A stretch of DNA of 53,916 bases from the IMG/VR virus record IMGVR_UViG_3300035438_000711, positions 1 through 53,916 of that record. One strand, given 5' to 3'. The notes beneath the pieces are model-generated. The model ran no database searches and was not told the origin of the DNA. It was given only the letters and a program-made list of their open reading frames with translations. Position 1 is the first letter of the stretch. Each line of letters starts with the position of its first letter. Shown here in pieces: positions 1 to 53,916 of the stretch. The DNA is from a virus. The position numbers and the translations under genes were made by a program.

Positions 1-127
1 GCCGGAGGTCGCCCGCCGGGACTCTCCGCAACTCTTTAACGCGGTTTCGGATGTTCATGTAGCCAAACTATTGGTCAGGGTAAAAAGGTCAGAGAACGCG
101 GATTTGGGGCTGTGGAAAGGGGGGGGG
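1..127. repeat. Left copy of 127-bp terminal overlap
   Basis: Identical to 53790-53916, running into a G-tract at 119-128. It holds the first codons of the upstream ParB-like gene (its ATG is at position 58 of this copy). The exact length of 127, a usual maximal assembler k-mer, suggests the overlap of a circular contig rather than a biological direct terminal repeat. Confidence 0.97.
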
Positions 128-276
128 GTTCGAAAACTTCCGGCGGCGCACGCGCGGGGAACCTTATTGGTTTTACTCGTTGGGGGTTTGGAAAATTGCC
201 CCCCCTACGGGGTCGGCTCGCGTGCGGTTGTACCAGCCGCGTCAAATCCCTTTATATATAAGGCCCCCCAACTCGC
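59..276. other. Intergenic region before the ParB/TET/terminase operon; cos candidate
   Basis: About 220 bases without a convincing gene between the HNH gene and the ParB-like start on the circle. It contains a run of ten G at 119-128, a TATATATA stretch near 251-260 and part of a repeat shared with 25717-25792. In HK97-like cos phages the packaging site usually lies between an HNH gene and the small terminase gene, so a cos site could be here. No overhang can be defined by eye, so this is inference from position only. Confidence 0.4.
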
Positions 277-311
277 TCACTTCGGGCCAAAAAGTCCACG
301 ATGATCCGTCA
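236..311. repeat. 76-bp repeat, copy A
   Basis: Spans the 3' end of the HNH gene and the bases after it. It matches 25717-25792 almost exactly at both ends (a TATA-rich block and the codons for TDHRGLF), with a diverged 28-base middle of identical length. The coding end also matches 16617-16639. Confidence 0.85.
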
Positions 312-576
312 TGGTCTTGCGGGAGTGGCAGGAGTGGCACAAGCACTGCCCGTTTGCCACCTCGTAGCGGAGGTCGGGCCGCTCGGCTATCGGCACGATA
401 TGGTCAGCGTGGGCCTGCCGCTTCTTGCCGCACACGGTGCCGCATGACCGGCATTGGTACGCGTCCCGCAGCAGCACCTCGCGTCGCCACGCCACGTGCT
501 TGGAGTCGCAGTACCCGCGTGCCGCCGCGTTCGGTCGATAGGATGCCTGCTTGATCTTGTACGTCTTGCGTGGCAT
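277..576 (-). CDS. HNH endonuclease
   Basis: About 99 residues with the zinc-bound HNH fold: CRSC near the middle, then HADHIVPI (first His and catalytic His), an Asn in NGQCLC, and CHSCHSRKT at the end. Small HNH proteins beside the terminase genes are common in HK97-type cos phages, where they assist the terminase in cutting. Here the terminase operon follows across the circular junction. The start is uncertain: ATG at 576 is used, ATG at 585 or GTG at 603 are alternatives, none with a strong ribosome site. Its last residues, TDHRGLFGPK, are shared at the nucleotide level with two other loci (16617-16639 and 25775-25792). Confidence 0.85.
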   Translation of the reverse strand: MPRKTYKIKQASYRPNAAARGYCDSKHVAWRREVLLRDAYQCRSCGTVCGKKRQAHADHIVPIAERPDLRYEVANGQCLCHSCHSRKTMTDHRGLFGPK

Positions 577-606
577 CCGCCACATCTCAACGCGTTGCGG
601 CACGGC

Positions 607-963
607 TCAACTCTTGAGGGTCACGACCGCAGAGACTCCGGTGCCCGCCGCGTTGCCCGCAAGGATTTGCAGGAACGGCACACCGAACACGGCATCGGGC
701 AGATTGTATACGGCACCCACTGCGGTCGATGGAGCCATCGTGATGTCGGCCACGGAGCCGTCGGTGTTGTAGAGCCGTCGATACGTCCCGTCGTCAGCCG
801 ATGCTGCCCACATCTGCAGCGTGGTCACAGCCGTAGCCAACGTGCCAACGTCCACAACTCCACCGGCGAAGTCCTCAACGTAGAGCCGCGTTGCCGAGGC
901 GGTCGATGTCGTGAGCGTGACGTTTACCTGACGCGACCGCCGCCGCATTTTGATTTCAGACAT
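607..963 (-). CDS. Hypothetical protein, possibly structural
   Basis: 118 residues, rich in Ala, Thr, Val and Gly, beginning with a basic stretch (KMRRRSRQ). The ATG at 963 is preceded by GGAG at good spacing. The composition, with predicted beta strands and few charged residues, resembles phage decoration or appendage proteins, but no family is recognised. It lies just upstream of the HNH gene and may be co-transcribed with it. Confidence 0.75.
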   Translation of the reverse strand: MSEIKMRRRSRQVNVTLTTSTASATRLYVEDFAGGVVDVGTLATAVTTLQMWAASADDGTYRRLYNTDGSVADITMAPSTAVGAVYNLPDAVFGVPFLQILAGNAAGTGVSAVVTLKS

Positions 964-1064
964 TGACCGTCTCCTGTGTGTGGCACGGGTCTGCCCCGCA
1001 ACGTGGCCTATACCAAAAGCCTACAGCCCCGCCGCGATCCCTTGCAGTGGCCGTCTTCTCAATG

Positions 1065-1075
1065 AAGAGCGCACT
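1065..1075 (-). repeat. Junction motif AGTGCGCTCTT, copy 1
   Basis: Forward AAGAGCGCACT. One of four perfect copies (others at 1355-1365, 2153-2163, 2622-2632). This copy is 26 bases after the stop of the 1102-1335 gene, whose own stop is followed by a degenerate version (TTGCGCTAT). Confidence 0.8.
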
Positions 1076-1101
1076 GGCCGGATGTCGCCGCGATAGCGCA
1101 A

Positions 1102-1335
1102 CTAGAGATTCTGTACTTTGGACAGGCTGACGTGCCTTACGTCCGCATACCAGTGGCCGAAGCAAAGGTCGATGACTCGGCACTCTGCCACCGTTTCGCC
1201 ATCCTTGCTGCGGTTGATCTCCACAGAACGAAGAACCATCGTTTCGGATGGCGGTCGGCCGTCAAGCATCACATCGACCAGGGCGTCTTTGCCTGCCGCT
1301 GCGATGGCTAGGATTTTCTGTTCGATCTCGCCCAT
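1102..1335 (-). CDS. Small hypothetical protein
   Basis: 77 residues from ATG at 1335; an in-frame TTG at 1356 is an alternative start. Acidic and helical at the N-terminus (GEIEQKILAIAAAGKDAL), followed by a strand-rich half containing ECRVIDLCFGHW. A purine-rich GAAGGGA precedes the ATG. No family recognised. It is one of several one-gene cassettes bounded by the AGTGCGCTCTT junction motif. Confidence 0.65.
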   Translation of the reverse strand: MGEIEQKILAIAAAGKDALVDVMLDGRPPSETMVLRSVEINRSKDGETVAECRVIDLCFGHWYADVRHVSLSKVQNL

Positions 1336-1354
1336 CACGGCCGTCCCTTCGCTC

Positions 1355-1365
1355 AAGAGCGCACT
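1355..1365 (-). repeat. Junction motif AGTGCGCTCTT, copy 2
   Basis: Overlaps the TAG stop of the 1364-1681 gene, so the gene ends TAG followed at once by TGCGCTCTT. Confidence 0.85.
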
Positions 1366-1681
1366 AGCCCAGCCGGTGCAGCAAGCCGCGAAGCGTGGCG
1401 GCGTCGTTGTCGTAGCCCTCTAGCCTCGCCATTCGCTCTGACTTTTCCACCGCCTTCCGCTCCGCGTCGGTGAGTGCTGGCTGCGGCGATTCCAAGACGC
1501 TCCACGCCACAGGCTTATCTTCTGTCGCGGCGGATAACGTGGCCGATCCTAGCAGACCGCGAAGCCGCTTGATCTCGGCCATCGCATCTTGCAGCGTGTG
1601 CCACAAAGCAACCCTTCCATCGGCATCAAGCAATCGCGTCTCTGCCGAACGAATCGAATCAAGAACGTCCTCAATAATCAT
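1364..1681 (-). CDS. Hypothetical coiled-coil protein
   Basis: 105 residues. ATG at 1681 follows a purine-rich AAAGGGAAGAG site. Predicted mostly helical with heptad-like segments (residues 1-45, and the C-terminal half from TDAERKAVEKSERMARLEG). No catalytic motif is visible. It follows a 38-residue ORF (1694-1810) by 12 bases, suggesting a small two-gene unit read from the promoter-like TATAAT at 1871-1876. Confidence 0.65.
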   Translation of the reverse strand: MIIEDVLDSIRSAETRLLDADGRVALWHTLQDAMAEIKRLRGLLGSATLSAATEDKPVAWSVLESPQPALTDAERKAVEKSERMARLEGYDNDAATLRGLLHRLG

Positions 1682-1693
1682 TCTCTTCCCTTT

Positions 1694-1810
1694 CTATGGC
1701 CGTATGTTTTTCGCTCTAGCGACATTCGGCAGATGATTCTGGACGAAGCGGGCGGCGTCGAAGTCCGCTTGCTCTTCTGGCAGCGTGAAAGTGAGTGTTG
1801 CGACCGGCAT
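1694..1810 (-). CDS. Small ORF, possibly a truncated TFTLPEE-type phage protein
   Basis: 38 residues: MPVATLTFTLPEEQADFDAA and then 18 more. The opening, in which a short strand leads into LPEE and an acidic helix, resembles the start of a common small phage protein that is usually about twice to three times longer, so this may be a shortened version. AGGA sits six bases before the ATG and a TATAAT lies upstream. Too short to be certain. Confidence 0.45.
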   Translation of the reverse strand: MPVATLTFTLPEEQADFDAARFVQNHLPNVARAKNIRP

Positions 1811-1870
1811 ATCAGTTCCTACGCAGTTTACGGCGTGGTTTCTCGGACACTACGCAGTTCTTGCCGCCGA

Positions 1871-1876
1871 ATTATA
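1871..1876 (-). promoter_or_regulatory. Candidate -10 box TATAAT
   Basis: A perfect TATAAT on the minus strand about 60 bases upstream of the 1694-1810 ORF. No good -35 hexamer is found 16-18 bases further upstream, so it would need an activator or an extended element. Confidence 0.4.
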
Positions 1877-1973
1877 GCGAAGTTACTACGGTTTATCGGT
1901 GACACTACACTCGCCGGGTGTAGCGTGCCGGTTGGGTGTAGCGTCTTCGTTTCCAGATTCCAGATTCCAGAAA

Positions 1974-1995
1974 CCGATAGCCTGTGGCCTATCGG
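1974..1995 (-). terminator. Weak hairpin, possible terminator
   Basis: Inverted repeat CCGATAG/CTATCGG with an 8-base loop. Read on the minus strand it is followed by TTTC. It lies downstream of the DUF551 gene. The stem is short, so termination is uncertain. Confidence 0.35.
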
Positions 1996-2152
1996 AAAGC
2001 CGCCCCAATCATACCAGCAAACGCATCATTTCCGATGCTTTTCGCATATGGATTGGAAAGAAAACCTATGCACTTTTTCCCATGTGACGAGGTTTCCGCC
2101 GCCGGAAACTGCCCGTGATACTGCTCGGCGATACTAGGCCGGATACTGGTGC

Positions 2153-2163
2153 AAGAGCGCACT
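2153..2163 (-). repeat. Junction motif AGTGCGCTCTT, copy 3
   Basis: Overlaps the TGA stop of the DUF551 gene; the gene ends TGA and continues GTGCGCTCTT. Confidence 0.85.
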
Positions 2164-2450
2164 CACTCAGTCCAACCGCTCGGCGGCGTTGAGTGCGGCA
2201 ACGGAAACGTCACAGGCTCGCCGCGTTTTGGCGACCTGTACTTTTCACCTTGCGGCGGCATCGCGGGCAGCGGCATCCAATGCGTGACCGTCTGCGGCGA
2301 GTGCGGCAGGTCGGCGTCTCCCCACCATTCGCCGCTTCGCAACTTCGCAACGGTCATGTAGCCGCCGCACGCAATGAGAACGTCTTGATCGCCTTCCGGC
2401 AGACGCTCTTTGACTGGAATCCACTCTGGGAAGGCGTTAGTCTTCGCCAT
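2163..2450 (-). CDS. DUF551 domain protein
   Basis: 95 residues. The pattern WIPVKERLPEGDQDVLIA, then a strand-rich middle with GEWWGDA and a THWMPLP ending, is the DUF551 signature, a small phage and prophage family of unknown function. ATG at 2450 has GGAGACAAGGCT before it. A 13-bp hairpin lies in its leader (2487-2519). The tail after the domain (about residues 72-95) is Pro-rich and probably disordered. Confidence 0.85.
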   Translation of the reverse strand: MAKTNAFPEWIPVKERLPEGDQDVLIACGGYMTVAKLRSGEWWGDADLPHSPQTVTHWMPLPAMPPQGEKYRSPKRGEPVTFPLPHSTPPSGWTE

Positions 2451-2486
2451 AGCCTTGTCTCCTATCTCAACTAGGGGGCGGGTTAG

Positions 2487-2519
2487 AACCGGCGGCGGGC
2501 TGCAATCCCGTCGCCGGTT
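2487..2519. promoter_or_regulatory. 13-bp stem-loop in the DUF551 leader
   Basis: AACCGGCGGCGGG, a 7-base loop and CCCGTCGCCGGTT, with one G-T wobble. There is no T tract on the minus strand, so it is more likely a leader structure or weak attenuator than a classical terminator. Confidence 0.5.
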
Positions 2520-2621
2520 CGCATTTATACGTCGCCCAGACAGGGGAGGCAAGTCTAGGGTTTTGTCGTTCACTTTTGCCCCGCAATCGCACCCCAAGCC
2601 GACGCGGCACGATCTAAGGTG

Positions 2622-2632
2622 AAGAGCGCACT
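2622..2632 (-). repeat. Junction motif AGTGCGCTCTT, copy 4
   Basis: Overlaps the TAG stop of the 2631-2840 gene. A degenerate relative (ACTGCGCTATT) follows the stop of the 3153-3467 gene near 3138-3150. Confidence 0.85.
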
Positions 2633-2840
2633 ACCGGGACGCCCAAGTCTCGCCAGCGACAGAAGTGCGATCATCAACGCGGACCAGCAGGCCAGAGTCG
2701 ATTGCGTCTTGGGCTGCTTTTGAGATCACTTGCCCGACTTTTTCTTCGCCAAGATACAACCGCCAGCCGCCAAAGTTACCGCGACAGAGTTGCTTCCCAG
2801 CCTTAAGTTTCGCAATCACCACATTTGCGCTCTTGATCAT
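2631..2840 (-). CDS. Small hypothetical protein under its own promoter
   Basis: 69 residues: MIKSANVVIAKLKAGKQLCR and then a short strand-helix segment containing GGWRLYLGEEKVG. ATG at 2840 has a strong AGGAGG site. A well-formed promoter (2862-2890) lies just upstream, sharing a 19-base block with the promoter of the neighbouring helix-turn-helix gene. The fold may be winged-helix-like, but this is not shown; no family recognised. Confidence 0.7.
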   Translation of the reverse strand: MIKSANVVIAKLKAGKQLCRGNFGGWRLYLGEEKVGQVISKAAQDAIDSGLLVRVDDRTSVAGETWASR

Positions 2841-2861
2841 GGCTCGTCCTCCTGTGTCCGT

Positions 2862-2890
2862 ATTGTATACAGTCGGATACAGGCTGTCCA
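2862..2890 (-). promoter_or_regulatory. Sigma70-like promoter with shared operator-like block
   Basis: Minus-strand -35 TGGACA (2885-2890), 17-base spacer, -10 TACAAT (2862-2867). The block GTATCCGACTGTATACAAT (2862-2880) recurs with three changes at 3091-3109, over the promoter of the helix-turn-helix gene, which suggests one regulator binds both. Confidence 0.7.
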
Positions 2891-2895
2891 GCCCG

Positions 2896-3084
2896 TTAAC
2901 TTTCCTTGGGTTTTGGCCGGAATTTCTCGGCATCGGCCCGCCTGACGAAGTTTTGCCCGTCGATGGCAATGGCGGGGAATCGCCCGCTGGCGATCAGCCG
3001 GTTGATGTAGGCCCGCGTGACGCCTGCGAGGCTGGCTGCGGTGCCGATGCGAACGTATTCGTCTGGGTCGATCTTCTTTGCCAT
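2896..3084 (-). CDS. MerR/excisionase-type helix-turn-helix protein, possible regulator
   Basis: 62 residues. Residues 10-55 form a short winged helix-turn-helix as in MerR-type or excisionase-like proteins (GTAASLAGVTRAYINRLIAS, then GRFPAIAIDGQNFVRRADAEKF). The ATG at 3084 starts only six bases after the TACAAT -10 box (3091-3096), so its mRNA may be leaderless, as for some phage repressors. The same operator-like block lies over the 2840 promoter. It could be a repressor, Cro-like protein or excisionase. Confidence 0.75.
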   Translation of the reverse strand: MAKKIDPDEYVRIGTAASLAGVTRAYINRLIASGRFPAIAIDGQNFVRRADAEKFRPKPKES

Positions 3085-3090
3085 GCCCCG

Positions 3091-3109
3091 ATTGTAGCCG
3101 GTCGGATAC
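3091..3109 (-). promoter_or_regulatory. Second copy of the operator/-10 block
   Basis: GTATCCGACCGGCTACAAT on the minus strand, ending in the -10 TACAAT (3091-3096). A weak -35 TTGCTT lies 16 bases upstream. It matches 2862-2880 at 16 of 19 positions. Confidence 0.6.
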
Positions 3110-3152
3110 GGTAAGCAATCGGCCCGACGCTACATAGTTGGAATAGCGCAGT

Positions 3153-3467
3153 TCAGACCGCCGGGTCCGCAGGCAGCAACGCCACCGCGTCTGCCCATGG
3201 GATCACTGCCACGTTGGGCAGCAGCACCGCCTGATCCGCTGCGGCCCACATGCCCGCCAGCAGCCCACCCGGCATGACTTCAGTGAGGATGTCGCCGCAC
3301 AGCATCAGCCGCCCATCGGTCAGAGCGCGAGGCACGGGGACGCAGTTGGGCGAGCCATGCTCCGCGTGGAGTTGTGCGAGGCGGCCAGCCAGGGCGGGCG
3401 TGAAGACCAGGGCCAGCCCCTTGGCGTCGGCGTCACTGATCGGGAGCGTGATGTCGGAAAGGGTCAT
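3153..3467 (-). CDS. Hypothetical protein after the fibre gene
   Basis: 104 residues, starting with an ATGA overlap on the stop of the fibre/lectin gene, so translationally coupled to it. Hydrophobic and Ala/Leu-rich with repeated PGG, LLPN and WADAVALL elements, but no clear membrane helix. Position suggests a fibre-assembly or small structural role; this is inference. The stop is followed by ACTGCGCTATT, a degenerate junction motif. Confidence 0.7.
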   Translation of the reverse strand: MTLSDITLPISDADAKGLALVFTPALAGRLAQLHAEHGSPNCVPVPRALTDGRLMLCGDILTEVMPGGLLAGMWAAADQAVLLPNVAVIPWADAVALLPADPAV

Positions 3468-5146
3468 TTTCTGCCCAGCGCTCTAACGAGCGTATCCCAG
3501 ATGTTGTAATAGGCGAGCGACTCAGACTCAGAGAGATTGTCGCCGATCGTGTAGCCGCCTAGTCGTGCGTTTGAGTGGGAGGAGAAGGTGCCGCCCCCTT
3601 GAGCCTCAGCAAAGACAGAGATTCCCGTTGTTACGGTTCCAGAGTTACGGCCAACTCCAGCAATGCCAGACAATGTTCCGTTTGTGTAGCAAACGGCGGC
3701 TCCCCCCGTTTCAGCCTGCGCCCCTAACACAAAATCGCCAGCCGCGTGTACAGAAGTGCCACCAGAGCCTCCCGCACCAGACGCTTCGTTGTAGGCCGCT
3801 AGGGCATAATTTGTAACGGGGTTTACATTTGTCAGACGAAACAAACCTGAAAAGCCTGTGGCTCCAGTGCCGCCAAGGTAGGCGCGGAACGTAGCCGTTG
3901 GCAGCGTATGCACGAAGCAACCAATGTGCCTCGCACTAGAGAAGTTCAGCGGCAGACCTGTCCGCAGCCTCTTGGTGCTGCCGTTTCCGATCAGCCCGCT
4001 CGTTGCAACGTAGTCGCCGCTCACGAAGTTGTCGTTGGTGTCGGTGGCGTTGCCGTACTGCGTGCCGCCTGACGATGGCCCGCGATACAAGGGAACGAGC
4101 GCCGCCGAAAGGTTCTCGCCTGCCATCGGGTTCGCTCGCCACAAGAGCGACCGCAGGCCCGCCGATTCGATTGAGTTGCAGAACGTGTTGACCGCCGCAG
4201 CCGTCGCGGTGCTCACGGTGCCGCCGTTGCCGTAGACGCTGTCGATCCAGAGTTTTGCTTCGGCATTCGTAACGGCCGAGAAGGCGGGGTCGCTGCTTGC
4301 GCGGTCGCGGAACAGTGCGGTCTGGAACGCCTGCATGGCCGCATCGTATGCAGAAATGTCACTGGAGTTGAGCCCGGCACCAATAGAATATCCCGCGAGC
4401 GTTTGGTTGCTAAACAGGTTTGCAGTGTAGGCGTTTGCACCCGTACTCTGGTCATTGCGGGCAAACACGGCAAATGGTATCGACGTTCCTGAAACAGACG
4501 CGCTCGCCGCATTGGCGGCCGAAAGCGTAGTCCTGCGGAACGACACGAGATCAGTGTCGTTTGTGCGTGTTACACCTAAAAGCGAGTCATGCGTACCCGG
4601 CACGGCAACACTGCCCGTAGTGCCTCCCAGAACATTTCCGCCAGCGCCAAATTCCCATGTGTTTCCGAGTGCCGTAGACCTCGCGCTCAGGAGTACTCCG
4701 CTGCTTGTGCTGGTGCGTTTGTAGACAGACAGATGCGAGCGCACGTTGCCGCCAGTGATCCACGCAGACGATTGCAAGCCGGTTTGCAAATACTTGCTGC
4801 TGCCGTTACCGACCAGCCCGCCACTCGCCCCCGTCTCAACGTAGTCACCAGCCACGAAGTTGACGTTCGTATCCGTCGTGTTCCCGAACTGCGTCCCGCC
4901 CAGCGACGGCCCTCTGAACAGCGGCACCAGTGCGGCCGAAAGGCCCGTGCCACAGACCAAGTTGAGGCGGTAGAAGCGGTCGCGGATGCCCGCCGTCACA
5001 ATCGACTTGCAGAAGGTATCGACAGCCTTCATCGTCGTGGCTGAGACGGTGCCGCCGTTGGCAACCACGCGGGCCTGCCAATCGCGGGCGTCTAGGCCGT
5101 AGCCGCTGGATGCTCGCGGGCGAAGCAGTCTCGGACTCATTGCCAT
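3464..5146 (-). CDS. Two-repeat lectin-like fibre/adhesin protein
   Basis: 560 residues from ATG at 5146 (second ATG at 5140). It is a tandem duplication: a helical segment (KAVDTFCKSIVTAGIRDRFY) followed by LSAALVPLFRGPSLGGTQFG near residue 60 returns in the second half as FCNSIESAGLRSLLWR and LSAALVPLYRGPSSGGTQYG. Each is followed by a Gly/Ser-rich, strand-rich domain of about 200 residues typical of concanavalin/LamG-like lectin folds. Such proteins occur as phage fibres or host-contact proteins. It lies next to membrane and lysis-type genes, away from the tail operon, which is usual for accessory adhesins. Function is inferred. Confidence 0.75.
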   Translation of the reverse strand: MAMSPRLLRPRASSGYGLDARDWQARVVANGGTVSATTMKAVDTFCKSIVTAGIRDRFYRLNLVCGTGLSAALVPLFRGPSLGGTQFGNTTDTNVNFVAGDYVETGASGGLVGNGSSKYLQTGLQSSAWITGGNVRSHLSVYKRTSTSSGVLLSARSTALGNTWEFGAGGNVLGGTTGSVAVPGTHDSLLGVTRTNDTDLVSFRRTTLSAANAASASVSGTSIPFAVFARNDQSTGANAYTANLFSNQTLAGYSIGAGLNSSDISAYDAAMQAFQTALFRDRASSDPAFSAVTNAEAKLWIDSVYGNGGTVSTATAAAVNTFCNSIESAGLRSLLWRANPMAGENLSAALVPLYRGPSSGGTQYGNATDTNDNFVSGDYVATSGLIGNGSTKRLRTGLPLNFSSARHIGCFVHTLPTATFRAYLGGTGATGFSGLFRLTNVNPVTNYALAAYNEASGAGGSGGTSVHAAGDFVLGAQAETGGAAVCYTNGTLSGIAGVGRNSGTVTTGISVFAEAQGGGTFSSHSNARLGGYTIGDNLSESESLAYYNIWDTLVRALGRK

Positions 5147-5180
5147 GTGAATTGCGCTCTTGGGGTGATATAGCGTCGCG

Positions 5181-5471
5181 CTAGTTTTGTGCGTCTGTCC
5201 TAGCAGGCCGTGCAAGTACCTGCTGGATTTCACGCTGGCCCTTGGCGAGTTCCTGCAAAGTCTCGGACTGCTGCTCCATGGTGTGCTGCGTTGACTCCAG
5301 AAACTCGACGTGACTCTTGACCACCGGCTCGACAACGCTGCTGTGGATCGCAATGGCCGCTTCGCGTCCGCAGTAGAGCAACACAGCCAGTAGCACGACC
5401 GGAACGCCGAACCGTTCAGCGATCCGCAAAAGGGTGTCGATGGTGCCCTGCTTCAGTTCGTCAGTTGTCAT
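5181..5471 (-). CDS. Single-pass membrane protein with coiled coil
   Basis: 96 residues. One membrane helix at about residues 23-41 (GVPVVLLAVLLYCGREAAIA), then a charged, Gln/Glu-rich helix (residues 55-85) that looks like a coiled coil. ATGA overlap with the preceding membrane protein gene. Topology and place fit a holin, antiholin or i-spanin-like component, but no family is certain. Confidence 0.75.
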   Translation of the reverse strand: MTTDELKQGTIDTLLRIAERFGVPVVLLAVLLYCGREAAIAIHSSVVEPVVKSHVEFLESTQHTMEQQSETLQELAKGQREIQQVLARPARTDAQN

Positions 5472-5827
5472 CGCGTCAACTCCAGTTGCATCGTAAGCAA
5501 GAAGACCCGGTTACTTGCACGCTCCATCCACCAATCAAGCAGGATTTTGATGATCGCACTGACCATGATTTGCAGGATGAATGCCCAGATGAATCCGTAT
5601 TCCTTCGGCTCCTTGCCGCTGACCAGTTGGTGCCCACGCTTCACTGACGACTCGATGCCAAGGCATACGATCCGCCGCTGCTCCTCGGTCAATGCGTACT
5701 TGAGGTAATCCCCCTGCCAGTTCTCGACCGTCAACTGCACGAGGTCGTCGAGCGTGCCGCGTCCGATAACGTGCTTCCCTAGCGGACAACGCTTCCAGCA
5801 ATACTGCTGCAGTTCGGAAAGGTTCAT
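5468..5827 (-). CDS. Membrane protein of unknown function
   Basis: 119 residues. A soluble N-terminal half contains CWKRCPLG and ENWQGDYLKYALTEEQ; one strong membrane helix lies near residues 80-102 (GFIWAFILQIMVSAIIKILL), followed by a short tail. ATGA coupling to genes on both sides puts it in the lysis-type cassette with the lipoprotein and papain-like peptidase. It may be a holin; not provable from sequence. Confidence 0.75.
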   Translation of the reverse strand: MNLSELQQYCWKRCPLGKHVIGRGTLDDLVQLTVENWQGDYLKYALTEEQRRIVCLGIESSVKRGHQLVSGKEPKEYGFIWAFILQIMVSAIIKILLDWWMERASNRVFLLTMQLELTR

Positions 5828-6096
5828 TGCTTGCACCGCCCATCGGTGCAAGCCCTGCCGGTGCCTTTGCAAACGGGGCACACCGTAACGATGCGTCCAT
5901 CTCCGAGCCTGCCCGTGCCGTCGCAGTTGGAACACTTGTCGGACTTCGGAGCGGGTGCCATCTCCTGCCGTAACTTCACGACCATGCGTGCCGTCTCGCA
6001 CGCAAGGTCGGCGGTGATGTCGGGGCGGTCTTGCTGCACGGTGCAACTCTGTGCGGTGAGCAGGAACACGCCGGTTATGAGAGCAGCGGATTTCAC
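5824..6096 (-). CDS. Lipoprotein with DnaJ-type zinc-finger repeats
   Basis: 90 residues from a GTG at 6096 that overlaps the previous stop as GTGA. The N-terminus is a short lipoprotein signal: Lys, a hydrophobic run (AALITGVFLLT) and AQSC with the lipidated Cys at 18. The C-terminal third has CSNCDGTG and CPVCKGTG, two CxxCxGxG motifs as in the DnaJ zinc domain. A small outer-membrane lipoprotein beside membrane genes could act as an o-spanin-like factor, but the zinc motifs are unusual for one. Confidence 0.75.
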   Translation of the reverse strand: MKSAALITGVFLLTAQSCTVQQDRPDITADLACETARMVVKLRQEMAPAPKSDKCSNCDGTGRLGDGRIVTVCPVCKGTGRACTDGRCKQ

Positions 6097-7004
6097 AGCA
6101 CGCCTCCCGTCCAATCGGACAGCACGCGGGGCGGGAACCCGGCGTAGCCAGACAAGGCAAACGTGTCGTCGCCTTGGATCATGCGGGTGAAGTCTTTCGC
6201 CTTCACCCAGCCTGCCGACCGCTGGAACTGTGGCGGCAGATTCGTATCGTACGTTCCCGAGTAGCAGTCGCCCCAACTGTTCACGACGAGGATCGCTGGC
6301 TCTGGATTCCACCGCACCCCAGCGGCCATCTGGCAATGTGCCCAGCCGCCCATCGGCGTCATGTAGCCGTCCCGCAGCGTCATGGAAAATCCCATTCCAG
6401 AACACACCGCAATCGGGTAGCCGTTCTGGATCGCCTTGGCTGCCTCTTCAAAATTCCGCACCAACGTCACCGACGAAACCTTGTGCCGCGCCGCCGCTGC
6501 TTCAAGGGAATCGGGCACGCCGTCGCGTCCCCATTCCTTCTCACGGCTCCCGCTGTTGTCGTTGAACGTCTGCCCGCCGTAGTCGATGCCGTAGTGCAAC
6601 GTGCCGTACTTCGTCACGGCCTTCGCTGCCGCGCCGCCGTATGATCCGTCGCCGCCGAGGTTCCTGCCGCCGCGAACTTCCACACGGGAAAATCCGTAGA
6701 CGCTCGCCTCCAAAACCCGCCCGCCATAACTCTCGCTCTCGTTCCGCAGCAGCACATCGCACGCGGCGAGAATGTCGCAAGACAAACTCCACCCCCACCC
6801 CACGCACGAGCCTATTTTTTGGGCACCACGCTTCCAATCGGGGGCAACCCTGAGCAAATACTGCCCAAGGAATACGTCCTTCGATTCGTCAAGCACCAAG
6901 TCTGGCCCGGCCTGTGCCAGCGTAGGCCGGGGCAGCGTTGCAAGGAACGCGTCGGTGCCATCGCGGTCGGGCGTGTAGCCCATCAGAGGAATGAAGTCGG
7001 CCAC
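6093..7004 (-). CDS. Papain-like (C1) cysteine peptidase
   Basis: 303 residues with the ordered C1 catalytic set: oxyanion Gln62 and Cys67 in QKIGSCVGWGWS, His223 in GGWAHCQMA, and Asn242 in ILVVNSWG. No propeptide inhibitor domain or signal peptide is obvious. Flanked by small membrane proteins and a lipoprotein, where phages normally keep an endolysin; no amidase, lysozyme or other murein hydrolase is recognisable in the genome. It may attack a protein component of the host envelope, or process phage proteins. The fold call is strong, the lysis role is inference. Confidence 0.85.
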   Translation of the reverse strand: MADFIPLMGYTPDRDGTDAFLATLPRPTLAQAGPDLVLDESKDVFLGQYLLRVAPDWKRGAQKIGSCVGWGWSLSCDILAACDVLLRNESESYGGRVLEASVYGFSRVEVRGGRNLGGDGSYGGAAAKAVTKYGTLHYGIDYGGQTFNDNSGSREKEWGRDGVPDSLEAAAARHKVSSVTLVRNFEEAAKAIQNGYPIAVCSGMGFSMTLRDGYMTPMGGWAHCQMAAGVRWNPEPAILVVNSWGDCYSGTYDTNLPPQFQRSAGWVKAKDFTRMIQGDDTFALSGYAGFPPRVLSDWTGGVL

Positions 7005-7007
7005 GGG

Positions 7008-7481
7008 CTACCCTCCGTTGCCGATGCCAGCCCATGCAATCGCACGGCAAGCGTCCGCGTATTGCTTCCGCAAGTCCGTTGTCACGGGCACCACCTCGAT
7101 GCCGACAACACCAGCCATCGCTTTCTCAACCGCCTCACGCAGCCCCACATACTTGCCCGGTTGGTTGCCAGCCAGACGCCGCCACGCAATGTCGAGCGAC
7201 AGCACGGTGAAGCCTCGCAGGCTCCGCGTGTCGGTGAACACCACCTCGGTGCCCTCCGGTGCCGCCACGACAATCGCCGCCCGCTCCCAGACCGCAGCCC
7301 ACACGGCACGGTCAACTTCGCTGGCTGGCCTCAAGGCTGCGGCAACGTCGGCTACTTTTGTTTTCATCTGCTCACTCGGGGCGTCAACTGAAAAGCCGGG
7401 GACGGCACGCGGCACCGACGGCACGCCGAACGCGGCCACGTAGCCAAGCACCGCCGCAATCGTGAGACGCTGCCAGTTCAT
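7008..7481 (-). CDS. Exported or membrane-anchored hypothetical protein
   Basis: 157 residues. N-terminal hydrophobic segment (residues 6-25, LTIAAVLGYVAAFGVPSVPR) works as signal anchor or signal peptide; the rest is soluble, Ala/Val-rich, with TRSLRGFTVLSLDIAWRRL near the middle. ATGA overlap with the preceding membrane protein gene and four bases before the peptidase gene. Its place suggests a periplasmic partner in lysis or envelope contact. Confidence 0.7.
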   Translation of the reverse strand: MNWQRLTIAAVLGYVAAFGVPSVPRAVPGFSVDAPSEQMKTKVADVAAALRPASEVDRAVWAAVWERAAIVVAAPEGTEVVFTDTRSLRGFTVLSLDIAWRRLAGNQPGKYVGLREAVEKAMAGVVGIEVVPVTTDLRKQYADACRAIAWAGIGNGG

Positions 7482-7756
7482 TTCTTTGCCTTCGCGTTGC
7501 CAAGCATCACGTCGATCAACTGCTGGCACAGGGCCACGCCTTCAGTGCACCCCGCAGCCTTCAGCCGCGTGGCAAGGTCAAGCACGATGTGCAAATCCTT
7601 GCCGGTCACGGCTGCGGTCTTTTCACCTGCGGTTTCCACCGCACGGTTTTTCCACGCGGCTTTGACTTTTGCAGCCAAGGCGGCAATCGCGGGGCCAGCG
7701 ACGACACCCACTGCCGCCACAAGGGCGACGACACGTATGATGGCATCGGTGTTCAC
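7478..7756 (-). CDS. Small membrane protein
   Basis: 92 residues from GTG at 7756 overlapping the previous stop as GTGA. One N-terminal membrane helix (about residues 6-29, IIRVVALVAAVGVVAGPAIA), then a basic helical domain ending NAKAKK. Holin-like in size and topology, and within the lysis-type cluster; no family signature seen. Confidence 0.7.
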   Translation of the reverse strand: MNTDAIIRVVALVAAVGVVAGPAIAALAAKVKAAWKNRAVETAGEKTAAVTGKDLHIVLDLATRLKAAGCTEGVALCQQLIDVMLGNAKAKK

Positions 7757-8058
7757 TTTGCCCCCTCGGCTTGCATGAGGCACCACCGCACAAGCGACTC
7801 GCCCTGCGGTGTCTTGAAGATGTCGGCAAGCAGCCGCACCAACTGGTCGTCAGCCTGTGTGTTGGTCTTCGATGCCAGCCACTCGGCGGCATCGCTCACG
7901 ACAAGACCCTTTTTGTATGGGTCGATCTCGTTCACGAATCGCTGGCCGTAGCCGATCAGCGGCGACCATGCCTGCAGCAACGCAATCTGCTGCCAGATAG
8001 AAAGCGACGCCCCGTACTTGGCGTACTCGTCTGCCGTGCCTTGGTAGTTTGGTGCCAT
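7753..8058 (-). CDS. Hypothetical protein
   Basis: 101 residues, mainly helical, soluble, with several Trp and Tyr residues (YAKYGASLSIWQQIALLQAW). ATG at 8058 has GGAGACAACT before it. No motif recognised. It heads the operon of membrane and peptidase genes. Confidence 0.7.
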   Translation of the reverse strand: MAPNYQGTADEYAKYGASLSIWQQIALLQAWSPLIGYGQRFVNEIDPYKKGLVVSDAAEWLASKTNTQADDQLVRLLADIFKTPQGESLVRWCLMQAEGAK

Positions 8059-8111
8059 AGTTGTCTCCTTCGTTTCATTCTGACAACGCGGCAGGGCAGG
8101 CTTGCAGTTCG

Positions 8112-8468
8112 CTAATCTCTAAAGCCCTCGAATATTTCGCGGGCCTCCGGGGAGAGGCTGATTTCCGGCATCCGGTATGGCTGCGGCTTGATGCCCTGAC
8201 GCCGCAGTTCCGTTTCTTCGTCCCAGCCAGCACGCACCTCGGCCGCGCGGGCTATCAGTTCGGCGGGCGTCGGGTCTTTTGTTTCGCCACGCTGCGGTCG
8301 GAAGCGGAGCCGCCGGTCGTGTCGCGGCGGCAAGTCGGCGACTGTCTTCAGGCGAATCAACTGGTCTTTCGTGATTGTCCAATGCGTGCAGATGTAGTGC
8401 ATCGACAGGTGCGATGCCCACTGAACCCGCAACGTCTTGAAGTCAATCGCCGCCGTGTTACCCGCCAC
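8112..8468 (-). CDS. Putative helix-turn-helix DNA-binding protein
   Basis: 118 residues. Residues 10-55 (about a Trp, YICTHWTITKDQLIRLKTVA and then DLPPRHDRR) look like a short helix-turn-helix followed by a basic arm, as in phage GcrA-like regulators. The C-terminal half is helical and charged. It overlaps the end of the glycosyltransferase gene by 11 bases. Regulation of the lysis/adhesin cassette is possible but unproven. Confidence 0.6.
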   Translation of the reverse strand: MAGNTAAIDFKTLRVQWASHLSMHYICTHWTITKDQLIRLKTVADLPPRHDRRLRFRPQRGETKDPTPAELIARAAEVRAGWDEETELRRQGIKPQPYRMPEISLSPEAREIFEGFRD

Positions 8469-9336
8469 GCTTGCCCTCCTCTGGAAGCCAGAAGGAAACG
8501 CACCGCATCGACGGGTTCAGCGCGAAACGCTTCTGCGTTGCCGCTGCGATAGACGAATGAAACACAACGTGTTCGCAGTCGTCGCCGCCATAGGTGCCAG
8601 CAAGGTAGGCATCGCCCCGATAGATCGCCAGTTGCCCGAACGCGGAATTGAATCGCACCGGCGTCGAGCCGACGGGCGGGTGCCAGTGGAAAAACCATTG
8701 CTGATCCCGCTGCCGCCAGTGGTTGAGCCGTGCAGCAAAAGCGTCGTAGTGAACGGCTATGGGCTTCGGTGATACGGGTGGCCCCCACTCGCCCCACGAA
8801 TACGCCGCCAGCCCGTAGAGGTCGCGGTCTGCATCCAGCCACGCAATAGAGTTCGCCACGCCGTCTACGCTGAACCCACCCCACGGGTCGGCGTCAAACA
8901 CAATCACATAGTCGGGGGCTTCGCCGTTCCGCACGAACCACTGGCACGCCGTGCGGTACTCGGCTAGGGCGTGCGTTCGCACCGGTGCGGTCGTCAGGTT
9001 GAGATGCGGGCGACCGTTCGTATTCAGACTCGCGTGCCGCTGCTGCCCGTTCTGCCACGCGGCAAGCACCTCTTTCGTATCGTCAGCCGAATCGTTCTCA
9101 TAAACAAACGCCGACCACTCGCGGAACATCGCCCCGGTCTCTTCGACCAACGCCAGCGTCCGCGGCAGCCATGGCATCGCGTTGCGGCAGATAGCAACGA
9201 AGGCAACGGTCGCGTCCTTTGCCAATCGGCGACCGGCCGCGGCCTTGTCGCGGTAGTCGTCCGCGAACTCTGCGTCGGGCGGCAGCAGCACGTCGGGATG
9301 GTGGCGGGCGATCTCGTCAAGCGTCACGCTGGGCAT
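8458..9336 (-). CDS. Glycosyltransferase, GT69/CAP59-like
   Basis: 292 residues. The N-terminal helical segment is followed by a GT-A fold: FVAICRNAMPWLPRTL, then YENDSADDTKEVLAAW and a metal-binding VIVFDADPWGG. The ENDSxDxT pattern is typical of the GT69 (CAP59-like) and GT62-like mannosyltransferases. It overlaps the preceding glycosyltransferase gene by 20 bases and is the last of four in a row. Acceptor unknown: phage DNA, host glycan or a phage surface protein are all possible. Confidence 0.8.
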   Translation of the reverse strand: MPSVTLDEIARHHPDVLLPPDAEFADDYRDKAAAGRRLAKDATVAFVAICRNAMPWLPRTLALVEETGAMFREWSAFVYENDSADDTKEVLAAWQNGQQRHASLNTNGRPHLNLTTAPVRTHALAEYRTACQWFVRNGEAPDYVIVFDADPWGGFSVDGVANSIAWLDADRDLYGLAAYSWGEWGPPVSPKPIAVHYDAFAARLNHWRQRDQQWFFHWHPPVGSTPVRFNSAFGQLAIYRGDAYLAGTYGGDDCEHVVFHSSIAAATQKRFALNPSMRCVSFWLPEEGKRGG

Positions 9337-9964
9337 CGGCTCCCTCCTGCGGCCACGGGTGGTGCACCAGCCGCCCCGTCACGGCCATCGTCGTCAGTTC
9401 GGGGTATGCGTACGTGCCGGTGACGCTCATCTCGCCCTCGGCCCGGCCCGTGCCCTTGTGGTTGTGAAGCGTGCGGATCGAGAGTGCCGGGTTGACTACG
9501 GAGTAGCCCGCCTCCATTGCCTCGCCTGCAATCGCGTTATCGCAGCCGATGTAGCCCAGCGGAATGCGGTCGCCAATCCCAACAAGTTCGCCGCCTACAA
9601 ATGCCCACACGTCTTGTGAACCAGAATAGAAACGCTCGCCCTTGTACTGTCCGACCATGCGGGGCGTCGCCGGGGACTCCCACCGGGTCAACGTCACGAA
9701 CCGTTTCGGTTCAGCGACCGCCCCCTCCAGCAGCCGGGCCGTGTGGTTGAACTGAATGTCGGAGTTCGCCAGCACGCACACGCGGCGAGGATACCGCTCG
9801 GCACACATGCGAAAAACCTGCCCGTACCGCAGCCGCTCGTCGCCGTTGCTCACCGGCACAACGTCTTCAAAGATGCCAAGTTCCACGTTCGCCTTGAACG
9901 TGCCGTCGAGTTCGGCGATCCGCTCGGAGTCGTTCGGCCTGTAGTGTTCAAAAATCAGAATCAC
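9317..9964 (-). CDS. Glycosyltransferase-like protein
   Basis: 215 residues from GTG at 9964, GTGA-coupled to the gene before. ILIFEHYRPNDSERIAEL at the N-terminus and VCVLANSDIQFN near residue 80 (a DxQ/DxD-like metal site) give a GT-A type fold; PLGYIGCDNAIAGEAMEAGY later resembles the acceptor-side helix of such enzymes. Third of four glycosyltransferases in one operon. Confidence 0.75.
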   Translation of the reverse strand: MILIFEHYRPNDSERIAELDGTFKANVELGIFEDVVPVSNGDERLRYGQVFRMCAERYPRRVCVLANSDIQFNHTARLLEGAVAEPKRFVTLTRWESPATPRMVGQYKGERFYSGSQDVWAFVGGELVGIGDRIPLGYIGCDNAIAGEAMEAGYSVVNPALSIRTLHNHKGTGRAEGEMSVTGTYAYPELTTMAVTGRLVHHPWPQEGADAQRDA

Positions 9965-10659
9965 AGCAGCGGCTCCGTTTCCACAAAGTCGCGGACGATG
10001 CCGCCGCCCAAGTCGTCGGCGGTGATAGGCACATGGTGATACTGCGCGTGCCACTCCGCGTTAGCGACGTGCGTGCCTTTCTCAGCCCCGATGTTTTGGA
10101 TGCGGCTCACCGTCGGGAACGCCTCCCAGCGGGTGCCGCGGATGTGGTTGTTCAAGATGATGTCCCACGAGGGGCCGTCTTTGCTCGTCCATTGCGGGGC
10201 GATCTCAACCCATCGGTTCGCCCACGTGCCCCAGCCCCACGGCGTGAACCACCGGCGGGTGCCGCACTGGTCTGGCTTGCCGTTGCTCTGCTGCTGGTAG
10301 CCCGACACTGTCATGACGTGCGGGTCGTGCCGGTACTGGTCGCGTGCCCAAGAGAACCACAGCAACGCGTCGCGGGTCGGTACGCAGTCGTCTTCAAAGT
10401 GGACATGGAACTCCGACTGCATGATCTCGAACCCGTACCGCATCGACGTGTAGATCGCGTCGTTGCACCCAGCGTGAGCAGTCAACGCCAAAGATTGAAA
10501 CCCGTGGCTGGCGGCGATCTCCCGCGACTGCTGGGTTTCCTCGCACGGGTCGAGCAGCACGACCACGCGGCAACTCGACACGCCGATGCAACGCGACACG
10601 GCTTGACAGGTTTGGTCAAGGTACTCGGGCCGGTTGTATCCGCTGATGGTTATGTTCAC
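9961..10659 (-). CDS. GT-A family glycosyltransferase
   Basis: 232 residues. Begins MNITISGYNRPEYLDQTCQA, the donor-binding opening of GT2/GNT-I-like enzymes, and has FHVHFEDDCVPTRD (metal-binding EDD) near residue 90. FTPWGWGTWANRW follows, a common acceptor-side motif in bacterial GNT-I-like proteins. Overlaps the preceding gene by four bases. Confidence 0.85.
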   Translation of the reverse strand: MNITISGYNRPEYLDQTCQAVSRCIGVSSCRVVVLLDPCEETQQSREIAASHGFQSLALTAHAGCNDAIYTSMRYGFEIMQSEFHVHFEDDCVPTRDALLWFSWARDQYRHDPHVMTVSGYQQQSNGKPDQCGTRRWFTPWGWGTWANRWVEIAPQWTSKDGPSWDIILNNHIRGTRWEAFPTVSRIQNIGAEKGTHVANAEWHAQYHHVPITADDLGGGIVRDFVETEPLL

Positions 10660-11267
10660 CGAACAATGTCCTCAAGCCGATTTCGCAAGGCGTCGCACCG
10701 CTGCTGCGTCGGTGCACCGCATGGGTGATAAACCAAGTCGCCGGGTTTCCAGAAACACTTTCCGCAATCAACCGAGTTGAACGCTCTAGCGTGAGCCACA
10801 GTGACCACGCCCGCGAGAGAGTGCATATTGTCACGCAGCCAGCACTGAAGCATGAACGGCGAGTCAATCCACTCGGCAGGACGATTAGCCAAGTAGTCAA
10901 GCAGCCGCTTCGTCTCTGCGGTCGCCTTCCACACAATCGAGTCGGCGTTGAATAGCGTGTGCGGGCCAAGCAACTCCTCGCAAATCGTCATGTGCGGGCC
11001 AAGTTCAGCAACGTCCGCAATGCACACTGCATGATTCGTGATCAAGCAGTCTGCCCCCAAAGTCCAAACGAGGTCGTAAGACTCAAGCAGCAGGCGAGTG
11101 AGCAACAGCGACTCAACCGCACAGACTGGATACGTGCCGGGCAACGCAACAATCGTGTAGCCGTGCCGGATGCCGTACTCAAGGCGGCTCGGCATCACAA
11201 TCGACGCCCACGGAGTCCCCTCGCTGACTGACGTGACGATTGCAACGCGAGGCATTTCAAGGCTCAT
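10656..11267 (-). CDS. Glycosyltransferase-like protein (GT34-like)
   Basis: 203 residues from ATG at 11267. VAIVTSVSEGTPWASIV opens the protein, LVWTLGADCLITN near residue 70 takes the place of the DxD metal site, and SPFMLQCWLRDN with FNADSIVW resembles the galactosyl/mannosyl transferase (GMA12/MNN10) layout. First of four glycosyltransferases in tandem. A 13-bp hairpin (11309-11342) precedes it. The DxD site is imperfect, so activity is less certain than for its neighbours. Confidence 0.7.
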   Translation of the reverse strand: MSLEMPRVAIVTSVSEGTPWASIVMPSRLEYGIRHGYTIVALPGTYPVCAVESLLLTRLLLESYDLVWTLGADCLITNHAVCIADVAELGPHMTICEELLGPHTLFNADSIVWKATAETKRLLDYLANRPAEWIDSPFMLQCWLRDNMHSLAGVVTVAHARAFNSVDCGKCFWKPGDLVYHPCGAPTQQRCDALRNRLEDIVR

Positions 11268-11308
11268 GCCGCACACTATGCCAGCCGCGTCAAGAAACTT
11301 GGCCGCGT

Positions 11309-11342
11309 CGCCGCCGGGGTGCTTGGGCACACCCCGGCGGCG
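11309..11342 (-). terminator. Strong GC stem-loop, possible terminator
   Basis: Perfect 13-bp inverted repeat CGCCGCCGGGGTG/CACCCCGGCGGCG with an 8-base loop, between the secreted protein gene and the glycosyltransferase operon. There is no T tract directly after it on the minus strand, so it may be a Rho-assisted terminator or mRNA-processing site. Confidence 0.5.
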
Positions 11343-11355
11343 AGGGCCGGGCGGG

Positions 11356-11655
11356 CTAGCGGTAGCGAATCACCGCGTAGTAGCGGCGAGTGACCGGCGA
11401 GTAGGCGATGCCCTCCTCGATGATCGTCTTCCGCCCGAAGTAGCAGCACGCGCGGCGGGCTGCTTCGGGCGTGCTGCCCATACCGATACCCTCCGTCTGG
11501 CTGCACTGGCTGTGAACCAGTGAGCCACGGCGGGCAATGATCGTCGCGTGATCCTGTGCAGTAATCACCGAACCGCCGCGACGAACGACAACCGTGCCAT
11601 CAGCCACGGCAAGCGTGGCAACCGAAGCAATCAGCAGAGCAAAAGCAAAACGCAT
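11356..11655 (-). CDS. Small secreted protein
   Basis: 99 residues. Clear signal peptide (MRFAFALLIASVATLAVADG, cleavage probably after Ala18). The mature part carries three to four cysteines (CSQTEG, ACCYFG) and an Arg-rich C-terminus (TRRYYAVIRYR). AAGGAGG gives a strong ribosome site. Function unknown; an envelope or superinfection role is possible. Confidence 0.8.
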   Translation of the reverse strand: MRFAFALLIASVATLAVADGTVVVRRGGSVITAQDHATIIARRGSLVHSQCSQTEGIGMGSTPEAARRACCYFGRKTIIEEGIAYSPVTRRYYAVIRYR

Positions 11656-11693
11656 CGCATCCTCCTTGATGAAAAGAACGGGAACCCAAACAA

Positions 11694-12803
11694 CTACTCA
11701 AGAGGCATCACCAGCCCCATGTGGCAATCAGTTCGCATGATGAACGCACCGCCGCTGCCGTGCGTCACGACGCTGACGGTCGGCTCGCCGTCGGCGGGCA
11801 ACCCGGCCAGCCACTCGCTGACGTAGGCCGGATCGAGTTTGACCGTACACTCCGCACCAAACTCCACCAGCGGGCACGAAACCTCCGACTGCCCCGCCTC
11901 CGAACTCTGCCCCCGCAGCAGCACGGCCCCGTCGGTGAACGTGAACACCACGCCGCGGCTCGAATCGCTGGTGCAAATCGCAGCGGCACGCGTTGCCCCC
12001 AGCAAGTCGTCAATCGTCACGGTCGTCGGGTCGGCCCCGCCTTCCGGCACGACGTTCCTCCAGTTCGGGAACTTGCCACCCAGCAGCCGGGCGGTCACGG
12101 TCATGCGACCGATGGACGCCACGACCTCATTGTTCGTCGCCTCCATCTGCACCGAGCCTTCGTCGCCGCACATGGCCGCGATCCTCGCCATAGCCTTGAT
12201 GGCCCGCACCGGAACCAGCGTCAGCGAATCGTCCACGGCGAAGTCGTGCTCGATCTCCGCGGTGGAAAGACGCCGCCCGTCCGTACCCACGAACGTCACG
12301 GTGTCTTCGTGAACGTCGATCAGCACGCCGCCCATAGCGAACCGGCTGCTCGTATCGTCCGCCGCAGACACGACGGAGTTGACCGCACGCACGAACTGGT
12401 CGGCAGGGATGCGGGGCAGGGGCTTTGCCCCGGTCACGTCCCACGCCGGATACGCCGCCACGTCTTCGGTCGGCAGCGTCCACGTCCCCGCACCAGCCGC
12501 AACGGTGCAGGAAGTATCCCGCCCGGTAAACGTCACGTTCGTAGACCCCGCCGCGTTCAAGATCGCCATGAGCCGCGCGTGCGGCACAAGCATCGGTGCC
12601 GCGTTGAAGCCATCCAGCGGTGCCGTCACGCGAAGGTCGCCATCGCACGTCGTCACGAACCCGCCGCCGATCAGTGCATTGAACAGCACCGCGTTCGGCG
12701 TCCGCGTTGGCACCGCGTCCTTGACCAACTGCAAGGCCGCTTTGACTTCACCGGCGTTCAATGTTGTGCCAGTAATCTTTTGAGTCTTTGTAGCCGCTGA
12801 CAT
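11694..12803 (-). CDS. dnaN: DNA polymerase III beta sliding clamp homologue
   Basis: 369 residues, the usual length of a bacterial beta clamp with its three repeated domains. Recognisable elements: ATFTGRDTSC-like first-domain strand (TNVTFTGRDTSCTV), RIPADQFVRAVNSVVSAADDTSSRFAMGGVLID at the second-domain start, FVGTDGRRLS, GKFPNWRNVVPE, and a C-terminal MPLE where beta clamps end MPMRL. ATG at 12803 is preceded by AAAGGA. A phage clamp may recruit host polymerase or the phage nucleases. No DNA polymerase other than the prim-pol protein is seen. Confidence 0.93.
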   Translation of the reverse strand: MSAATKTQKITGTTLNAGEVKAALQLVKDAVPTRTPNAVLFNALIGGGFVTTCDGDLRVTAPLDGFNAAPMLVPHARLMAILNAAGSTNVTFTGRDTSCTVAAGAGTWTLPTEDVAAYPAWDVTGAKPLPRIPADQFVRAVNSVVSAADDTSSRFAMGGVLIDVHEDTVTFVGTDGRRLSTAEIEHDFAVDDSLTLVPVRAIKAMARIAAMCGDEGSVQMEATNNEVVASIGRMTVTARLLGGKFPNWRNVVPEGGADPTTVTIDDLLGATRAAAICTSDSSRGVVFTFTDGAVLLRGQSSEAGQSEVSCPLVEFGAECTVKLDPAYVSEWLAGLPADGEPTVSVVTHGSGGAFIMRTDCHMGLVMPLE

Positions 12804-12912
12804 TCTTCGCTTCCTTTCGAGAGAACGACATACCCACCGCGATGCCAAGCAGGAACCATCCTGTTTGAAACACCGCACCAAGACAGACGCATACCACTTG
12901 TTCGATTGTCAT
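12748..12912 (-). CDS. Small membrane ORF overlapping the clamp gene
   Basis: 54 residues: MTIEQVVCVCLGAVFQTGWF and onward, with one membrane helix at about residues 6-29 and a charged C-terminal tail. Its ATG overlaps the previous stop as ATGA, like most real genes here, and the frame runs 56 bases into the clamp gene. Size and coupling support a real small protein; function unknown. Confidence 0.55.
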   Translation of the reverse strand: MTIEQVVCVCLGAVFQTGWFLLGIAVGMSFSRKEAKNVSGYKDSKDYWHNIERR

Positions 12913-13160
12913 TGACGCACCACCCCGCCGTTGCCTTCGTCGTCGGTCACTTCAACTGAAGTGATCGGCGCGAAGATGTTCATGATCTTTTCGGCAAGCA
13001 CCAGCGGCTCGTCGTCGTCGGTGGCAAGGGTCGATACCAGCATTGCGATCTCGTCTGCCATCTCTTGGCAGTGGTCGCACTGCGACTCGTCAGCGTCGAT
13101 CCGCAACTTGATCGACAGCGGGCCAACAGCCACCTTTCGGGTCAGTTCGTAAGCACGCAT
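12909..13160 (-). CDS. Hypothetical protein with CxxC
   Basis: 83 residues from ATG at 13160 with GGAGGAAGCAG before it. Begins with a basic strand segment (MRAYELTRKVAVGPLSIKLR), then DESQCDHCQEMADEIAML and an acidic tail. The single CxxC could bind metal in a dimer. It lies between the VRR-NUC nuclease and the clamp; role unknown. Confidence 0.75.
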   Translation of the reverse strand: MRAYELTRKVAVGPLSIKLRIDADESQCDHCQEMADEIAMLVSTLATDDDEPLVLAEKIMNIFAPITSVEVTDDEGNGGVVRQ

Positions 13161-13419
13161 CTGCTTCCTCCTTGCTTGTGACAACGTGACACACGGCTCC
13201 TCCCTGTGTCTCAATCTCGTTCATCCGCCTGCGTTGAATCTCGGTGGGCTTCTTCCCCGGCTGCTTCACCTCAAGGAACACCGCACGCCCGTGCTGCAGG
13301 CACAACAAGTCTGGCACGCCCGCCAACTGGTACGGCCCGCCGTGAATCTTCATGACCCACCAGCCTTGCTGTTTGGCTAGCCGAACAATCGACGCGACGA
13401 TAGCGGACTCTAGCGGCAT
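13090..13419 (-). CDS. VRR-NUC domain nuclease
   Basis: 109 residues. The PD-(D/E)XK pattern of the VRR-NUC family is complete: ES near the start, GVPDLLCLQHGRAVFLEVKQ (Asp plus ExK), and QRRRMNEIETQGGAVCHVV. Stand-alone VRR-NUC proteins in phages are thought to resolve or nick branched DNA. It overlaps the end of the Gp88-like gene by ten bases. The far C-terminus is poorly conserved. Confidence 0.9.
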   Translation of the reverse strand: MPLESAIVASIVRLAKQQGWWVMKIHGGPYQLAGVPDLLCLQHGRAVFLEVKQPGKKPTEIQRRRMNEIETQGGAVCHVVTSKEEADACLRTDPKGGCWPAVDQVADRR

Positions 13420-14132
13420 TCCTTTGCCCTCTCCACGGCGTCGCCATTAAAGCAGCGACGGCACGATTCGCATACCCGAACAATCGACTCGTTCAAGTTA
13501 AGGGGGCAATCGTCCTCGATGGGGGCCGATCCGTCAAGGTCATATTTGTTGCGAAACACGACCGGTGCTATCGCTGCTGGCGGCACCTCGCCGTCGTCGC
13601 ATTGGTACGAATGAAACCACTGCAAGCCAGCGGGAGCGATGCCGCGAAACTCTTCCAGCCTTGCCCATGATGCCTTGTCTACGGAGAAGTGCACGAACAC
13701 GTTTCGTGCGGGCGTTATCTTTGCGGCCAACTCTGGCCTCCGCGTCACAACCCACTGCGGCATGAACGGCAGTTCGTTTGCTACCGCCGCGATGCACGCG
13801 GGCGTTTCTTCCACCAAGTCGCCGCCGCCGTTCCACCGCACGAATGTCAGCCGCAGCCGCTGCGTCCACTCGACGATGCGGACGGCAAGGCGGGCGGGGT
13901 CAGCCCGCAGGGTGTTGAGCAGCCGGTGCTGCTTGTCGAGGCTCTGCCGCCACGTCGATGGCCCGGCGGCGAAGTAGCACGTATCGGCACACACCGTCGT
14001 CGGGCGGCACGTTCCGATGATCGGGAAGTTGAGACTGTGCCCCGTGACCTTGTTGGTCGAGAACGGATTCTCGCCGTCGTGCAATTCGTCTTCGTGGCCC
14101 TGCGGCTTGCGGGCGAGAGTGGCAACGCTCAT
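13410..14132 (-). CDS. Gp88-like phage protein
   Basis: 240 residues. ENPFSTNKVTGHSLNFPIIG followed by CRPTTVCADTCYFA matches the N-terminal pattern of the mycobacteriophage gene 88-type family; FVRWNGGGDLVEE, VVTRRPELAAKI and CESCRRCFNGD complete it. The two Cys clusters suggest metal binding. Biochemical function is not established. It sits between the zinc-ribbon protein and the VRR nuclease, so a replication or recombination role is likely. Confidence 0.75.
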   Translation of the reverse strand: MSVATLARKPQGHEDELHDGENPFSTNKVTGHSLNFPIIGTCRPTTVCADTCYFAAGPSTWRQSLDKQHRLLNTLRADPARLAVRIVEWTQRLRLTFVRWNGGGDLVEETPACIAAVANELPFMPQWVVTRRPELAAKITPARNVFVHFSVDKASWARLEEFRGIAPAGLQWFHSYQCDDGEVPPAAIAPVVFRNKYDLDGSAPIEDDCPLNLNESIVRVCESCRRCFNGDAVERAKECR

Positions 14133-14153
14133 GCGGCCACCTGACCAGACCTG

Positions 14154-14504
14154 TCAAGCGGTAGCCGCCGTCAGGTATTCCGCGATCCGGTCGCGGAGTT
14201 TCTCGTTCGTGTCCCGCAGATGCTCAAGGTACGCCCGCCCGTTTGTCTCGCCGTCAGCCTCGGCGAACGTCATGCCTTCAAACCGCCCGAACTGGAAGCG
14301 GAACTCAGGCCGGTTGGCCTGCGGCTCTGCCGCGACGGGCCGGGGTGCGGCTGCGGCCAGCACCATCACGCCGCAGAAGCAGCACTCCACCACGTCGTGC
14401 GGCGTGCTGCGGCCACGCTCCCGCACCATGCGGGTGTCGATTGCTTCCCATGCCGTTGCCTCGCAGCGGTAGCAGGGTTCGGGGTGTGGGTGGAAGACGA
14501 TCAT
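14154..14504 (-). CDS. Zinc-ribbon protein with exonuclease-tail-like domain
   Basis: 116 residues. ATGA-coupled to the nuclease gene. N-terminal CYRC and CCFCG (residues 11-14 and 41-45) form a probable zinc ribbon; the C-terminal part FGRFEGMTFAEADGET resembles the FGKHKG-type motif found at the end of some DnaQ-like and DUF3820 proteins. It probably binds DNA or a replication protein. Confidence 0.7.
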   Translation of the reverse strand: MIVFHPHPEPCYRCEATAWEAIDTRMVRERGRSTPHDVVECCFCGVMVLAAAAPRPVAAEPQANRPEFRFQFGRFEGMTFAEADGETNGRAYLEHLRDTNEKLRDRIAEYLTAATA

Positions 14505-14923
14505 GCGCAGCCCTCCCATAGCGTTTGCTGGATCGCCTCTTCGCAACTGCCGCCGGTCGTGAACACGGCCCAGTTGTCTCGGCACCGCCAGTAGCGGCGA
14601 ACCACAATGCTGTTCGGCCAGCGTCCACGCGAGCCGCATAGCATCTGTGCCGGAATGAAAAGCCGCGTGCCCTTAAAGTTTATTGCCAGCACATCGAAGT
14701 CCGTTCGCTTATACCGCCGCGTGCCACCCTTGCCGTAGGACTTGCCCACGCGAATACGCCCGTCGGCGTCGCTGGTGATGTTCTTGCATTGCACCTTCAT
14801 CCCGTTCACAACCGCATCGTGCGGTCGGCAACCGGGCACGCGTCTCGCCTTGAGGCCGTTGCCCTTTGCGAGAGCAACGAACTCCTGCTCCCAAGACTCC
14901 CCGGCGATTGCAGGGTTGAGCAT
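14501..14923 (-). CDS. PD-(D/E)XK nuclease, resolvase-like
   Basis: 140 residues, starting with a TGATG overlap on the helicase stop. GESWEQEFVALAKGNG gives the first-helix Glu, CRPHDAVVNGMKVQCKN the Asp and Q-x-K catalytic pair, and FDVLAINFKGTRLFIPA the following strand, as in small Holliday-junction resolvases and archaeal-type Hjc nucleases. Coupling to the helicase suggests joint work on branched DNA. Confidence 0.75.
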   Translation of the reverse strand: MLNPAIAGESWEQEFVALAKGNGLKARRVPGCRPHDAVVNGMKVQCKNITSDADGRIRVGKSYGKGGTRRYKRTDFDVLAINFKGTRLFIPAQMLCGSRGRWPNSIVVRRYWRCRDNWAVFTTGGSCEEAIQQTLWEGCA

Positions 14924-16569
14924 CACAGCACCTCCATGCGGGGCACCGGCTTGCCGTGCCGCCCCTCGTTGACGATGTACAGATTCCGCCGTGCCCGCGT
15001 CACGCCGACGTAGGCCACCCGGCACTCCTCGTCATGTTGTGCGGGGCAGTCATCGCGGCCCTGCTCCACACGCTTAGCAACCGTAGTGAGCAAGGCCACG
15101 TTGTCGGCCTCCATCCCTTTGACCGAATGAATCGTGCCCACGCGGATGCGGGAGTTAGACGCCAGTTCCTCGCCCCACAGTTCAGCGTGCCGCCGCCAGC
15201 CTTCCGCACGATCCACCAGCCCGCACCACGCACCGCTGCGGATGCTGGCGATCAAAGGTGCGGTCGCGCCGACCTTCTCCAACTCGTTCGGAAACACCAC
15301 GTCCATCTTGCTGGCGTGCTGCCTCGCCCATCCGGTCTTAATGCCGCGAGCCAGCATCGGCTCCTTGTGTTTGTTGATCGTGGGCAGCAACTCAATCGCA
15401 CGACCCCACGCAACGCCGCTCACCGGCCTGCCCTTCTCCAACGCGTAGAGCGCGGCAAGCCCCTGCCCGCGAACCGTCGAGCCGTCTGTCTGCTTGACCC
15501 ACCGCGACGGCTTGCCCGCCGCACTGAGCGAAGCGTGCAGCCGCCCCGCGTCGAAGTTCGAGCGGGCGATGAACAGCCAATCCTCGTCGGGTCGTGCCCG
15601 CGACAGCGGCACCTCTGTCTCGGTGTCGAAGATTTGTCCTTCGTGATCCGCAGGAGATACGCCGCGGTCGAAGTACCCCTTGTGCATCCGCCGCAGGCAC
15701 CGCTCGCCAAGTTCCAAAATCGGCTTGGGGCAGCGGTACGATTTCGGCATCGTCCTTTCCTTCTCCGCAGGCCAGCCAAGGAAACACTCGGCACTGCTCC
15801 CGGCGAAACCGAATATCGCTTGGAACGGATCGCCCACGACGTAGCACCACCGCACCGTCGGTGCCGACACCAGCCGCTTGCAGGCCGCGTCGAGCAACGG
15901 GCTGGCGTCTTGCTGCTCGTCAAACAGCCACGCCGATACCGGCGGCAAGTAGCCCTCCGGTTCAACGCGGCTCACGCCTTCGGTCGTGTCCACGCGTAGC
16001 CCGGTGAAGCGGAGCAGGAGGTCGGAAAAGTCGAGCCGGTCACCGACACGCTTCGCACCCTCGTACCGTTCGGCTATCCGAACAACGGCAGCATAGTCTG
16101 GCACGTCGTCGTCCAGCCGCCGTGCCCGCCGCACCACTTCGGCCAGCGGCAAGAGCGTGTTGCGGGCGTGATCCCACGCGTTGAGTGCCGCCCCCTCTTG
16201 ACCGCCGACAAACTTCTGCCGCCCGGTGTCCTCGTCAATGCTGGTCGAGACCCGCACGCCGAGAGCGTTGCTGATCCACTCCACGTCGGCCGCCTTGCTG
16301 CCGATCAGTTGACCCTGCCCAACGTCGAGGCACCGCTTCGCGGTGGAGTGAACCGTGCGGAACCAGCCGTCGCCGTCGAGCAGGGTGTGCGGAACTCCCC
16401 ACGCCGCCGCCGCCCGGCTCACCGCCTCGGCACGGGCCGCGCGGGTGAACGACGCGAAGCCCAACCGCAGCGGGTCGTTCCCCAGTTTGGGCAACGCCGC
16501 CTCCATGATGTTCAGCAGTTCGGTTGTCTTGCCGCTCCCGGCGGCACCGATCAGTCTGGCGATTTGCAC
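14923..16569 (-). CDS. UvrD/Rep-like superfamily 1 helicase
   Basis: 548 residues from GTG at 16569 with AAGGGG before it. SF1 motifs in order: GAAGSGKT (residues 8-15, Walker A), FASFTRAA (Ia), LFDEQQDASPL (II), GDPFQAIFGFAG (III), SYRCPKPI (IV), GTIHSVKGMEADNVAL (V) and YVGVTRARRNLYIV (VI). It is shorter than UvrD (about 720), lacking much of the accessory domains. Its start lies inside the 3' end of the small gene 16551-16799. Confidence 0.93.
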   Translation of the reverse strand: MQIARLIGAAGSGKTTELLNIMEAALPKLGNDPLRLGFASFTRAARAEAVSRAAAAWGVPHTLLDGDGWFRTVHSTAKRCLDVGQGQLIGSKAADVEWISNALGVRVSTSIDEDTGRQKFVGGQEGAALNAWDHARNTLLPLAEVVRRARRLDDDVPDYAAVVRIAERYEGAKRVGDRLDFSDLLLRFTGLRVDTTEGVSRVEPEGYLPPVSAWLFDEQQDASPLLDAACKRLVSAPTVRWCYVVGDPFQAIFGFAGSSAECFLGWPAEKERTMPKSYRCPKPILELGERCLRRMHKGYFDRGVSPADHEGQIFDTETEVPLSRARPDEDWLFIARSNFDAGRLHASLSAAGKPSRWVKQTDGSTVRGQGLAALYALEKGRPVSGVAWGRAIELLPTINKHKEPMLARGIKTGWARQHASKMDVVFPNELEKVGATAPLIASIRSGAWCGLVDRAEGWRRHAELWGEELASNSRIRVGTIHSVKGMEADNVALLTTVAKRVEQGRDDCPAQHDEECRVAYVGVTRARRNLYIVNEGRHGKPVPRMEVL

Positions 16570-16799
16570 GCAATCCCCTTCTTATAATTGGCCCTCGGAA
16601 TAACTCCGACGACGGTAAAAAGTCCGCGGTGATCCGTAACATGGGCACTCTGACCCACCGTTTGACGACGATTCGAGAAAACACCCTCTTGCACAAAAGT
16701 TTTCGCGGCGGTTTTCGCGGCACGTTTCACCGCGTAAAAACAAGTACAGATCGCACATTGCCGGGGAAACCGAGCGGCTCCGAACAACTTTTTAGGCAT
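16551..16799 (-). CDS. Small Cys-containing protein with TDHRGLF motif
   Basis: 82 residues: MPKKLFGAARFPRQCAICTC and then a basic helical middle, then VTDHRGLF near residue 55 and a basic tail. AGGGGGA lies eight bases before the ATG. The gene fills what otherwise looks like a 250-base gap. A recognisable but broken copy, with the same ribosome site, lies at 25752-25919, and the TDHRGLF codons match the end of the HNH gene. The Cys pair hints at a zinc knuckle; function unknown. Confidence 0.65.
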   Translation of the reverse strand: MPKKLFGAARFPRQCAICTCFYAVKRAAKTAAKTFVQEGVFSNRRQTVGQSAHVTDHRGLFTVVGVIPRANYKKGIACKSPD

Positions 16800-16824
16800 G
16801 ATAAAAATCCCCCTAGAGTAGGGA

Positions 16825-18555
16825 TCAGCCGTCGGCCCCCTGCGGCGGCGTGGCATCCATCGTCGCAATCTCCTCCAGCACCGCGAACTCCCGCTGTGTC
16901 CACACCACGTACGATTTGCGGGCACCGCCGAGGTGCCTGTGTTCCGTGTGCCTGAAATCCTTCTCGCCCTCCAGACGGGCTAATAGACGCCTTTTGAGGG
17001 CAAGCCTCTCGCCGTCGTTGACGCGGTGCTGCCGCTCGATGTCCTCCCAGACTTTGCCCCAGCCGAACCAGAGCGTGCCGTCCTGCCGCCACGCCGCCCG
17101 CCCGGTCGGGTCGGGCAGATCATCGTCCGACGGCTGGGAGGCCTGCGCCAGCCGGTCATAGAGCCATGAGGCCAGAAGCACGTAACGCAGGCTACTTGCT
17201 CCCGGCCATTCGTGTTCCACGTTGTCGAGAAGTTTTGCCTTCACTCCGTCGGCGGTTCGGGTCTTGGCGGTCGCGTCGCCCTGCTTGTTCTTGACCTTGT
17301 AGCCGCCGTCCCAAATCCGCTTCCAATCGCCCGGCTTTTTGTCGAGCATCACTACGCCGGTCGCACTCAGCACCGCCGCCGCCACCTTCGTGGCACTGCG
17401 GTACTGGTCAACCGAAAGCGAGATGTTGCCCGTGCCGTTCGATGTCCACTGCTTCCACGCCGGAACGTGCAGCCGGTATTCCAGCGGGTCGGAGTGCACG
17501 ACCGTCAGCCGCCACTCGCCCGGCCCCCACTCAGGGTCAGCGTCTGGCACGATGGGGGTGAACGCCAGCCCTGACGCCGTAAACAAACGCACCCAGCCTT
17601 GCCCAGCCTCGGGCTTGATCGGCTTGAGTTTCGCGCACTCCCTCGCACTGGTCGCCTCGGCGTGAGCAATCGCCACGGCTTGATCCATGCCAGCCGACCG
17701 GGTCTTGCGAACGTACCCAATCGCCGACCGAAAGATCGCCACCACTTCGTCGTCGGCCATCGGCGGTTTGCACTGCACCGTGTTGAGCATCCGAATCTTC
17801 GCCAGCAAATCTTGCTGCTCGGTTTGGTCGTCAAGGTCTGGCCCCGAACGGAACGCCTCGCGGACGGCGAACCGATACACCTCCTCGTTTCTGCCGCCCT
17901 CCTTCACCGGTTCGTGTAGCAACGCCCGCGCGGGCTTTCGCCCCGTGCCGATCCGCTGCCCCGTGCCGTCGTCGTTCCAAAGTAAGTTCACCAACTTCTC
18001 AGGCAGCGGCTGCAACTCCACGTCGTCGGGACTCATTCCCGGCACCCACTCGTAGATTTTTCCAGTGTGATGAACCGACGGTGGAATGACCGACTGCGCC
18101 GCCGCGCCGCCGTTGCCGATCCGCACTTCGATGCCGTTGACCTTCCGCACCGCCGTAGCGGGCAATCCTTCGTCCCACCGGAACAGCCGATGCGGCCCCC
18201 GGCCTGCCGTGTAAGTCGGCGTCCAGATTTCGCCAAGGCCGAGCGCGGCCCACGCCGCTTTCGCATCGTCACCGTCAAGTTCAACGTCTACGACACCTGA
18301 TGCCGGGCCAAGCAGCAAGCCGATGTTCACCGGCGTGCCCGCCTCAAACCACGACAGCACCGTCTCCTCGTCATCGGTGGCACTCAGGTGCCACGCTTCG
18401 CCCTGCGGATGCTTCCCCGGCGTGCCGCAGTCCCGGCCCTTCCAGCAAGTGCAAACCCCCGGCGACGGCGAACCGTACAGCCGAACAATCTTCCAGCCGC
18501 GTGCGGCGTATGTCGCCGCGAGCGCGGCGACCCCATGATGCGTAGCCATATCCAT
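16825..18555 (-). CDS. Bifunctional primase/polymerase (prim-pol)
   Basis: 576 residues from ATG at 18555 (ATG at 18549 also possible) with GGAGG upstream. Residues 1-200 are the prim-pol fold: AARGWKIVRLYG, GKHPQG, VDVELDGDDAK (metal-binding acidic residues) and RGPHRLFRW. A PriCT-1-like helical domain follows (EGGRNEEVYRFA, about residues 240-310). The C-terminal region (residues 330-560) is unassigned; it shows no Walker A helicase motif. It is the only candidate phage-encoded DNA polymerase activity and likely starts replication. Confidence 0.88.
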   Translation of the reverse strand: MDMATHHGVAALAATYAARGWKIVRLYGSPSPGVCTCWKGRDCGTPGKHPQGEAWHLSATDDEETVLSWFEAGTPVNIGLLLGPASGVVDVELDGDDAKAAWAALGLGEIWTPTYTAGRGPHRLFRWDEGLPATAVRKVNGIEVRIGNGGAAAQSVIPPSVHHTGKIYEWVPGMSPDDVELQPLPEKLVNLLWNDDGTGQRIGTGRKPARALLHEPVKEGGRNEEVYRFAVREAFRSGPDLDDQTEQQDLLAKIRMLNTVQCKPPMADDEVVAIFRSAIGYVRKTRSAGMDQAVAIAHAEATSARECAKLKPIKPEAGQGWVRLFTASGLAFTPIVPDADPEWGPGEWRLTVVHSDPLEYRLHVPAWKQWTSNGTGNISLSVDQYRSATKVAAAVLSATGVVMLDKKPGDWKRIWDGGYKVKNKQGDATAKTRTADGVKAKLLDNVEHEWPGASSLRYVLLASWLYDRLAQASQPSDDDLPDPTGRAAWRQDGTLWFGWGKVWEDIERQHRVNDGERLALKRRLLARLEGEKDFRHTEHRHLGGARKSYVVWTQREFAVLEEIATMDATPPQGADG

Positions 18556-18586
18556 TCTGCCTCCGTGTTTCGTGTGTGTGAAAGAT

Positions 18587-18620
18587 GCCCCCGCGCCGCG
18601 TCTCCACGCGACGCGGGGGC
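18587..18620 (-). terminator. GC-rich stem-loop before the prim-pol gene
   Basis: GCCCCCGCGCCGCGT/ACGCGACGCGGGGGC stem with one mismatch and a 4-base loop, followed on the minus strand by ATCTTTC. It lies between the 18641 stop and the prim-pol start, so may be a leaky terminator or attenuator. Confidence 0.5.
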
Positions 18621-18640
18621 GAACCGACGAGCATCCCTTC

Positions 18641-19417
18641 TCAGGCCGCATCCTGCGGCACGTCGAGTTGCGTAGCGATCCGCGTCAGCGGATCGGTGTA
18701 CAGACCCTTGATTACCAACCCCTCCTCGCGGCTGATCGTGCCGATCAACTCGGGCACAATCTGCGAGTAGTCAATGCCGCCTTTCGACGCCACCTTCTGC
18801 AAGGTCAGCGACACATGGCAGCGGAAGTGCGCTACCTTAAGCCGCTTCACGAACGGGCAGATTGTGGACAGCGAACCGCCGCCAACAGACAGCAGGACGG
18901 GCCACGCTTCGCCCGGCTGCAGGATTGCCAGCGTGCGGCTCTCCTTGATCCGCCGACCGATGCCACCCTTGCCGGAACCCCAGCCGAACGGCGAACCTTC
19001 CTTGCCCATCGCGGCCCAATCGTAGAGCCGGTCGCCGATGCGGAACGCGGCCAACTGCTCGGGGTCAATGTCCCCCAGCGCGTCGTTCGTCCGCACCGCC
19101 GTCTGGAGGTCGTACGAAGTCAGCACCGGACGCTGCCCCTTCGTCGGCTCCTCCGACCCCCACAACTGCCCCAGCGTGGCGTAGTAGACCAGCAAGCCGG
19201 TGATAGCCTTCTCCTCGACTTCGGCCCCGTCGCTGTTGGTGTACTGCCACGTCCGCCCGCCGCCCGCTGGCGTCTTCACGCGGATCAAGTCACCGACTGC
19301 GATTGACTCCCCGGTGGAGAGGTTCGCTGCCATCGCTTCCTTGAAATCCGAATCTCCGTGCAGTGCGAGGAATCCGACCTGCGGTTCCAGCACTGCGATG
19401 TCCTTCGTCTTGCTCAT
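18641..19417 (-). CDS. Hypothetical protein of the replication module
   Basis: 258 residues from ATG at 19417 with AAAGGA before it. Acidic N-terminus, then a strand-rich body (LALHGDSDFKEAMAANLS, VGDLIRVKTPAGGGRTWQYT) and a Gly-rich WGSGKGGIGRRIKESRTLAI segment. The sequence has the look of an OB-fold, single-strand DNA-binding protein, but no diagnostic motif is present. Position upstream of prim-pol supports a DNA role. Confidence 0.7.
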   Translation of the reverse strand: MSKTKDIAVLEPQVGFLALHGDSDFKEAMAANLSTGESIAVGDLIRVKTPAGGGRTWQYTNSDGAEVEEKAITGLLVYYATLGQLWGSEEPTKGQRPVLTSYDLQTAVRTNDALGDIDPEQLAAFRIGDRLYDWAAMGKEGSPFGWGSGKGGIGRRIKESRTLAILQPGEAWPVLLSVGGGSLSTICPFVKRLKVAHFRCHVSLTLQKVASKGGIDYSQIVPELIGTISREEGLVIKGLYTDPLTRIATQLDVPQDAA

Positions 19418-19450
19418 GTGAAAAATCCTTTTTGAAGATAGGAAACATAA

Positions 19451-19461
19451 CCGAACAATCA
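19451..19461 (-). repeat. TGATTGTTCGG junction motif
   Basis: Starts with the TGA stop of the 19459-19908 gene; the furthest copy downstream in the early region. Confidence 0.8.
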
Positions 19462-19908
19462 ACCCAACGTGCGATGCGACAGCCGCATTTCACGAAACTC
19501 AGTCAACAACCCTGCGAACGGAGTGCCATCCGCCAACGCGGCGTCGCCCTCCGCAGCCCGCTGCTCCATCAGCCACGCCTTGAGTGTGCTGGTGTTCACA
19601 GCAATCAAGTCTTCCAGCCCCGACGCCTTCGCCGCTTCGACCACGGCTTCCCGGTTCACGGTGGGAACCGATACGAAAAAAAACTCGCGGACAAACCAAG
19701 ACTTCCCCGCCGCACGCACACCGTCGAGGCCCGACACAGCCAGCCGCTCGACGGCCAACTGCTCGGCATCCTTGAGCGACCTGCTAACCCGCGCCGCCTC
19801 CGTTGCCAGCCGGTCTTTCTCGCCCTGCAACTCGGCCACACGCTCCAGCAGTTTTGCCAACTGCTGGCTGTCTTCCATCTGCCCGGCAATCTCCAGTTCA
19901 ATGCTCAT
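19459..19908 (-). CDS. Coiled-coil hypothetical protein
   Basis: 149 residues. Residues 5-58 form a long charged coiled coil (QQLAKLLERVAELQGEKDRL); the rest includes GKSWFVREFFFVSVPTVNRE and TSTLKAWLMEQRA. Its start overlaps the SNF2 helicase stop by four bases (ATGA). The stop is followed directly by the TGATTGTTCGG junction motif. Possible helicase or recombination partner; no family recognised. Confidence 0.75.
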   Translation of the reverse strand: MSIELEIAGQMEDSQQLAKLLERVAELQGEKDRLATEAARVSRSLKDAEQLAVERLAVSGLDGVRAAGKSWFVREFFFVSVPTVNREAVVEAAKASGLEDLIAVNTSTLKAWLMEQRAAEGDAALADGTPFAGLLTEFREMRLSHRTLG

Positions 19909-21320
19909 GCAACACTCTCCGTTCTCGGCGAAAGATTTTTCAGCACCGCTTCGACAACGCTTCGACGCTCACGAAGTGCCGCGTACACTTGCTCGTCCAC
20001 CGTGCCGGTCGCTACCAAGTGGTAGTACCGCACGCATCGCGTCTGCCCCGGTCGCCGTAGCCGGGCAAGACTCTGCTCGTAGTCGCCGAGGCTGTAGCCA
20101 AGGCTGTAGTAGAAGGCGTACGCCGCGCGGCTCAGGTCGATGCCCACGCCGCCGGATTGAATCTGCACGCCAAGGATCGTGGCGTCACCGGCCTGCCACC
20201 GCTCAAGGTCTTTCCGTTCGCCCGAAACCTCCGCGTACTCGCGGCCCAACGTGCGGGCCGCAGCCTGCACGTCGTCAAGGTCGGAGCGAAACCGGCAGAA
20301 CACGACCACCGGCTCGGTCACGGGCAAGTCGTCGAGACGATCCTCAAGGATGGCCCGCTTCGTAGGCATCCCGTCGATCAACACCGTGCCCGATTCCTCG
20401 GTGCGGGCATAGCCGCCGGTCGCCTGTTGCAACCGCAGCAGTTTGGTCAGCGCATTGCTGACCGTGACCGTGCCCGCTTCGATTGCGGCAGTCATTTCCT
20501 TCTCCAGCGACCGGTAGAACTTCAGCGTTGCCGGTGACAGCGGCACCGGGATCGTGTCGTGAATCGCGTCGGGCAAGTCGAGCACTTCGTCGGCGGTGAC
20601 CCGCCATGAGTGTGCGTCGAGTTTCGCTGCGAGTTCGTCTTGGTTCCTCCACTTCTTGACCTTGCTGGGGAACCGCACGTCGCACTCGGCATATCGTGCC
20701 CGCATCCGCGTGTAAGACGAACCGAACACGTTGCCGTCAAGGAATCGGAACTGCCCATAAAGGTCGAGCGGGGAGTGCGGCATCGGCGTGCCAGTGAGGC
20801 ACAGCCGCTTCGCGTGCGGATGCTTCGCCGCCAGCCGTGCCAGCCACCGGCTAGCCTTGCCGCCCGGTGACTTGATACGGTGCGACTCGTCCAGCACAAT
20901 CGCCGCCCACTTCGTGCCCTCAATCAGTTTGCCCAACTCGCCACGCCACACCGAGTCGTAATTCACAACGACGATCAGCGTCTGGTTCCCCGCCGTCTGC
21001 AAAGCCTGCTGGAGTTTCTCGGCCCGCTGCCTCGACGCCCCGTTGTGAATCAGCACCGTGGCAAGGCTCTTGCCAATCGCCATCAGCCCAAGGGCCAAGA
21101 GCGCACAAAAGGTTTTGCCGCACCCCATGTCGAGGGCAAGCATCGACGCGTGCCGGATCGCGGCCCACGCCGCCGCCTCGCTCTGATGCCGCCACGGCTT
21201 GAAGTCGCCGCGTGCCGCACCCGCCACCACCTTCGCCCACGCCGGGGCGACGGCCTGCGGACACACGACCAAAACGTGCGGTCGCATTTTCATGCGATCA
21301 AAACTGTCATGCCATGCCAT
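19905..21320 (-). CDS. SNF2-type DEAD/H helicase
   Basis: 471 residues from ATG at 21320 with AGGAGGTAC before it. Motifs: HQSEAAAWA (Q-like), LDMGCGKT (residues 63-70, Walker A), LDESHRIK (143-150, motif II), LTGTPMP (III), VVFCRFR (IV), VQIQSGGVGIDLS (V) and LARLRRPGQTRCVRYYHLV (VI). This is the compact SNF2-like helicase common in phages, probably used in replication or recombination. It overlaps the preceding gene by 14 bases. Confidence 0.93.
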   Translation of the reverse strand: MAWHDSFDRMKMRPHVLVVCPQAVAPAWAKVVAGAARGDFKPWRHQSEAAAWAAIRHASMLALDMGCGKTFCALLALGLMAIGKSLATVLIHNGASRQRAEKLQQALQTAGNQTLIVVVNYDSVWRGELGKLIEGTKWAAIVLDESHRIKSPGGKASRWLARLAAKHPHAKRLCLTGTPMPHSPLDLYGQFRFLDGNVFGSSYTRMRARYAECDVRFPSKVKKWRNQDELAAKLDAHSWRVTADEVLDLPDAIHDTIPVPLSPATLKFYRSLEKEMTAAIEAGTVTVSNALTKLLRLQQATGGYARTEESGTVLIDGMPTKRAILEDRLDDLPVTEPVVVFCRFRSDLDDVQAAARTLGREYAEVSGERKDLERWQAGDATILGVQIQSGGVGIDLSRAAYAFYYSLGYSLGDYEQSLARLRRPGQTRCVRYYHLVATGTVDEQVYAALRERRSVVEAVLKNLSPRTESVA

Positions 21321-21546
21321 TCTCAAGTACCTCCTGCTCGATTTCGTCCCAATGTGTTTCGATCCATGCCGCGATCCACTCGTCATCCGGTGTCGCAGAA
21401 ACAAACTCTGCCGACCTCGGCCAGCCGGGGTGCCCGTCGCCGTTGGAGTCCCGGTAGCAGGCTGGCTCCGCTTCGTTGATCGTGAAGCGAACCAGCACCT
21501 TCACCGGCTCCCCGTCCGCGTCGGGCACCTCGACTGCCGCGATCAT
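21307..21546 (-). CDS. Small acidic hypothetical protein
   Basis: 79 residues, ATGA-coupled to the gene before. Strands at residues 1-25 (AVEVPDADGEPVKVLVRF), then ACYRDSNGDGHPGWP, and an acidic, Trp-rich helix (DDEWIAAWIETHWDEIEQEV). Strongly negative. No family recognised; it could be a DNA mimic or a partner of the helicase encoded next. Confidence 0.75.
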   Translation of the reverse strand: MIAAVEVPDADGEPVKVLVRFTINEAEPACYRDSNGDGHPGWPRSAEFVSATPDDEWIAAWIETHWDEIEQEVLENGMA

Positions 21547-21830
21547 GCCGCCACCTCCTCAGTGGTCAGCACCTCGTGCAGAATCTCGTCGTGCAGCGCG
21601 TCGGCCTTGGCCTGCAGCCTGCCGATCTGCCGCACCAGTTGTGCCTGTGCGTCACGCTTCGCCTCGGTCTTGGTGCGGTGCCACGTCGCGTCGAGCGGCA
21701 CCATCACGCCGCCGTGAAGCACCAGCGGCACGCCGTCCGACACGATGCCGGTCACGGTGCCATCGTTGATCCAAAACTCCCCCGGTGAGACGCACATATA
21801 CGCTTGGTAAACCGTCGTTCCTTTGGTCAT
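21543..21830 (-). CDS. Hypothetical protein
   Basis: 95 residues from ATG at 21830 with GGAGAAAACG upstream. The N-terminal half is strand-rich (SPGEFWINDGTVTGIVSDGV), the C-terminal half a long helix (KTEAKRDAQAQLVRQIGRLQ). First gene after the terminator at 21854-21905, so read-through or its own promoter is needed; no clear promoter found. Confidence 0.75.
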   Translation of the reverse strand: MTKGTTVYQAYMCVSPGEFWINDGTVTGIVSDGVPLVLHGGVMVPLDATWHRTKTEAKRDAQAQLVRQIGRLQAKADALHDEILHEVLTTEEVAA

Positions 21831-21853
21831 CGTTTTCTCCTGTGCCGTTCGTT

Positions 21854-21905
21854 TGAAAAAAAGAACCGGGGCGGGCGGGAGAACGGAGTAACCGCCCGCC
21901 CCGGT
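21854..21905 (-). terminator. Rho-independent terminator
   Basis: Perfect 14-bp stem ACCGGGGCGGGCGG/CCGCCCGCCCCGGT with a 13-base loop at 21865-21905, followed on the minus strand by TTCTTTTTTTC. It closes the early transcript after the DUF932 gene. Confidence 0.9.
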
Positions 21906-21936
21906 GACTGCCGCTTGCGCGGCGTCTGACGGGGGA

Positions 21937-22941
21937 CTAGACCGCCATCTCCATCGCGTTGGCCCAAGCCCGCTCCTTGAAGGAGTGAGCCGAACCGAAC
22001 AACACACTGCGGAACTTCCGTTCCGCACGAACATCACCCTTGCCGGTCACGCGGAGTTCGTGGTCAGCCCACTCACTCGCCGCGTTGTATGCCGTCCAGA
22101 CGTTGGCACCGTGCTCGCCCTCGTTCGTCGGCAGGGCGAACCGATCCCACAACTGAGTCAGCACCTTGCCCCGGCTGCGGTCGCTGCGGTTTTCCACCAG
22201 CGTGCCGAAGTAGTCGCCGACTTGCTGTGACGAGACTTGCTGCGCCATCATCTGCCGAGCCGCAAGGCCGAACCCTTCGTGAGCGTTGGCAATCACGCCA
22301 AGGCACTCGCGGGCTTTCTCCACGCGGCGGGACAAACCGCCCGCCGTGTGGAACAACTTGAGTCCGAGCGGCAACCCGTCGGAGTTCTTTGCCCGGTCGG
22401 CCATGCCAATAGCCAGCCGCAGCGTGTTCGCACAGACCACCCGCACGCTCGTCGGGAACAACCGCACCGCCCCGGTGCCGTCGTGGCTGTTCGTAATCAG
22501 CACGTACTTTTCCAGCACGTCGCGGTCGGTGACTTCGACGTGGCCGGGCATCTTCGCCAACATCCAAACCTTGCGGCCTTGCCGAAGCGAGCCGCAGGTG
22601 TGCCACATGGCAAGCGACTCGTCGCCGCCGACCACCTCGTCCATCCAGTTAAACGCTTCCCGGTTTTGGAGCGGCTGGTATCGCAGCCCCACCGCACCGA
22701 GAGCCTTGCCCGTGTCGGCCCGCATCGTCGCCCGGTGCGTGTCGATGCTCTGGTGGGAACCGTCGGGCATGATCGCGGCGAGGTCGGTCAGCCGCACATC
22801 CCAATCAAGACCGGCAATCCGCAGCGCGTCGGCACTGGTCTGTGCCTCCGAGACTACCGTGCCGAACCCGTGCCACGCGGGCTGGTAGGCAAACATCGCC
22901 GAGCCTTGAGCCTGCGTCGAGAAGTCAATTTCGTGAGCCAT
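21937..22941 (-). CDS. DUF932 phage/plasmid-like protein
   Basis: 334 residues from ATG at 22941 (GGAG nine bases upstream; ATG at 22947 is too near it). The family pattern is clear: PAWHGFGTVV near the start, GLRYQPLQNREAFNWMDEVV, SHDGTGAVRLFPTSVRVVCANTL and YNAASEWADHE at the end. DUF932 proteins are common in phages and plasmids and close to replication genes; their action is not established. A strong terminator follows. Confidence 0.9.
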   Translation of the reverse strand: MAHEIDFSTQAQGSAMFAYQPAWHGFGTVVSEAQTSADALRIAGLDWDVRLTDLAAIMPDGSHQSIDTHRATMRADTGKALGAVGLRYQPLQNREAFNWMDEVVGGDESLAMWHTCGSLRQGRKVWMLAKMPGHVEVTDRDVLEKYVLITNSHDGTGAVRLFPTSVRVVCANTLRLAIGMADRAKNSDGLPLGLKLFHTAGGLSRRVEKARECLGVIANAHEGFGLAARQMMAQQVSSQQVGDYFGTLVENRSDRSRGKVLTQLWDRFALPTNEGEHGANVWTAYNAASEWADHELRVTGKGDVRAERKFRSVLFGSAHSFKERAWANAMEMAV

Positions 22942-22970
22942 TGTCATCGTCTCCGTTTGAAGTTATCGAA

Positions 22971-22982
22971 CCTAAACAATCA
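22971..22982 (-). repeat. Diverged copy of the TGATTGTTCGG motif
   Basis: Reads TGATTGTTTAGG on the minus strand between the 23018 stop and the DUF932 gene. Unlike the other copies it is not at the end of a recognised gene. Confidence 0.5.
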
Positions 22983-23017
22983 GTCCAGCGGTACGGCCAA
23001 CGTGGCCGGGCCGCAGA

Positions 23018-23296
23018 TCAGCAGCAGGGAGCCTCACAGACAGGCTCGCCGTCCTCGTCCACCAGAAACTTCTTTACCGCGAAGAATCCGGCCTCGGTCT
23101 CGATTGTGTCCTCGACCACCAGACCCTCCTGCTGCCGGATCACGGCACACAGGTTTTCGATAAGGGTGAGGGTCGCATCGACGGCGGCGGGGTTGTCACC
23201 CACCTTGGTCGTGAGTTGCGTCTTGCGGTCGTAGCGGGAAAGCATCCGAATCGCGTCTTGGATTTTCTTCATGTCGAACTTGGTCTGGCTAGTCAT
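23018..23296 (-). CDS. Hypothetical protein
   Basis: 92 residues from ATG at 23296 with GGAGACTTTCCA. Helical N-terminal half (FDMKKIQDAIRMLSRYDRKT, then DATLTLIENLCAVIRQQ), strand-rich acidic C-terminus ending CEAPCC. No motif recognised. Expressed from the 23663-23690 promoter with the gene before it. Confidence 0.75.
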   Translation of the reverse strand: MTSQTKFDMKKIQDAIRMLSRYDRKTQLTTKVGDNPAAVDATLTLIENLCAVIRQQEGLVVEDTIETEAGFFAVKKFLVDEDGEPVCEAPCC

Positions 23297-23326
23297 TGGA
23301 AAGTCTCCGTTGTAGGTAGTTGGGAA

Positions 23327-23338
23327 TCCGAACAATCA
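23327..23338 (-). repeat. TGATTGTTCGGA junction motif
   Basis: Begins with the TGA stop of the 23336-23608 gene. Same motif at 19451-19461, 24673-24684 and (one base changed) 25037-25047. Confidence 0.8.
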
Positions 23339-23608
23339 CTCGCCGCGTCGGGCGTCCACCTTGCTGGCCGTGTCGAGCCAGTTGCCAGCCATGTCCTCGA
23401 TCTCGCTGTTGTCAACGTAGCGGGAAGTCAGCCGCGACCCGAACTCGTCCTCAAGGAATGAGGCCATGTCCTGCACCGCAACGATCAGTTCCGCGATGTC
23501 TTCGCGGGTCGTGCCCTCGTCGAGCATCCCGGCCTCGCCGCTCGAAAGCATTTCGAGTGCTTCCTGTGCCTCTCCCAGCATCTTCGTCAGTCGGTTGAAC
23601 TCGTTCAT
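23336..23608 (-). CDS. Acidic helical hypothetical protein
   Basis: 90 residues, almost wholly helical and strongly acidic (RLTKMLGEAQEALEMLSSGE, then TTREDIAELIVAVQDMASFL). First gene behind the strong promoter at 23663-23690. No family recognised; early small acidic phage proteins often bind host enzymes, but nothing here shows a target. Confidence 0.75.
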   Translation of the reverse strand: MNEFNRLTKMLGEAQEALEMLSSGEAGMLDEGTTREDIAELIVAVQDMASFLEDEFGSRLTSRYVDNSEIEDMAGNWLDTASKVDARRGE

Positions 23609-23636
23609 CGTTCATGTCTCCGTTTCGTTGTCCCGT

Positions 23637-23652
23637 CGCGGTGTCCGCCGCG
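23637..23652. promoter_or_regulatory. Inverted repeat CGCGG-N6-CCGCG after promoter 2
   Basis: CGCGGTGTCCGCCGCG, identical to 25349-25364 and at the same distance from the -10 box. On the transcript it would be a 5'-end hairpin at about +5 to +20; as DNA it could be an operator. Confidence 0.7.
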
Positions 23653-23662
23653 TCATGCCAGT

Positions 23663-23690
23663 ATTATATCAATCGTCCGTTTCGTGTCAA
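23663..23690 (-). promoter_or_regulatory. Strong sigma70-type early promoter 2
   Basis: Consensus -35 TTGACA (23685-23690), 16-base spacer, consensus -10 TATAAT (23663-23668). The spacer and flanks share GGACGA, TGATA and AATAC with promoter 1 at 25376-25403, so the two are duplicated elements. Confidence 0.9.
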
Positions 23691-23742
23691 ATGGTTTAAC
23701 AGAATTATTTTTGCCCCGTTTTCCCCGGTGTTTTCGGGGTTT

Positions 23743-23883
23743 TCATCGCAGCCCCCCGATCAGCCGCAGGGCGGCGTCGATAGCCTCGGCCACAATCGGG
23801 GCCAGCCGCCCCCCGGTGCCCAACTCCTGCCCGAAGCGAACCAGCGTCAAAGCCACGATGGCGTTGTTCCAGTTGATGTTCAC
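23743..23883 (-). CDS. Small hypothetical protein
   Basis: 46 residues from GTG at 23883: VNINWNNAIVALTLVRFGQE and a helix with EAIDAALRLIGGLR. It begins five bases after the stop of the previous gene. Amphipathic helical; the GTG lacks an obvious ribosome site, but tight packing and codon use like the neighbours support it. Confidence 0.5.
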   Translation of the reverse strand: MNINWNNAIVALTLVRFGQELGTGGRLAPIVAEAIDAALRLIGGLR

Positions 23884-23887
23884 CGCG

Positions 23888-24097
23888 TCACCCGTTGTCC
23901 GTGTTGCAGTTTTTGTTCAGCCACTCGCACAGCCCGAGCCGGGTCTTCGGTATCTGGACTTGATCGAAGTGTGCGTTGTCGGCGATTCGCTCACGTCGAG
24001 CGAAAGCCATCGCCTTGTTCCACGTCGAAAACCACTCCTGCCGGTTGCCCATGTCAGGGCAACTCCAGCAGACGCGGTGCAGGGGTGTGTTGCTCAT
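23888..24097 (-). CDS. Small hypothetical protein
   Basis: 69 residues, ATGA-coupled. Has CWSCPDMGNRQEWFSTWNKA and a later LCEWLNKNC; three or four cysteines could bind a metal. No family recognised. Confidence 0.7.
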   Translation of the reverse strand: MSNTPLHRVCWSCPDMGNRQEWFSTWNKAMAFARRERIADNAHFDQVQIPKTRLGLCEWLNKNCNTDNG

Positions 24098-24420
24098 GAC
24101 TGCACCTCCTGCCGTTGCCGTGCTGTGATTACCGTCGCGTTGTTGCAGCCGGTGGCGGAGTTCGTGGCAATCACTGCGGCCTGATTCGCGAGCAGGGCAA
24201 ACCGCGAGTCACGCGACACCGGCTGCCCGTTGACGGTCAGCACCCACAAACGCACCTTAGTGATTCCACGCCCTGCCCGCCGCGAGTTGCGATGCGTTGC
24301 GAAACCTTGCAGCACGATATCCAGCGTGCCGTGTTCGTAGCGTGGCCCAGCCCCTGCGTATCCAGGCCACTCGCCACTGCGTGACCACTCGCCCGTCGCC
24401 ATGAGTTGCTGAGGTTTCAT
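24094..24420 (-). CDS. Hypothetical protein
   Basis: 108 residues from ATG at 24420 with GGGAGGG before it. Trp/Gly-rich beginning (ATGEWSRSGEWPGYAGAGPR), strands in the centre (KVRLWVLTVNGQPVSRDSRF), basic end. No motif recognised. Confidence 0.7.
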   Translation of the reverse strand: MKPQQLMATGEWSRSGEWPGYAGAGPRYEHGTLDIVLQGFATHRNSRRAGRGITKVRLWVLTVNGQPVSRDSRFALLANQAAVIATNSATGCNNATVITARQRQEVQS

Positions 24421-24422
24421 GC

Positions 24423-24647
24423 TTAAACCCTCCCCCCGTTGATGTTCCGGCCCGTCGAGTCTAGCACGTACCACTCGTCGCCGTTGAAGTACCGCTCCGC
24501 GTAGGCATTGGCAGCGTCGTCGCTCAACGCCAAGAACCTGTCCACCACGTCCCACTCGCCGTTGCCCGTCGCGTAGGCCACGCGGTACTCGCGGGCCTCC
24601 GAGTCGATCAGCAGCAGAGCACCTTGCAAAGTCATCCTGAGTCCCAT
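24423..24647 (-). CDS. Small hypothetical protein
   Basis: 74 residues from ATG at 24647 with GGAGGACACGACG. A strand pair (GALLLIDSEAREYRVAYATG) precedes an acidic helix and YFNGDEWYVLDSTGRN. Two bases separate its stop from the next start. No family recognised. Confidence 0.7.
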   Translation of the reverse strand: MGLRMTLQGALLLIDSEAREYRVAYATGNGEWDVVDRFLALSDDAANAYAERYFNGDEWYVLDSTGRNINGGRV

Positions 24648-24672
24648 CGTCGTGTCCTCCGTTGGTTGTGTG

Positions 24673-24684
24673 TCCGAACAATCA
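24673..24684 (-). repeat. TGATTGTTCGGA junction motif
   Basis: Starts at the TGA stop of the 24682-24975 gene; perfect match to the copies at 23327-23338 and 19451-19461. Confidence 0.8.
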
Positions 24685-24975
24685 GCCGTTGATCGCTGCG
24701 CGGCCAGCGTCCGTGAGCGAATACCGAATGTCGATGTACGAGACTCGCCGCGTGTGTGCAATCCGTCCAAAATGCCCGCTGATCCGTTCGTGTGCGACGC
24801 CCTCATAACTGCGGGCAATCGAAACCATTCCCTTGCCGAGAAGTGCCCGCATTGTCGCGCGGCTAGCATCGCTGGGTGGAACGGCAAAACCGTACAAGGC
24901 CATCTCTGTGTTAGACGCAATCGCCACAAGGGCGTCGTACTGGGTCTTGCTCAACTTGCTTGCCATCGCGTTCAT
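24682..24975 (-). CDS. Putative winged-helix protein
   Basis: 97 residues from ATG at 24975 with AAGGAACGAACG. LSKTQYDALVAIASNTEMAL, then SRATMRALLGKGMVSIARSY and YIDIRYSLTDAGRAAI follow the helix-helix-wing-strand order of small winged-helix (PadR/MarR-like) DNA-binding proteins found in phages. A hairpin (25004-25030) lies in its leader. Confidence 0.65.
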   Translation of the reverse strand: MNAMASKLSKTQYDALVAIASNTEMALYGFAVPPSDASRATMRALLGKGMVSIARSYEGVAHERISGHFGRIAHTRRVSYIDIRYSLTDAGRAAING

Positions 24976-25003
24976 CGTTCGTTCCTTGTGTCTTGAGTCG
25001 TGG

Positions 25004-25030
25004 AACCCCGCCGCACAGTGCGGCGGGGTT
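25004..25030 (-). terminator. Perfect 12-bp GC hairpin between two early genes
   Basis: AACCCCGCCGCA, loop CAG, TGCGGCGGGGTT. On the minus strand it follows the 25045 stop and precedes the 24975 gene. There is no T tract, so attenuation or mRNA protection is as likely as termination. Confidence 0.55.
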
Positions 25031-25036
25031 GGGTAG

Positions 25037-25047
25037 CCAAACAATCA
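25037..25047 (-). repeat. TGATTGTTTGG junction motif
   Basis: Starts with the TGA stop of the 25045-25323 gene; one base different from the consensus TGATTGTTCGG. Confidence 0.75.
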
Positions 25048-25323
25048 GCGGGCAGGCGTTCCGACATTTGTCGCGGCGTGAACAGCCTTTTCAAGCGAGT
25101 TTGCAAGACGCTCAATCTCCCACTGAAGATCGACAAGTTTGGCGTGAGCGTCAGCGCGGTCTGTGTTCCAATCGACGCTGGTGACTGTGTTGGACAACTC
25201 GGCAAACGTTCCGGCAATCACATCGTTCAGTGCGGCCAGCGAGTCTTGAGCCTTCTTCGCATCCACCCCAATCAGCGTCTTGAGGTTTTCAATGCGGCGT
25301 TCGTACTTGTTTGTGGTTTCCAT
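25045..25323 (-). CDS. Helical hypothetical protein
   Basis: 92 residues from ATG at 25323 with GGAGAACGAACG. Nearly all helical and probably coiled coil (KYERRIENLKTLIGVDAKKA, later WEIERLANSLEKAVH). First gene after promoter 1. No family recognised. Confidence 0.75.
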   Translation of the reverse strand: METTNKYERRIENLKTLIGVDAKKAQDSLAALNDVIAGTFAELSNTVTSVDWNTDRADAHAKLVDLQWEIERLANSLEKAVHAATNVGTPAR

Positions 25324-25348
25324 CGTTCGTTCTCCGTTGTTGGCGTCT

Positions 25349-25364
25349 CGCGGTGTCCGCCGCG
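25349..25364. promoter_or_regulatory. Inverted repeat CGCGG-N6-CCGCG after promoter 1
   Basis: CGCGGTGTCCGCCGCG, identical to 23637-23652 and placed at the same spacing after the -10 box. Confidence 0.7.
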
Positions 25365-25375
25365 TTGACCCCTGT

Positions 25376-25403
25376 ATTGTATCATTCGTCCAGAGCGTGT
25401 CAA
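25376..25403 (-). promoter_or_regulatory. Strong sigma70-type early promoter 1
   Basis: Consensus -35 TTGACA (25398-25403), 16-base spacer, -10 TACAAT (25376-25381). Drives the block of small early genes from 25323 downward. Shares spacer sequence and downstream inverted repeat with promoter 2. Confidence 0.88.
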
Positions 25404-25457
25404 TACCTTTACCCAAAATTATTTTTGGGCGGTTTTCGCGGGGGAAACGAGGGCTTT

Positions 25458-25700
25458 TTAGCCGGGGGGCGGGGCGACGCCCTCCAGCCGCACCTCGGAA
25501 TCCGTTTCAATCCAAACTTTTGCCCCGCAGGAAAGCGGGCAGTCGGGGGAGTAGACGACCCGGCACGGGCCAAGCACCTCCGCAGCGGTCGCGTAGGTGT
25601 TCGTGCGGCCCCGCTTCACGGTCAAGCAGGGATCGCGGGAACCGGTCTTGCCGTTCTTCCTCACTACGTGCTGGTTGACGTGGATGATCGTGCGTGCCAT
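25458..25700 (-). CDS. Conserved small phage protein of unknown function
   Basis: 80 residues: MARTIIHVNQHVVRKNGKTG at the start, TNTYATAAEVLGP and VVYSPDCPLSCGAKVWIETD near the end. This strand-rich arrangement recurs in many unrelated phage genomes as a short hypothetical protein; no role is known. It stands alone behind a decayed gene and before promoter 1. ATG at 25700 lacks a good ribosome site; ATG at 25712 is the alternative. Confidence 0.75.
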   Translation of the reverse strand: MARTIIHVNQHVVRKNGKTGSRDPCLTVKRGRTNTYATAAEVLGPCRVVYSPDCPLSCGAKVWIETDSEVRLEGVAPPPG

Positions 25701-25716
25701 GCCGCCAATCATCGCC

Positions 25717-25792
25717 GCCGCGTCAAATCCCTTTATATATATGGGCCTGCTTCAACACGGACGGGGGGCAAAAAGTCCGCGATGATCCGTCA
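25717..25792. repeat. 76-bp repeat, copy B
   Basis: Same length and ends as 236-311. The right end encodes TDHRGLF of the decayed gene 25752-25919; the left end carries the TATATATA block. The 28-base middle differs. Confidence 0.85.
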
Positions 25793-25919
25793 ACGCAAAA
25801 AAAGTATCGGCCCAAAGTATTTTCGCGGGCGTTTTCGCGGGCGTCTAACTGCTTGCACCGCAAAGCGTTAGCCATCGCTGCCGCGAAAACCGGGACGCGG
25901 CGAACAACTTTTTGCCCTA
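25752..25919 (-). pseudogene. Decayed copy of the TDHRGLF gene
   Basis: Aligns with the gene at 16551-16799: the ribosome-site block (CTACTCTA-GGGGATTTTT) is conserved, but the ATG is replaced by TAG (25917-25919). KKLFAASRFSRQ matches KKLFGAARFPRQ, an in-frame stop interrupts the centre, TPAKTPAK matches RAAKTAAK, and LTDHRGLFAPRP closes it. The coordinates give the aligned reading frame. It is best explained as a duplicated gene that has lost function. Confidence 0.75.
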
Positions 25920-25951
25920 GTGAAAAATCCCCATAGAGTAGGGAACAGGGG

Positions 25952-26194
25952 TCAGGCCCGCTTGCGGCCCTTCGTCTTCGCGGCGGCGATCCAATCGGGA
26001 TTGCCAACCGTGTCGTTGATCGCCGACCGCAACGCGGTCAGGTCAGCCGCCGCCAACGCGGCCAGCCGCTTGCCGCCGTGGACGAACACGCCGCGATTCA
26101 CTCGCCGCGCTGCTCGCGTCACGGTCTTGACGCAGCAGCCAAGTTTCTCCGCTGCTTCCGCACTTGTGAAATACACCACAGGTTTACTCTCCAT
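25952..26194 (-). CDS. Helix-turn-helix protein
   Basis: 80 residues from ATG at 26194 with AGAGGTG before it. VVYFTSAEAAEKLGCCVKTV is a clear MerR/excisionase-type helix-turn-helix, followed by a basic wing and RSAINDTVGNPDWIAAAKTK. Located beside the integrase and a second such protein; candidate recombination directionality factor or regulator of the integrase region. Confidence 0.75.
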   Translation of the reverse strand: MESKPVVYFTSAEAAEKLGCCVKTVTRAARRVNRGVFVHGGKRLAALAAADLTALRSAINDTVGNPDWIAAAKTKGRKRA

Positions 26195-26243
26195 GCCGTT
26201 CACCTCTATTCGTACACATGCGGACAATAGGAAACAAGTAGGG

Positions 26244-26465
26244 TCATCCGATTTTTGAACGCTTGCGTCCCGAAAGCGTCGGGTCGCGGTGCAGATATTC
26301 CTTGAGGTTCGCCGCGACCGAGTTGCGGCTGACGGCCCACGCCCGCCCGTTCAAGCGAAACCCTTCAAGCGTTCCAGAGCGGAGCATCTTTATCACCCAA
26401 ACATCCGTGCAGCCAAGCATTTGCGCTGCGACCGGCACCGAAATCCAATCGGGGGGTTTTTGCAT
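26244..26465 (-). CDS. Excisionase-like helix-turn-helix protein
   Basis: 73 residues from ATG at 26465. WISVPVAAQMLGCTDVWVIK, then LRSGTLEGFRLNGRAWAVSR, is the winged helix-turn-helix of AlpA/excisionase type. Divergently transcribed from the integrase, with an 11-bp inverted repeat (26501-26527) between them: a usual layout for a switch between integration and excision. Confidence 0.75.
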   Translation of the reverse strand: MQKPPDWISVPVAAQMLGCTDVWVIKMLRSGTLEGFRLNGRAWAVSRNSVAANLKEYLHRDPTLSGRKRSKIG

Positions 26466-26500
26466 TGTTCCGATTCCCGTGGTATCGAGACAAACAGACG

Positions 26501-26527
26501 GCCACCCCTCCACGTCGGAGGGGTGGC
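26501..26527. promoter_or_regulatory. 11-bp inverted repeat between excisionase and integrase
   Basis: GCCACCCCTCC, loop ACGTC, GGAGGGGTGGC. Lies in the divergent intergenic region; could be an operator, an arm-type binding site or a terminator stopping transcription from either side. Confidence 0.55.
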
Positions 26528-26611
26528 GTCGAATGGCGGGGACAGGATTCCCCGCTAGAGACGGGACGCATACGCACGAAGCGTGACCTACTCTCAGAGG
26601 AGGAGTTCACC

Positions 26612-27469
26612 ATGCTTTTGCAGACACTGTTCAACGATTACTACCGTCCGCTCCGCTTGCGCGGGCGGTCAACCAATACAACCAGACTCTACGGCTGCAC
26701 AATCCGCGCATTCGGAAAGTGGTTGGGATACGAACCGACGATTGACGACCTGTCCGACCTCGTTGTGTCTCGGTATCTCGACCACAGGGCAGCAACACGA
26801 AGTCCCTACACCGCCGAGAAAGAGCGAACGCAACTGATGTCGCTTGCGCGGTTCGCTTTTGAGCGGCGAATTCTCGACGCCATGCCGTGCGTCCCCCCAG
26901 CACCGTTGCCAGACCGCATACCGCACGCGTGGACAGTTGAGCAACTCCACGGGCTGATGCGTTCGGCTGCTGCAACACGCGGCAGCATCGGTCACGTCCC
27001 GGCCAGCGTCTGGTTTTCCGCTCTGATCTCGGTGCTGTGGGAAACGGCAGAGCGAATCGGTGCCGTGCTGGAGTGCAAGCCGGGGAATTTCGTCACCCCG
27101 CACCTACTTGTGCTGGCCGAGTACCGCAAAGGGTCAAAGCGCGAAAAACTCTACACGCTTTCGGCCCGCACTTGTGATCTTGTTCAGCAGGCGTGCGGCG
27201 AGAAAAGAATTTTTCAGTGGCCGCTCTGCCGCACTCACCTGTGGAAGCACTACGCCGACGTTGTTGCAAGGGCGGGGCTGGGGCGTGGTCGGCATCTTTC
27301 GTTTCACCAACTACGTCGTTCCTCCGCGTCCCACTTTGCGGCACGCGGCGGCGATGCCACGGCTCTGCTTGATCATTCCAGCCCGCGAATAACGCAGCGA
27401 TGGTATCTGGATCGTCGGTTGACTGATCGCGGCCCGGCACCGTGCGACATTCTGCCAGCGATCAACTAA
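26612..27469 (+). CDS. int: Tyrosine recombinase (integrase)
   Basis: 285 residues; start chosen at ATG 26612 because AGGAGGAG lies six bases before it. The N-terminal SAM-like core-binding domain (residues 1-95) is followed by the catalytic domain with Arg148 (ETAERIG), Lys173/176 (YRKGSKREK), His232-x-x-Arg235 (FHQLRRSSASHF), His255 (LLDHSS) and nucleophile Tyr265 (QRWYLDRR). All catalytic positions are present, so it is likely active and the phage temperate. It is the only confident plus-strand gene. The att site cannot be located without the host sequence. Confidence 0.93.
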   Translation: MLLQTLFNDYYRPLRLRGRSTNTTRLYGCTIRAFGKWLGYEPTIDDLSDLVVSRYLDHRAATRSPYTAEKERTQLMSLARFAFERRILDAMPCVPPAPLPDRIPHAWTVEQLHGLMRSAAATRGSIGHVPASVWFSALISVLWETAERIGAVLECKPGNFVTPHLLVLAEYRKGSKREKLYTLSARTCDLVQQACGEKRIFQWPLCRTHLWKHYADVVARAGLGRGRHLSFHQLRRSSASHFAARGGDATALLDHSSPRITQRWYLDRRLTDRGPAPCDILPAIN

Positions 27470-27523
27470 AAACGGCGGGGAGCAGCGTCGGGAGGAAGGG
27501 AACCGACGCTGCTCTACCCGCCG
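27466..27523. terminator. Bidirectional terminator between convergent genes
   Basis: A 12-bp perfect stem GAGCAGCGTCGG/CCGACGCTGCTC, extended outside by CGGCGGG/CCCGCCG (27473-27523), with TTTTT following on the minus strand. It separates the integrase (plus) from the end of the long late minus-strand transcript. Confidence 0.85.
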
Positions 27524-27529
27524 CCGCGC

Positions 27530-27748
27530 TCACATGAAGCGGTCAAAGTCTTTGTTGTGTATCGGAATCATGTTATCCCGTGCTGCAAGCATCGCCGTCA
27601 GTCGCTCCCGCTCCTCCAGCAGACGCCCGATCATGCGTGCGGCAGTGCCGTTGGTCGCAGTCCATGAGTTCGACGGCCCGAACCGCCCAACAAACAACCA
27701 CGCTTCGTCTGCCTCGTCGTCGGTGTACGGAATCTTTGCGTCAGTCAT
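27530..27748 (-). CDS. Small hypothetical protein
   Basis: 72 residues, overlapping the DUF1599 gene by eight bases. Acidic start (DDEADEAWLFVGRFG), then a helix RMIGRLLEERERLTAMLAAR. Last gene before the terminator. No family recognised. Confidence 0.7.
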   Translation of the reverse strand: MTDAKIPYTDDEADEAWLFVGRFGPSNSWTATNGTAARMIGRLLEERERLTAMLAARDNMIPIHNKDFDRFM

Positions 27749-28064
27749 CGCGTGACTCCCTGTGCAACAGAAGTGCTAGAAGCGAATACGATGCGAGGTC
27801 GAATAAGTTGTCCTCAAGCGACTCGTTCTCTAGCCGCCCCGTCACGTTGAATGACGCCAGCCTCGTCACCTTGTCGGACAGCCGCACCATCGCACCCTTC
27901 CAACTTGGGATGCCCACAAACTTCGCCCCGTTGCGGATGTTTGCCAGCGGATCAGTGCCCGATGGGCAGCCGTAGTCGCTTGATTTCCTGCGGTGCATTT
28001 CCTTGAGCGAGTCGCATAGGTCAAAGAACGCTTGCGACGTTGGGTGAACGGTTGCCGGTGTCAT
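27741..28064 (-). CDS. DUF1599 (Nmad1-like) protein
   Basis: 107 residues, ATGA-coupled to the phosphoesterase. The pattern RKSSDYGCPSGTDPLANIRN, GIPSWKGAMVRLSDKVTRL and ENDLxDLASYSLLAL-like end (EDNLFDLASYSLLALLL) matches DUF1599, a domain described as nucleotide-modification associated (Nmad1) because of its company with base-modifying genes. Here that fits the TET/glycosyltransferase cassette in the same genome. Exact activity unknown. Confidence 0.8.
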   Translation of the reverse strand: MTPATVHPTSQAFFDLCDSLKEMHRRKSSDYGCPSGTDPLANIRNGAKFVGIPSWKGAMVRLSDKVTRLASFNVTGRLENESLEDNLFDLASYSLLALLLHRESRDD

Positions 28065-29230
28065 GATTTCCCTTCGCTGACGTGCATGGAACTCAACCCA
28101 CCATCGGGGCTGTAGATAAAGGTTTCGCACGCCTGTCTACTTCCAATGAACCCGTTCACAGAATGCCAATCATCCGGCGGGCAGAGGGCCGGGGCCGTTC
28201 GCACGATTACGCCTTGAAGCGTTTCGATTGGCCGCTGCCACTCCGCAGCCTGCGAATGAAAGTGGCCGGTGTGCCACTCGCGGTACGGGCACTGGCTCCA
28301 CTGCTGCGATGCTTCAAGTGCCATGATCTGCGGCAACTTCCTTTTCGCCTTGTGACCATGTGCGAAGCCGAGCAGCGTTTTTCCCTCGGCAAGATACTGC
28401 CTGCCCGTGAAGTCTGGTTTGATCGTGACCCGCTTATCGTTGCGGAACCGCTCCAGCAGGATGCGTTGAAAAGTCCACGTGAGCACCTCGTCATGGTTGC
28501 CGTTCACAATCACCACGTCGGTAGGTGTCGTCGCGGCAGACCGCTCGACAATCGCCAGCAACGAGTCGCAGCCCACGGCGATCATCTTCTGGAGTCGCCC
28601 GTCCCGCTCTAGCGGCGTGCCGCTGGTCGTCGTCCCCGTCGGCGTGTCGTAGTGGAAAAGGTCGCCAAGGAACGCAATCGTGCGGCGAGTGGGCTTGTGG
28701 GCTTCTCCCACCGCAAGAAGTTCGCGGCCTGCGTTGCCGACCAGCCGCTCGGCACGGTCAATGTCGTAGTCATCGCCGCCGGTCGTGCGACCCCACGCAT
28801 ACTTTCCGAAGTGGCAATCAGCGACAATCAACACCTGCCACAGCCCGTCCCGCTTCGCCGGTTTTGCATATCCCTTTTTCGGTATACGCAACTCTTTCTT
28901 CGCCGCGTCGATCATCGCCTCGACGCACTGTATCGTCGTCGGCCCGCCGCGTGGCTTGAGCCGCACGAAGACGCGGTGCAGTTCCAGCGTCGAGCCGTCG
29001 CCGTCGCCGCACTCCCACTTCGTTGCTTCGCTGGCCGCGATCTCGAAGCGTGTCATGTCCGCTTCGATGTGCCGCAGTAAATCCTCGACGGTCTTGATTC
29101 GCCGCGACGTGGAGCGGGCTTCGAGCGTCTCGCCGCTCTGCGATTGCGTCACCTGCTCCGCGTCGGCGGCGGGTTTCGGCGGCGGGAGTTTTGCGGCCAC
29201 GCTCTGACTCAGCGTTGTTTTTTTAGCCAC
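28061..29230 (-). CDS. Calcineurin-like metallophosphoesterase
   Basis: 389 residues. Metal-ligand motifs in order: DCH (138-140), FLGDLFHYD, NGNHDE, FAHGHKAK and HTGHFHSQ. The N-terminal 130 residues are Ala/Pro-rich then helical and unassigned. Such phage enzymes may be nucleases of the Mre11/SbcD type, 3'-end phosphatases or nucleotide hydrolases; no SbcC partner is seen. Coupled to the DUF1599 gene. Confidence 0.88.
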   Translation of the reverse strand: MAKKTTLSQSVAAKLPPPKPAADAEQVTQSQSGETLEARSTSRRIKTVEDLLRHIEADMTRFEIAASEATKWECGDGDGSTLELHRVFVRLKPRGGPTTIQCVEAMIDAAKKELRIPKKGYAKPAKRDGLWQVLIVADCHFGKYAWGRTTGGDDYDIDRAERLVGNAGRELLAVGEAHKPTRRTIAFLGDLFHYDTPTGTTTSGTPLERDGRLQKMIAVGCDSLLAIVERSAATTPTDVVIVNGNHDEVLTWTFQRILLERFRNDKRVTIKPDFTGRQYLAEGKTLLGFAHGHKAKRKLPQIMALEASQQWSQCPYREWHTGHFHSQAAEWQRPIETLQGVIVRTAPALCPPDDWHSVNGFIGSRQACETFIYSPDGGLSSMHVSEGKS

Positions 29231-29463
29231 GCTATCACGGCTTGGATGCCGCCGGTCGCCCAGCCGCGTTCCTGCGCCGCCTCCATGATTGCCAGAGAGA
29301 ACGCCCGCGTCTGATGGACGTTGGGATCGAATGACTCACGCACCGCAGACAGTTCGGCTTGGGCAGCGGGGGGCAAGCGGTCAAACCACGTCTTAAAACC
29401 CGGCTTGCCGTTCGACGCTTTGGACAGAACGTCATCAAGCAGGTTTGTCTTTCCCTTTGCCAC
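29209..29463 (-). CDS. Small hypothetical protein
   Basis: 84 residues from GTG at 29463, chosen because AAAGGAG lies six bases before it. Helical: LLDDVLSKASNGKPGFKTWF, later EAAQERGWATGGIQAVIAWL. Overlaps the phosphoesterase start by 22 bases. The shape resembles a small helix-turn-helix regulator but no family is recognised. Confidence 0.7.
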   Translation of the reverse strand: MAKGKTNLLDDVLSKASNGKPGFKTWFDRLPPAAQAELSAVRESFDPNVHQTRAFSLAIMEAAQERGWATGGIQAVIAWLKKQR

Positions 29464-29617
29464 GGCGAACTCCTTTCGTCGGGGGCTTCTCGTCACGCCG
29501 CAGCACCATGTTGCCGTCGTCGTCGAGGATGCCGGGGCCGGTCGGCTCCTCGTCCTCAAAGTCCAACTCAGCGAGGTTAGGATTCGCGGCCTTCGGCGGT
29601 GGTTGCTTGCGTGGCAT
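29435..29617 (-). CDS. Small charged, disordered protein
   Basis: 60 residues, Pro-rich start (PRKQPPPKAANP), an acidic centre (ELDFEDEEPTGPG) and a basic end (KGVRRGKGKDKP). Overlaps the next gene by 29 bases. Probably unstructured; function unknown. Confidence 0.6.
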   Translation of the reverse strand: MPRKQPPPKAANPNLAELDFEDEEPTGPGILDDDGNMVLRRDEKPPTKGVRRGKGKDKPA

Positions 29618-29655
29618 CCGGCGTGATCCTTTCGCCGTTCAACGTAGCGGCGGCG

Positions 29656-30666
29656 TCAAGCGGGGGCGATGCGAAGAAAAACAAACTTTTCTCCCAACGC
29701 TTTGTGGCATTTCTTCAAGGCTTCGTCGGTCGTTTCCGCTTCAATTTGGATGACTTCAACGTCAGACAAAATCCCGTGAGTGCACGCTGTCGAAGCGTGA
29801 GGGTGCCAGATGGTACAAACCCCGTCGCCTTCTGGAAATGAAGCGCACTCCCATTGAATATCCGTAATGAACTTTGAAATACCACCGGCGTACCTACCCG
29901 GCTTTGGGAAAATTGTGTTAAGCCCTCGGTCATTCCCATCGTTGTCCCTGTCGTAACCGTAGTGGAAACCGTAGTCACGAAGGGCTTCCGCAACCTCGCG
30001 GGGGCACCGCAGCCAGACAATTGGAGAGTCCTCTTTTGGCGGCCTCCAAAATTTCGCACCGTTGTCCCTGCCGTTTATGTCGGAGCGTCCCGCGTTCTGC
30101 CCAACCACAAACGGGTCGGGCGCATACGTGCGGAGCCGCCGACCAAAAAACGGCCCCATGTCCCAATCAATGTGGTTTCTGCTGCTCTGCCACAGTTGGC
30201 ACAAGTCGCGGATGCCGTCGCCATAAACAGCGTAAGCGTGCGTCCGTTGCGTGTTTGTGCATCGCACGATGCCGTCCGCAACTTTCACGGCGTCCTTCAT
30301 GTGCTGCCCGCCAAGCATGAGGCACTCCCAATCCGCCGGGACGTCAGCCACAAAACGGCGCAAAAACCCAGCAAATCCAGCCTGAAAAACGGCGTCATCT
30401 TCAAAGACAAGCAGGCTTTTTATTCCGTCCATTAGCGCCTGCTGCAAAACCTGAATGTGAGACTGCTGGCATCCGTATGCGCCGCCGCCAGACTTCCAGT
30501 AGTTTGGGCATGGGACAACACCTGACCCGCCGTCGATGGCGCTGAACACGGTCGGCTCTGCCATATCCCAGCCAGAGGCGCAAAGCGATTGGTGAAACGC
30601 CGCAAGCCTGTCGGCCCGGCGGCGCAGCGATATAACGACCACGCGGTCAAAAAGTTCGTCGCTCAT
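29656..30666 (-). CDS. GT25-family glycosyltransferase
   Basis: 336 residues from ATG at 30666, ATGA-coupled. [20 protein letters not shown] opens it (GT25 signature), [20 protein letters not shown] follows, and [10 protein letters not shown] is the metal-binding EDD. Residues 200-336 add a domain with [10 protein letters not shown] and [12 protein letters not shown] that is not part of the usual fold. It ends the run of three glycosyltransferases after the tail genes. Confidence 0.88.
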
Positions 30667-31289
30667 GTGTAGTCGGCGTAGTGCCCTACGCACGGCTCCC
30701 AATCTCCCGGAAATGGAATGCCCGGCCAACGGCGTCGCAGCGAGTCGTGGACAAGTGCTTTCGTCATCGCGTACGGCCAGACAAAACGGTGGAGAAACCA
30801 AGTATCCGAGCGGTACTGAAACGGTTTCTTCCTTGCTATCCACCACGCCACAAGGTGCTGAAAGTCGAATGGAAACGCCCCTCGCTTTGCCCCCCACATG
30901 CCGCCCTCAACCGGTACGGTGTGGTGCTGCTCGTGGTCGCGCATAACGTGAATATCTAGATCCGACGCCATCCACTGCAATACCGCTGCGGCTTCCCGTT
31001 CGCACACGACGCTGTCAATGTCGCGGCATAGCACGGCGTCGTATCTTGGGTCTCCAACAGACGCGAAACGCCACAGCAAATATTCAGCGCTCGTGTTGCG
31101 TTCGTGCTGCACAAGTTCCCAGCCGTGTTGACAGGCCGCAGTCAGGTAGGCTTGCGGCACGCTGTCGTCGTGGTGCAAAACGACCGGCACTCGCCCGTAC
31201 ACCTCCGCAATTGCCTTGGCGTTTGCGTTGATGCCGCCGCAGTAGCGGAGATTGTCACCCGCAAGAGAAAACGAGATCGCAATATTCAT
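30663..31289 (-). CDS. Glycosyltransferase-like protein
   Basis: 208 residues from ATG at 31289, ATGA-coupled. [20 protein letters not shown], then [17 protein letters not shown] with a DxD (DID) metal site, and [20 protein letters not shown]. This arrangement resembles GT-A enzymes that act on short glycans. Middle of three glycosyltransferases in tandem. Confidence 0.75.
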
Positions 31290-31942
31290 ACGCACCGTAA
31301 CGTATCGCTGCCGTATCCGCCCTGAACCGCGTGCCACTCAATCGGAGAATAAACGCACTCGTCAATTCCCATCATGCTTGCCGTAGACTGGTCAATCACG
31401 GCAAACTGCTCGACCCACACGTGATCCCACAAACGCAAAAGACCGTGCCTGTTGACCACGTAAGCGTGCATCTGCGTGCACCCACGCTGTAGGTTCACCA
31501 GTTTTCCGACACGCTTCGGCGCAGTTCGGTTCCAGCCGCCGAGCCACAGCGCTAGCCAATCGGGGAAGTCGTTGTTGATCTCCTCTAAGAACTCGTTGAA
31601 TCCTGCGTAGAAATGTTCTGTGAACTCGGCGTCGTCCTCAAGGATCAGCGCGGCCGACCAGTTGGGGTCGTTCCACAAGCGGTGATAAATGTCCCGGTGT
31701 GACTCGCCAGCCGCGTAATAGCCAGCCGTGTACGGCCACGACGGCGGAACCATTGCTGATCCGATTGACCAGTGCCCGGCTATAGATCGAGTTGCACGCG
31801 GCTCTGAAACAAACTCAATCGCAAGTTCTTCCGCGAGCACGCCACGACTTTGCGCGGTGCTCAATTGCCGCTTGATGTTCTCGCGTCTGTCGGCACGGTG
31901 CGACAGCGAGACGCAGTAAATTTTGTCTACCGCGATAGCCAT
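31286..31942 (-). CDS. GT25-family glycosyltransferase
   Basis: 218 residues. VDKIYCVSLSHRADRRENIK is the GT25 opening, GESHRDIYHRLWND the mid helix and ALILEDDAEFTEHF the metal-binding EDD. Overlaps the preceding gene by 16 bases. Likely transfers hexose to lipopolysaccharide-type acceptor, phage protein or modified base. Confidence 0.88.
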   Translation of the reverse strand: MAIAVDKIYCVSLSHRADRRENIKRQLSTAQSRGVLAEELAIEFVSEPRATRSIAGHWSIGSAMVPPSWPYTAGYYAAGESHRDIYHRLWNDPNWSAALILEDDAEFTEHFYAGFNEFLEEINNDFPDWLALWLGGWNRTAPKRVGKLVNLQRGCTQMHAYVVNRHGLLRLWDHVWVEQFAVIDQSTASMMGIDECVYSPIEWHAVQGGYGSDTLRCV

Positions 31943-32460
31943 GCTTTTCGGGCGTTTGAAATCGCTCTCCTCACAAGCACCCTACCGGCAACGTCAAGGA
32001 ACGGCAGTTTTCGCTTCGTCGCTTCCTCGCGCAGCCAGCCCACGATCTCGTCTAGGTGGGCCTCGCACCAGCCGGGTTCGCGGGCTTCCTCAATATCCAT
32101 GCGTTTCGCGCGGGCGTTACAGGAACAGTTGGGCGTGGCGACGATGCCGATACGCTTCAGGAGTTTCTTGAGTTCCGCGCCGGGGCCGTGGGTTGGTGCT
32201 GGCGGCTTTGCCTGTGTCTGCGCCATTGCCATTGCCCTTGCCCTTGCCCTTGCCTGCGGCTTTGCCTGTGGCTGCGGCATTGCCCTTGCCTGCGGCTTCA
32301 CAAATCCCGGCTTTGGCACTCTCGGGTAGGCCGGGTGGTCAACGTCTACGGTGATCGTGTCTCCGTTTACGCTGACGATGCAGTCCCGAACTTCGTCCAA
32401 CGCGTAGCCGCGTTGGTAGCAGCGACTCGTAAAATCATTTATGCGGCCGGTAATAGTCAT
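31927..32460 (-). CDS. Low-complexity linker protein with conserved C-terminal domain
   Basis: 177 residues, ATGA-coupled to the Cys-rich protein. Residues 1-50 are a small strand-helix domain; 52-90 are repeats built of Ala, Gln, Arg, Pro and Lys (QARARARAMAMAQTQAKP); residues 95-177 hold CSCNARAKRMD, WCEAHLDEIVGWLREEATKR and GRVLVRRAISNARK. The C-terminal domain recurs, in my recollection, in phage glycosyltransferase-containing proteins, but its role is unknown. Cys and His positions may bind metal. Confidence 0.65.
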   Translation of the reverse strand: MTITGRINDFTSRCYQRGYALDEVRDCIVSVNGDTITVDVDHPAYPRVPKPGFVKPQARAMPQPQAKPQARARARAMAMAQTQAKPPAPTHGPGAELKKLLKRIGIVATPNCSCNARAKRMDIEEAREPGWCEAHLDEIVGWLREEATKRKLPFLDVAGRVLVRRAISNARKAWLSR

Positions 32461-33566
32461 GGGAAAGTGTTCGGGCAACAGGCAGAAAGATAGTAAACAA
32501 CGCTACCGCCAACTGGCTGCCCAGTGATGATGTGTTTGGTGCAATTGTTGAAACCCATGGAATCCTTGGCTTCTTGTGCATCGGCCTCATTGCAGAAAAT
32601 GTCGTAGTCTATGCAGAATTCGGTTTCCGGATCGCACTCGCTGCAAATGTCTGCTGGCACACACTGAGATGGGAAAAAATTATCTAACGTCCCGCCGTTC
32701 CCCAAGTGCATGCCTAAATCATAGACGCAAAAGCACCCTGGTGCGCAATCCTCGTCGCTGTCGCACGGAGAGTACCTTGGCTCATTCGGCAGATGGCTGT
32801 TGTTGAAGCATCCAACATAAGGCGCGGGTTTGCAGTTGCCGCAGTTGTCGCACTCGCACCCTTCGGGACACGGGTTCTCGCCGTCACAAGGGCCGGAGCA
32901 TGGCGACGAGACGCACTCCCCATCCACACACTCGCAGCCTTCGGGGCACGGGTTCTCCTCGTCGCAGGGGCCGCAGCAAATCTGCTCGCAAGTCTGGCCG
33001 GAATAAAACGTGCCGCCAAGAGCATCGCACGCCGCCTGCGTGGAGTTAGCCACGCAATATCCCGGAACAGGAGCCCCGATGACATCACCCTCGCACGTTC
33101 CTATAGGAACATCGCCGGAGATGACGCAGAAACGTTCGCCTAAAACATTTTCCTCACAACTTTGCCCTAGTTCTTCTGGGCATCCATCAGCACCAAACGA
33201 GCCGGGAGCGCACGGTCCTGCGATTACTCTGCAAGGTTCTTTTGGAGGGACGCAGCACGCTCCAGTCTCTTGCACGCACTCACCATCCACGCACTCGCAG
33301 CCTTCGGGGCACGGGGTTTCGCCGTCGCACGGGCCGGAGCAAGAATCAGAACTGCTCGATGAACTGCTGCCCGACGAATCAGAACTGCTCGACGAACTAG
33401 AACTGCTCGACGAACTAGAACTGCTCGACGAACTAGAACTGCTCGACGAACTAGAACTGCTCGACGAACTAGAACTGCTCGACGAACTAGAACAACAGCA
33501 GTTGCGATTCATAGCAACTGAGCCGTCTTCAAAAAGCAGTTTCCCGTCTAGGAAATAAATGCTCAT
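32457..33566 (-). CDS. Cys-rich surface protein with poly-serine stalk
   Basis: 369 residues. After a short start (MSIYFLDGKLLFEDGSVAMN) comes RNCCC and a run of about 60 residues that is nearly all Ser. Then repeats of the form CSGPCDGENPCPEGCECVDG (four related copies, residues about 80-250) resemble small disulfide knots, followed by a further Cys-rich C-terminus. An 18-bp tandem repeat (33382-33489) encodes part of the Ser run. Such proteins would need oxidising conditions and suit a tail-tip or surface role; Ser may carry glycans added by the adjacent glycosyltransferases. Function is inferred. Confidence 0.75.
   Translation of the reverse strand: MSIYFLDGKLLFEDGSVAMNRNCCCSSSSSSSSSSSSSSSSSSSSSSSSSSSSSSSSSSSSSDSSGSSSSSSSDSCSGPCDGETPCPEGCECVDGECVQETGACCVPPKEPCRVIAGPCAPGSFGADGCPEELGQSCEENVLGERFCVISGDVPIGTCEGDVIGAPVPGYCVANSTQAACDALGGTFYSGQTCEQICCGPCDEENPCPEGCECVDGECVSSPCSGPCDGENPCPEGCECDNCGNCKPAPYVGCFNNSHLPNEPRYSPCDSDEDCAPGCFCVYDLGMHLGNGGTLDNFFPSQCVPADICSECDPETEFCIDYDIFCNEADAQEAKDSMGFNNCTKHIITGQPVGGSVVYYLSACCPNTFP
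33382..33489. repeat. Six perfect 18-bp tandem repeats in the poly-Ser region
   Basis: Unit GAACTGCTCGACGAACTA on the plus strand, six copies end to end, with degenerate copies on both sides. Minus-strand reading gives six Ser per unit using mixed AGT, TCG, AGC and TCT codons. Copy-number change would keep the frame. Confidence 0.95.
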
Positions 33567-33569
33567 TGG

Positions 33570-34178
33570 CTAATGGCATTCCGTCCCGTCAAGGGTTATC
33601 TCGTCAGCCGGTGCTACGTCCTTGAACACCCAGACGTTCTCGCACTCAAAGACAATGCTTGTCGCGTCAATTCTTGCGTTAGTGATAACTGTCACAGGGC
33701 TCATGCTAAGCCACTTCATGCACCCAGCGACGTTTGCCAAAACCTGACACCCTCCGCCCGGCTGAATTGACGCATCGCTTGACCCCAAGTCGATGCCGTC
33801 TTCCGTGATTTCTCTTGCTGGCAGCGAGTAGTTGCAGCCCGCTTTGTTGTGCGTAACGTACGACCACGCCGTGCCGTCGCGCGCAATCGCTACCTTTCTT
33901 TCCTCTACAAAGTCTGACTCCCTTACGTCAGCAATGCCGTTAAAGGCAGTGAGTTCTCGGAACGACGTTCCGTAAGGGACATATACGCTTTTCGTCCCGC
34001 CTAGCGGCCAAGTCCCTTGAATAACACCAAAGCGGATTTGTTTCTTAACTTGCTCGGCTGGCTTTTCAAAGTTCAGCGGTGCCCCACCCGCTGGCGTCAG
34101 TTCAAGCGTCCGCACCACGCCCGCAATGCGGTCGGCACTTTCCCGCGTGAACTGTACGGCGTCGCGTGGCGTTGTCAT
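33570..34178 (-). CDS. Putative distal tail protein
   Basis: 202 residues from ATG at 34178, ATGA-coupled. Strand-rich; LTPAGGAPLNFEKPAEQVKK, GTKSVYVPYGTSFRELTAFN and HNKAGCNYSLPAREITEDGI are visible segments. Position after the tape measure and before the Cys-rich protein suggests a baseplate or tail-tip component. No family recognised. Confidence 0.7.
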   Translation of the reverse strand: MTTPRDAVQFTRESADRIAGVVRTLELTPAGGAPLNFEKPAEQVKKQIRFGVIQGTWPLGGTKSVYVPYGTSFRELTAFNGIADVRESDFVEERKVAIARDGTAWSYVTHNKAGCNYSLPAREITEDGIDLGSSDASIQPGGGCQVLANVAGCMKWLSMSPVTVITNARIDATSIVFECENVWVFKDVAPADEITLDGTECH

Positions 34179-35086
34179 GTCGGCGCGGTTCCAAATACTG
34201 CAAGGAACGCCGCCTCGGGATTCACGCGGCGCTGCAAGATCGCGGGCTGGCCGCCCGTCTGCGCTCCGCTGCCGTTGAGGCCCACGGGATTCGGGCTGGC
34301 AATCCACTCGGAGTTGTTGAAATCGAACACCATCGCACGGCGTTTCTGCCCGCCGTCAAGAAAGTTCCATCCAACGTCGGGCAGTTGCAACTGGTGCCCG
34401 CTCTGGCGGAAAACAATCGTGGCGGTGGCGCTCCAGTAGGAAACCTCGGAAGCGCCGTAAACCTCAGTGACGCGGTTCGCGGTGATCCCCGCCACCCGCA
34501 GCGTGCCGGGGCCGCAGCCGAGATACGTGTCGCTGTTCACGAAGTTGTTGACGGCGAACCAACTGGACGGCAACGCGGCGAAGTTCTTTTGCACCGTCGC
34601 CCGCACCAACGATTCCTGCGTCATCAACCCGGGGAAATAATCGTAGGCAGAGTTCGTCAGTGGGTTTTTAGTGCCGTTGCCCGCGCCTGATTCGCCGTAG
34701 TGGAAGAGCGCGGGGTAGTCGCCCGCCGACGCCTCAAAGTTCCACACAACGGCACGATCCACCGGCGAGAGAAGTTCGTTCGGAAGAACAACGCCGTACT
34801 CGACCGCGACCTCGACGTGATACGGCGAGCCTTCGAAACCCTCGTTGATGTAAACCTTTCGGCTTTTCCACGCAGGGAGCGAAGGGTATGACAATCCAAA
34901 CAACTGAACAAACCCGTCCACGACCGGCACCCCCAGCGCCGCCGCAATGATTTCGGTTTCGTCGGGCCGCGTCGTCGTCAACGTGTCGTCGCTCAGAACA
35001 ACGACAAACCGCCGCTTGACGATAGCGGGCTTGCCCACCTCGCGCTCGTACGTCCGCGCCAGTTCTTTGCTGGAAACAATTGCCAT
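34175..35086 (-). CDS. Putative distal tail protein
   Basis: 303 residues. It overlaps the tape measure stop by one base. Mixed alpha/beta with LPSSWFAVNNFVNSDTYLGC and ATIVFRQSGHQLQLPDVGWN. The place directly after the tape measure is where phages with siphovirus tails keep their distal tail (Dit-like) protein, but sequence support is lacking. Ser/Gly-rich end. Confidence 0.7.
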   Translation of the reverse strand: MAIVSSKELARTYEREVGKPAIVKRRFVVVLSDDTLTTTRPDETEIIAAALGVPVVDGFVQLFGLSYPSLPAWKSRKVYINEGFEGSPYHVEVAVEYGVVLPNELLSPVDRAVVWNFEASAGDYPALFHYGESGAGNGTKNPLTNSAYDYFPGLMTQESLVRATVQKNFAALPSSWFAVNNFVNSDTYLGCGPGTLRVAGITANRVTEVYGASEVSYWSATATIVFRQSGHQLQLPDVGWNFLDGGQKRRAMVFDFNNSEWIASPNPVGLNGSGAQTGGQPAILQRRVNPEAAFLAVFGTAPT

Positions 35087-38000
35087 CAGCCAAACCCTCC
35101 GAGCCGTGCCGCACCGACGATCGCCACCGGCTGATTGAAGTAATTCGACGCAGCCCCGGCGAGGCCAAGGGCGATCTGGTTCAGCAGTTTCGTTTGAATC
35201 CGCGCCTCGATCAGTTCGGGGTCTTGGGCACTCGCGGCGAGGTCAAGCACAAGGGCGGCACCCTCGGCGGTGCGAACGTCGGTCGTCTTTACCGTCGCGG
35301 AGCCGAGTGTGTTGAGTTGCCGGACCCGCTCTTGCTGCCGCGCGAACTCCGCTTCCTCGGCCTTGCGGCGTTCCTCCGCGATGCGGGCCTGCTCTTGGGC
35401 CACGGCCTGCTGCTGGGCTTCTTGGGCCTTTGCGGCTTCTTCCTGCTGCTTCTCAAACGCCTTCTGATATTCCTCGCGTTGCTTCGCGGCACCACTGGCA
35501 ATGTCCTGCTCTTTGGCCTGCACTTGGTCAAGTTGCTGTAGCCGCGTCAGCGCCGCCCGTTGGGCCTCGTCGTCGCCCGCTGCCCTCGCAGCCGCCGCTG
35601 CTTCTTGGGCGCGAGCAATCTCGGCTTCAATCGCCACAAGGTTTTCCCCAGCCTTGATCCGCTCTTGATCGCCACCCACCTGTTGCATCGCAATAAGGTT
35701 GTTTACCAACTCTTGCTGCTGGAGTTGTTTCTTGTCGGCATCGTCTCGGGCCTTTTGGGCGTCAGCAATGATTTTCTTTTCGCCTTCGATCCGCTTGTCA
35801 AACAACGCTTGCTGCCTCGCCACCTCGGCGTCAAAAGCCGGTTTGGTCAAGATGCCTGCCTCTGCCTGCGACTGCGCGGCCTTGATGCCGTCTTGCAGTT
35901 GTGCGGCAGCGTCGAACCCGGCCTGCCCAAACTCTGCGGACTTTTCAATCGCGGTGTCGATAGCCTTGTTGGCACCTTCAAACGCTTGCTCGAACCCTTG
36001 CCCGAATCCCTGCTCCAACGCCTGCTGCTGTTCTTCAAGGTTTGCCCGCAGCGTGTCGAGTTGTTCAAGGCGAGCCTGTGCATCCGTGCCGCCTTGTTCG
36101 GCGATCCTTGCCCGCTCACGCTCGACGGCGGCAAGGTCGTCGGTCACCTTGCTGGCAGCGTCGCTCGTCTTGAGCAACCCGTCGATGCGGGCCGTGTCTT
36201 GGTCGGCTTGCTTCGCAGCCGCCTCGTTCGCAGCAGTGCGTTCCGTAGTCTCCTGCTGGATCAACCGATTGACTGTTTCCTGCGCTGCCTTGATCCGTGC
36301 AATCTCTTGCGCGGTCATGTTCAGCGGGTCAATGACACTCGCCGTCGCTGCCTCAAAGCCACGCATCGCCTCGGTGACGGCACTGCCTTGATCGACCACG
36401 CCGCCGAAGAAATTGTCGAACTGCTCCCGCGTCTTTTCAATGTTCGTTTCGATCTGAAACTGCGGGCTGCGTTCCCGTTCAATCCGCTCGCGGAGAGTCT
36501 GCACAAACTGCGAGCCAGCGCCGTTGCCCGCCTCCGCAGCCGCGTTGGACGCACCGCCAAAGGCAGCGGCCACGGCTTCGGTAGCGTTCTTTTTCGCGGC
36601 CTCTAGTTCCGCCTTGTTCCTTTCCAGCGCTTCGTTGCCAGCGTTCGCCAAGTCTTTTCCGGCTTGCTGCAAATCAGAGTCCACCCACGACCCCAGCCCT
36701 TCAAGCACCTTGCCCAAACCGATCAGCAAGTTGTTTCCGACAACTTCAAAGATATTGAAAACGTACCGCAGCCCCTCGCTGACGCCGACGAGGATGTTTC
36801 CGACGAAACGAAAAACGTCGCCCGCGTCTGACAGGATGGACGTGAACCCGTCGAAGTCCGCGAACACTTTGTCGAACACGCCAGCAAACACTTCCGCACC
36901 GTTGAGCAGCACGTCGGCGATTGTGTTGGCGATTCCTTGCCCGCCTTCGCCGCCGTTGAAGTCTTCGATGAACTTCAAGAACTCGTCCGCAACAGCGGCG
37001 ACCGCCGGTGCCAGTTGCCCAATCACGCGACCGACAATTCCTTGCACCGTCGCGGACACAAGATCGAAACGGTCATTCATTTCGGCAATGTTGGCAATGA
37101 GCGACTCGGGCACAATCGCACCAAGTCGCTCGGCCCGTGCTGTCAGTTCGTCAATGCTTGTCGCACCCTCTCGGAACAGCGGGGCAAGCGCGGCCCCCTG
37201 CTTCCCAAACAGCGACACAGCAGCCGCAGCACGATCTGCTGCCGTCGGCAGTTGTGAGATGGCATTGCTAATCGCACCGAACTGCTCCTCCGGTGCGAGG
37301 CTTCGCAGTTCCGCAACAGACAGGTTGATGCCACGCAGCGATTTGTCGAGTGCATCGCCGGGCGTAGCCTTTCCAATGTTTACGGCCAACTTCTGAATCG
37401 CTGACCCAAACTGCTCGGTGTCCACACCGGCCAACTTCGCCGCGAGCGAATACCCTTGAAGGGCTTCGACGCCAACGCCTGTCCGTGCGGAAAAGTCGTT
37501 GAGCGTATCAAGCGATGTGTTCACGCTTGTCACAAGGCTTGTGACTTGATTCGTCGCGCTGGTGAACGCGTTGCCAATAAGTTGAAAGCCGCTCACAAGC
37601 ACTCGGCCAACTTCAATCGTCGCAAGGATGCCAACGTTGCGATTCAGCCGGTCAATGTTCTTGTCGGCCCCGGCCGCGGACTTGCCAACTTCGTCAAGGT
37701 CTTTGCGTGCCCGTGCGGCTGCCTTGTTGAACTGTTCCTGCGAAAGCCTGCCGCCATCAAGATGCTTCCTCAACTCCTGCATCTGCTGGTCGTAGCGTTC
37801 TTGCGGCCCAAGGTTCGCCTGAATGATCCGCGATGCAGCGGCTAGTGCGTCGGCACGTTCCCGCTCTGCCTTCGCCGCTGCGGCGTTCGCGCCGCTGGCC
37901 TCGGCTGTAGCGCGGCTGAACGTCTCCTCCGAAATAGCACCTTGGTCGAGCAAGGTTGTCAGCCTTGCCATCTCAGTGGCACGCTGCTCCTCCGCAGTTG

Positions 38001-38925
38001 CGTATCGCTCGGTGATCCGCAACCCTTCATCAACCACACGCTGCCGTGCCGCCTCGGCTGCGGCTGCTGCGGCGTTTGCCCCGGTAACGTCAGCCACCGC
38101 ACGCGAGTGCGTTTCCTCGCTGATGGTCGCCTTGGCAAGCCGGTCGTCGAGGTCAGCCAAAATCGTCGCCCGCTTCTCGGCGTCGGTCTGGTACTTGGCG
38201 GTGATAACGTCCGACTGTGCTTGTGCCTGCCTGTCTTCTGCGGCTCTTTTTTCTTGGGCAGCGGCGGCTTCCTCGACGGCCCGCGTGAACTCGATGTTCG
38301 CCTCGCTCGACGCTGCAAAGGCCCGGTTGTACGTCTCTTGGGAAATGGCCCCCTCGGCGACGAGCCGGTTGATCTTCTCCAGTTCAAGAGCGCGTTTTTC
38401 CTCGGCCGTCGCGTACTGCTGCGTGACCCGTTCGCCCTCGGCAAGGACTGCCGCCCGTCCCCGCTCGGCTTCCAGTGCCGCAGCGTTCGCCCCGCTCGCC
38501 TCTGCCGTTGCACGGTTGTACGTGTCTTGGTCAATCGCGTTGAGTTTGAGCAGCCGCGAAAGATTCTCCAACTCAATGGCACGCTTTTGCTCGGCGGTGC
38601 GATTCGCCTCCGTGACCCGTATGCCTTCGCCGAACGCGGTCGCAACGTCCTTCGCCTCTTTCGTCAGCCGGGCAAACGACTCCGCGTATGCGTTGGCGTC
38701 TTTGGTGTTTCGGAACTGCTCGGCTAGGGCGGCGAACCGATCCGCAAAACCTTGCTGGGCATTCGCCGCCGCCGCACTGGCAGCGGTGAACGGGGCAAAA
38801 ACAGACGTAGCCTTTTCCGCCTGCTTGCCGATGCTGGCAAGTGCCTTGTCAACAGGCGTGAGGCTCTTAGCGAGGCTTGACGCATCGCCCGTCACCTTCA
38901 ACGCTAGTCCAAGAATGTTCGCCAT
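35086..38925 (-). CDS. Tape measure protein
   Basis: 1279 residues from ATG at 38925 (a GTG at 38928 is adjacent). Residues about 100-430 hold five related repeats of 50-75 residues of the form AEEKRALELEKINRL, GAISQETYNRA, SGANAA. A hydrophobic region (about 440-760: AGVDTEQFGSAIQKLAVNIG, SLFGKQGAALAPLF, FRFVGNILVGVSEGLRYVFN) has the phage tape-measure features, then a long Gln/Glu/Arg coiled coil fills 800-1250. By the usual 0.15 nm per residue, the tail would be near 190 nm. It guides tail length and may help DNA entry. Confidence 0.93.
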   Translation of the reverse strand: MANILGLALKVTGDASSLAKSLTPVDKALASIGKQAEKATSVFAPFTAASAAAANAQQGFADRFAALAEQFRNTKDANAYAESFARLTKEAKDVATAFGEGIRVTEANRTAEQKRAIELENLSRLLKLNAIDQDTYNRATAEASGANAAALEAERGRAAVLAEGERVTQQYATAEEKRALELEKINRLVAEGAISQETYNRAFAASSEANIEFTRAVEEAAAAQEKRAAEDRQAQAQSDVITAKYQTDAEKRATILADLDDRLAKATISEETHSRAVADVTGANAAAAAAEAARQRVVDEGLRITERYATAEEQRATEMARLTTLLDQGAISEETFSRATAEASGANAAAAKAERERADALAAASRIIQANLGPQERYDQQMQELRKHLDGGRLSQEQFNKAAARARKDLDEVGKSAAGADKNIDRLNRNVGILATIEVGRVLVSGFQLIGNAFTSATNQVTSLVTSVNTSLDTLNDFSARTGVGVEALQGYSLAAKLAGVDTEQFGSAIQKLAVNIGKATPGDALDKSLRGINLSVAELRSLAPEEQFGAISNAISQLPTAADRAAAAVSLFGKQGAALAPLFREGATSIDELTARAERLGAIVPESLIANIAEMNDRFDLVSATVQGIVGRVIGQLAPAVAAVADEFLKFIEDFNGGEGGQGIANTIADVLLNGAEVFAGVFDKVFADFDGFTSILSDAGDVFRFVGNILVGVSEGLRYVFNIFEVVGNNLLIGLGKVLEGLGSWVDSDLQQAGKDLANAGNEALERNKAELEAAKKNATEAVAAAFGGASNAAAEAGNGAGSQFVQTLRERIERERSPQFQIETNIEKTREQFDNFFGGVVDQGSAVTEAMRGFEAATASVIDPLNMTAQEIARIKAAQETVNRLIQQETTERTAANEAAAKQADQDTARIDGLLKTSDAASKVTDDLAAVERERARIAEQGGTDAQARLEQLDTLRANLEEQQQALEQGFGQGFEQAFEGANKAIDTAIEKSAEFGQAGFDAAAQLQDGIKAAQSQAEAGILTKPAFDAEVARQQALFDKRIEGEKKIIADAQKARDDADKKQLQQQELVNNLIAMQQVGGDQERIKAGENLVAIEAEIARAQEAAAAARAAGDDEAQRAALTRLQQLDQVQAKEQDIASGAAKQREEYQKAFEKQQEEAAKAQEAQQQAVAQEQARIAEERRKAEEAEFARQQERVRQLNTLGSATVKTTDVRTAEGAALVLDLAASAQDPELIEARIQTKLLNQIALGLAGAASNYFNQPVAIVGAARLGGFG

Positions 38926-39230
38926 CACTCAAGCCCCAACTGTTTTTTCAAATCTAAAAGAACGTCGCGGGCCTGTGCTTGGTGCTGCGGCGGTTTTTCA
39001 AGCGGGATAAAGTCTTCGGCCTTCGGACACTTGCCCCGTGGCGAGTGTGGTGCCAGCAGGGCGCTGACAATCAATCCCGTCTCTGCCCATGAATCTCCAA
39101 GTGCTTCGTAGTACCGCGTGTATGCCATCCACTCGGTGAACTCCTGCGAGTCCATCCGAGCCATCAATTCCTTCACCGTCATCTTCAGGTGACCCGCAAG
39201 GCGGAAGGCAAACCTCCGCGTGTGGGACAC
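38925..39230 (-). CDS. Tail assembly chaperone, T-like part (frameshift product)
   Basis: 101 residues counted from a GTG at 39230, but probably made mainly as the C-terminal part of a -1 frameshift fusion from 39577 (217 residues in all). LAGHLKMTVKELMARMDSQE, FTEWMAYTRYYEALGDSW is the DUF4035/minor tail T pattern of lambda-like assembly chaperones. Stop overlaps the tape measure start. Confidence 0.85.
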   Translation of the reverse strand: MSHTRRFAFRLAGHLKMTVKELMARMDSQEFTEWMAYTRYYEALGDSWAETGLIVSALLAPHSPRGKCPKAEDFIPLEKPPQHQAQARDVLLDLKKQLGLE

Positions 39231-39232
39231 GT

Positions 39233-39577
39233 TCAGCCTTTTCCCAGTTCTTCGACGTCTGCCTCCGACATATTGTTGTGCTTCATCGCACGGTCGAAGA
39301 GCCGCGACATAACCGCCGCCGACTTCTGGCCCAACTTTTCAATCTGCTCCCGCGTAAACAGAAGTTTCCCCGCGTCGTCGCACAGCACCCGCTGCAAATA
39401 CTCCGTGCGGAAGTTTTCGATTCCGGTGTCACGCTTACCGATCCACATGCGTTCGTAAGCGTCCCGCTCGGCCACGCTCATCACGCGAACGTAGACCTCG
39501 CCGTTCCATTCCTTCACGTTGATCTTGAGGAGCGTTGCGTCGTCGGCTGCAAGAATCTGGTCTGCTGAAAGCGACAT
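39233..39577 (-). CDS. Tail assembly chaperone, G-like part
   Basis: 114 residues from ATG at 39577. ADDATLLKINVKEWNGEVYV, MSVAERDAYERMWIGKR, NFRTEYLQRVLCDDAGKLLF is the tail chaperone pattern found before tape measure genes. Ends at a slippery GGGAAAA. Needed for loading the tape measure during tail assembly. Confidence 0.85.
   Translation of the reverse strand: MSLSADQILAADDATLLKINVKEWNGEVYVRVMSVAERDAYERMWIGKRDTGIENFRTEYLQRVLCDDAGKLLFTREQIEKLGQKSAAVMSRLFDRAMKHNNMSEADVEELGKG
39239..39245 (-). other. -1 programmed frameshift slippery site GGGAAAA
   Basis: In the 0 frame the codons read CTG GGA AAA GGC TGA, i.e. a canonical X-XXY-YYZ heptamer (G-GGA-AAA) directly before the stop at 39233. 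A -1 slip gives AGG CTG AAC GTG and continues into the T-like frame. The same layout makes the G and GT proteins of lambda-type tails. Confidence 0.88.
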
Positions 39578-39587
39578 TTTATTTCTC

Positions 39588-39908
39588 TTATTCCGGGGTG
39601 ATCTTGAACGTCGCTGCGTACCTTGCAACGTCGTTGACTTTGCCCGCAATCTGCAACGACTGACAGATCGCCTTCGTCGTGAGCGTCAAGCCGCCGCCGG
39701 AAATATCCAGCGTGGCTTTCCTCCCATACGTGGCAATCGAAATCTGCGCAGAGGACAGGCACTTCACATCTATAGTGCCCATGTCAAATGCCCACGCACT
39801 TGCGCGAGCAAGCGGCAGACTGCCGCCGACGTTGACGTTGATCTCCGTCAACTCGCCAAGTGCAATGCTATTCCACGTAACGCTGACGCCTGTGCATACA
39901 TTCGCCAT
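39588..39908 (-). CDS. Second tail tube-like protein
   Basis: 106 residues from ATG at 39908 with GGAGG CCCGTC before it. Strand-rich, LGELTEINVNVGGSLPLARA, DVKCLSSAQISIATYGRKAT, as in small tail tube or tube-initiator proteins. Lies between the probable major tail protein and the chaperones. It may be the tube subunit itself with the preceding gene as a partner. Confidence 0.7.
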   Translation of the reverse strand: MANVCTGVSVTWNSIALGELTEINVNVGGSLPLARASAWAFDMGTIDVKCLSSAQISIATYGRKATLDISGGGLTLTTKAICQSLQIAGKVNDVARYAATFKITPE

Positions 39909-39929
39909 GACGGGCCTCCGTCACGGCAA

Positions 39930-40319
39930 CTAAGCGCGGGCAATACGAACCGTGGCCTGACCGCGAATCGCGTCGTTCGTTGCCAGCGTCAGCGTGGACG
40001 AGTTCACCGTGTAAGCAACACCGGCCACCAGACTGACCGCATTGCTCACGATTGAGCACGTGCCCGTCGAAGCGTCCGCAATGATGCTGCTGCCGAGGTA
40101 GTCAAACTGCACCGTGCGGCCCGTGTCACTCACGCTGCCCTGCAGCGGGCGATCAACAGTCTTGACCTGCGCGCCGGTCGTCAGGCCAAGGTGGCTTACG
40201 TCAATCTTTTCCGCATCGGCGTTCGGGTCGGTGAACGAAATGACGATATTCGTCACGGTGTAGAGCGTCGCGCCAAGCCGGAGCGTGGTGCCTGTACCGT
40301 CGTGCGGGGTGGCTGACAT
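39930..40319 (-). CDS. Probable major tail (tube) protein
   Basis: 129 residues from ATG at 40319 with AGGAGATTTGAAGA. GTTLRLGATLYTVTNIVISF, then DAEKIDVSHLGLTTGAQVKT and FDYLGSSIIADASTGTCS resemble the lambda V / siphovirus tube fold. Position between the tail terminator and the chaperones agrees. Confidence 0.8.
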   Translation of the reverse strand: MSATPHDGTGTTLRLGATLYTVTNIVISFTDPNADAEKIDVSHLGLTTGAQVKTVDRPLQGSVSDTGRTVQFDYLGSSIIADASTGTCSIVSNAVSLVAGVAYTVNSSTLTLATNDAIRGQATVRIARA

Positions 40320-40322
40320 TCT

Positions 40323-40742
40323 TCAAATCTCCTGCCAAAGTATTGAGTACGTTTGCGACACCGAATACAGAGGCGGTGTTTCGCCGCCCGCCAACTGAGC
40401 GAATCCGTCAGACTCGTTATCGAGGCTCACGTTCTTCACTACCACCAAGTCTGACTCACTGGTGCCATACCCATCCAGACACGCCCGGCACTTGTCTGCC
40501 AACTCTCTTACTGCCTCGTACGTCTCGGCATAAAGGTCGAGCGTCAGCACAACGGTGGGCATCCCAATCGGGCCGGAAAGCGACTGCTGCCGCTGCACGC
40601 CCGACCGCCGGTAACAGGCAAACGGGGGCGGGGCAGACGCCGGTGCCAGCACCGGGAAAACCCGCGTGGCAACAATCGCCGCCACGGCAGCGTTGGCGAC
40701 AAGAGCGTTGCGAATAACCGCCTCGGGAGATTTCAGTGCCAT
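40323..40742 (-). CDS. DUF3168 tail completion (terminator) protein
   Basis: 139 residues from ATG at 40742. ALKSPEAVIRNALVANAAVA, RVFPVLAPASAPPPFACYRR and VVLTLDLYAETYEAVRELAD is the DUF3168 pattern of the protein that caps the tail tube. In the expected place between the gp10-like and tube genes. Confidence 0.85.
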   Translation of the reverse strand: MALKSPEAVIRNALVANAAVAAIVATRVFPVLAPASAPPPFACYRRSGVQRQQSLSGPIGMPTVVLTLDLYAETYEAVRELADKCRACLDGYGTSESDLVVVKNVSLDNESDGFAQLAGGETPPLYSVSQTYSILWQEI

Positions 40743-40780
40743 GCCCCCAGCGTGGCAGAAACCGCCGCAGGCTTGCAGCC

Positions 40781-41584
40781 TTACCCGCTGGCCGTGAGGG
40801 CACCAGTGATCGAGCCGGTTGTCTGAAACGTCAACGCCCGAATGGCCGCTTCGAGGGAAATCTTCAACTCGGCCTGCAGCCGGTTCGCCACCTCGGCCTT
40901 GGTTTGGTTCCACGCGGTCTGAATGGGGGGGCGACCGGCTACGCCGCCCGGCTGCACCGCCGAAATCTGAAACGGCTGCGACGACTTTTTGAAGTACGCT
41001 TTGTTGTAACCCGGTTCCGTCCGCACTTCGTCGCTGCCCGTCTCAACAAACTTGAAAGGCCCGAGCCGCTTGAAACTCGACGCGATGTATCCGTTCTGCC
41101 CGCTGACCCAATGCACGACTCCTTTGCCCCGCACGGTTTCTTGGACGCCCATGCGGACGCGGGTGAACGGTGCGGTCGGTGACTTCCGCTGATACGGCGT
41201 GTTCGACAGCCGCGCAAACTTTCGCTCCTTCGTGCCGAACTCCAGCCACCATTGATGGAAGGCTCGATCCGGCCCGGCCCGCACGGTGCCGCCTGCGGCA
41301 CTCGACGCGTTCTCTTTTCCGGCCCGCGTGTACCCAATCAACGCGACCGCGCCGCCGGTGCGCGGGTAAGCCTTGGCCTTGTAGGTCGCCGCCCGCTTAA
41401 GGTTTCCCGTCGGCCCGATTGGCGTCACCTCCCGCAGCCGCAAGTACGCAGGCCAGATAGCCTTTTCCAAAGCGTCCTTCAGCAACTCCGCTGCCGCTGC
41501 TTTGTCGCCAAGGTTTTTGATGCCTTCGCGCAGCGCGGCTAGTTCGGGAAACTCGACGCTGATCTTGATGCCAGCAACAGCCAT
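40781..41584 (-). CDS. HK97 gp10-like neck protein
   Basis: 267 residues from ATG at 41584, sharing one base with the previous stop (TAATG). FPELAALREGIKNLGDKAAA starts the gp10-like domain; TYKAKAYPRTGGAVALIGYT, FHQWWLEFGTKERK follow. Longer than the usual 130-150, because residues about 140-267 form an additional region with FKRLGPFKFVETGSDEV. Head-tail joining. Confidence 0.85.
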   Translation of the reverse strand: MAVAGIKISVEFPELAALREGIKNLGDKAAAAELLKDALEKAIWPAYLRLREVTPIGPTGNLKRAATYKAKAYPRTGGAVALIGYTRAGKENASSAAGGTVRAGPDRAFHQWWLEFGTKERKFARLSNTPYQRKSPTAPFTRVRMGVQETVRGKGVVHWVSGQNGYIASSFKRLGPFKFVETGSDEVRTEPGYNKAYFKKSSQPFQISAVQPGGVAGRPPIQTAWNQTKAEVANRLQAELKISLEAAIRALTFQTTGSITGALTASG

Positions 41585-41901
41585 TACAGCGTCTCCTGAC
41601 AAATCAGTTCGTGGATGCTTCGGTTTTCATGCTCAAGCACGGAAATGATTTCGAGCGTGCGGCCCCGCCACAACAGCCGCATTTGCGACTTCAAACCCGG
41701 TATGTGCCGCATCCGCACGCGGTGGGAAATCTCTACCTGTTGCTGCCCGGCCAGCAGCAACTCGCGGGCCGTCACGCCTTGCACGTCAGCCCACACGGTC
41801 GCAAATTCGCTCCATGCAAATATCGTTTCGCCAAGTGAGTTTCTCGACTCGCTCGACTGCTGCACGGTCACGCGTTCGCGGAGTTGGCCCGCTTTGATCA
41901 T
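41584..41901 (-). CDS. Head closure (head-tail joining) protein
   Basis: 105 residues from ATG at 41901, ATGA-coupled. IKAGQLRERVTVQQSSESRN, LGETIFAWSEFATVWADVQG and HRVRMRHIPGLKSQMRLLWR is the SPP1 gp16 / HK97 head closure pattern. It seals the portal vertex. Confidence 0.9.
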   Translation of the reverse strand: MIKAGQLRERVTVQQSSESRNSLGETIFAWSEFATVWADVQGVTARELLLAGQQQVEISHRVRMRHIPGLKSQMRLLWRGRTLEIISVLEHENRSIHELICQETL

Positions 41902-42344
41902 ATGGCTGTGCCCTCGCCAACAATCACAATGTCGTAGGTCGCCCCAGCCGTGGAGGTGATGTACAGCGTGGCCGAAGTCGTGCCTGCCGCCGTTGGGTTG
42001 ACGTTGAGCAGGACGCCCCCCGGTGCAACACTGCCGGTGTAAGCACCCGTCACGGTCAGCGTGTGCGTGTCGCCGGTATTCTTCAGATAGATCGCCTTGA
42101 GCGCGGTGAGGTTGACCGTCACCGCCGCCCCGTCCCGCGAGTCGGAGAGTGCCGACAGTTGGAACGTGTCGGTGCCGCCCGACACCCGCGAGTCGCTCCA
42201 CACGATTTGTGCTTGGTTCGCCGCCGTGCCTTCGGTCAGCGACGCGAAATAATCCGCACGCGTCACTCGCGTGTTGCGCGCAATGTCGGCGGTGTCGGTT
42301 TCAATCGTCACCAGATTCACGAGAATTTCGGCGGATAGGCTCAT
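41898..42344 (-). CDS. Structural protein, possibly head or connector decoration
   Basis: 148 residues from ATG at 42344 (GGGGG A site upstream, ATGA overlap). EIDTADIARNTRV-type helix (LVNLVTIETDTADIARNTRV) then a strand-rich domain, TDTFQLSALSDSRDGAAVTV and GSVAPGGVLLNVNPTAAGTT. Lies between the connector and head closure genes. No family recognised. Confidence 0.7.
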   Translation of the reverse strand: MSLSAEILVNLVTIETDTADIARNTRVTRADYFASLTEGTAANQAQIVWSDSRVSGGTDTFQLSALSDSRDGAAVTVNLTALKAIYLKNTGDTHTLTVTGAYTGSVAPGGVLLNVNPTAAGTTSATLYITSTAGATYDIVIVGEGTAI

Positions 42345-42943
42345 GTGTAACTCCCCCAAGAAACGCTATCGAGTAGCGACTTTGCACCCAGCGGCACCTC
42401 GCTCATTGTCGCGGCGTCAACCGCTGCACGCTGCTCGTACCAGTGCAGCACAAGCATGAGAATCGCGTGCCTGACCCGCGTAGGCACGCTCGTCCCGGCA
42501 TCGCCGTACCCGCTCCACCACGTGACCGATACGCTGTTTTGATCCAAGAGATGCGACGGCCACGACCCCGCGTAGATATTGCGAATCACACCCGGCGTGG
42601 CATCGCGGTCAACGCGGTACTGCGTCGTGCTCAAGGTCGCCGTGCCGCCGTTGTCGCCGGTTGTGTACGTGATCGTCACCGCCGTGGCGGTGCCGCTGGC
42701 GACCATCGGCGGGCGGGGCAGTTCAATCTCTGCCGGGAACGCGTCCAGCCGCATCACGTACTGCTGCGTGACAAGGCTGCGGTCGAGATAGTCCTCGACC
42801 CACTCTCTCGCTGCCGTTACCAGCGACGATACGTAGGCATCATCTGTGCTGGTGTCGATCCGGCAATGCGACTTCGCCTCGGCAAGCGTCACAGGTTCGA
42901 CCACGGGGGCGGACGTTCGCCGCAGGCTGCGGTAGCGTTTCAT
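42341..42943 (-). CDS. Head-tail connector (gp6-like)
   Basis: 200 residues. PVTLAEAKSHCRIDTSTDDA, YVSSLVTAAREWVEDYLDRS, RHAILMLVLHWYEQRAAV match the HK97 gp6 / phage QLRG-type connector family. Forms the ring below the portal. Confidence 0.9.
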   Translation of the reverse strand: MKRYRSLRRTSAPVVEPVTLAEAKSHCRIDTSTDDAYVSSLVTAAREWVEDYLDRSLVTQQYVMRLDAFPAEIELPRPPMVASGTATAVTITYTTGDNGGTATLSTTQYRVDRDATPGVIRNIYAGSWPSHLLDQNSVSVTWWSGYGDAGTSVPTRVRHAILMLVLHWYEQRAAVDAATMSEVPLGAKSLLDSVSWGSYT

Positions 42944-43140
42944 TTCTTCTGCCTCCGGGGGATGGCGTCTGCGGTTTCGGCGGCGGGTTCAACGCGGGTG
43001 TTTTCAACCAACTCCCGCTGATCGTCGCGGGCGGCGACCGCGTACTCCCAAGCGATCAGCGACTCGGCCTGCCGGTCTGGAAGGTCAATCACTTCGCCGC
43101 GTTTGTACGCCCCGTGCGGCTTCGTCAGTCTGATTCTCAT
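42940..43140 (-). CDS. Small protein before the connector
   Basis: 66 residues from ATG at 43140, ATGA-coupled to the glycosyltransferase. MRIRLTKPHGAYKRGEVIDL, PDRQAESLIAWEYAVAA is a short SH3-like strand set with a charged tail; similar small proteins stand in this place in many HK97-type gene orders. Function unknown. Confidence 0.75.
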   Translation of the reverse strand: MRIRLTKPHGAYKRGEVIDLPDRQAESLIAWEYAVAARDDQRELVENTRVEPAAETADAIPRRQKK

Positions 43141-43871
43141 TCTGACACGCTCCACGCATCCTTCGGCTGCTTCTTTGTTTCCTGCCACTCGGTCGTGTAT
43201 TGGTGAACCGGAGCGGCGAAGTTCTTCCCCGGCCACGTGATCGTGTATTCCCCGTGCCCGATGCAAACTCGCGGAGTCACGTACAGCCGGTTGCCGCACT
43301 TCTTGAACTGCCGCCAGAACGATATATCGGAGTCAGTTCTGCCGTCACCCCAACCGCCCGTCGGGTCTGGCTGTTCGTGGAACCAAGGTTTTGCCATCCG
43401 CTTGAGTGCCCTTGTAGAGATGATCGTGCAGCCGAAATGAGCCGTATCGACTTGCTGCACTGGCTCGTTGAACCACCCAAGCGGCAGGCTCGTCACGCCG
43501 CCTTCCGGCGGGTTGTCGAGCGTGTCAAGCAGCGTCAGCATCGGCCTGCCGTCTTCACGCTTTGTCTGCAGCGGGGCAAGGGCGTCGCACTGGAAAGACA
43601 TAGCAAGAGCGAACAGGTGTTCAACCGATTCCCTGCTCACGAAACTGTCCATATCTAGGGTGATTATATATTCCGTCGTGTCTTGGAAACTCTCAAGCAT
43701 TCGCGTCAAAACCTGACTCCAGAACGCACCCTGCCCGAGCGTCGGGCGGATGTGCAGCGGCATCATCGCTTCAACAAATCCAAACGCGTTGATCAGCGGC
43801 CCGAACCGGGGGCCAGACAGGATCGCTTCCGCACGCACGTCAACCTTCGTGTCGCCAATCTGCACAATCAT
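43137..43871 (-). CDS. Glycosyltransferase inside the head operon
   Basis: 244 residues from ATG at 43871 with GGAGGTTTC. GPRFGPLINAFGFVEAMMPL, YIITLDMDSFVSRESVEHLF with a DxD metal site, and TDSDISFWRQFKKCGNRLYV fit a GT2-like GT-A fold. Follows a terminator and precedes connector genes. Unusual position; it could modify a capsid protein or packaged DNA. Confidence 0.82.
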   Translation of the reverse strand: MIVQIGDTKVDVRAEAILSGPRFGPLINAFGFVEAMMPLHIRPTLGQGAFWSQVLTRMLESFQDTTEYIITLDMDSFVSRESVEHLFALAMSFQCDALAPLQTKREDGRPMLTLLDTLDNPPEGGVTSLPLGWFNEPVQQVDTAHFGCTIISTRALKRMAKPWFHEQPDPTGGWGDGRTDSDISFWRQFKKCGNRLYVTPRVCIGHGEYTITWPGKNFAAPVHQYTTEWQETKKQPKDAWSVSE

Positions 43872-43880
43872 GAAACCTCC

Positions 43881-43917
43881 AAAAAAAACGGCGGGGAGGC
43901 GATTGCCTTCCCCGCCG
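43881..43917 (-). terminator. Rho-independent terminator after the capsid genes
   Basis: Stem CGGCGGGGA-GGC/GCCTTCCCCGCCG with one bulged base (43889-43917), followed on the minus strand by eight T (43881-43888). It would let capsid genes be transcribed more than those downstream. Confidence 0.88.
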
Positions 43918-43943
43918 CTCAGTGTGGTCACTGTGTCAAGCGA

Positions 43944-44387
43944 TTAGCCGACGGCCTGCGTGTTCACGCCCTTGCTGGTGGCGTCCATCGGGCCAGCCTC
44001 GCCGCGACTCAGCCGGGCAACCGTAGCCACGCCAACAGTCAGCGCGGGGGTCGCGTAGACGGTCAGGTAGCGGCTCTTGCCCCGCAAGTCGATGTCGAAC
44101 CGGTGGCTGTACCCAACGGCTGCTCCGGTCGTGGAACCGGCGGCAACCGTGAAGTCGGTGCCACCCACAAAGCCCGACACGTTGGTCTGGCCGCTGCCAG
44201 ACGCGTTGGACTGTGCAAGGCGAAGCACCGTGGCAGCAGCCGTAGCGGCAGCCGTGAACGGCGAGAAGGCAACGTCAATCGAAGCGTAGGCAAAACCGAG
44301 CGTGTCGATTTCGATTGAGTGAGTCGCGCTGTTTGCAACGCTCGCTTCAATCTTCTCGACCGACTTGGTGGCGGCAACGTGGTTCAT
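43944..44387 (-). CDS. Capsid decoration or head protein
   Basis: 147 residues, Ala/Thr/Ser/Gly-rich and strand-rich with few charges (AYASIDVAFSPFTAAATAAA, GSGQTNVSGFVGGTDFTVAA). Directly follows the major capsid gene and is closed by a terminator, the usual context of decoration proteins. No family recognised. Confidence 0.75.
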   Translation of the reverse strand: MNHVAATKSVEKIEASVANSATHSIEIDTLGFAYASIDVAFSPFTAAATAAATVLRLAQSNASGSGQTNVSGFVGGTDFTVAAGSTTGAAVGYSHRFDIDLRGKSRYLTVYATPALTVGVATVARLSRGEAGPMDATSKGVNTQAVG

Positions 44388-44418
44388 GGGTCAATCATCT
44401 CCTGAGAGGGTTTTAGGT

Positions 44419-45810
44419 TCAGCCGAACTTGAGCGCAACAACCGGGCCTGCCTTGGTCGTCGAGCCAAGGTCGTTGACAATCATCGCGTTGCGCGTCGTG
44501 GCAAACGTGAGGGTCTGGTCATATTCGATGTACCGCTCCGAGGCGGTCTTGATCGAGATGGCCCGACGCTCGCCAAAGATCGCCGACTGCGACAGGTCGC
44601 CGAACAGAGCAGCACAGCCAGCAGTCGTGCCGGTCAAACGGCTTTCCATCGGCTGCACCAGCGTGACCGGGTAGCCAAGGAACGTCTCGCCGAATCCTGC
44701 CGCGACGTTGTCGCTGTTGTTGCCACCAGCACCGGACGAGCCGCCGGGGAGCATGGCAAGCCGCAGCATCGCGGAACCCCAGCCAGCCGGGCTGATGTAC
44801 CAGCGGGCGTTGCGGTTGCGAGCGTACAACGGAAGCCGAGCCAACACGTCGGTGAAGTTCTTCATCGTCAGGTCGCCGAAGGTCGTGTTGCTCGTCGCGG
44901 TCACGACCGACGCCGAGTAAGCCGACTGCAGCACCTTGGTGCAGATGCCGGTCACGCCGTGATAAGACAGCCCGCCGTCACCGATAAAGCCCGAGTTGTC
45001 AAACGCTTCGCTGAAAGCCTGTGCCGTCTCGACGGCCATAGCATCAGCGAGGTTGATCACCGAGTCTTCAAGCAGCGAGTTCGGGGTGCGGTTTGCCACG
45101 CCCCAAATCCGTGCGGTCAGTTCCACGTTGTCGAACGTTACGTCCGATGCCGTCACTTCGACGTTCTCGCCAACGGGCCGGGCCGTCAGTCCGCCAGTGC
45201 GGCGGGGGAAGACAAGCGTGTCGGAGTTCATGCTGACGCGCTTCGCGTACTGAGGGAACACACCGAACTCTTCGACAAGGCGGATGATCTCAGAACTGAA
45301 CTCGGGGCTGGTAAGAACGCCGCCGAGATTGTTGATTCCACCAGCCTGCGTGCGGTTTTCAACGCCGTGATCCTTGCACCACCGACGGGCCTCAGCATCG
45401 CCGAACACGTAGCCCTTGAGGTGCATACCGGCACGGTAGGCACGCTCGCTGGCATCCGCACCCTTGAACGCGTGCAGGGGGCCGTGATTCTTCGGGACAG
45501 CGTACTCGCGCTTTTCCACGGCAAACTCCTTGGCTTCTGGGGCAACAACCTTGGCGGGAGCGGAACGCTCCAGCACCGAACGCAATCCCTTCTCCTTGAC
45601 GGCGACGGCCTCAAGGAACTCAATCTTGGCTTTGATCTTCTCGGCCCGCTCGGTCAGCGAACGCAGTGCGTTCTCCTGCTCGTCGGGCATCGCGGCACCG
45701 GCCTCGCCGTCGGGAGCCTCACCCTCGGGGGCTTCCTCTTGTTCCATCGCAGCCTGAATCTGCGCGGTCACGTTCGCAAGTTCGTCGAGCAGTGCCTTGA
45801 TCTTGTCCAC
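44419..45810 (-). CDS. HK97-type major capsid protein
   Basis: 463 residues from GTG at 45810, chosen because AGGAG lies eight bases before it (ATG at 45837 is the alternative). Residues 1-110 are a helical scaffold-like delta domain that the protease would remove. The mature part shows GGVLTSPEFSSEIIRLVEEF, YAKRVSMNSDTLVFPRRTGG, FSEAFDNSGFIGDGGLSYHG, LARLPLYARNRNARWYISPA and AIFGERRAISIKTASERYIE. Confidence 0.93.
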   Translation of the reverse strand: MDKIKALLDELANVTAQIQAAMEQEEAPEGEAPDGEAGAAMPDEQENALRSLTERAEKIKAKIEFLEAVAVKEKGLRSVLERSAPAKVVAPEAKEFAVEKREYAVPKNHGPLHAFKGADASERAYRAGMHLKGYVFGDAEARRWCKDHGVENRTQAGGINNLGGVLTSPEFSSEIIRLVEEFGVFPQYAKRVSMNSDTLVFPRRTGGLTARPVGENVEVTASDVTFDNVELTARIWGVANRTPNSLLEDSVINLADAMAVETAQAFSEAFDNSGFIGDGGLSYHGVTGICTKVLQSAYSASVVTATSNTTFGDLTMKNFTDVLARLPLYARNRNARWYISPAGWGSAMLRLAMLPGGSSGAGGNNSDNVAAGFGETFLGYPVTLVQPMESRLTGTTAGCAALFGDLSQSAIFGERRAISIKTASERYIEYDQTLTFATTRNAMIVNDLGSTTKAGPVVALKFG

Positions 45811-45884
45811 GGTTGGAATCTCCTGTGTGCGAATCATGGCAACGCGGACGCGTCGCCTACGCTTGAAACTAAATGCTCGCCCCG

Positions 45885-46085
45885 TCACCCATCCAGAACG
45901 GAAGAGCGCGGCAGTAAACTACTCGCCCGGCGAACCTCGCGGGCCAGCAGCACATGCTTGTCGGTGCAGCCGCACTCCGTGCAGCGCAGGTACCGAATCT
46001 GGTACTCGCCCTGCTGCTGACTGCTTGCAACAAGCAGCCTGCCGCCCCGGCATTTCTGGCACGAATCCCCGGCTTTAGCGGCCAT
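45885..46085 (-). CDS. Small zinc-ribbon protein
   Basis: 66 residues: two Cys pairs, CQKC (residues 9-12) and CTECGC (35-40), in a ribbon layout. It overlaps the protease stop by 11 bases and precedes the capsid gene. Similar small ribbons are found here in other phages; function unknown. Confidence 0.75.
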   Translation of the reverse strand: MAAKAGDSCQKCRGGRLLVASSQQQGEYQIRYLRCTECGCTDKHVLLAREVRRASSLLPRSSVLDG

Positions 46086-47088
46086 GATTCCTCAAGAACG
46101 CGTGAAGGTCTGGCAACTGCCTGCGGAGGTCGGTCGTGACCGCAAGCCGTCGCATCCGCCCTTGGCGAAACTGGTCATACGAACGCTTCGCAACCGTCAC
46201 GTCGGCGTCGGGGTAGGCTGGGAACGTGGTCGGGGAAACGTCAATCAGCGAATCAACTCGCTTGATCGTCCGCACACTGCGGCCTTCTTCGACGCTCCAA
46301 TCATCGCCACCGGCTCCAACCGTGAACGCAAAGGAACTGCCCCGCACAATATTTGCTTTGATGTTCGCAGCGATGTCTTTGCCGTAGGACGTGTCGGGCA
46401 CGGGAAACTCGTACCGCAGGCCGATGTCGTCAACGGTCAGCCGCAGCGTTTCGGGATAGCGAGCGAGCGGGAAGTTGGCGTCGTGGTTCCACAACGCACG
46501 CGTCTGCAGTGGCTTCTTGCGGCCACGCCGCTCGGTGACGAGTGCGAACGCACCGGGATCAAGCCGCTCAACAAAATCCCCCAAGTCGAGTGACAGCACT
46601 CCGAACTTCGCAGCGTAGCCGACGATCCACTCCTGCGAGGCGTCGCTGCCCTCTTCGCTCCGCGTCTCAACGGAGAGCAGCGGCGTAGGGGATTCAATCT
46701 CGTCAAGGATCAGTGAGCGGCGTTCGACGTTCATTTCCATGCTCCTGTTGTTGTCTGCTGCGTCAATCTGCTTGGTCAGTTTGCTTGCCCATGCCTGCCC
46801 CGGATCGCCGCCCCACAAAGCCCACGCAATCCGGCCAGCACTCGGGAATCCATCCTCACCGGGGCTGAATCCTTCGCCCTTCTTGTCCACTTCGTGCCGG
46901 GCGAAATAACTCGCCATTCGCTTCGCCGTGTCGGGCGAGATGTTCGTGCCGTTCGACAAGTCTCTCGCACGGGCAACGCCGACTGCGGTGCCGCCCCGGT
47001 TGAACTCGTCACGCCACGCCAGCCCCTTCGCGGCTTCGTCGCGGACGCCAGACGGCGGCGAGAAGTCAATGTGGTCATACTTCGCCAT
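46075..47088 (-). CDS. Prohead protease with extra N-terminal domain
   Basis: 337 residues from ATG at 47088. Residues 1-110 are a separate domain (YDHIDFSPPSGVRDEAAKGL, DLSNGTNISPDTAKRMASYF, AGRIAWALWGGDPGQAWASK) known to me as a small stand-alone or fused phage domain of unknown role. Residues about 150-320 are the HK97 U35-type protease: VGYAAKFGVL, RALWNHDANF (catalytic His), GSSFAFTV (Ser) and ISVSPTTFPAYP-like end. Cleaves the capsid delta domain. Confidence 0.88.
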   Translation of the reverse strand: MAKYDHIDFSPPSGVRDEAAKGLAWRDEFNRGGTAVGVARARDLSNGTNISPDTAKRMASYFARHEVDKKGEGFSPGEDGFPSAGRIAWALWGGDPGQAWASKLTKQIDAADNNRSMEMNVERRSLILDEIESPTPLLSVETRSEEGSDASQEWIVGYAAKFGVLSLDLGDFVERLDPGAFALVTERRGRKKPLQTRALWNHDANFPLARYPETLRLTVDDIGLRYEFPVPDTSYGKDIAANIKANIVRGSSFAFTVGAGGDDWSVEEGRSVRTIKRVDSLIDVSPTTFPAYPDADVTVAKRSYDQFRQGRMRRLAVTTDLRRQLPDLHAFLRNHGR

Positions 47089-48982
47089 CGGACTTCTTTC
47101 TGCGGCTCCGCTTTTTTGCTTCCGGTGCTGGCTTGTCGGTGATCGTCTGCGGCGAGTCATCGACCCAAACGTCCACGTTGATCCCAGCGGCCTCGGCCGC
47201 ATCGGCCTTGAGCATGTCGCCGCCGACGAGCAGCACCTGCGAGAACGCTGACGCGTAATCGCCAAGCGCCTCCGTGACCGTCTGGCGATCCTCCTCCGGT
47301 CGCCGCGAAATCATCACAACTGTGTTTCCCTCCGCAGCCGACTTGCGGGCAAACTCGCCCCACATCTGCGGATCAGCAGCGAACGTGCGGTCGAAGTCAA
47401 TGCTGACCGTCATCGCACGCGGCTCGGGCAGCGACCGGCCAAACGGTGCGGCGGGCGCGGGCGCGGGCGTTGGCAGCGGCGTGGCGTCGGTCGCCACGCC
47501 AGCCAGGATCGCCGTCACCTGCGCGGGCGATATGCTTGGGAACGACGCGGCGATAAGCGCCGCCGCACCGTCCTTGGTCAGCAGGCCAGCGGGCACCTGT
47601 GACAGAATCGCAATCAGCCCCGTAATCTGTGCCCCGTTCAGCGACACGTCCGCAACTTGTGGTGCCTCAGGCTGCGCCGGTTCGGCTGGCACCGGCGTGG
47701 CCGGTGCTGGCTCCTCCGCTGCCGCTGCCGTGCCACCGGCGACCGCCTGTCCGTCGATCCCGCTGCCGGGTTGCTGCTGGGCCAGCACGTCGCCCTCGGA
47801 GGGCGGGGCACCAAGCGTGCCCATGTTGAGCGGCCGGTAGCGAACGTCGCCGCCCTCGACGGGGTTGCGGTTTTCAAGTTCCAAGATGTCGTTTGTCGAA
47901 AGCGCCCCCACGTCCCACATCGCCCGGTAGTAAGCCGACCGCGATGCCGAGTCGCCGCGAAGCAAACCGCGCACGTCGAACTCAACTTGGTAGCGGTCGT
48001 CGTCTTCAATCAAGTCACGCATAAACGCAGACTCGAAACGTCGCAGCCACGGCAGGATCGTGTGCTGCACGAAGTCCAAACCCGCGTGTTCAATCGAGCC
48101 GTAGCCGCCGTTCATCACACCAAGCAAGTGCATCGGCACGCGGAACAATCTGGCAATCTCAGCCAACTGGTAGGTTCGCGCCTCAAGAAATTGCGCATCG
48201 GTGTTGCTTGATTGCGGAATGTCATAAGGCCGCAGCCCGCCCGTGAGGACTGCGGTGTTGTGCGAGTTGCCGACGCCGCCGTGGCGTCGATCCCACTGCG
48301 ACCGCAACTGCTCGCGGGCCTCGGCGTTCAACTGCCCGTCGGTAGACAGCACGAAGCCGGGGCGGGCACCGGCGGCAAAAAACCTCGCCCCGTGCAACTC
48401 GCACGCGCGGGCCAACGCAATCGCGTCTTTGCACTCAGTCACCAGCGAGATGCCATGCACGCCGTCGTCGGACGGGCCGCGAACGTGCAGGATTTGCTCT
48501 TCGGAATAAACCGTTTCCGAGCCGCGTTCCTCGCGGTACTTGTATCGCAGCCGCCCGTTCTCGATCCGCTCCACAGTCATGCGGCTCGGGTGCAACGGCA
48601 CGATCTGGTCAACGGCACCGGACGGGCCTGACTTCAGTTCGCTAAAAGCATCGCCCCACAAGGCAACGTGAAAAACGGCCTGCTCCCGCCACTCGAACGA
48701 AGTCTGCCAAGCGTTCGGCTGCTGGTGCAGTTTTCGGTACAGCGGCAGTTCGCGGGCCTCGCGTTTGCCCCCGGTCTTCACCCGCTCAAGAACGTGGAGC
48801 GGCAGGCTGGCAACCGTCTCGCTCAAAATCCTCAAACACGCAAACACGGCAGTGACTTGCGTGGCGTTGGTCGCGTCGATGCGGACGCCAGCGGCGTTGC
48901 GGGAACTGCCGCCGCCGTCCTCGTCCCACATTCGTTCTTCGCCGGGGAGCCAGAGGATTCTGTTTTCGTTTTGGGCGATCAT
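47075..48982 (-). CDS. Portal protein fused to a HAD-like domain
   Basis: 635 residues. Residues 1-400 are a HK97 portal: TQVTAVFACLRILSETVASL, WREQAVFHVALWGDAFSEL, LAEIARLFRVPMHLLGVMNG and YGSIEHAGLDFVQHTILPW. An Ala/Pro-rich linker (about 405-520) leads to a HAD-like fold: SIDFDRT (Asp529, Asp531, Thr533), VVMISRRP (motif II Ser) and VDVWVDDSP (motif IV acidic pair). An ATG at residue 524 could also give the HAD part alone. ATGA-coupled to the terminase. The fusion is unusual. Confidence 0.9.
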   Translation of the reverse strand: MIAQNENRILWLPGEERMWDEDGGGSSRNAAGVRIDATNATQVTAVFACLRILSETVASLPLHVLERVKTGGKREARELPLYRKLHQQPNAWQTSFEWREQAVFHVALWGDAFSELKSGPSGAVDQIVPLHPSRMTVERIENGRLRYKYREERGSETVYSEEQILHVRGPSDDGVHGISLVTECKDAIALARACELHGARFFAAGARPGFVLSTDGQLNAEAREQLRSQWDRRHGGVGNSHNTAVLTGGLRPYDIPQSSNTDAQFLEARTYQLAEIARLFRVPMHLLGVMNGGYGSIEHAGLDFVQHTILPWLRRFESAFMRDLIEDDDRYQVEFDVRGLLRGDSASRSAYYRAMWDVGALSTNDILELENRNPVEGGDVRYRPLNMGTLGAPPSEGDVLAQQQPGSGIDGQAVAGGTAAAAEEPAPATPVPAEPAQPEAPQVADVSLNGAQITGLIAILSQVPAGLLTKDGAAALIAASFPSISPAQVTAILAGVATDATPLPTPAPAPAAPFGRSLPEPRAMTVSIDFDRTFAADPQMWGEFARKSAAEGNTVVMISRRPEEDRQTVTEALGDYASAFSQVLLVGGDMLKADAAEAAGINVDVWVDDSPQTITDKPAPEAKKRSRRKKSDGEV

Positions 48983-50586
48983 ATGAAAAAGATTTCGGGG
49001 GTGTCGTCTGGCTTGTGTTCGCTACCGATCCAACTGCCGATGCTCTGGCACAGTGCCACGATGCCGTCGATACGCTCCGTTGATTTCGCCTTGCTTGGGA
49101 AAATGTTTCCGTACCTGTCTTCGTGAACGGCCGCGTTGCCAGCACACCACGAAAGCACCGGATGCCCGGCGTGGCGAATCTTGGAATTGGCTATCAAGTT
49201 CTCCAGAGCCTTGGCAGGCGCGCTCATGGCGCGACCGCCCTGCGGGTATCCTTTCACGTCTACCCCGTCCCCTTGCAGCATATTGGCGATCATTTGCCCG
49301 TTGAATTTCAAATCGACCACCAACTGCCGCACGCTGTACTGCTCACAAATCGCGGTTATGTCGCGGTGCAGCACGGTGTAGTCGGTCACGTTCCCGTCGG
49401 TCGTGCGGAGGTGCCCGTCGCGTATCCAATCCAGATACGGCACCTTGTCCCGCTGGCTCCGCTCGACCGCGTTGGATTCTGGAATCCAGAAGAACGGCAG
49501 CACGTCAATGCTCCCGTCCTCGGGATCGGGGCACACCAGCACCAGTGCGGTCAAGTCGTAGGTCGTCGCAAGATCAAGGCCCGCGTACACAGGCCGGTCG
49601 CCGAACTCGCGGAGCGGCACCGACCCCTGCTGCCACGTTTCCGGCGACAGCCACCGCACGTCGGAAGAAGTCCAAGTGTTAAGCCGGTAGCGGAGGAAAG
49701 AATTGAGTTTCGTCGGCGACTGCTCGGCCTCCTTCGCGTCATGGGCAAAGTCGTCGGGCTTGATCGTCACGCCCCACGAAGGGTTCGCCTGCGGCCATGT
49801 GTCGGGGTCTTTCCAATCGGCGTCGGCTTCCATTTCGTGGATGCAGGAGAAGAACGTCGGGTCGTGTTTCCAGTTCGCCGCAACCGCCTTCGCGTACTGG
49901 TATTGCTCGTAGCAGATACCCTTGCGGTCGTAGCCCGCAGTCGTTATCGAAACGAGGAGCGGTTGTTCTCGGGCCGCACCGCCGTACCTTAATGCGTCCC
50001 ATAATTTTCTGTCTTTTTGAGCGTGCAGTTCGTCGAACAAAAGCCCGTGAATATTGAGTCCTTCGGCTCGAAAAGCGTCAGCAGACAGCACGCGATAGAA
50101 CGACGCTTCTTTGCGGTATGCAATCGTGCGGCGGGAATCAACAACCTCCAGCACGCGGGACAACTGCGGCGAGGCCCGCACCATGCTTGCCGCCTCGCGG
50201 TAAACCACCGATGCCTGCTCACGGTCAGCAGCCGCCCCGTACACTTCGCAGCCGTTTTCGCCGTCCATGACCAGCAAATAGAGGCCGATGCCCGCCAGCA
50301 GCGTGGACTTGCCCTGCTTCTTTGCCGTCGAGATGTACGCCACGCGGAACCGCCGCGTGTCGTCGGACAGCCGCTTCCAGCCGAACAACTCACCGATCAT
50401 CACCGCTTGCCACTCAAGCAGCGTGAACGGCTGGCCCGCGTGTTTTCCTTTGGAGTGCCGCAGCCACTCTTCAAAGAATCCGATAGCGTGCTTCGCCGCG
50501 TCGGGGTCGAAGTAGTAATCAAGCCCCGCTAGGGCGGCGTCGCTTCGCAGCGTAGGCGGCAACCGGGTCTGTATCTGCGTTTCCAT
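48979..50586 (-). CDS. terL: Terminase large subunit
   Basis: 535 residues, HK97 (Terminase_1) type. ATPase: AYISTAKKQGKSTLLAGIG (Walker A about 86-96), LLFDELHAQ (Walker B Asp185, Glu186). Nuclease: YAGLDLATTYDLTALVLVCP (first Asp), VVDLKFNGQMIANMLQGDGV and later AVHEDRYGNIFPSKAKS. The start overlaps the small subunit by 68 bases; a later start is possible since the ATG has no good ribosome site. Packages DNA into proheads. Confidence 0.95.
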   Translation of the reverse strand: METQIQTRLPPTLRSDAALAGLDYYFDPDAAKHAIGFFEEWLRHSKGKHAGQPFTLLEWQAVMIGELFGWKRLSDDTRRFRVAYISTAKKQGKSTLLAGIGLYLLVMDGENGCEVYGAAADREQASVVYREAASMVRASPQLSRVLEVVDSRRTIAYRKEASFYRVLSADAFRAEGLNIHGLLFDELHAQKDRKLWDALRYGGAAREQPLLVSITTAGYDRKGICYEQYQYAKAVAANWKHDPTFFSCIHEMEADADWKDPDTWPQANPSWGVTIKPDDFAHDAKEAEQSPTKLNSFLRYRLNTWTSSDVRWLSPETWQQGSVPLREFGDRPVYAGLDLATTYDLTALVLVCPDPEDGSIDVLPFFWIPESNAVERSQRDKVPYLDWIRDGHLRTTDGNVTDYTVLHRDITAICEQYSVRQLVVDLKFNGQMIANMLQGDGVDVKGYPQGGRAMSAPAKALENLIANSKIRHAGHPVLSWCAGNAAVHEDRYGNIFPSKAKSTERIDGIVALCQSIGSWIGSEHKPDDTPEIFFI

Positions 50587-51046
50587 TTGTCGTAGATACC
50601 TGTGACCGACTGCTTGGCGTCATGCCGAACTCTTGCTCAATCCGCAGCATCGCAGCGTGATGGCGGTGCATCTGCGTTGCCCACGGGGCAACCTGCGTGT
50701 ACTTGATTCGCAGCCGACCGTCGGTGCGGTTCGGGTCTGGCTCCCAGTGCGTAACTTCCTCGCCGCCGACCTTCACCTTCTCATAGCACGCAAGGTACAG
50801 CACCGCCTCGATGCAGTACCGCGTCAGCGTCGGCACGTCGGCCTCGGTCAGCACCCGCATCCGCGCGAGTTTCGGCACCATCTCGTTCCAGACTTCTGCG
50901 GCCTTGCCGTCGAGCGTCTTGGGCGGCGGGAAGTCCTGCGGCACCAACTCCGGTGTCGGCTCGCTCGACGGCAGCGAATCCTTCGACGGGTTGCCGCGAA
51001 TGTATTTCAGAATCGACGGTTCGGGCGGGGGGCCGCGTTTGCCCAT
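50519..51046 (-). CDS. terS: Terminase small subunit (P27 family)
   Basis: 175 residues. GKRGPPPEPSILKYIRGNPS is the P27 family N-terminus; VWNEMVPKLARMRVLTEADV, PTLTRYCIEAVLYLACYEKV and MLRIEQEFGMTPSSRSQV follow. Binds the packaging start site. ATG at 51046 has GGAGACTTCCTCA before it. Confidence 0.9.
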   Translation of the reverse strand: MGKRGPPPEPSILKYIRGNPSKDSLPSSEPTPELVPQDFPPPKTLDGKAAEVWNEMVPKLARMRVLTEADVPTLTRYCIEAVLYLACYEKVKVGGEEVTHWEPDPNRTDGRLRIKYTQVAPWATQMHRHHAAMLRIEQEFGMTPSSRSQVSTTNGNADTDPVAAYAAKRRRPSGA

Positions 51047-51061
51047 TGAGGAAGTCTCCTG

Positions 51062-51772
51062 CTATCGAATCAAAATCTCATTGGGCCTGCGAGGGTTGTC
51101 TCTGACCATCCCAGGCCACTTGCTCTTCAAGTAGTCAATCATCTTTTGCTCAAGGGCGGCAGTGCGATAACTGCAAGCGCCGCCACGATTTGTCCTGTGC
51201 GCGAAAGTCGCAAGGATAGCGTTGAGCCGAACAACGACGCCGTACTGCTTTATGTGCTGCAGCGTGTAGTCGTAGTCTTCCTTGAGACTCATGGCTTCGT
51301 CAAACCTAAGCGGCGTGCGACGAACAGCAATCATGTCCCCAACGATGAATCCGTTTGTTTGAATTGGCTTGAGCGGATTGAAATAAAATGAGTTTGCTGT
51401 TGGGGCCATGCCTGCTAGTCGCGCGCCGGATTTCTTCATTTCTTTTAACATGAAGTCAACCGCCTCGTCGCACTTTAATTCGCGCTTGCTGTCCTTGCTT
51501 TCTGCGAAATGCAACTTTCCGAGGTCGTCGCTCAACTCAACGACATATTCACAATCTGCGAATCCTGCATCAAGAGCGGCGTTGCGGCTGCGACAAAGAG
51601 CACCAGACTCTACAACGCACGCTGCGCCCGCAGCGGCGTACTCGCGGCCCTCTCCTCGCCCGACGAACCAAGTTGCTTCGCCGCATTTTTCTTGCATCGA
51701 CGAAACGGACGCGGAGCGTTTGTGCGAAATAACGGAAACGAAACAAGACTCCCCGCCGATTATGCGATTCAT
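51062..51772 (-). CDS. TET-associated glycosyltransferase (GREB1-like)
   Basis: 236 residues from ATG at 51772, ATGA-coupled to the oxygenase. FVSVISHKRSASVSSMQEKC, ALCRSRNAALDAGFADCEYV, VELSDDLGKL (acidic donor/metal site), APTANSFYFNPLKPIQTNGF, LKEDYDYTLQHIKQYGVVVR and HRTNRGGACSYRTAALEQ, ending NPRRPNEILIR. This matches the glycosyltransferases that travel with TET/JBP genes in phages and the GREB1 C-terminal family. Expected to transfer a sugar to the hydroxymethyl pyrimidine made by the preceding enzyme. Confidence 0.85.
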   Translation of the reverse strand: MNRIIGGESCFVSVISHKRSASVSSMQEKCGEATWFVGRGEGREYAAAGAACVVESGALCRSRNAALDAGFADCEYVVELSDDLGKLHFAESKDSKRELKCDEAVDFMLKEMKKSGARLAGMAPTANSFYFNPLKPIQTNGFIVGDMIAVRRTPLRFDEAMSLKEDYDYTLQHIKQYGVVVRLNAILATFAHRTNRGGACSYRTAALEQKMIDYLKSKWPGMVRDNPRRPNEILIR

Positions 51773-52653
51773 CCTGTCATCGACTCCCCTCGTTTGCGGT
51801 TCTTCGCCCACTCAACTTCCTCTCGGGCCGACTTGCAGTGAATCATCTTCTCGCGGTAGTAGAAGACGAGCGTGATGCGCTCGTAACCGGCCCGCATGTT
51901 CTTGAACCCGGTGTTGCTGTGCCACTCGTGAACGTCCGCGAGGCACAGGCACCCGTGCGCAAAGTTCACCGCAACGCGGTAGGCCGGGAACACCAAATAA
52001 GCCCCGTCGTACTTGTCGTTCCGCAGGCACGACATCACTCCGAATCCTGAGTGTAGGTCACCGGCGTCCTTGTGCGTGGCGGTCTGGAAGTTCTTGTTGA
52101 CGGTGACGGTTGTGAATGTGCTTTGAGGGATAACCCAATCCGACGCAGTGCGGCTGGCGTGCTCGCGTTGAACCTCCCACCGGTCAGGCATGAACTCGCG
52201 GAAGCCTTCGTCGGCCCTTGCGATATATGGGAGGAACCGTTTCCACGCCGCCGCTTCAGATATGAGGAATGCGGTTTGCCTGCAAAAAGGAAATCGGGGG
52301 TTCCTGTCAAAGTAGCCCGCGATGCCGCTCGCCACTGGTTTTGCGTGTGATGTGTTTGTTCGCCTGCCACTTTTTGTGAACGAAGGCGCATTCGCTTGGC
52401 CTTCCCTGACAGTCCCCGACGCCATGCCTCTGTTTGTAGTTGGCTGCGCGACCTTGCGGCACGTCGGCAAGACGGACCTGCACAACTCTTCCGAGAACCA
52501 GCCGGGGCGGTATTTCAGCAGCGGTGTCCCGTCGGGCTTGTATACGTCGCAAGGCTCGCTGCCGCCAACGAGCGTATCGTAGTGCGACTCGTCCAATTGC
52601 TGGCCGTAGAGCCGGTCTGCTTCAACTTGCACGTCACAACGAATTGACCGCAC
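51769..52653 (-). CDS. TET/JBP-type 2-oxoglutarate Fe(II) dioxygenase
   Basis: 294 residues from GTG at 52653, chosen because GGAGG lies nine bases before it; GTG at 52630-52632 and ATG at 52710 are alternatives. The double-stranded beta-helix core is complete: NFQTATHKDAGDLHSGFG supplies His194-x-Asp196, ADVHEWHSNTG the distal His (242 or 245), and YERITLVFYYR the 2-oxoglutarate Arg259. FPAYRVAVNFAHG between them is typical of phage TETs. The family oxidises the methyl of 5-methylcytosine or thymine in DNA. ParB-like proteins before it and a glycosyltransferase after it match known phage TET neighbourhoods. Confidence 0.88.
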   Translation of the reverse strand: MRSIRCDVQVEADRLYGQQLDESHYDTLVGGSEPCDVYKPDGTPLLKYRPGWFSEELCRSVLPTCRKVAQPTTNRGMASGTVREGQANAPSFTKSGRRTNTSHAKPVASGIAGYFDRNPRFPFCRQTAFLISEAAAWKRFLPYIARADEGFREFMPDRWEVQREHASRTASDWVIPQSTFTTVTVNKNFQTATHKDAGDLHSGFGVMSCLRNDKYDGAYLVFPAYRVAVNFAHGCLCLADVHEWHSNTGFKNMRAGYERITLVFYYREKMIHCKSAREEVEWAKNRKRGESMTG

Positions 52654-53272
52654 TTCGCATTGCCTCCAAAACTGTGTCGGTAAGGTTGTCTGTTCCGTGT
52701 CGCTCGCCAAGCGTTGCGCACGCTTCGTGAAAGTCGGCGATGTTTGTCTCGCTCAGAAACAACTGAACCATTCGCACGCCCGCAAGTACGGCTTCGTCGG
52801 CGTCGTCGTCATCTTCGCCATGCGGCGGTTCTTCCGCGTCGTGCAACTCCCCGCCGTTGCTGAACAGCCCCGCCGCCTCTGCCGTGCGGCCCAGCAATTT
52901 TGCCAGCGATTCGTTGCCTGTGTCGATTGACTCAAACAAACTCTGCGCCGCAACGGAGTCAATGTCTGCCATTTGTTTCATTGGATCGAGCGTCAGCAGT
53001 AACTTGTCCGCCTCGCTCTCGGTAACGTCCAGAACGAGCACAGGCAACTTGCCGCCTTTGGCTAGTTCAAGCCGTAGGTGGCCGTCGATTAGCATCAGCC
53101 GCCCGTCCGGCAGTTCCCTCGCAAGCGCTGCGGCAGCGCACCCGACTTCTTCAAGGATTCCCTCCATCGCCTTGCGCTGTCCTTCCGGATGCTCTCTCCA
53201 GTTCTTTGGATTTGGGAGAACGTCTTCACAAGAGACGAACCGCAACTCTTTCACCCTGTCTCGAATGTTCAT
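52634..53272 (-). CDS. ParB-like protein 2
   Basis: 212 residues, ATGA-coupled to ParB-like protein 1, of which it is a paralogue (both start MNIR-RVKELR and continue NPKNWR-HPE). The ParB/sulfiredoxin core is residues 10-100 with ELPDGRLMLIDGHLRLELAK. The C-terminal half has a separate domain with EDDDDADEAV and VRMVQLFLSETNIADFHEAC. ParB-type domains often sit with TET, methylase and terminase genes in phages; here a DNA-targeting or nuclease role is likely. Confidence 0.85.
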   Translation of the reverse strand: MNIRDRVKELRFVSCEDVLPNPKNWREHPEGQRKAMEGILEEVGCAAAALARELPDGRLMLIDGHLRLELAKGGKLPVLVLDVTESEADKLLLTLDPMKQMADIDSVAAQSLFESIDTGNESLAKLLGRTAEAAGLFSNGGELHDAEEPPHGEDDDDADEAVLAGVRMVQLFLSETNIADFHEACATLGERHGTDNLTDTVLEAMRSAVNSL

Positions 53273-53847
53273 TTCGCGGCCTCCCGCGTCACTGCTTCAA
53301 GGACGGTGTCCGTCACCCCATCGGTGCCATACTCTGCAGCAAGACGGCTCGAAAGTTCGTGAAACTCCAAGACGTTGTCTTGGTCGAAAAACAACTGAAC
53401 CACGCGTATTCCGGGTGTCGCGTCGGTGTCGGTCGATGGGTCTGGCTCGTATGGATCGTCTGGCTTCGCAAGTTCGCGCAGCCTGTCAACAACGTCGTCA
53501 AACGATCGGCTGAGTTCGGCGAACGCTTCGGAATTTGTTTTTGCCATGCCTGCGACGGGGTCAAACGTCGCCAAAATCTTGTCGCCCTCTTCCTCGGTAA
53601 CGTCGAGGACGATTACCGGGATGAGCGAAGTGCTTGCCGTCTCCGCTCGCAGGTGCCCGTCGAGCAGCATGAGGCTCCCGTCTGGAAGTTCCCTTGCTAC
53701 GCAGGCGTTTGCCATGCCGATTTCTGCAAATGCCTTTCGCAGTGCGTTGTGCTGCGACTCCGGGTGCGTTCTCCAGTTCTTCGGATTGGGCCGGAGGTCG
53801 CCCGCCGGGACTCTCCGCAACTCTTTAACGCGGTTTCGGATGTTCAT
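53269..53847 (-). CDS. ParB-like protein 1
   Basis: 192 residues; its ATG at 53847 lies in the terminal overlap and equals position 58 on the circle. ParB core: RVPAGDLRPNPKNWRTHPES, ELPDGSLMLLDGHLRAETAS, VTEEEGDKILATFDPVAGMA. C-terminal domain IRVVQLFFDQDNVLEFHELS like its paralogue. First gene of the TET/terminase transcript; its promoter should lie in 59-276. Confidence 0.87.
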   Translation of the reverse strand: MNIRNRVKELRRVPAGDLRPNPKNWRTHPESQHNALRKAFAEIGMANACVARELPDGSLMLLDGHLRAETASTSLIPVIVLDVTEEEGDKILATFDPVAGMAKTNSEAFAELSRSFDDVVDRLRELAKPDDPYEPDPSTDTDATPGIRVVQLFFDQDNVLEFHELSSRLAAEYGTDGVTDTVLEAVTREAAK

Positions 53848-53916
53848 GTAGCCAAACTATTGGTCAGGGTAAAAAGGTCAGAGAACGCGGATTTGGGGCT
53901 GTGGAAAGGGGGGGGG
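53790..53916. repeat. Right copy of 127-bp terminal overlap
   Basis: Exact repeat of 1-127; the window stops inside the G-tract. Joining the copies makes the ParB-like gene at 53269-53847 contiguous with the HNH gene region and gives a unique circle of 53,789 bp. Confidence 0.97.

Follow-up and report, generated by a model that had tools for sequence, protein, structure and literature searches.

A divergent papain-type peptidase in the endolysin position of a candidate lysis cassette in phages of likely Planctomycetota hosts

Phage lysis of bacteria is commonly understood as the enzymatic destruction of murein, and lambda-type phages place their holin, endolysin and spanins at a position corresponding to that of the locus described here. 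Peptidases with a papain-like architecture are familiar in this setting, as the CHAP and NlpC/P60 endolysins belong to the papain-like superfamily. The Methanothermobacter phages psiM2 and psiM100 encode PeiP and PeiW, pseudomurein endoisopeptidases of family C71 (Cys-His-Asp).

The locus analysed here encodes a cysteine peptidase, PEP, whose surrounding cassette resembles the lambda-type cassette in three ways: its position between the replication genes and the HNH and terminase genes, its overlapping small transmembrane (TM) proteins and lipoprotein, and an enzyme that occurs in soluble and TM-anchored forms. It differs from the lambda-type arrangement in that the enzyme is a C1-type peptidase, no murein hydrolase is recognised, and trypsin-like and thioredoxin companions appear in relatives. 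With the CHAP and NlpC/P60 endolysins PEP shares the broad papain-like fold and, presumably, a lysis role; unlike them, it possesses the complete cathepsin-type Gln/Cys/His/Asn set together with an NSWG motif. PeiP and PeiW are also cysteine peptidases of viruses whose hosts have a non-standard wall, but differ in that family and catalytic set, in their pseudomurein substrate and in their archaeal host.

The window, namely the whole stretch of DNA that was analysed, is the entire virus record IMGVR_UViG_3300035438_000711 (53,916 b). It contains a direct terminal repeat of 127 bp, and the genome is therefore essentially complete. All main genes of the phage lie on the minus strand. Read along transcription on the circular map, the terminase, portal, S78 protease, HK97 capsid and tail genes are followed by DNA-modification/glycosyltransferase genes, replication genes, the series A-B-C-D-PEP-E-F-G-H, an HNH endonuclease gene and the terminase again (Table 1). 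Between 27.7 and 53.8 kb the window gives matches to Tet_JBP oxygenase and to the TET-associated glycosyltransferase (TAGT), with further glycosyltransferases at 8.4-11.3 kb, a combination that probably reflects DNA base hypermodification. The phage also encodes a DNA polymerase III beta sliding clamp (11694-12881), as do several relatives, and a tail-region protein (32457-33566) in which a CCC motif close to the N terminus is followed by a very long stretch of serines.

Table 1. Features of the candidate lysis cassette and of the genes that follow it, in window coordinates.
Feature	Position	Strand	Description	Support or occurrence
A	8112..8468	-	soluble, 118 aa, conserved; heads the cassette	matched in 76 loci
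B	7753..8058	-	soluble, 101 aa, conserved; anchor in the synteny test	84 loci (blastp)
C	7478..7756	-	92 aa, single N-terminal TM; holin-like by size and topology only	hydropathy, alignment
D	7008..7481	-	157 aa, secreted or membrane-anchored	90 loci (blastp)
PEP	6093..7004	-	cysteine peptidase, 303 aa, papain-fold (C1-type) by residues and predicted fold	Gln62, Cys67, His223, Asn242
E	5824..6096	-	small, lipoprotein-like; DnaJ-type CxxCxGTG...CPxCxGTG motifs	92 loci (blastp)
F	5468..5827	-	~119 aa, single C-terminal TM	82 loci (blastp)
G	5181..5471	-	96 aa, N-terminal TM, then likely coiled coil; i-spanin-like/holin-like by topology	
H	3464..5353	-	large, with a domain of phrog_17104 (function unknown) in repeat; follows G in the transcription unit	
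HNH	277..603	-	HNH endonuclease, between cassette and terminase	
TerL	48979..50586	-	terminase large subunit; opens the packaging/head module, which on the circular map lies downstream of the cassette	

The PEP ORF has a GTG start, taken as residue 1 in the numbering used here, and a GGAG-like ribosome site. The original prediction had credited this ORF with a complete C1 catalytic set. The four residues, the last of them within NSWG, do occupy the positions claimed and are intact in full-length relatives: they are invariant in 36 close relatives, in 20 diverse sequences and in a 40-sequence alignment, and unchanged in aligned relatives down to 24% identity. An automatic motif test was passed by 160 of 169 distinct PEP-homologous ORFs, and one more (L011) was intact on inspection, giving 161 full-length sequences; the remaining eight are short contig-edge fragments or broken frames. 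At one locus (L077) the peptidase gene is broken across several frames, through either assembly error or decay. Synonymous changes greatly exceed non-synonymous ones, with dN/dS-type ratios of ~0.03-0.17, and PEP is under purifying selection.

An AF2 model of PEP computed from 40 sequences (pLDDT 91.3, pTM 0.91) replaced an earlier model made from close sequences only (pLDDT 63). When the PDB was searched by fold with this model, the top 50 matches were all C1-type, the best being xylellain (3ois, E 8.6e-10), and cathepsins also matched. The low dN/dS-type ratios and this fold match to C1 exclude a chance origin of the ORF. Of the PDB searches, only that by fold gave meaningful matches. Single-protein sequence searches with PEP matched no Pfam, PHROG or PDB family, and sequence-profile searches of the PDB with two PEP alignments returned nothing meaningful. 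Pfam Peptidase_C1 was left unmatched by 20 PEP members even at E 10, Peptidase_C39_2 was touched weakly by two of 20 (best E 0.03), and the CHAP and NlpC/P60 Pfam domains are absent from PEP. The catalytic residues nevertheless follow the C1 order Gln, Cys, His, Asn, and the modelled fold is that of papain. By residues and predicted fold, PEP is a divergent C1-type peptidase; the missing Peptidase_C1 match reflects a divergent subfamily and contradicts neither. Set beside MEROPS C1 (papain, cathepsin B/L, xylellain 3ois), PEP has in common the papain fold, the Gln/Cys/His/Asn order and the GSC and NSWG motifs, but it is ~13% identical, has no recognised propeptide and is phage-encoded in a lysis-like cassette.

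The genes flanking PEP encode small membrane proteins and a lipoprotein, as originally described: C, F and G each have one TM segment and are holin candidates by hydropathy, D is secreted or anchored, and E carries a lipobox. From B to G the genes overlap by a few bases or are nearly in contact, and E begins at the PEP stop. Protein A matches no Pfam or PHROG family. The phage form of PEP has neither a signal peptide nor a TM segment by hydropathy. G and E fit the topology of a two-component spanin (inner-membrane TM/coiled coil plus outer-membrane lipoprotein), with the lipobox Cys of E absent in a few relatives. H is probably not part of lysis. Elsewhere, a small secreted protein (window 11356-11655) is kept in four of six near-complete relatives and occupies the region where other relatives have a secreted trypsin-like gene. 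The designation of this site as an endolysin position is well supported: a conserved cassette of overlapping genes precedes HNH and terminase, and no murein hydrolase was recognised in this genome or, for the five families searched, in ~30 relatives. Position and topology suggest that the cassette causes lysis, and topology points to possible holin and spanin roles for C, F, G and E.

Scans of IMG/VR for PEP returned 39 contigs at first and then more than 100, nearly all with the same cassette. With gene B as bait, PEP was found ~0.6-1.0 kb downstream in 74 of 75 loci, the exception being a contig edge. A scan starting from a distant B gave 68 loci, among which 61 had PEP, three at contig edges did not, and four had a third papain-like gene; these two sets overlap in part, and their counts are not independent. 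Two replacement types were distinguished in the slot. The first, a C1 type of ~331 aa that is 24-31% identical to the window PEP and has all four catalytic residues, occurs in L391, L393, L399, L402, L409, L438 and L444. The second, of ~300 aa, occupies the slot of L410, L412, L418 and L419 and reads as papain-like from its motifs (NQGxGxxRPGTHECTCHS and GRNGHAV). No murein hydrolase was seen in the PEP slot among the loci scanned via gene B, nor was any sister phage with a classical endolysin in the slot seen via terminase or gene B relatives. In relative G002, PEP is 83% identical to that of the window, against 48% for the terminase and 60% for the capsid. Two genomes without PEP that were read whole (G048, G049) share with the window mainly the terminase, the portal and a few head-tail genes. 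Protein searches with PEP, capsid, B and G found no cultured phage relatives, and the terminase gave thousands of matches at <60% that are uninformative on the host.

The original prediction also held that no murein hydrolase is recognised in the genome. Pfam and profile searches across all ORFs of the window agree, finding no known family; conducted with profiles and not folds, they exclude known families, not unrecognised ones. In 30-33 related records the Amidase_2, Phage_lysozyme, SLT and Amidase_3 profiles gave nothing above cut-off and the M23 profile reached only 12 bits, well under its cut-off, in two records; as positive controls, the murein-hydrolase profiles gave matches in control genomes. 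Six near-complete relatives showed, in their other ORFs, no murein hydrolase among the 25 of 34 matched families listed, outside which a weak match could be hidden, and a 37-kb temperate phage described below has no recognised one. An ordinary endolysin elsewhere in the genome is unsupported by Pfam on the window, the six relatives and the 37-kb phage and by the five profiles on the 30-33 records.

In several relatives PEP is accompanied, within the cassette or near it, by trypsin-like or thioredoxin domains. The E homologue of L418 (2793-3632) also contains a trypsin domain (Trypsin_2, E 5e-22), and the same fusion of a CxxCxG lipoprotein-like segment to a trypsin-like serine protease occurs in L412 (11829-12689) and L410 (11838-12698). 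Many other relatives have a free-standing gene for a secreted trypsin-like protein, 4-9 kb upstream of PEP (for example L098:3792-4571 in G002). A secreted thioredoxin follows PEP in the L444 cassette and stands between PEP and terminase in L462-L464, and in L470 the lipoprotein adjoining PEP weakly matches the thioredoxin set (E 1.6e-5). In the window itself neither trypsin nor thioredoxin gave a match. Another phage of the set (G022) encodes in its tail region a 1192-aa protein with RCC1-like propeller repeats (L113:6833-10411).

Across GTDB, gene B has a sole match, in a Phycisphaerales MAG, where a 10-kb contig carries B, C, D, a type-2 PEP and F in order. A GTDB scan with a close PEP profile gave no match; a joint PEP profile matched 13 of 392 Planctomycetota genomes (E 1e-137 to 1e-13), several of the contigs being 5-8 Mb long. 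In three loci of Planctomycetota genomes (L462, L463, L472) the PEP homologue adjoins TerL. Such homologues beside terminases in Planctomycetota chromosomes point to Planctomycetota hosts, and the host of the window phage is likely a member of this phylum, an assignment made from MAG binning and homologues with the distant PEP profile run within Planctomycetota only. Many chromosomal homologues are anchored by an N-terminal TM segment, and holin-like proteins or lipoproteins are often encoded next to them; these holin-like proteins match no Pfam or PHROGs holin family. The contrast between the soluble phage PEP and the TM-anchored chromosomal forms parallels that between soluble and signal-anchor endolysins. 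One Planctomycetota genome includes a separate contig of 37,010 b (G374:C2) with portal, capsid, tape measure, integrase and terminase genes; this contig (loci L472, L476, L477) is a complete temperate phage in which PEP closely precedes the HNH and terminase genes. What is new here is that differing slots are still filled by a protease-like gene, that in relatives secreted trypsin-like and thioredoxin genes lie in or near the cassette, and that homologues stand beside terminases in Planctomycetota chromosomes.

The planctomycete envelope has been described as SDS-resistant, cysteine-rich protein held together by disulfides (PMC3035269; PMC2754498), and Planctomycetes have also been found to possess DAP-containing peptidoglycan sacculi that lysozyme destroys (PMC4432640). 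A text search of the report on a 21.9-kb chronic planctomycete phage gave no mention of endolysin or peptidase (PMC10945688).

Taking these observations together, we hold with moderate confidence that PEP is the endolysin-slot enzyme of a lysis cassette, B-C-D-PEP-E-F-G, in Planctomycetota phages and that it digests envelope protein; a role in lysis, all substrates taken together, is quite probable. PEP would be made late and, lacking a signal peptide, would be cytoplasmic until a holin, presumably one of the small one-TM proteins C, F and G, passes it through the inner membrane. There it would digest a disulfide-stabilised protein sacculus or wall-anchored envelope proteins, while E, as a lipoprotein, and G, with its TM segment and likely coiled coil, may act on the outer side in a spanin-like manner. 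In relatives, the secreted trypsin-like protease and thioredoxin would cut and reduce the same protein layer, and the pairing of protease with thioredoxin fits a layer stabilised by disulfides. A papain-type protease in the wall-enzyme slot, often with a second protease or disulfide-breaker nearby, suggests that the host is burst by an attack on protein, which may replace an attack on peptidoglycan or add to it. By position, PEP would work like an endolysin; its status as one would depend on its substrate, for which we infer envelope protein in preference to murein peptides. A broader proposal is offered only tentatively: lysis by Planctomycetota phages may have evolved to consist of proteolysis and disulfide reduction (a papain-type protease, joined in some phages by a trypsin-type one and thioredoxin) and not of murein hydrolysis, because on that reading the load-bearing barrier in the hosts is a layer of cystine-linked protein.

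The lysozyme-sensitive peptidoglycan of Planctomycetes makes possible either a C1 enzyme that cuts murein peptides or an unrecognised hydrolase beside PEP. In the former case PEP would be an endolysin cleaving the stem peptides or cross-bridges of murein, as CHAP and NlpC/P60 endolysins do, from the same lysis position. Among the proteins that resemble it structurally in BFVD are some from phages that contain a C1-like domain and bear the annotations 'N acetylmuramidase' and 'Peptidoglycan binding-like', and these proteins, together with the lysozyme-sensitive sacculi (PMC4432640), split the substrate assignment between protein and murein peptides. We nonetheless regard a murein endopeptidase as doubtful: the active site is the cathepsin-type Gln-Cys-His-Asn set with NSWG, the closest matches among solved structures are proteinases such as xylellain and cathepsins, PEP has no peptidoglycan-binding domain, and the trypsin-like and thioredoxin-like companions in relatives are inactive on murein.

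In the latter case the true murein hydrolase would have escaped recognition, whether as D or as a domain of a tail or tape-measure protein, and PEP would be an accessory that strips an outer protein layer or aids disruption of the outer membrane. D is exported or anchored, has a conserved soluble domain of ~130 aa assigned to no known fold or function, and accompanies PEP in 90 loci; the profile-based exclusion could pass over such a protein. This arrangement is improbable given that no murein hydrolase family was found in the window, the six near-complete relatives or the 37-kb temperate phage, and that PEP is the gene always kept, its identity in G002 standing well above those of terminase and capsid.

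Prohead maturation in phages uses proteases, and a virion-borne or head-maturation protease serving assembly or DNA entry is therefore conceivable, but for PEP it is highly improbable: an S78 prohead protease already lies beside the capsid gene, on which ground a head-maturation identity was rejected, and PEP lies outside the structural modules, in a run of overlapping genes for small membrane proteins and a lipoprotein, and has homologues with N-terminal TM anchors. An intracellular accessory protease for host takeover or counter-defence would suit the phage form, which lacks both signal peptide and TM segment, but has almost no probability in view of the near-universal fixed position, the refilling of the slot by other papain-like types, the exported partners and the membrane-anchored forms in Planctomycetota genomes.

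The preferred reading of PEP as a lysis enzyme acting on envelope protein bears on a further part of the original prediction, that protein is the key barrier of the host envelope. That claim is supported in part and indirectly: the replacement of PEP by other papain-like types, the trypsin and thioredoxin partners of relatives and the likely Planctomycetota host favour it, and a possible murein-peptide target or unrecognised hydrolase weakens it.

A large uncultured phage group that always fills this slot with a papain-type peptidase, and in no case with a recognised murein hydrolase, would depart from the common understanding of phage lysis. Such phages would serve as a natural probe of what holds the planctomycete cell together. 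Comparing a single enzyme with its Cys67 mutant would make testable the dispute over a protein sacculus versus peptidoglycan in planctomycetes, which dates from the 1980s, and the temperate phage G374:C2 is a candidate inducible test system. These enzymes may also provide lysis tools for Planctomycetes, a group for which few phages are known.
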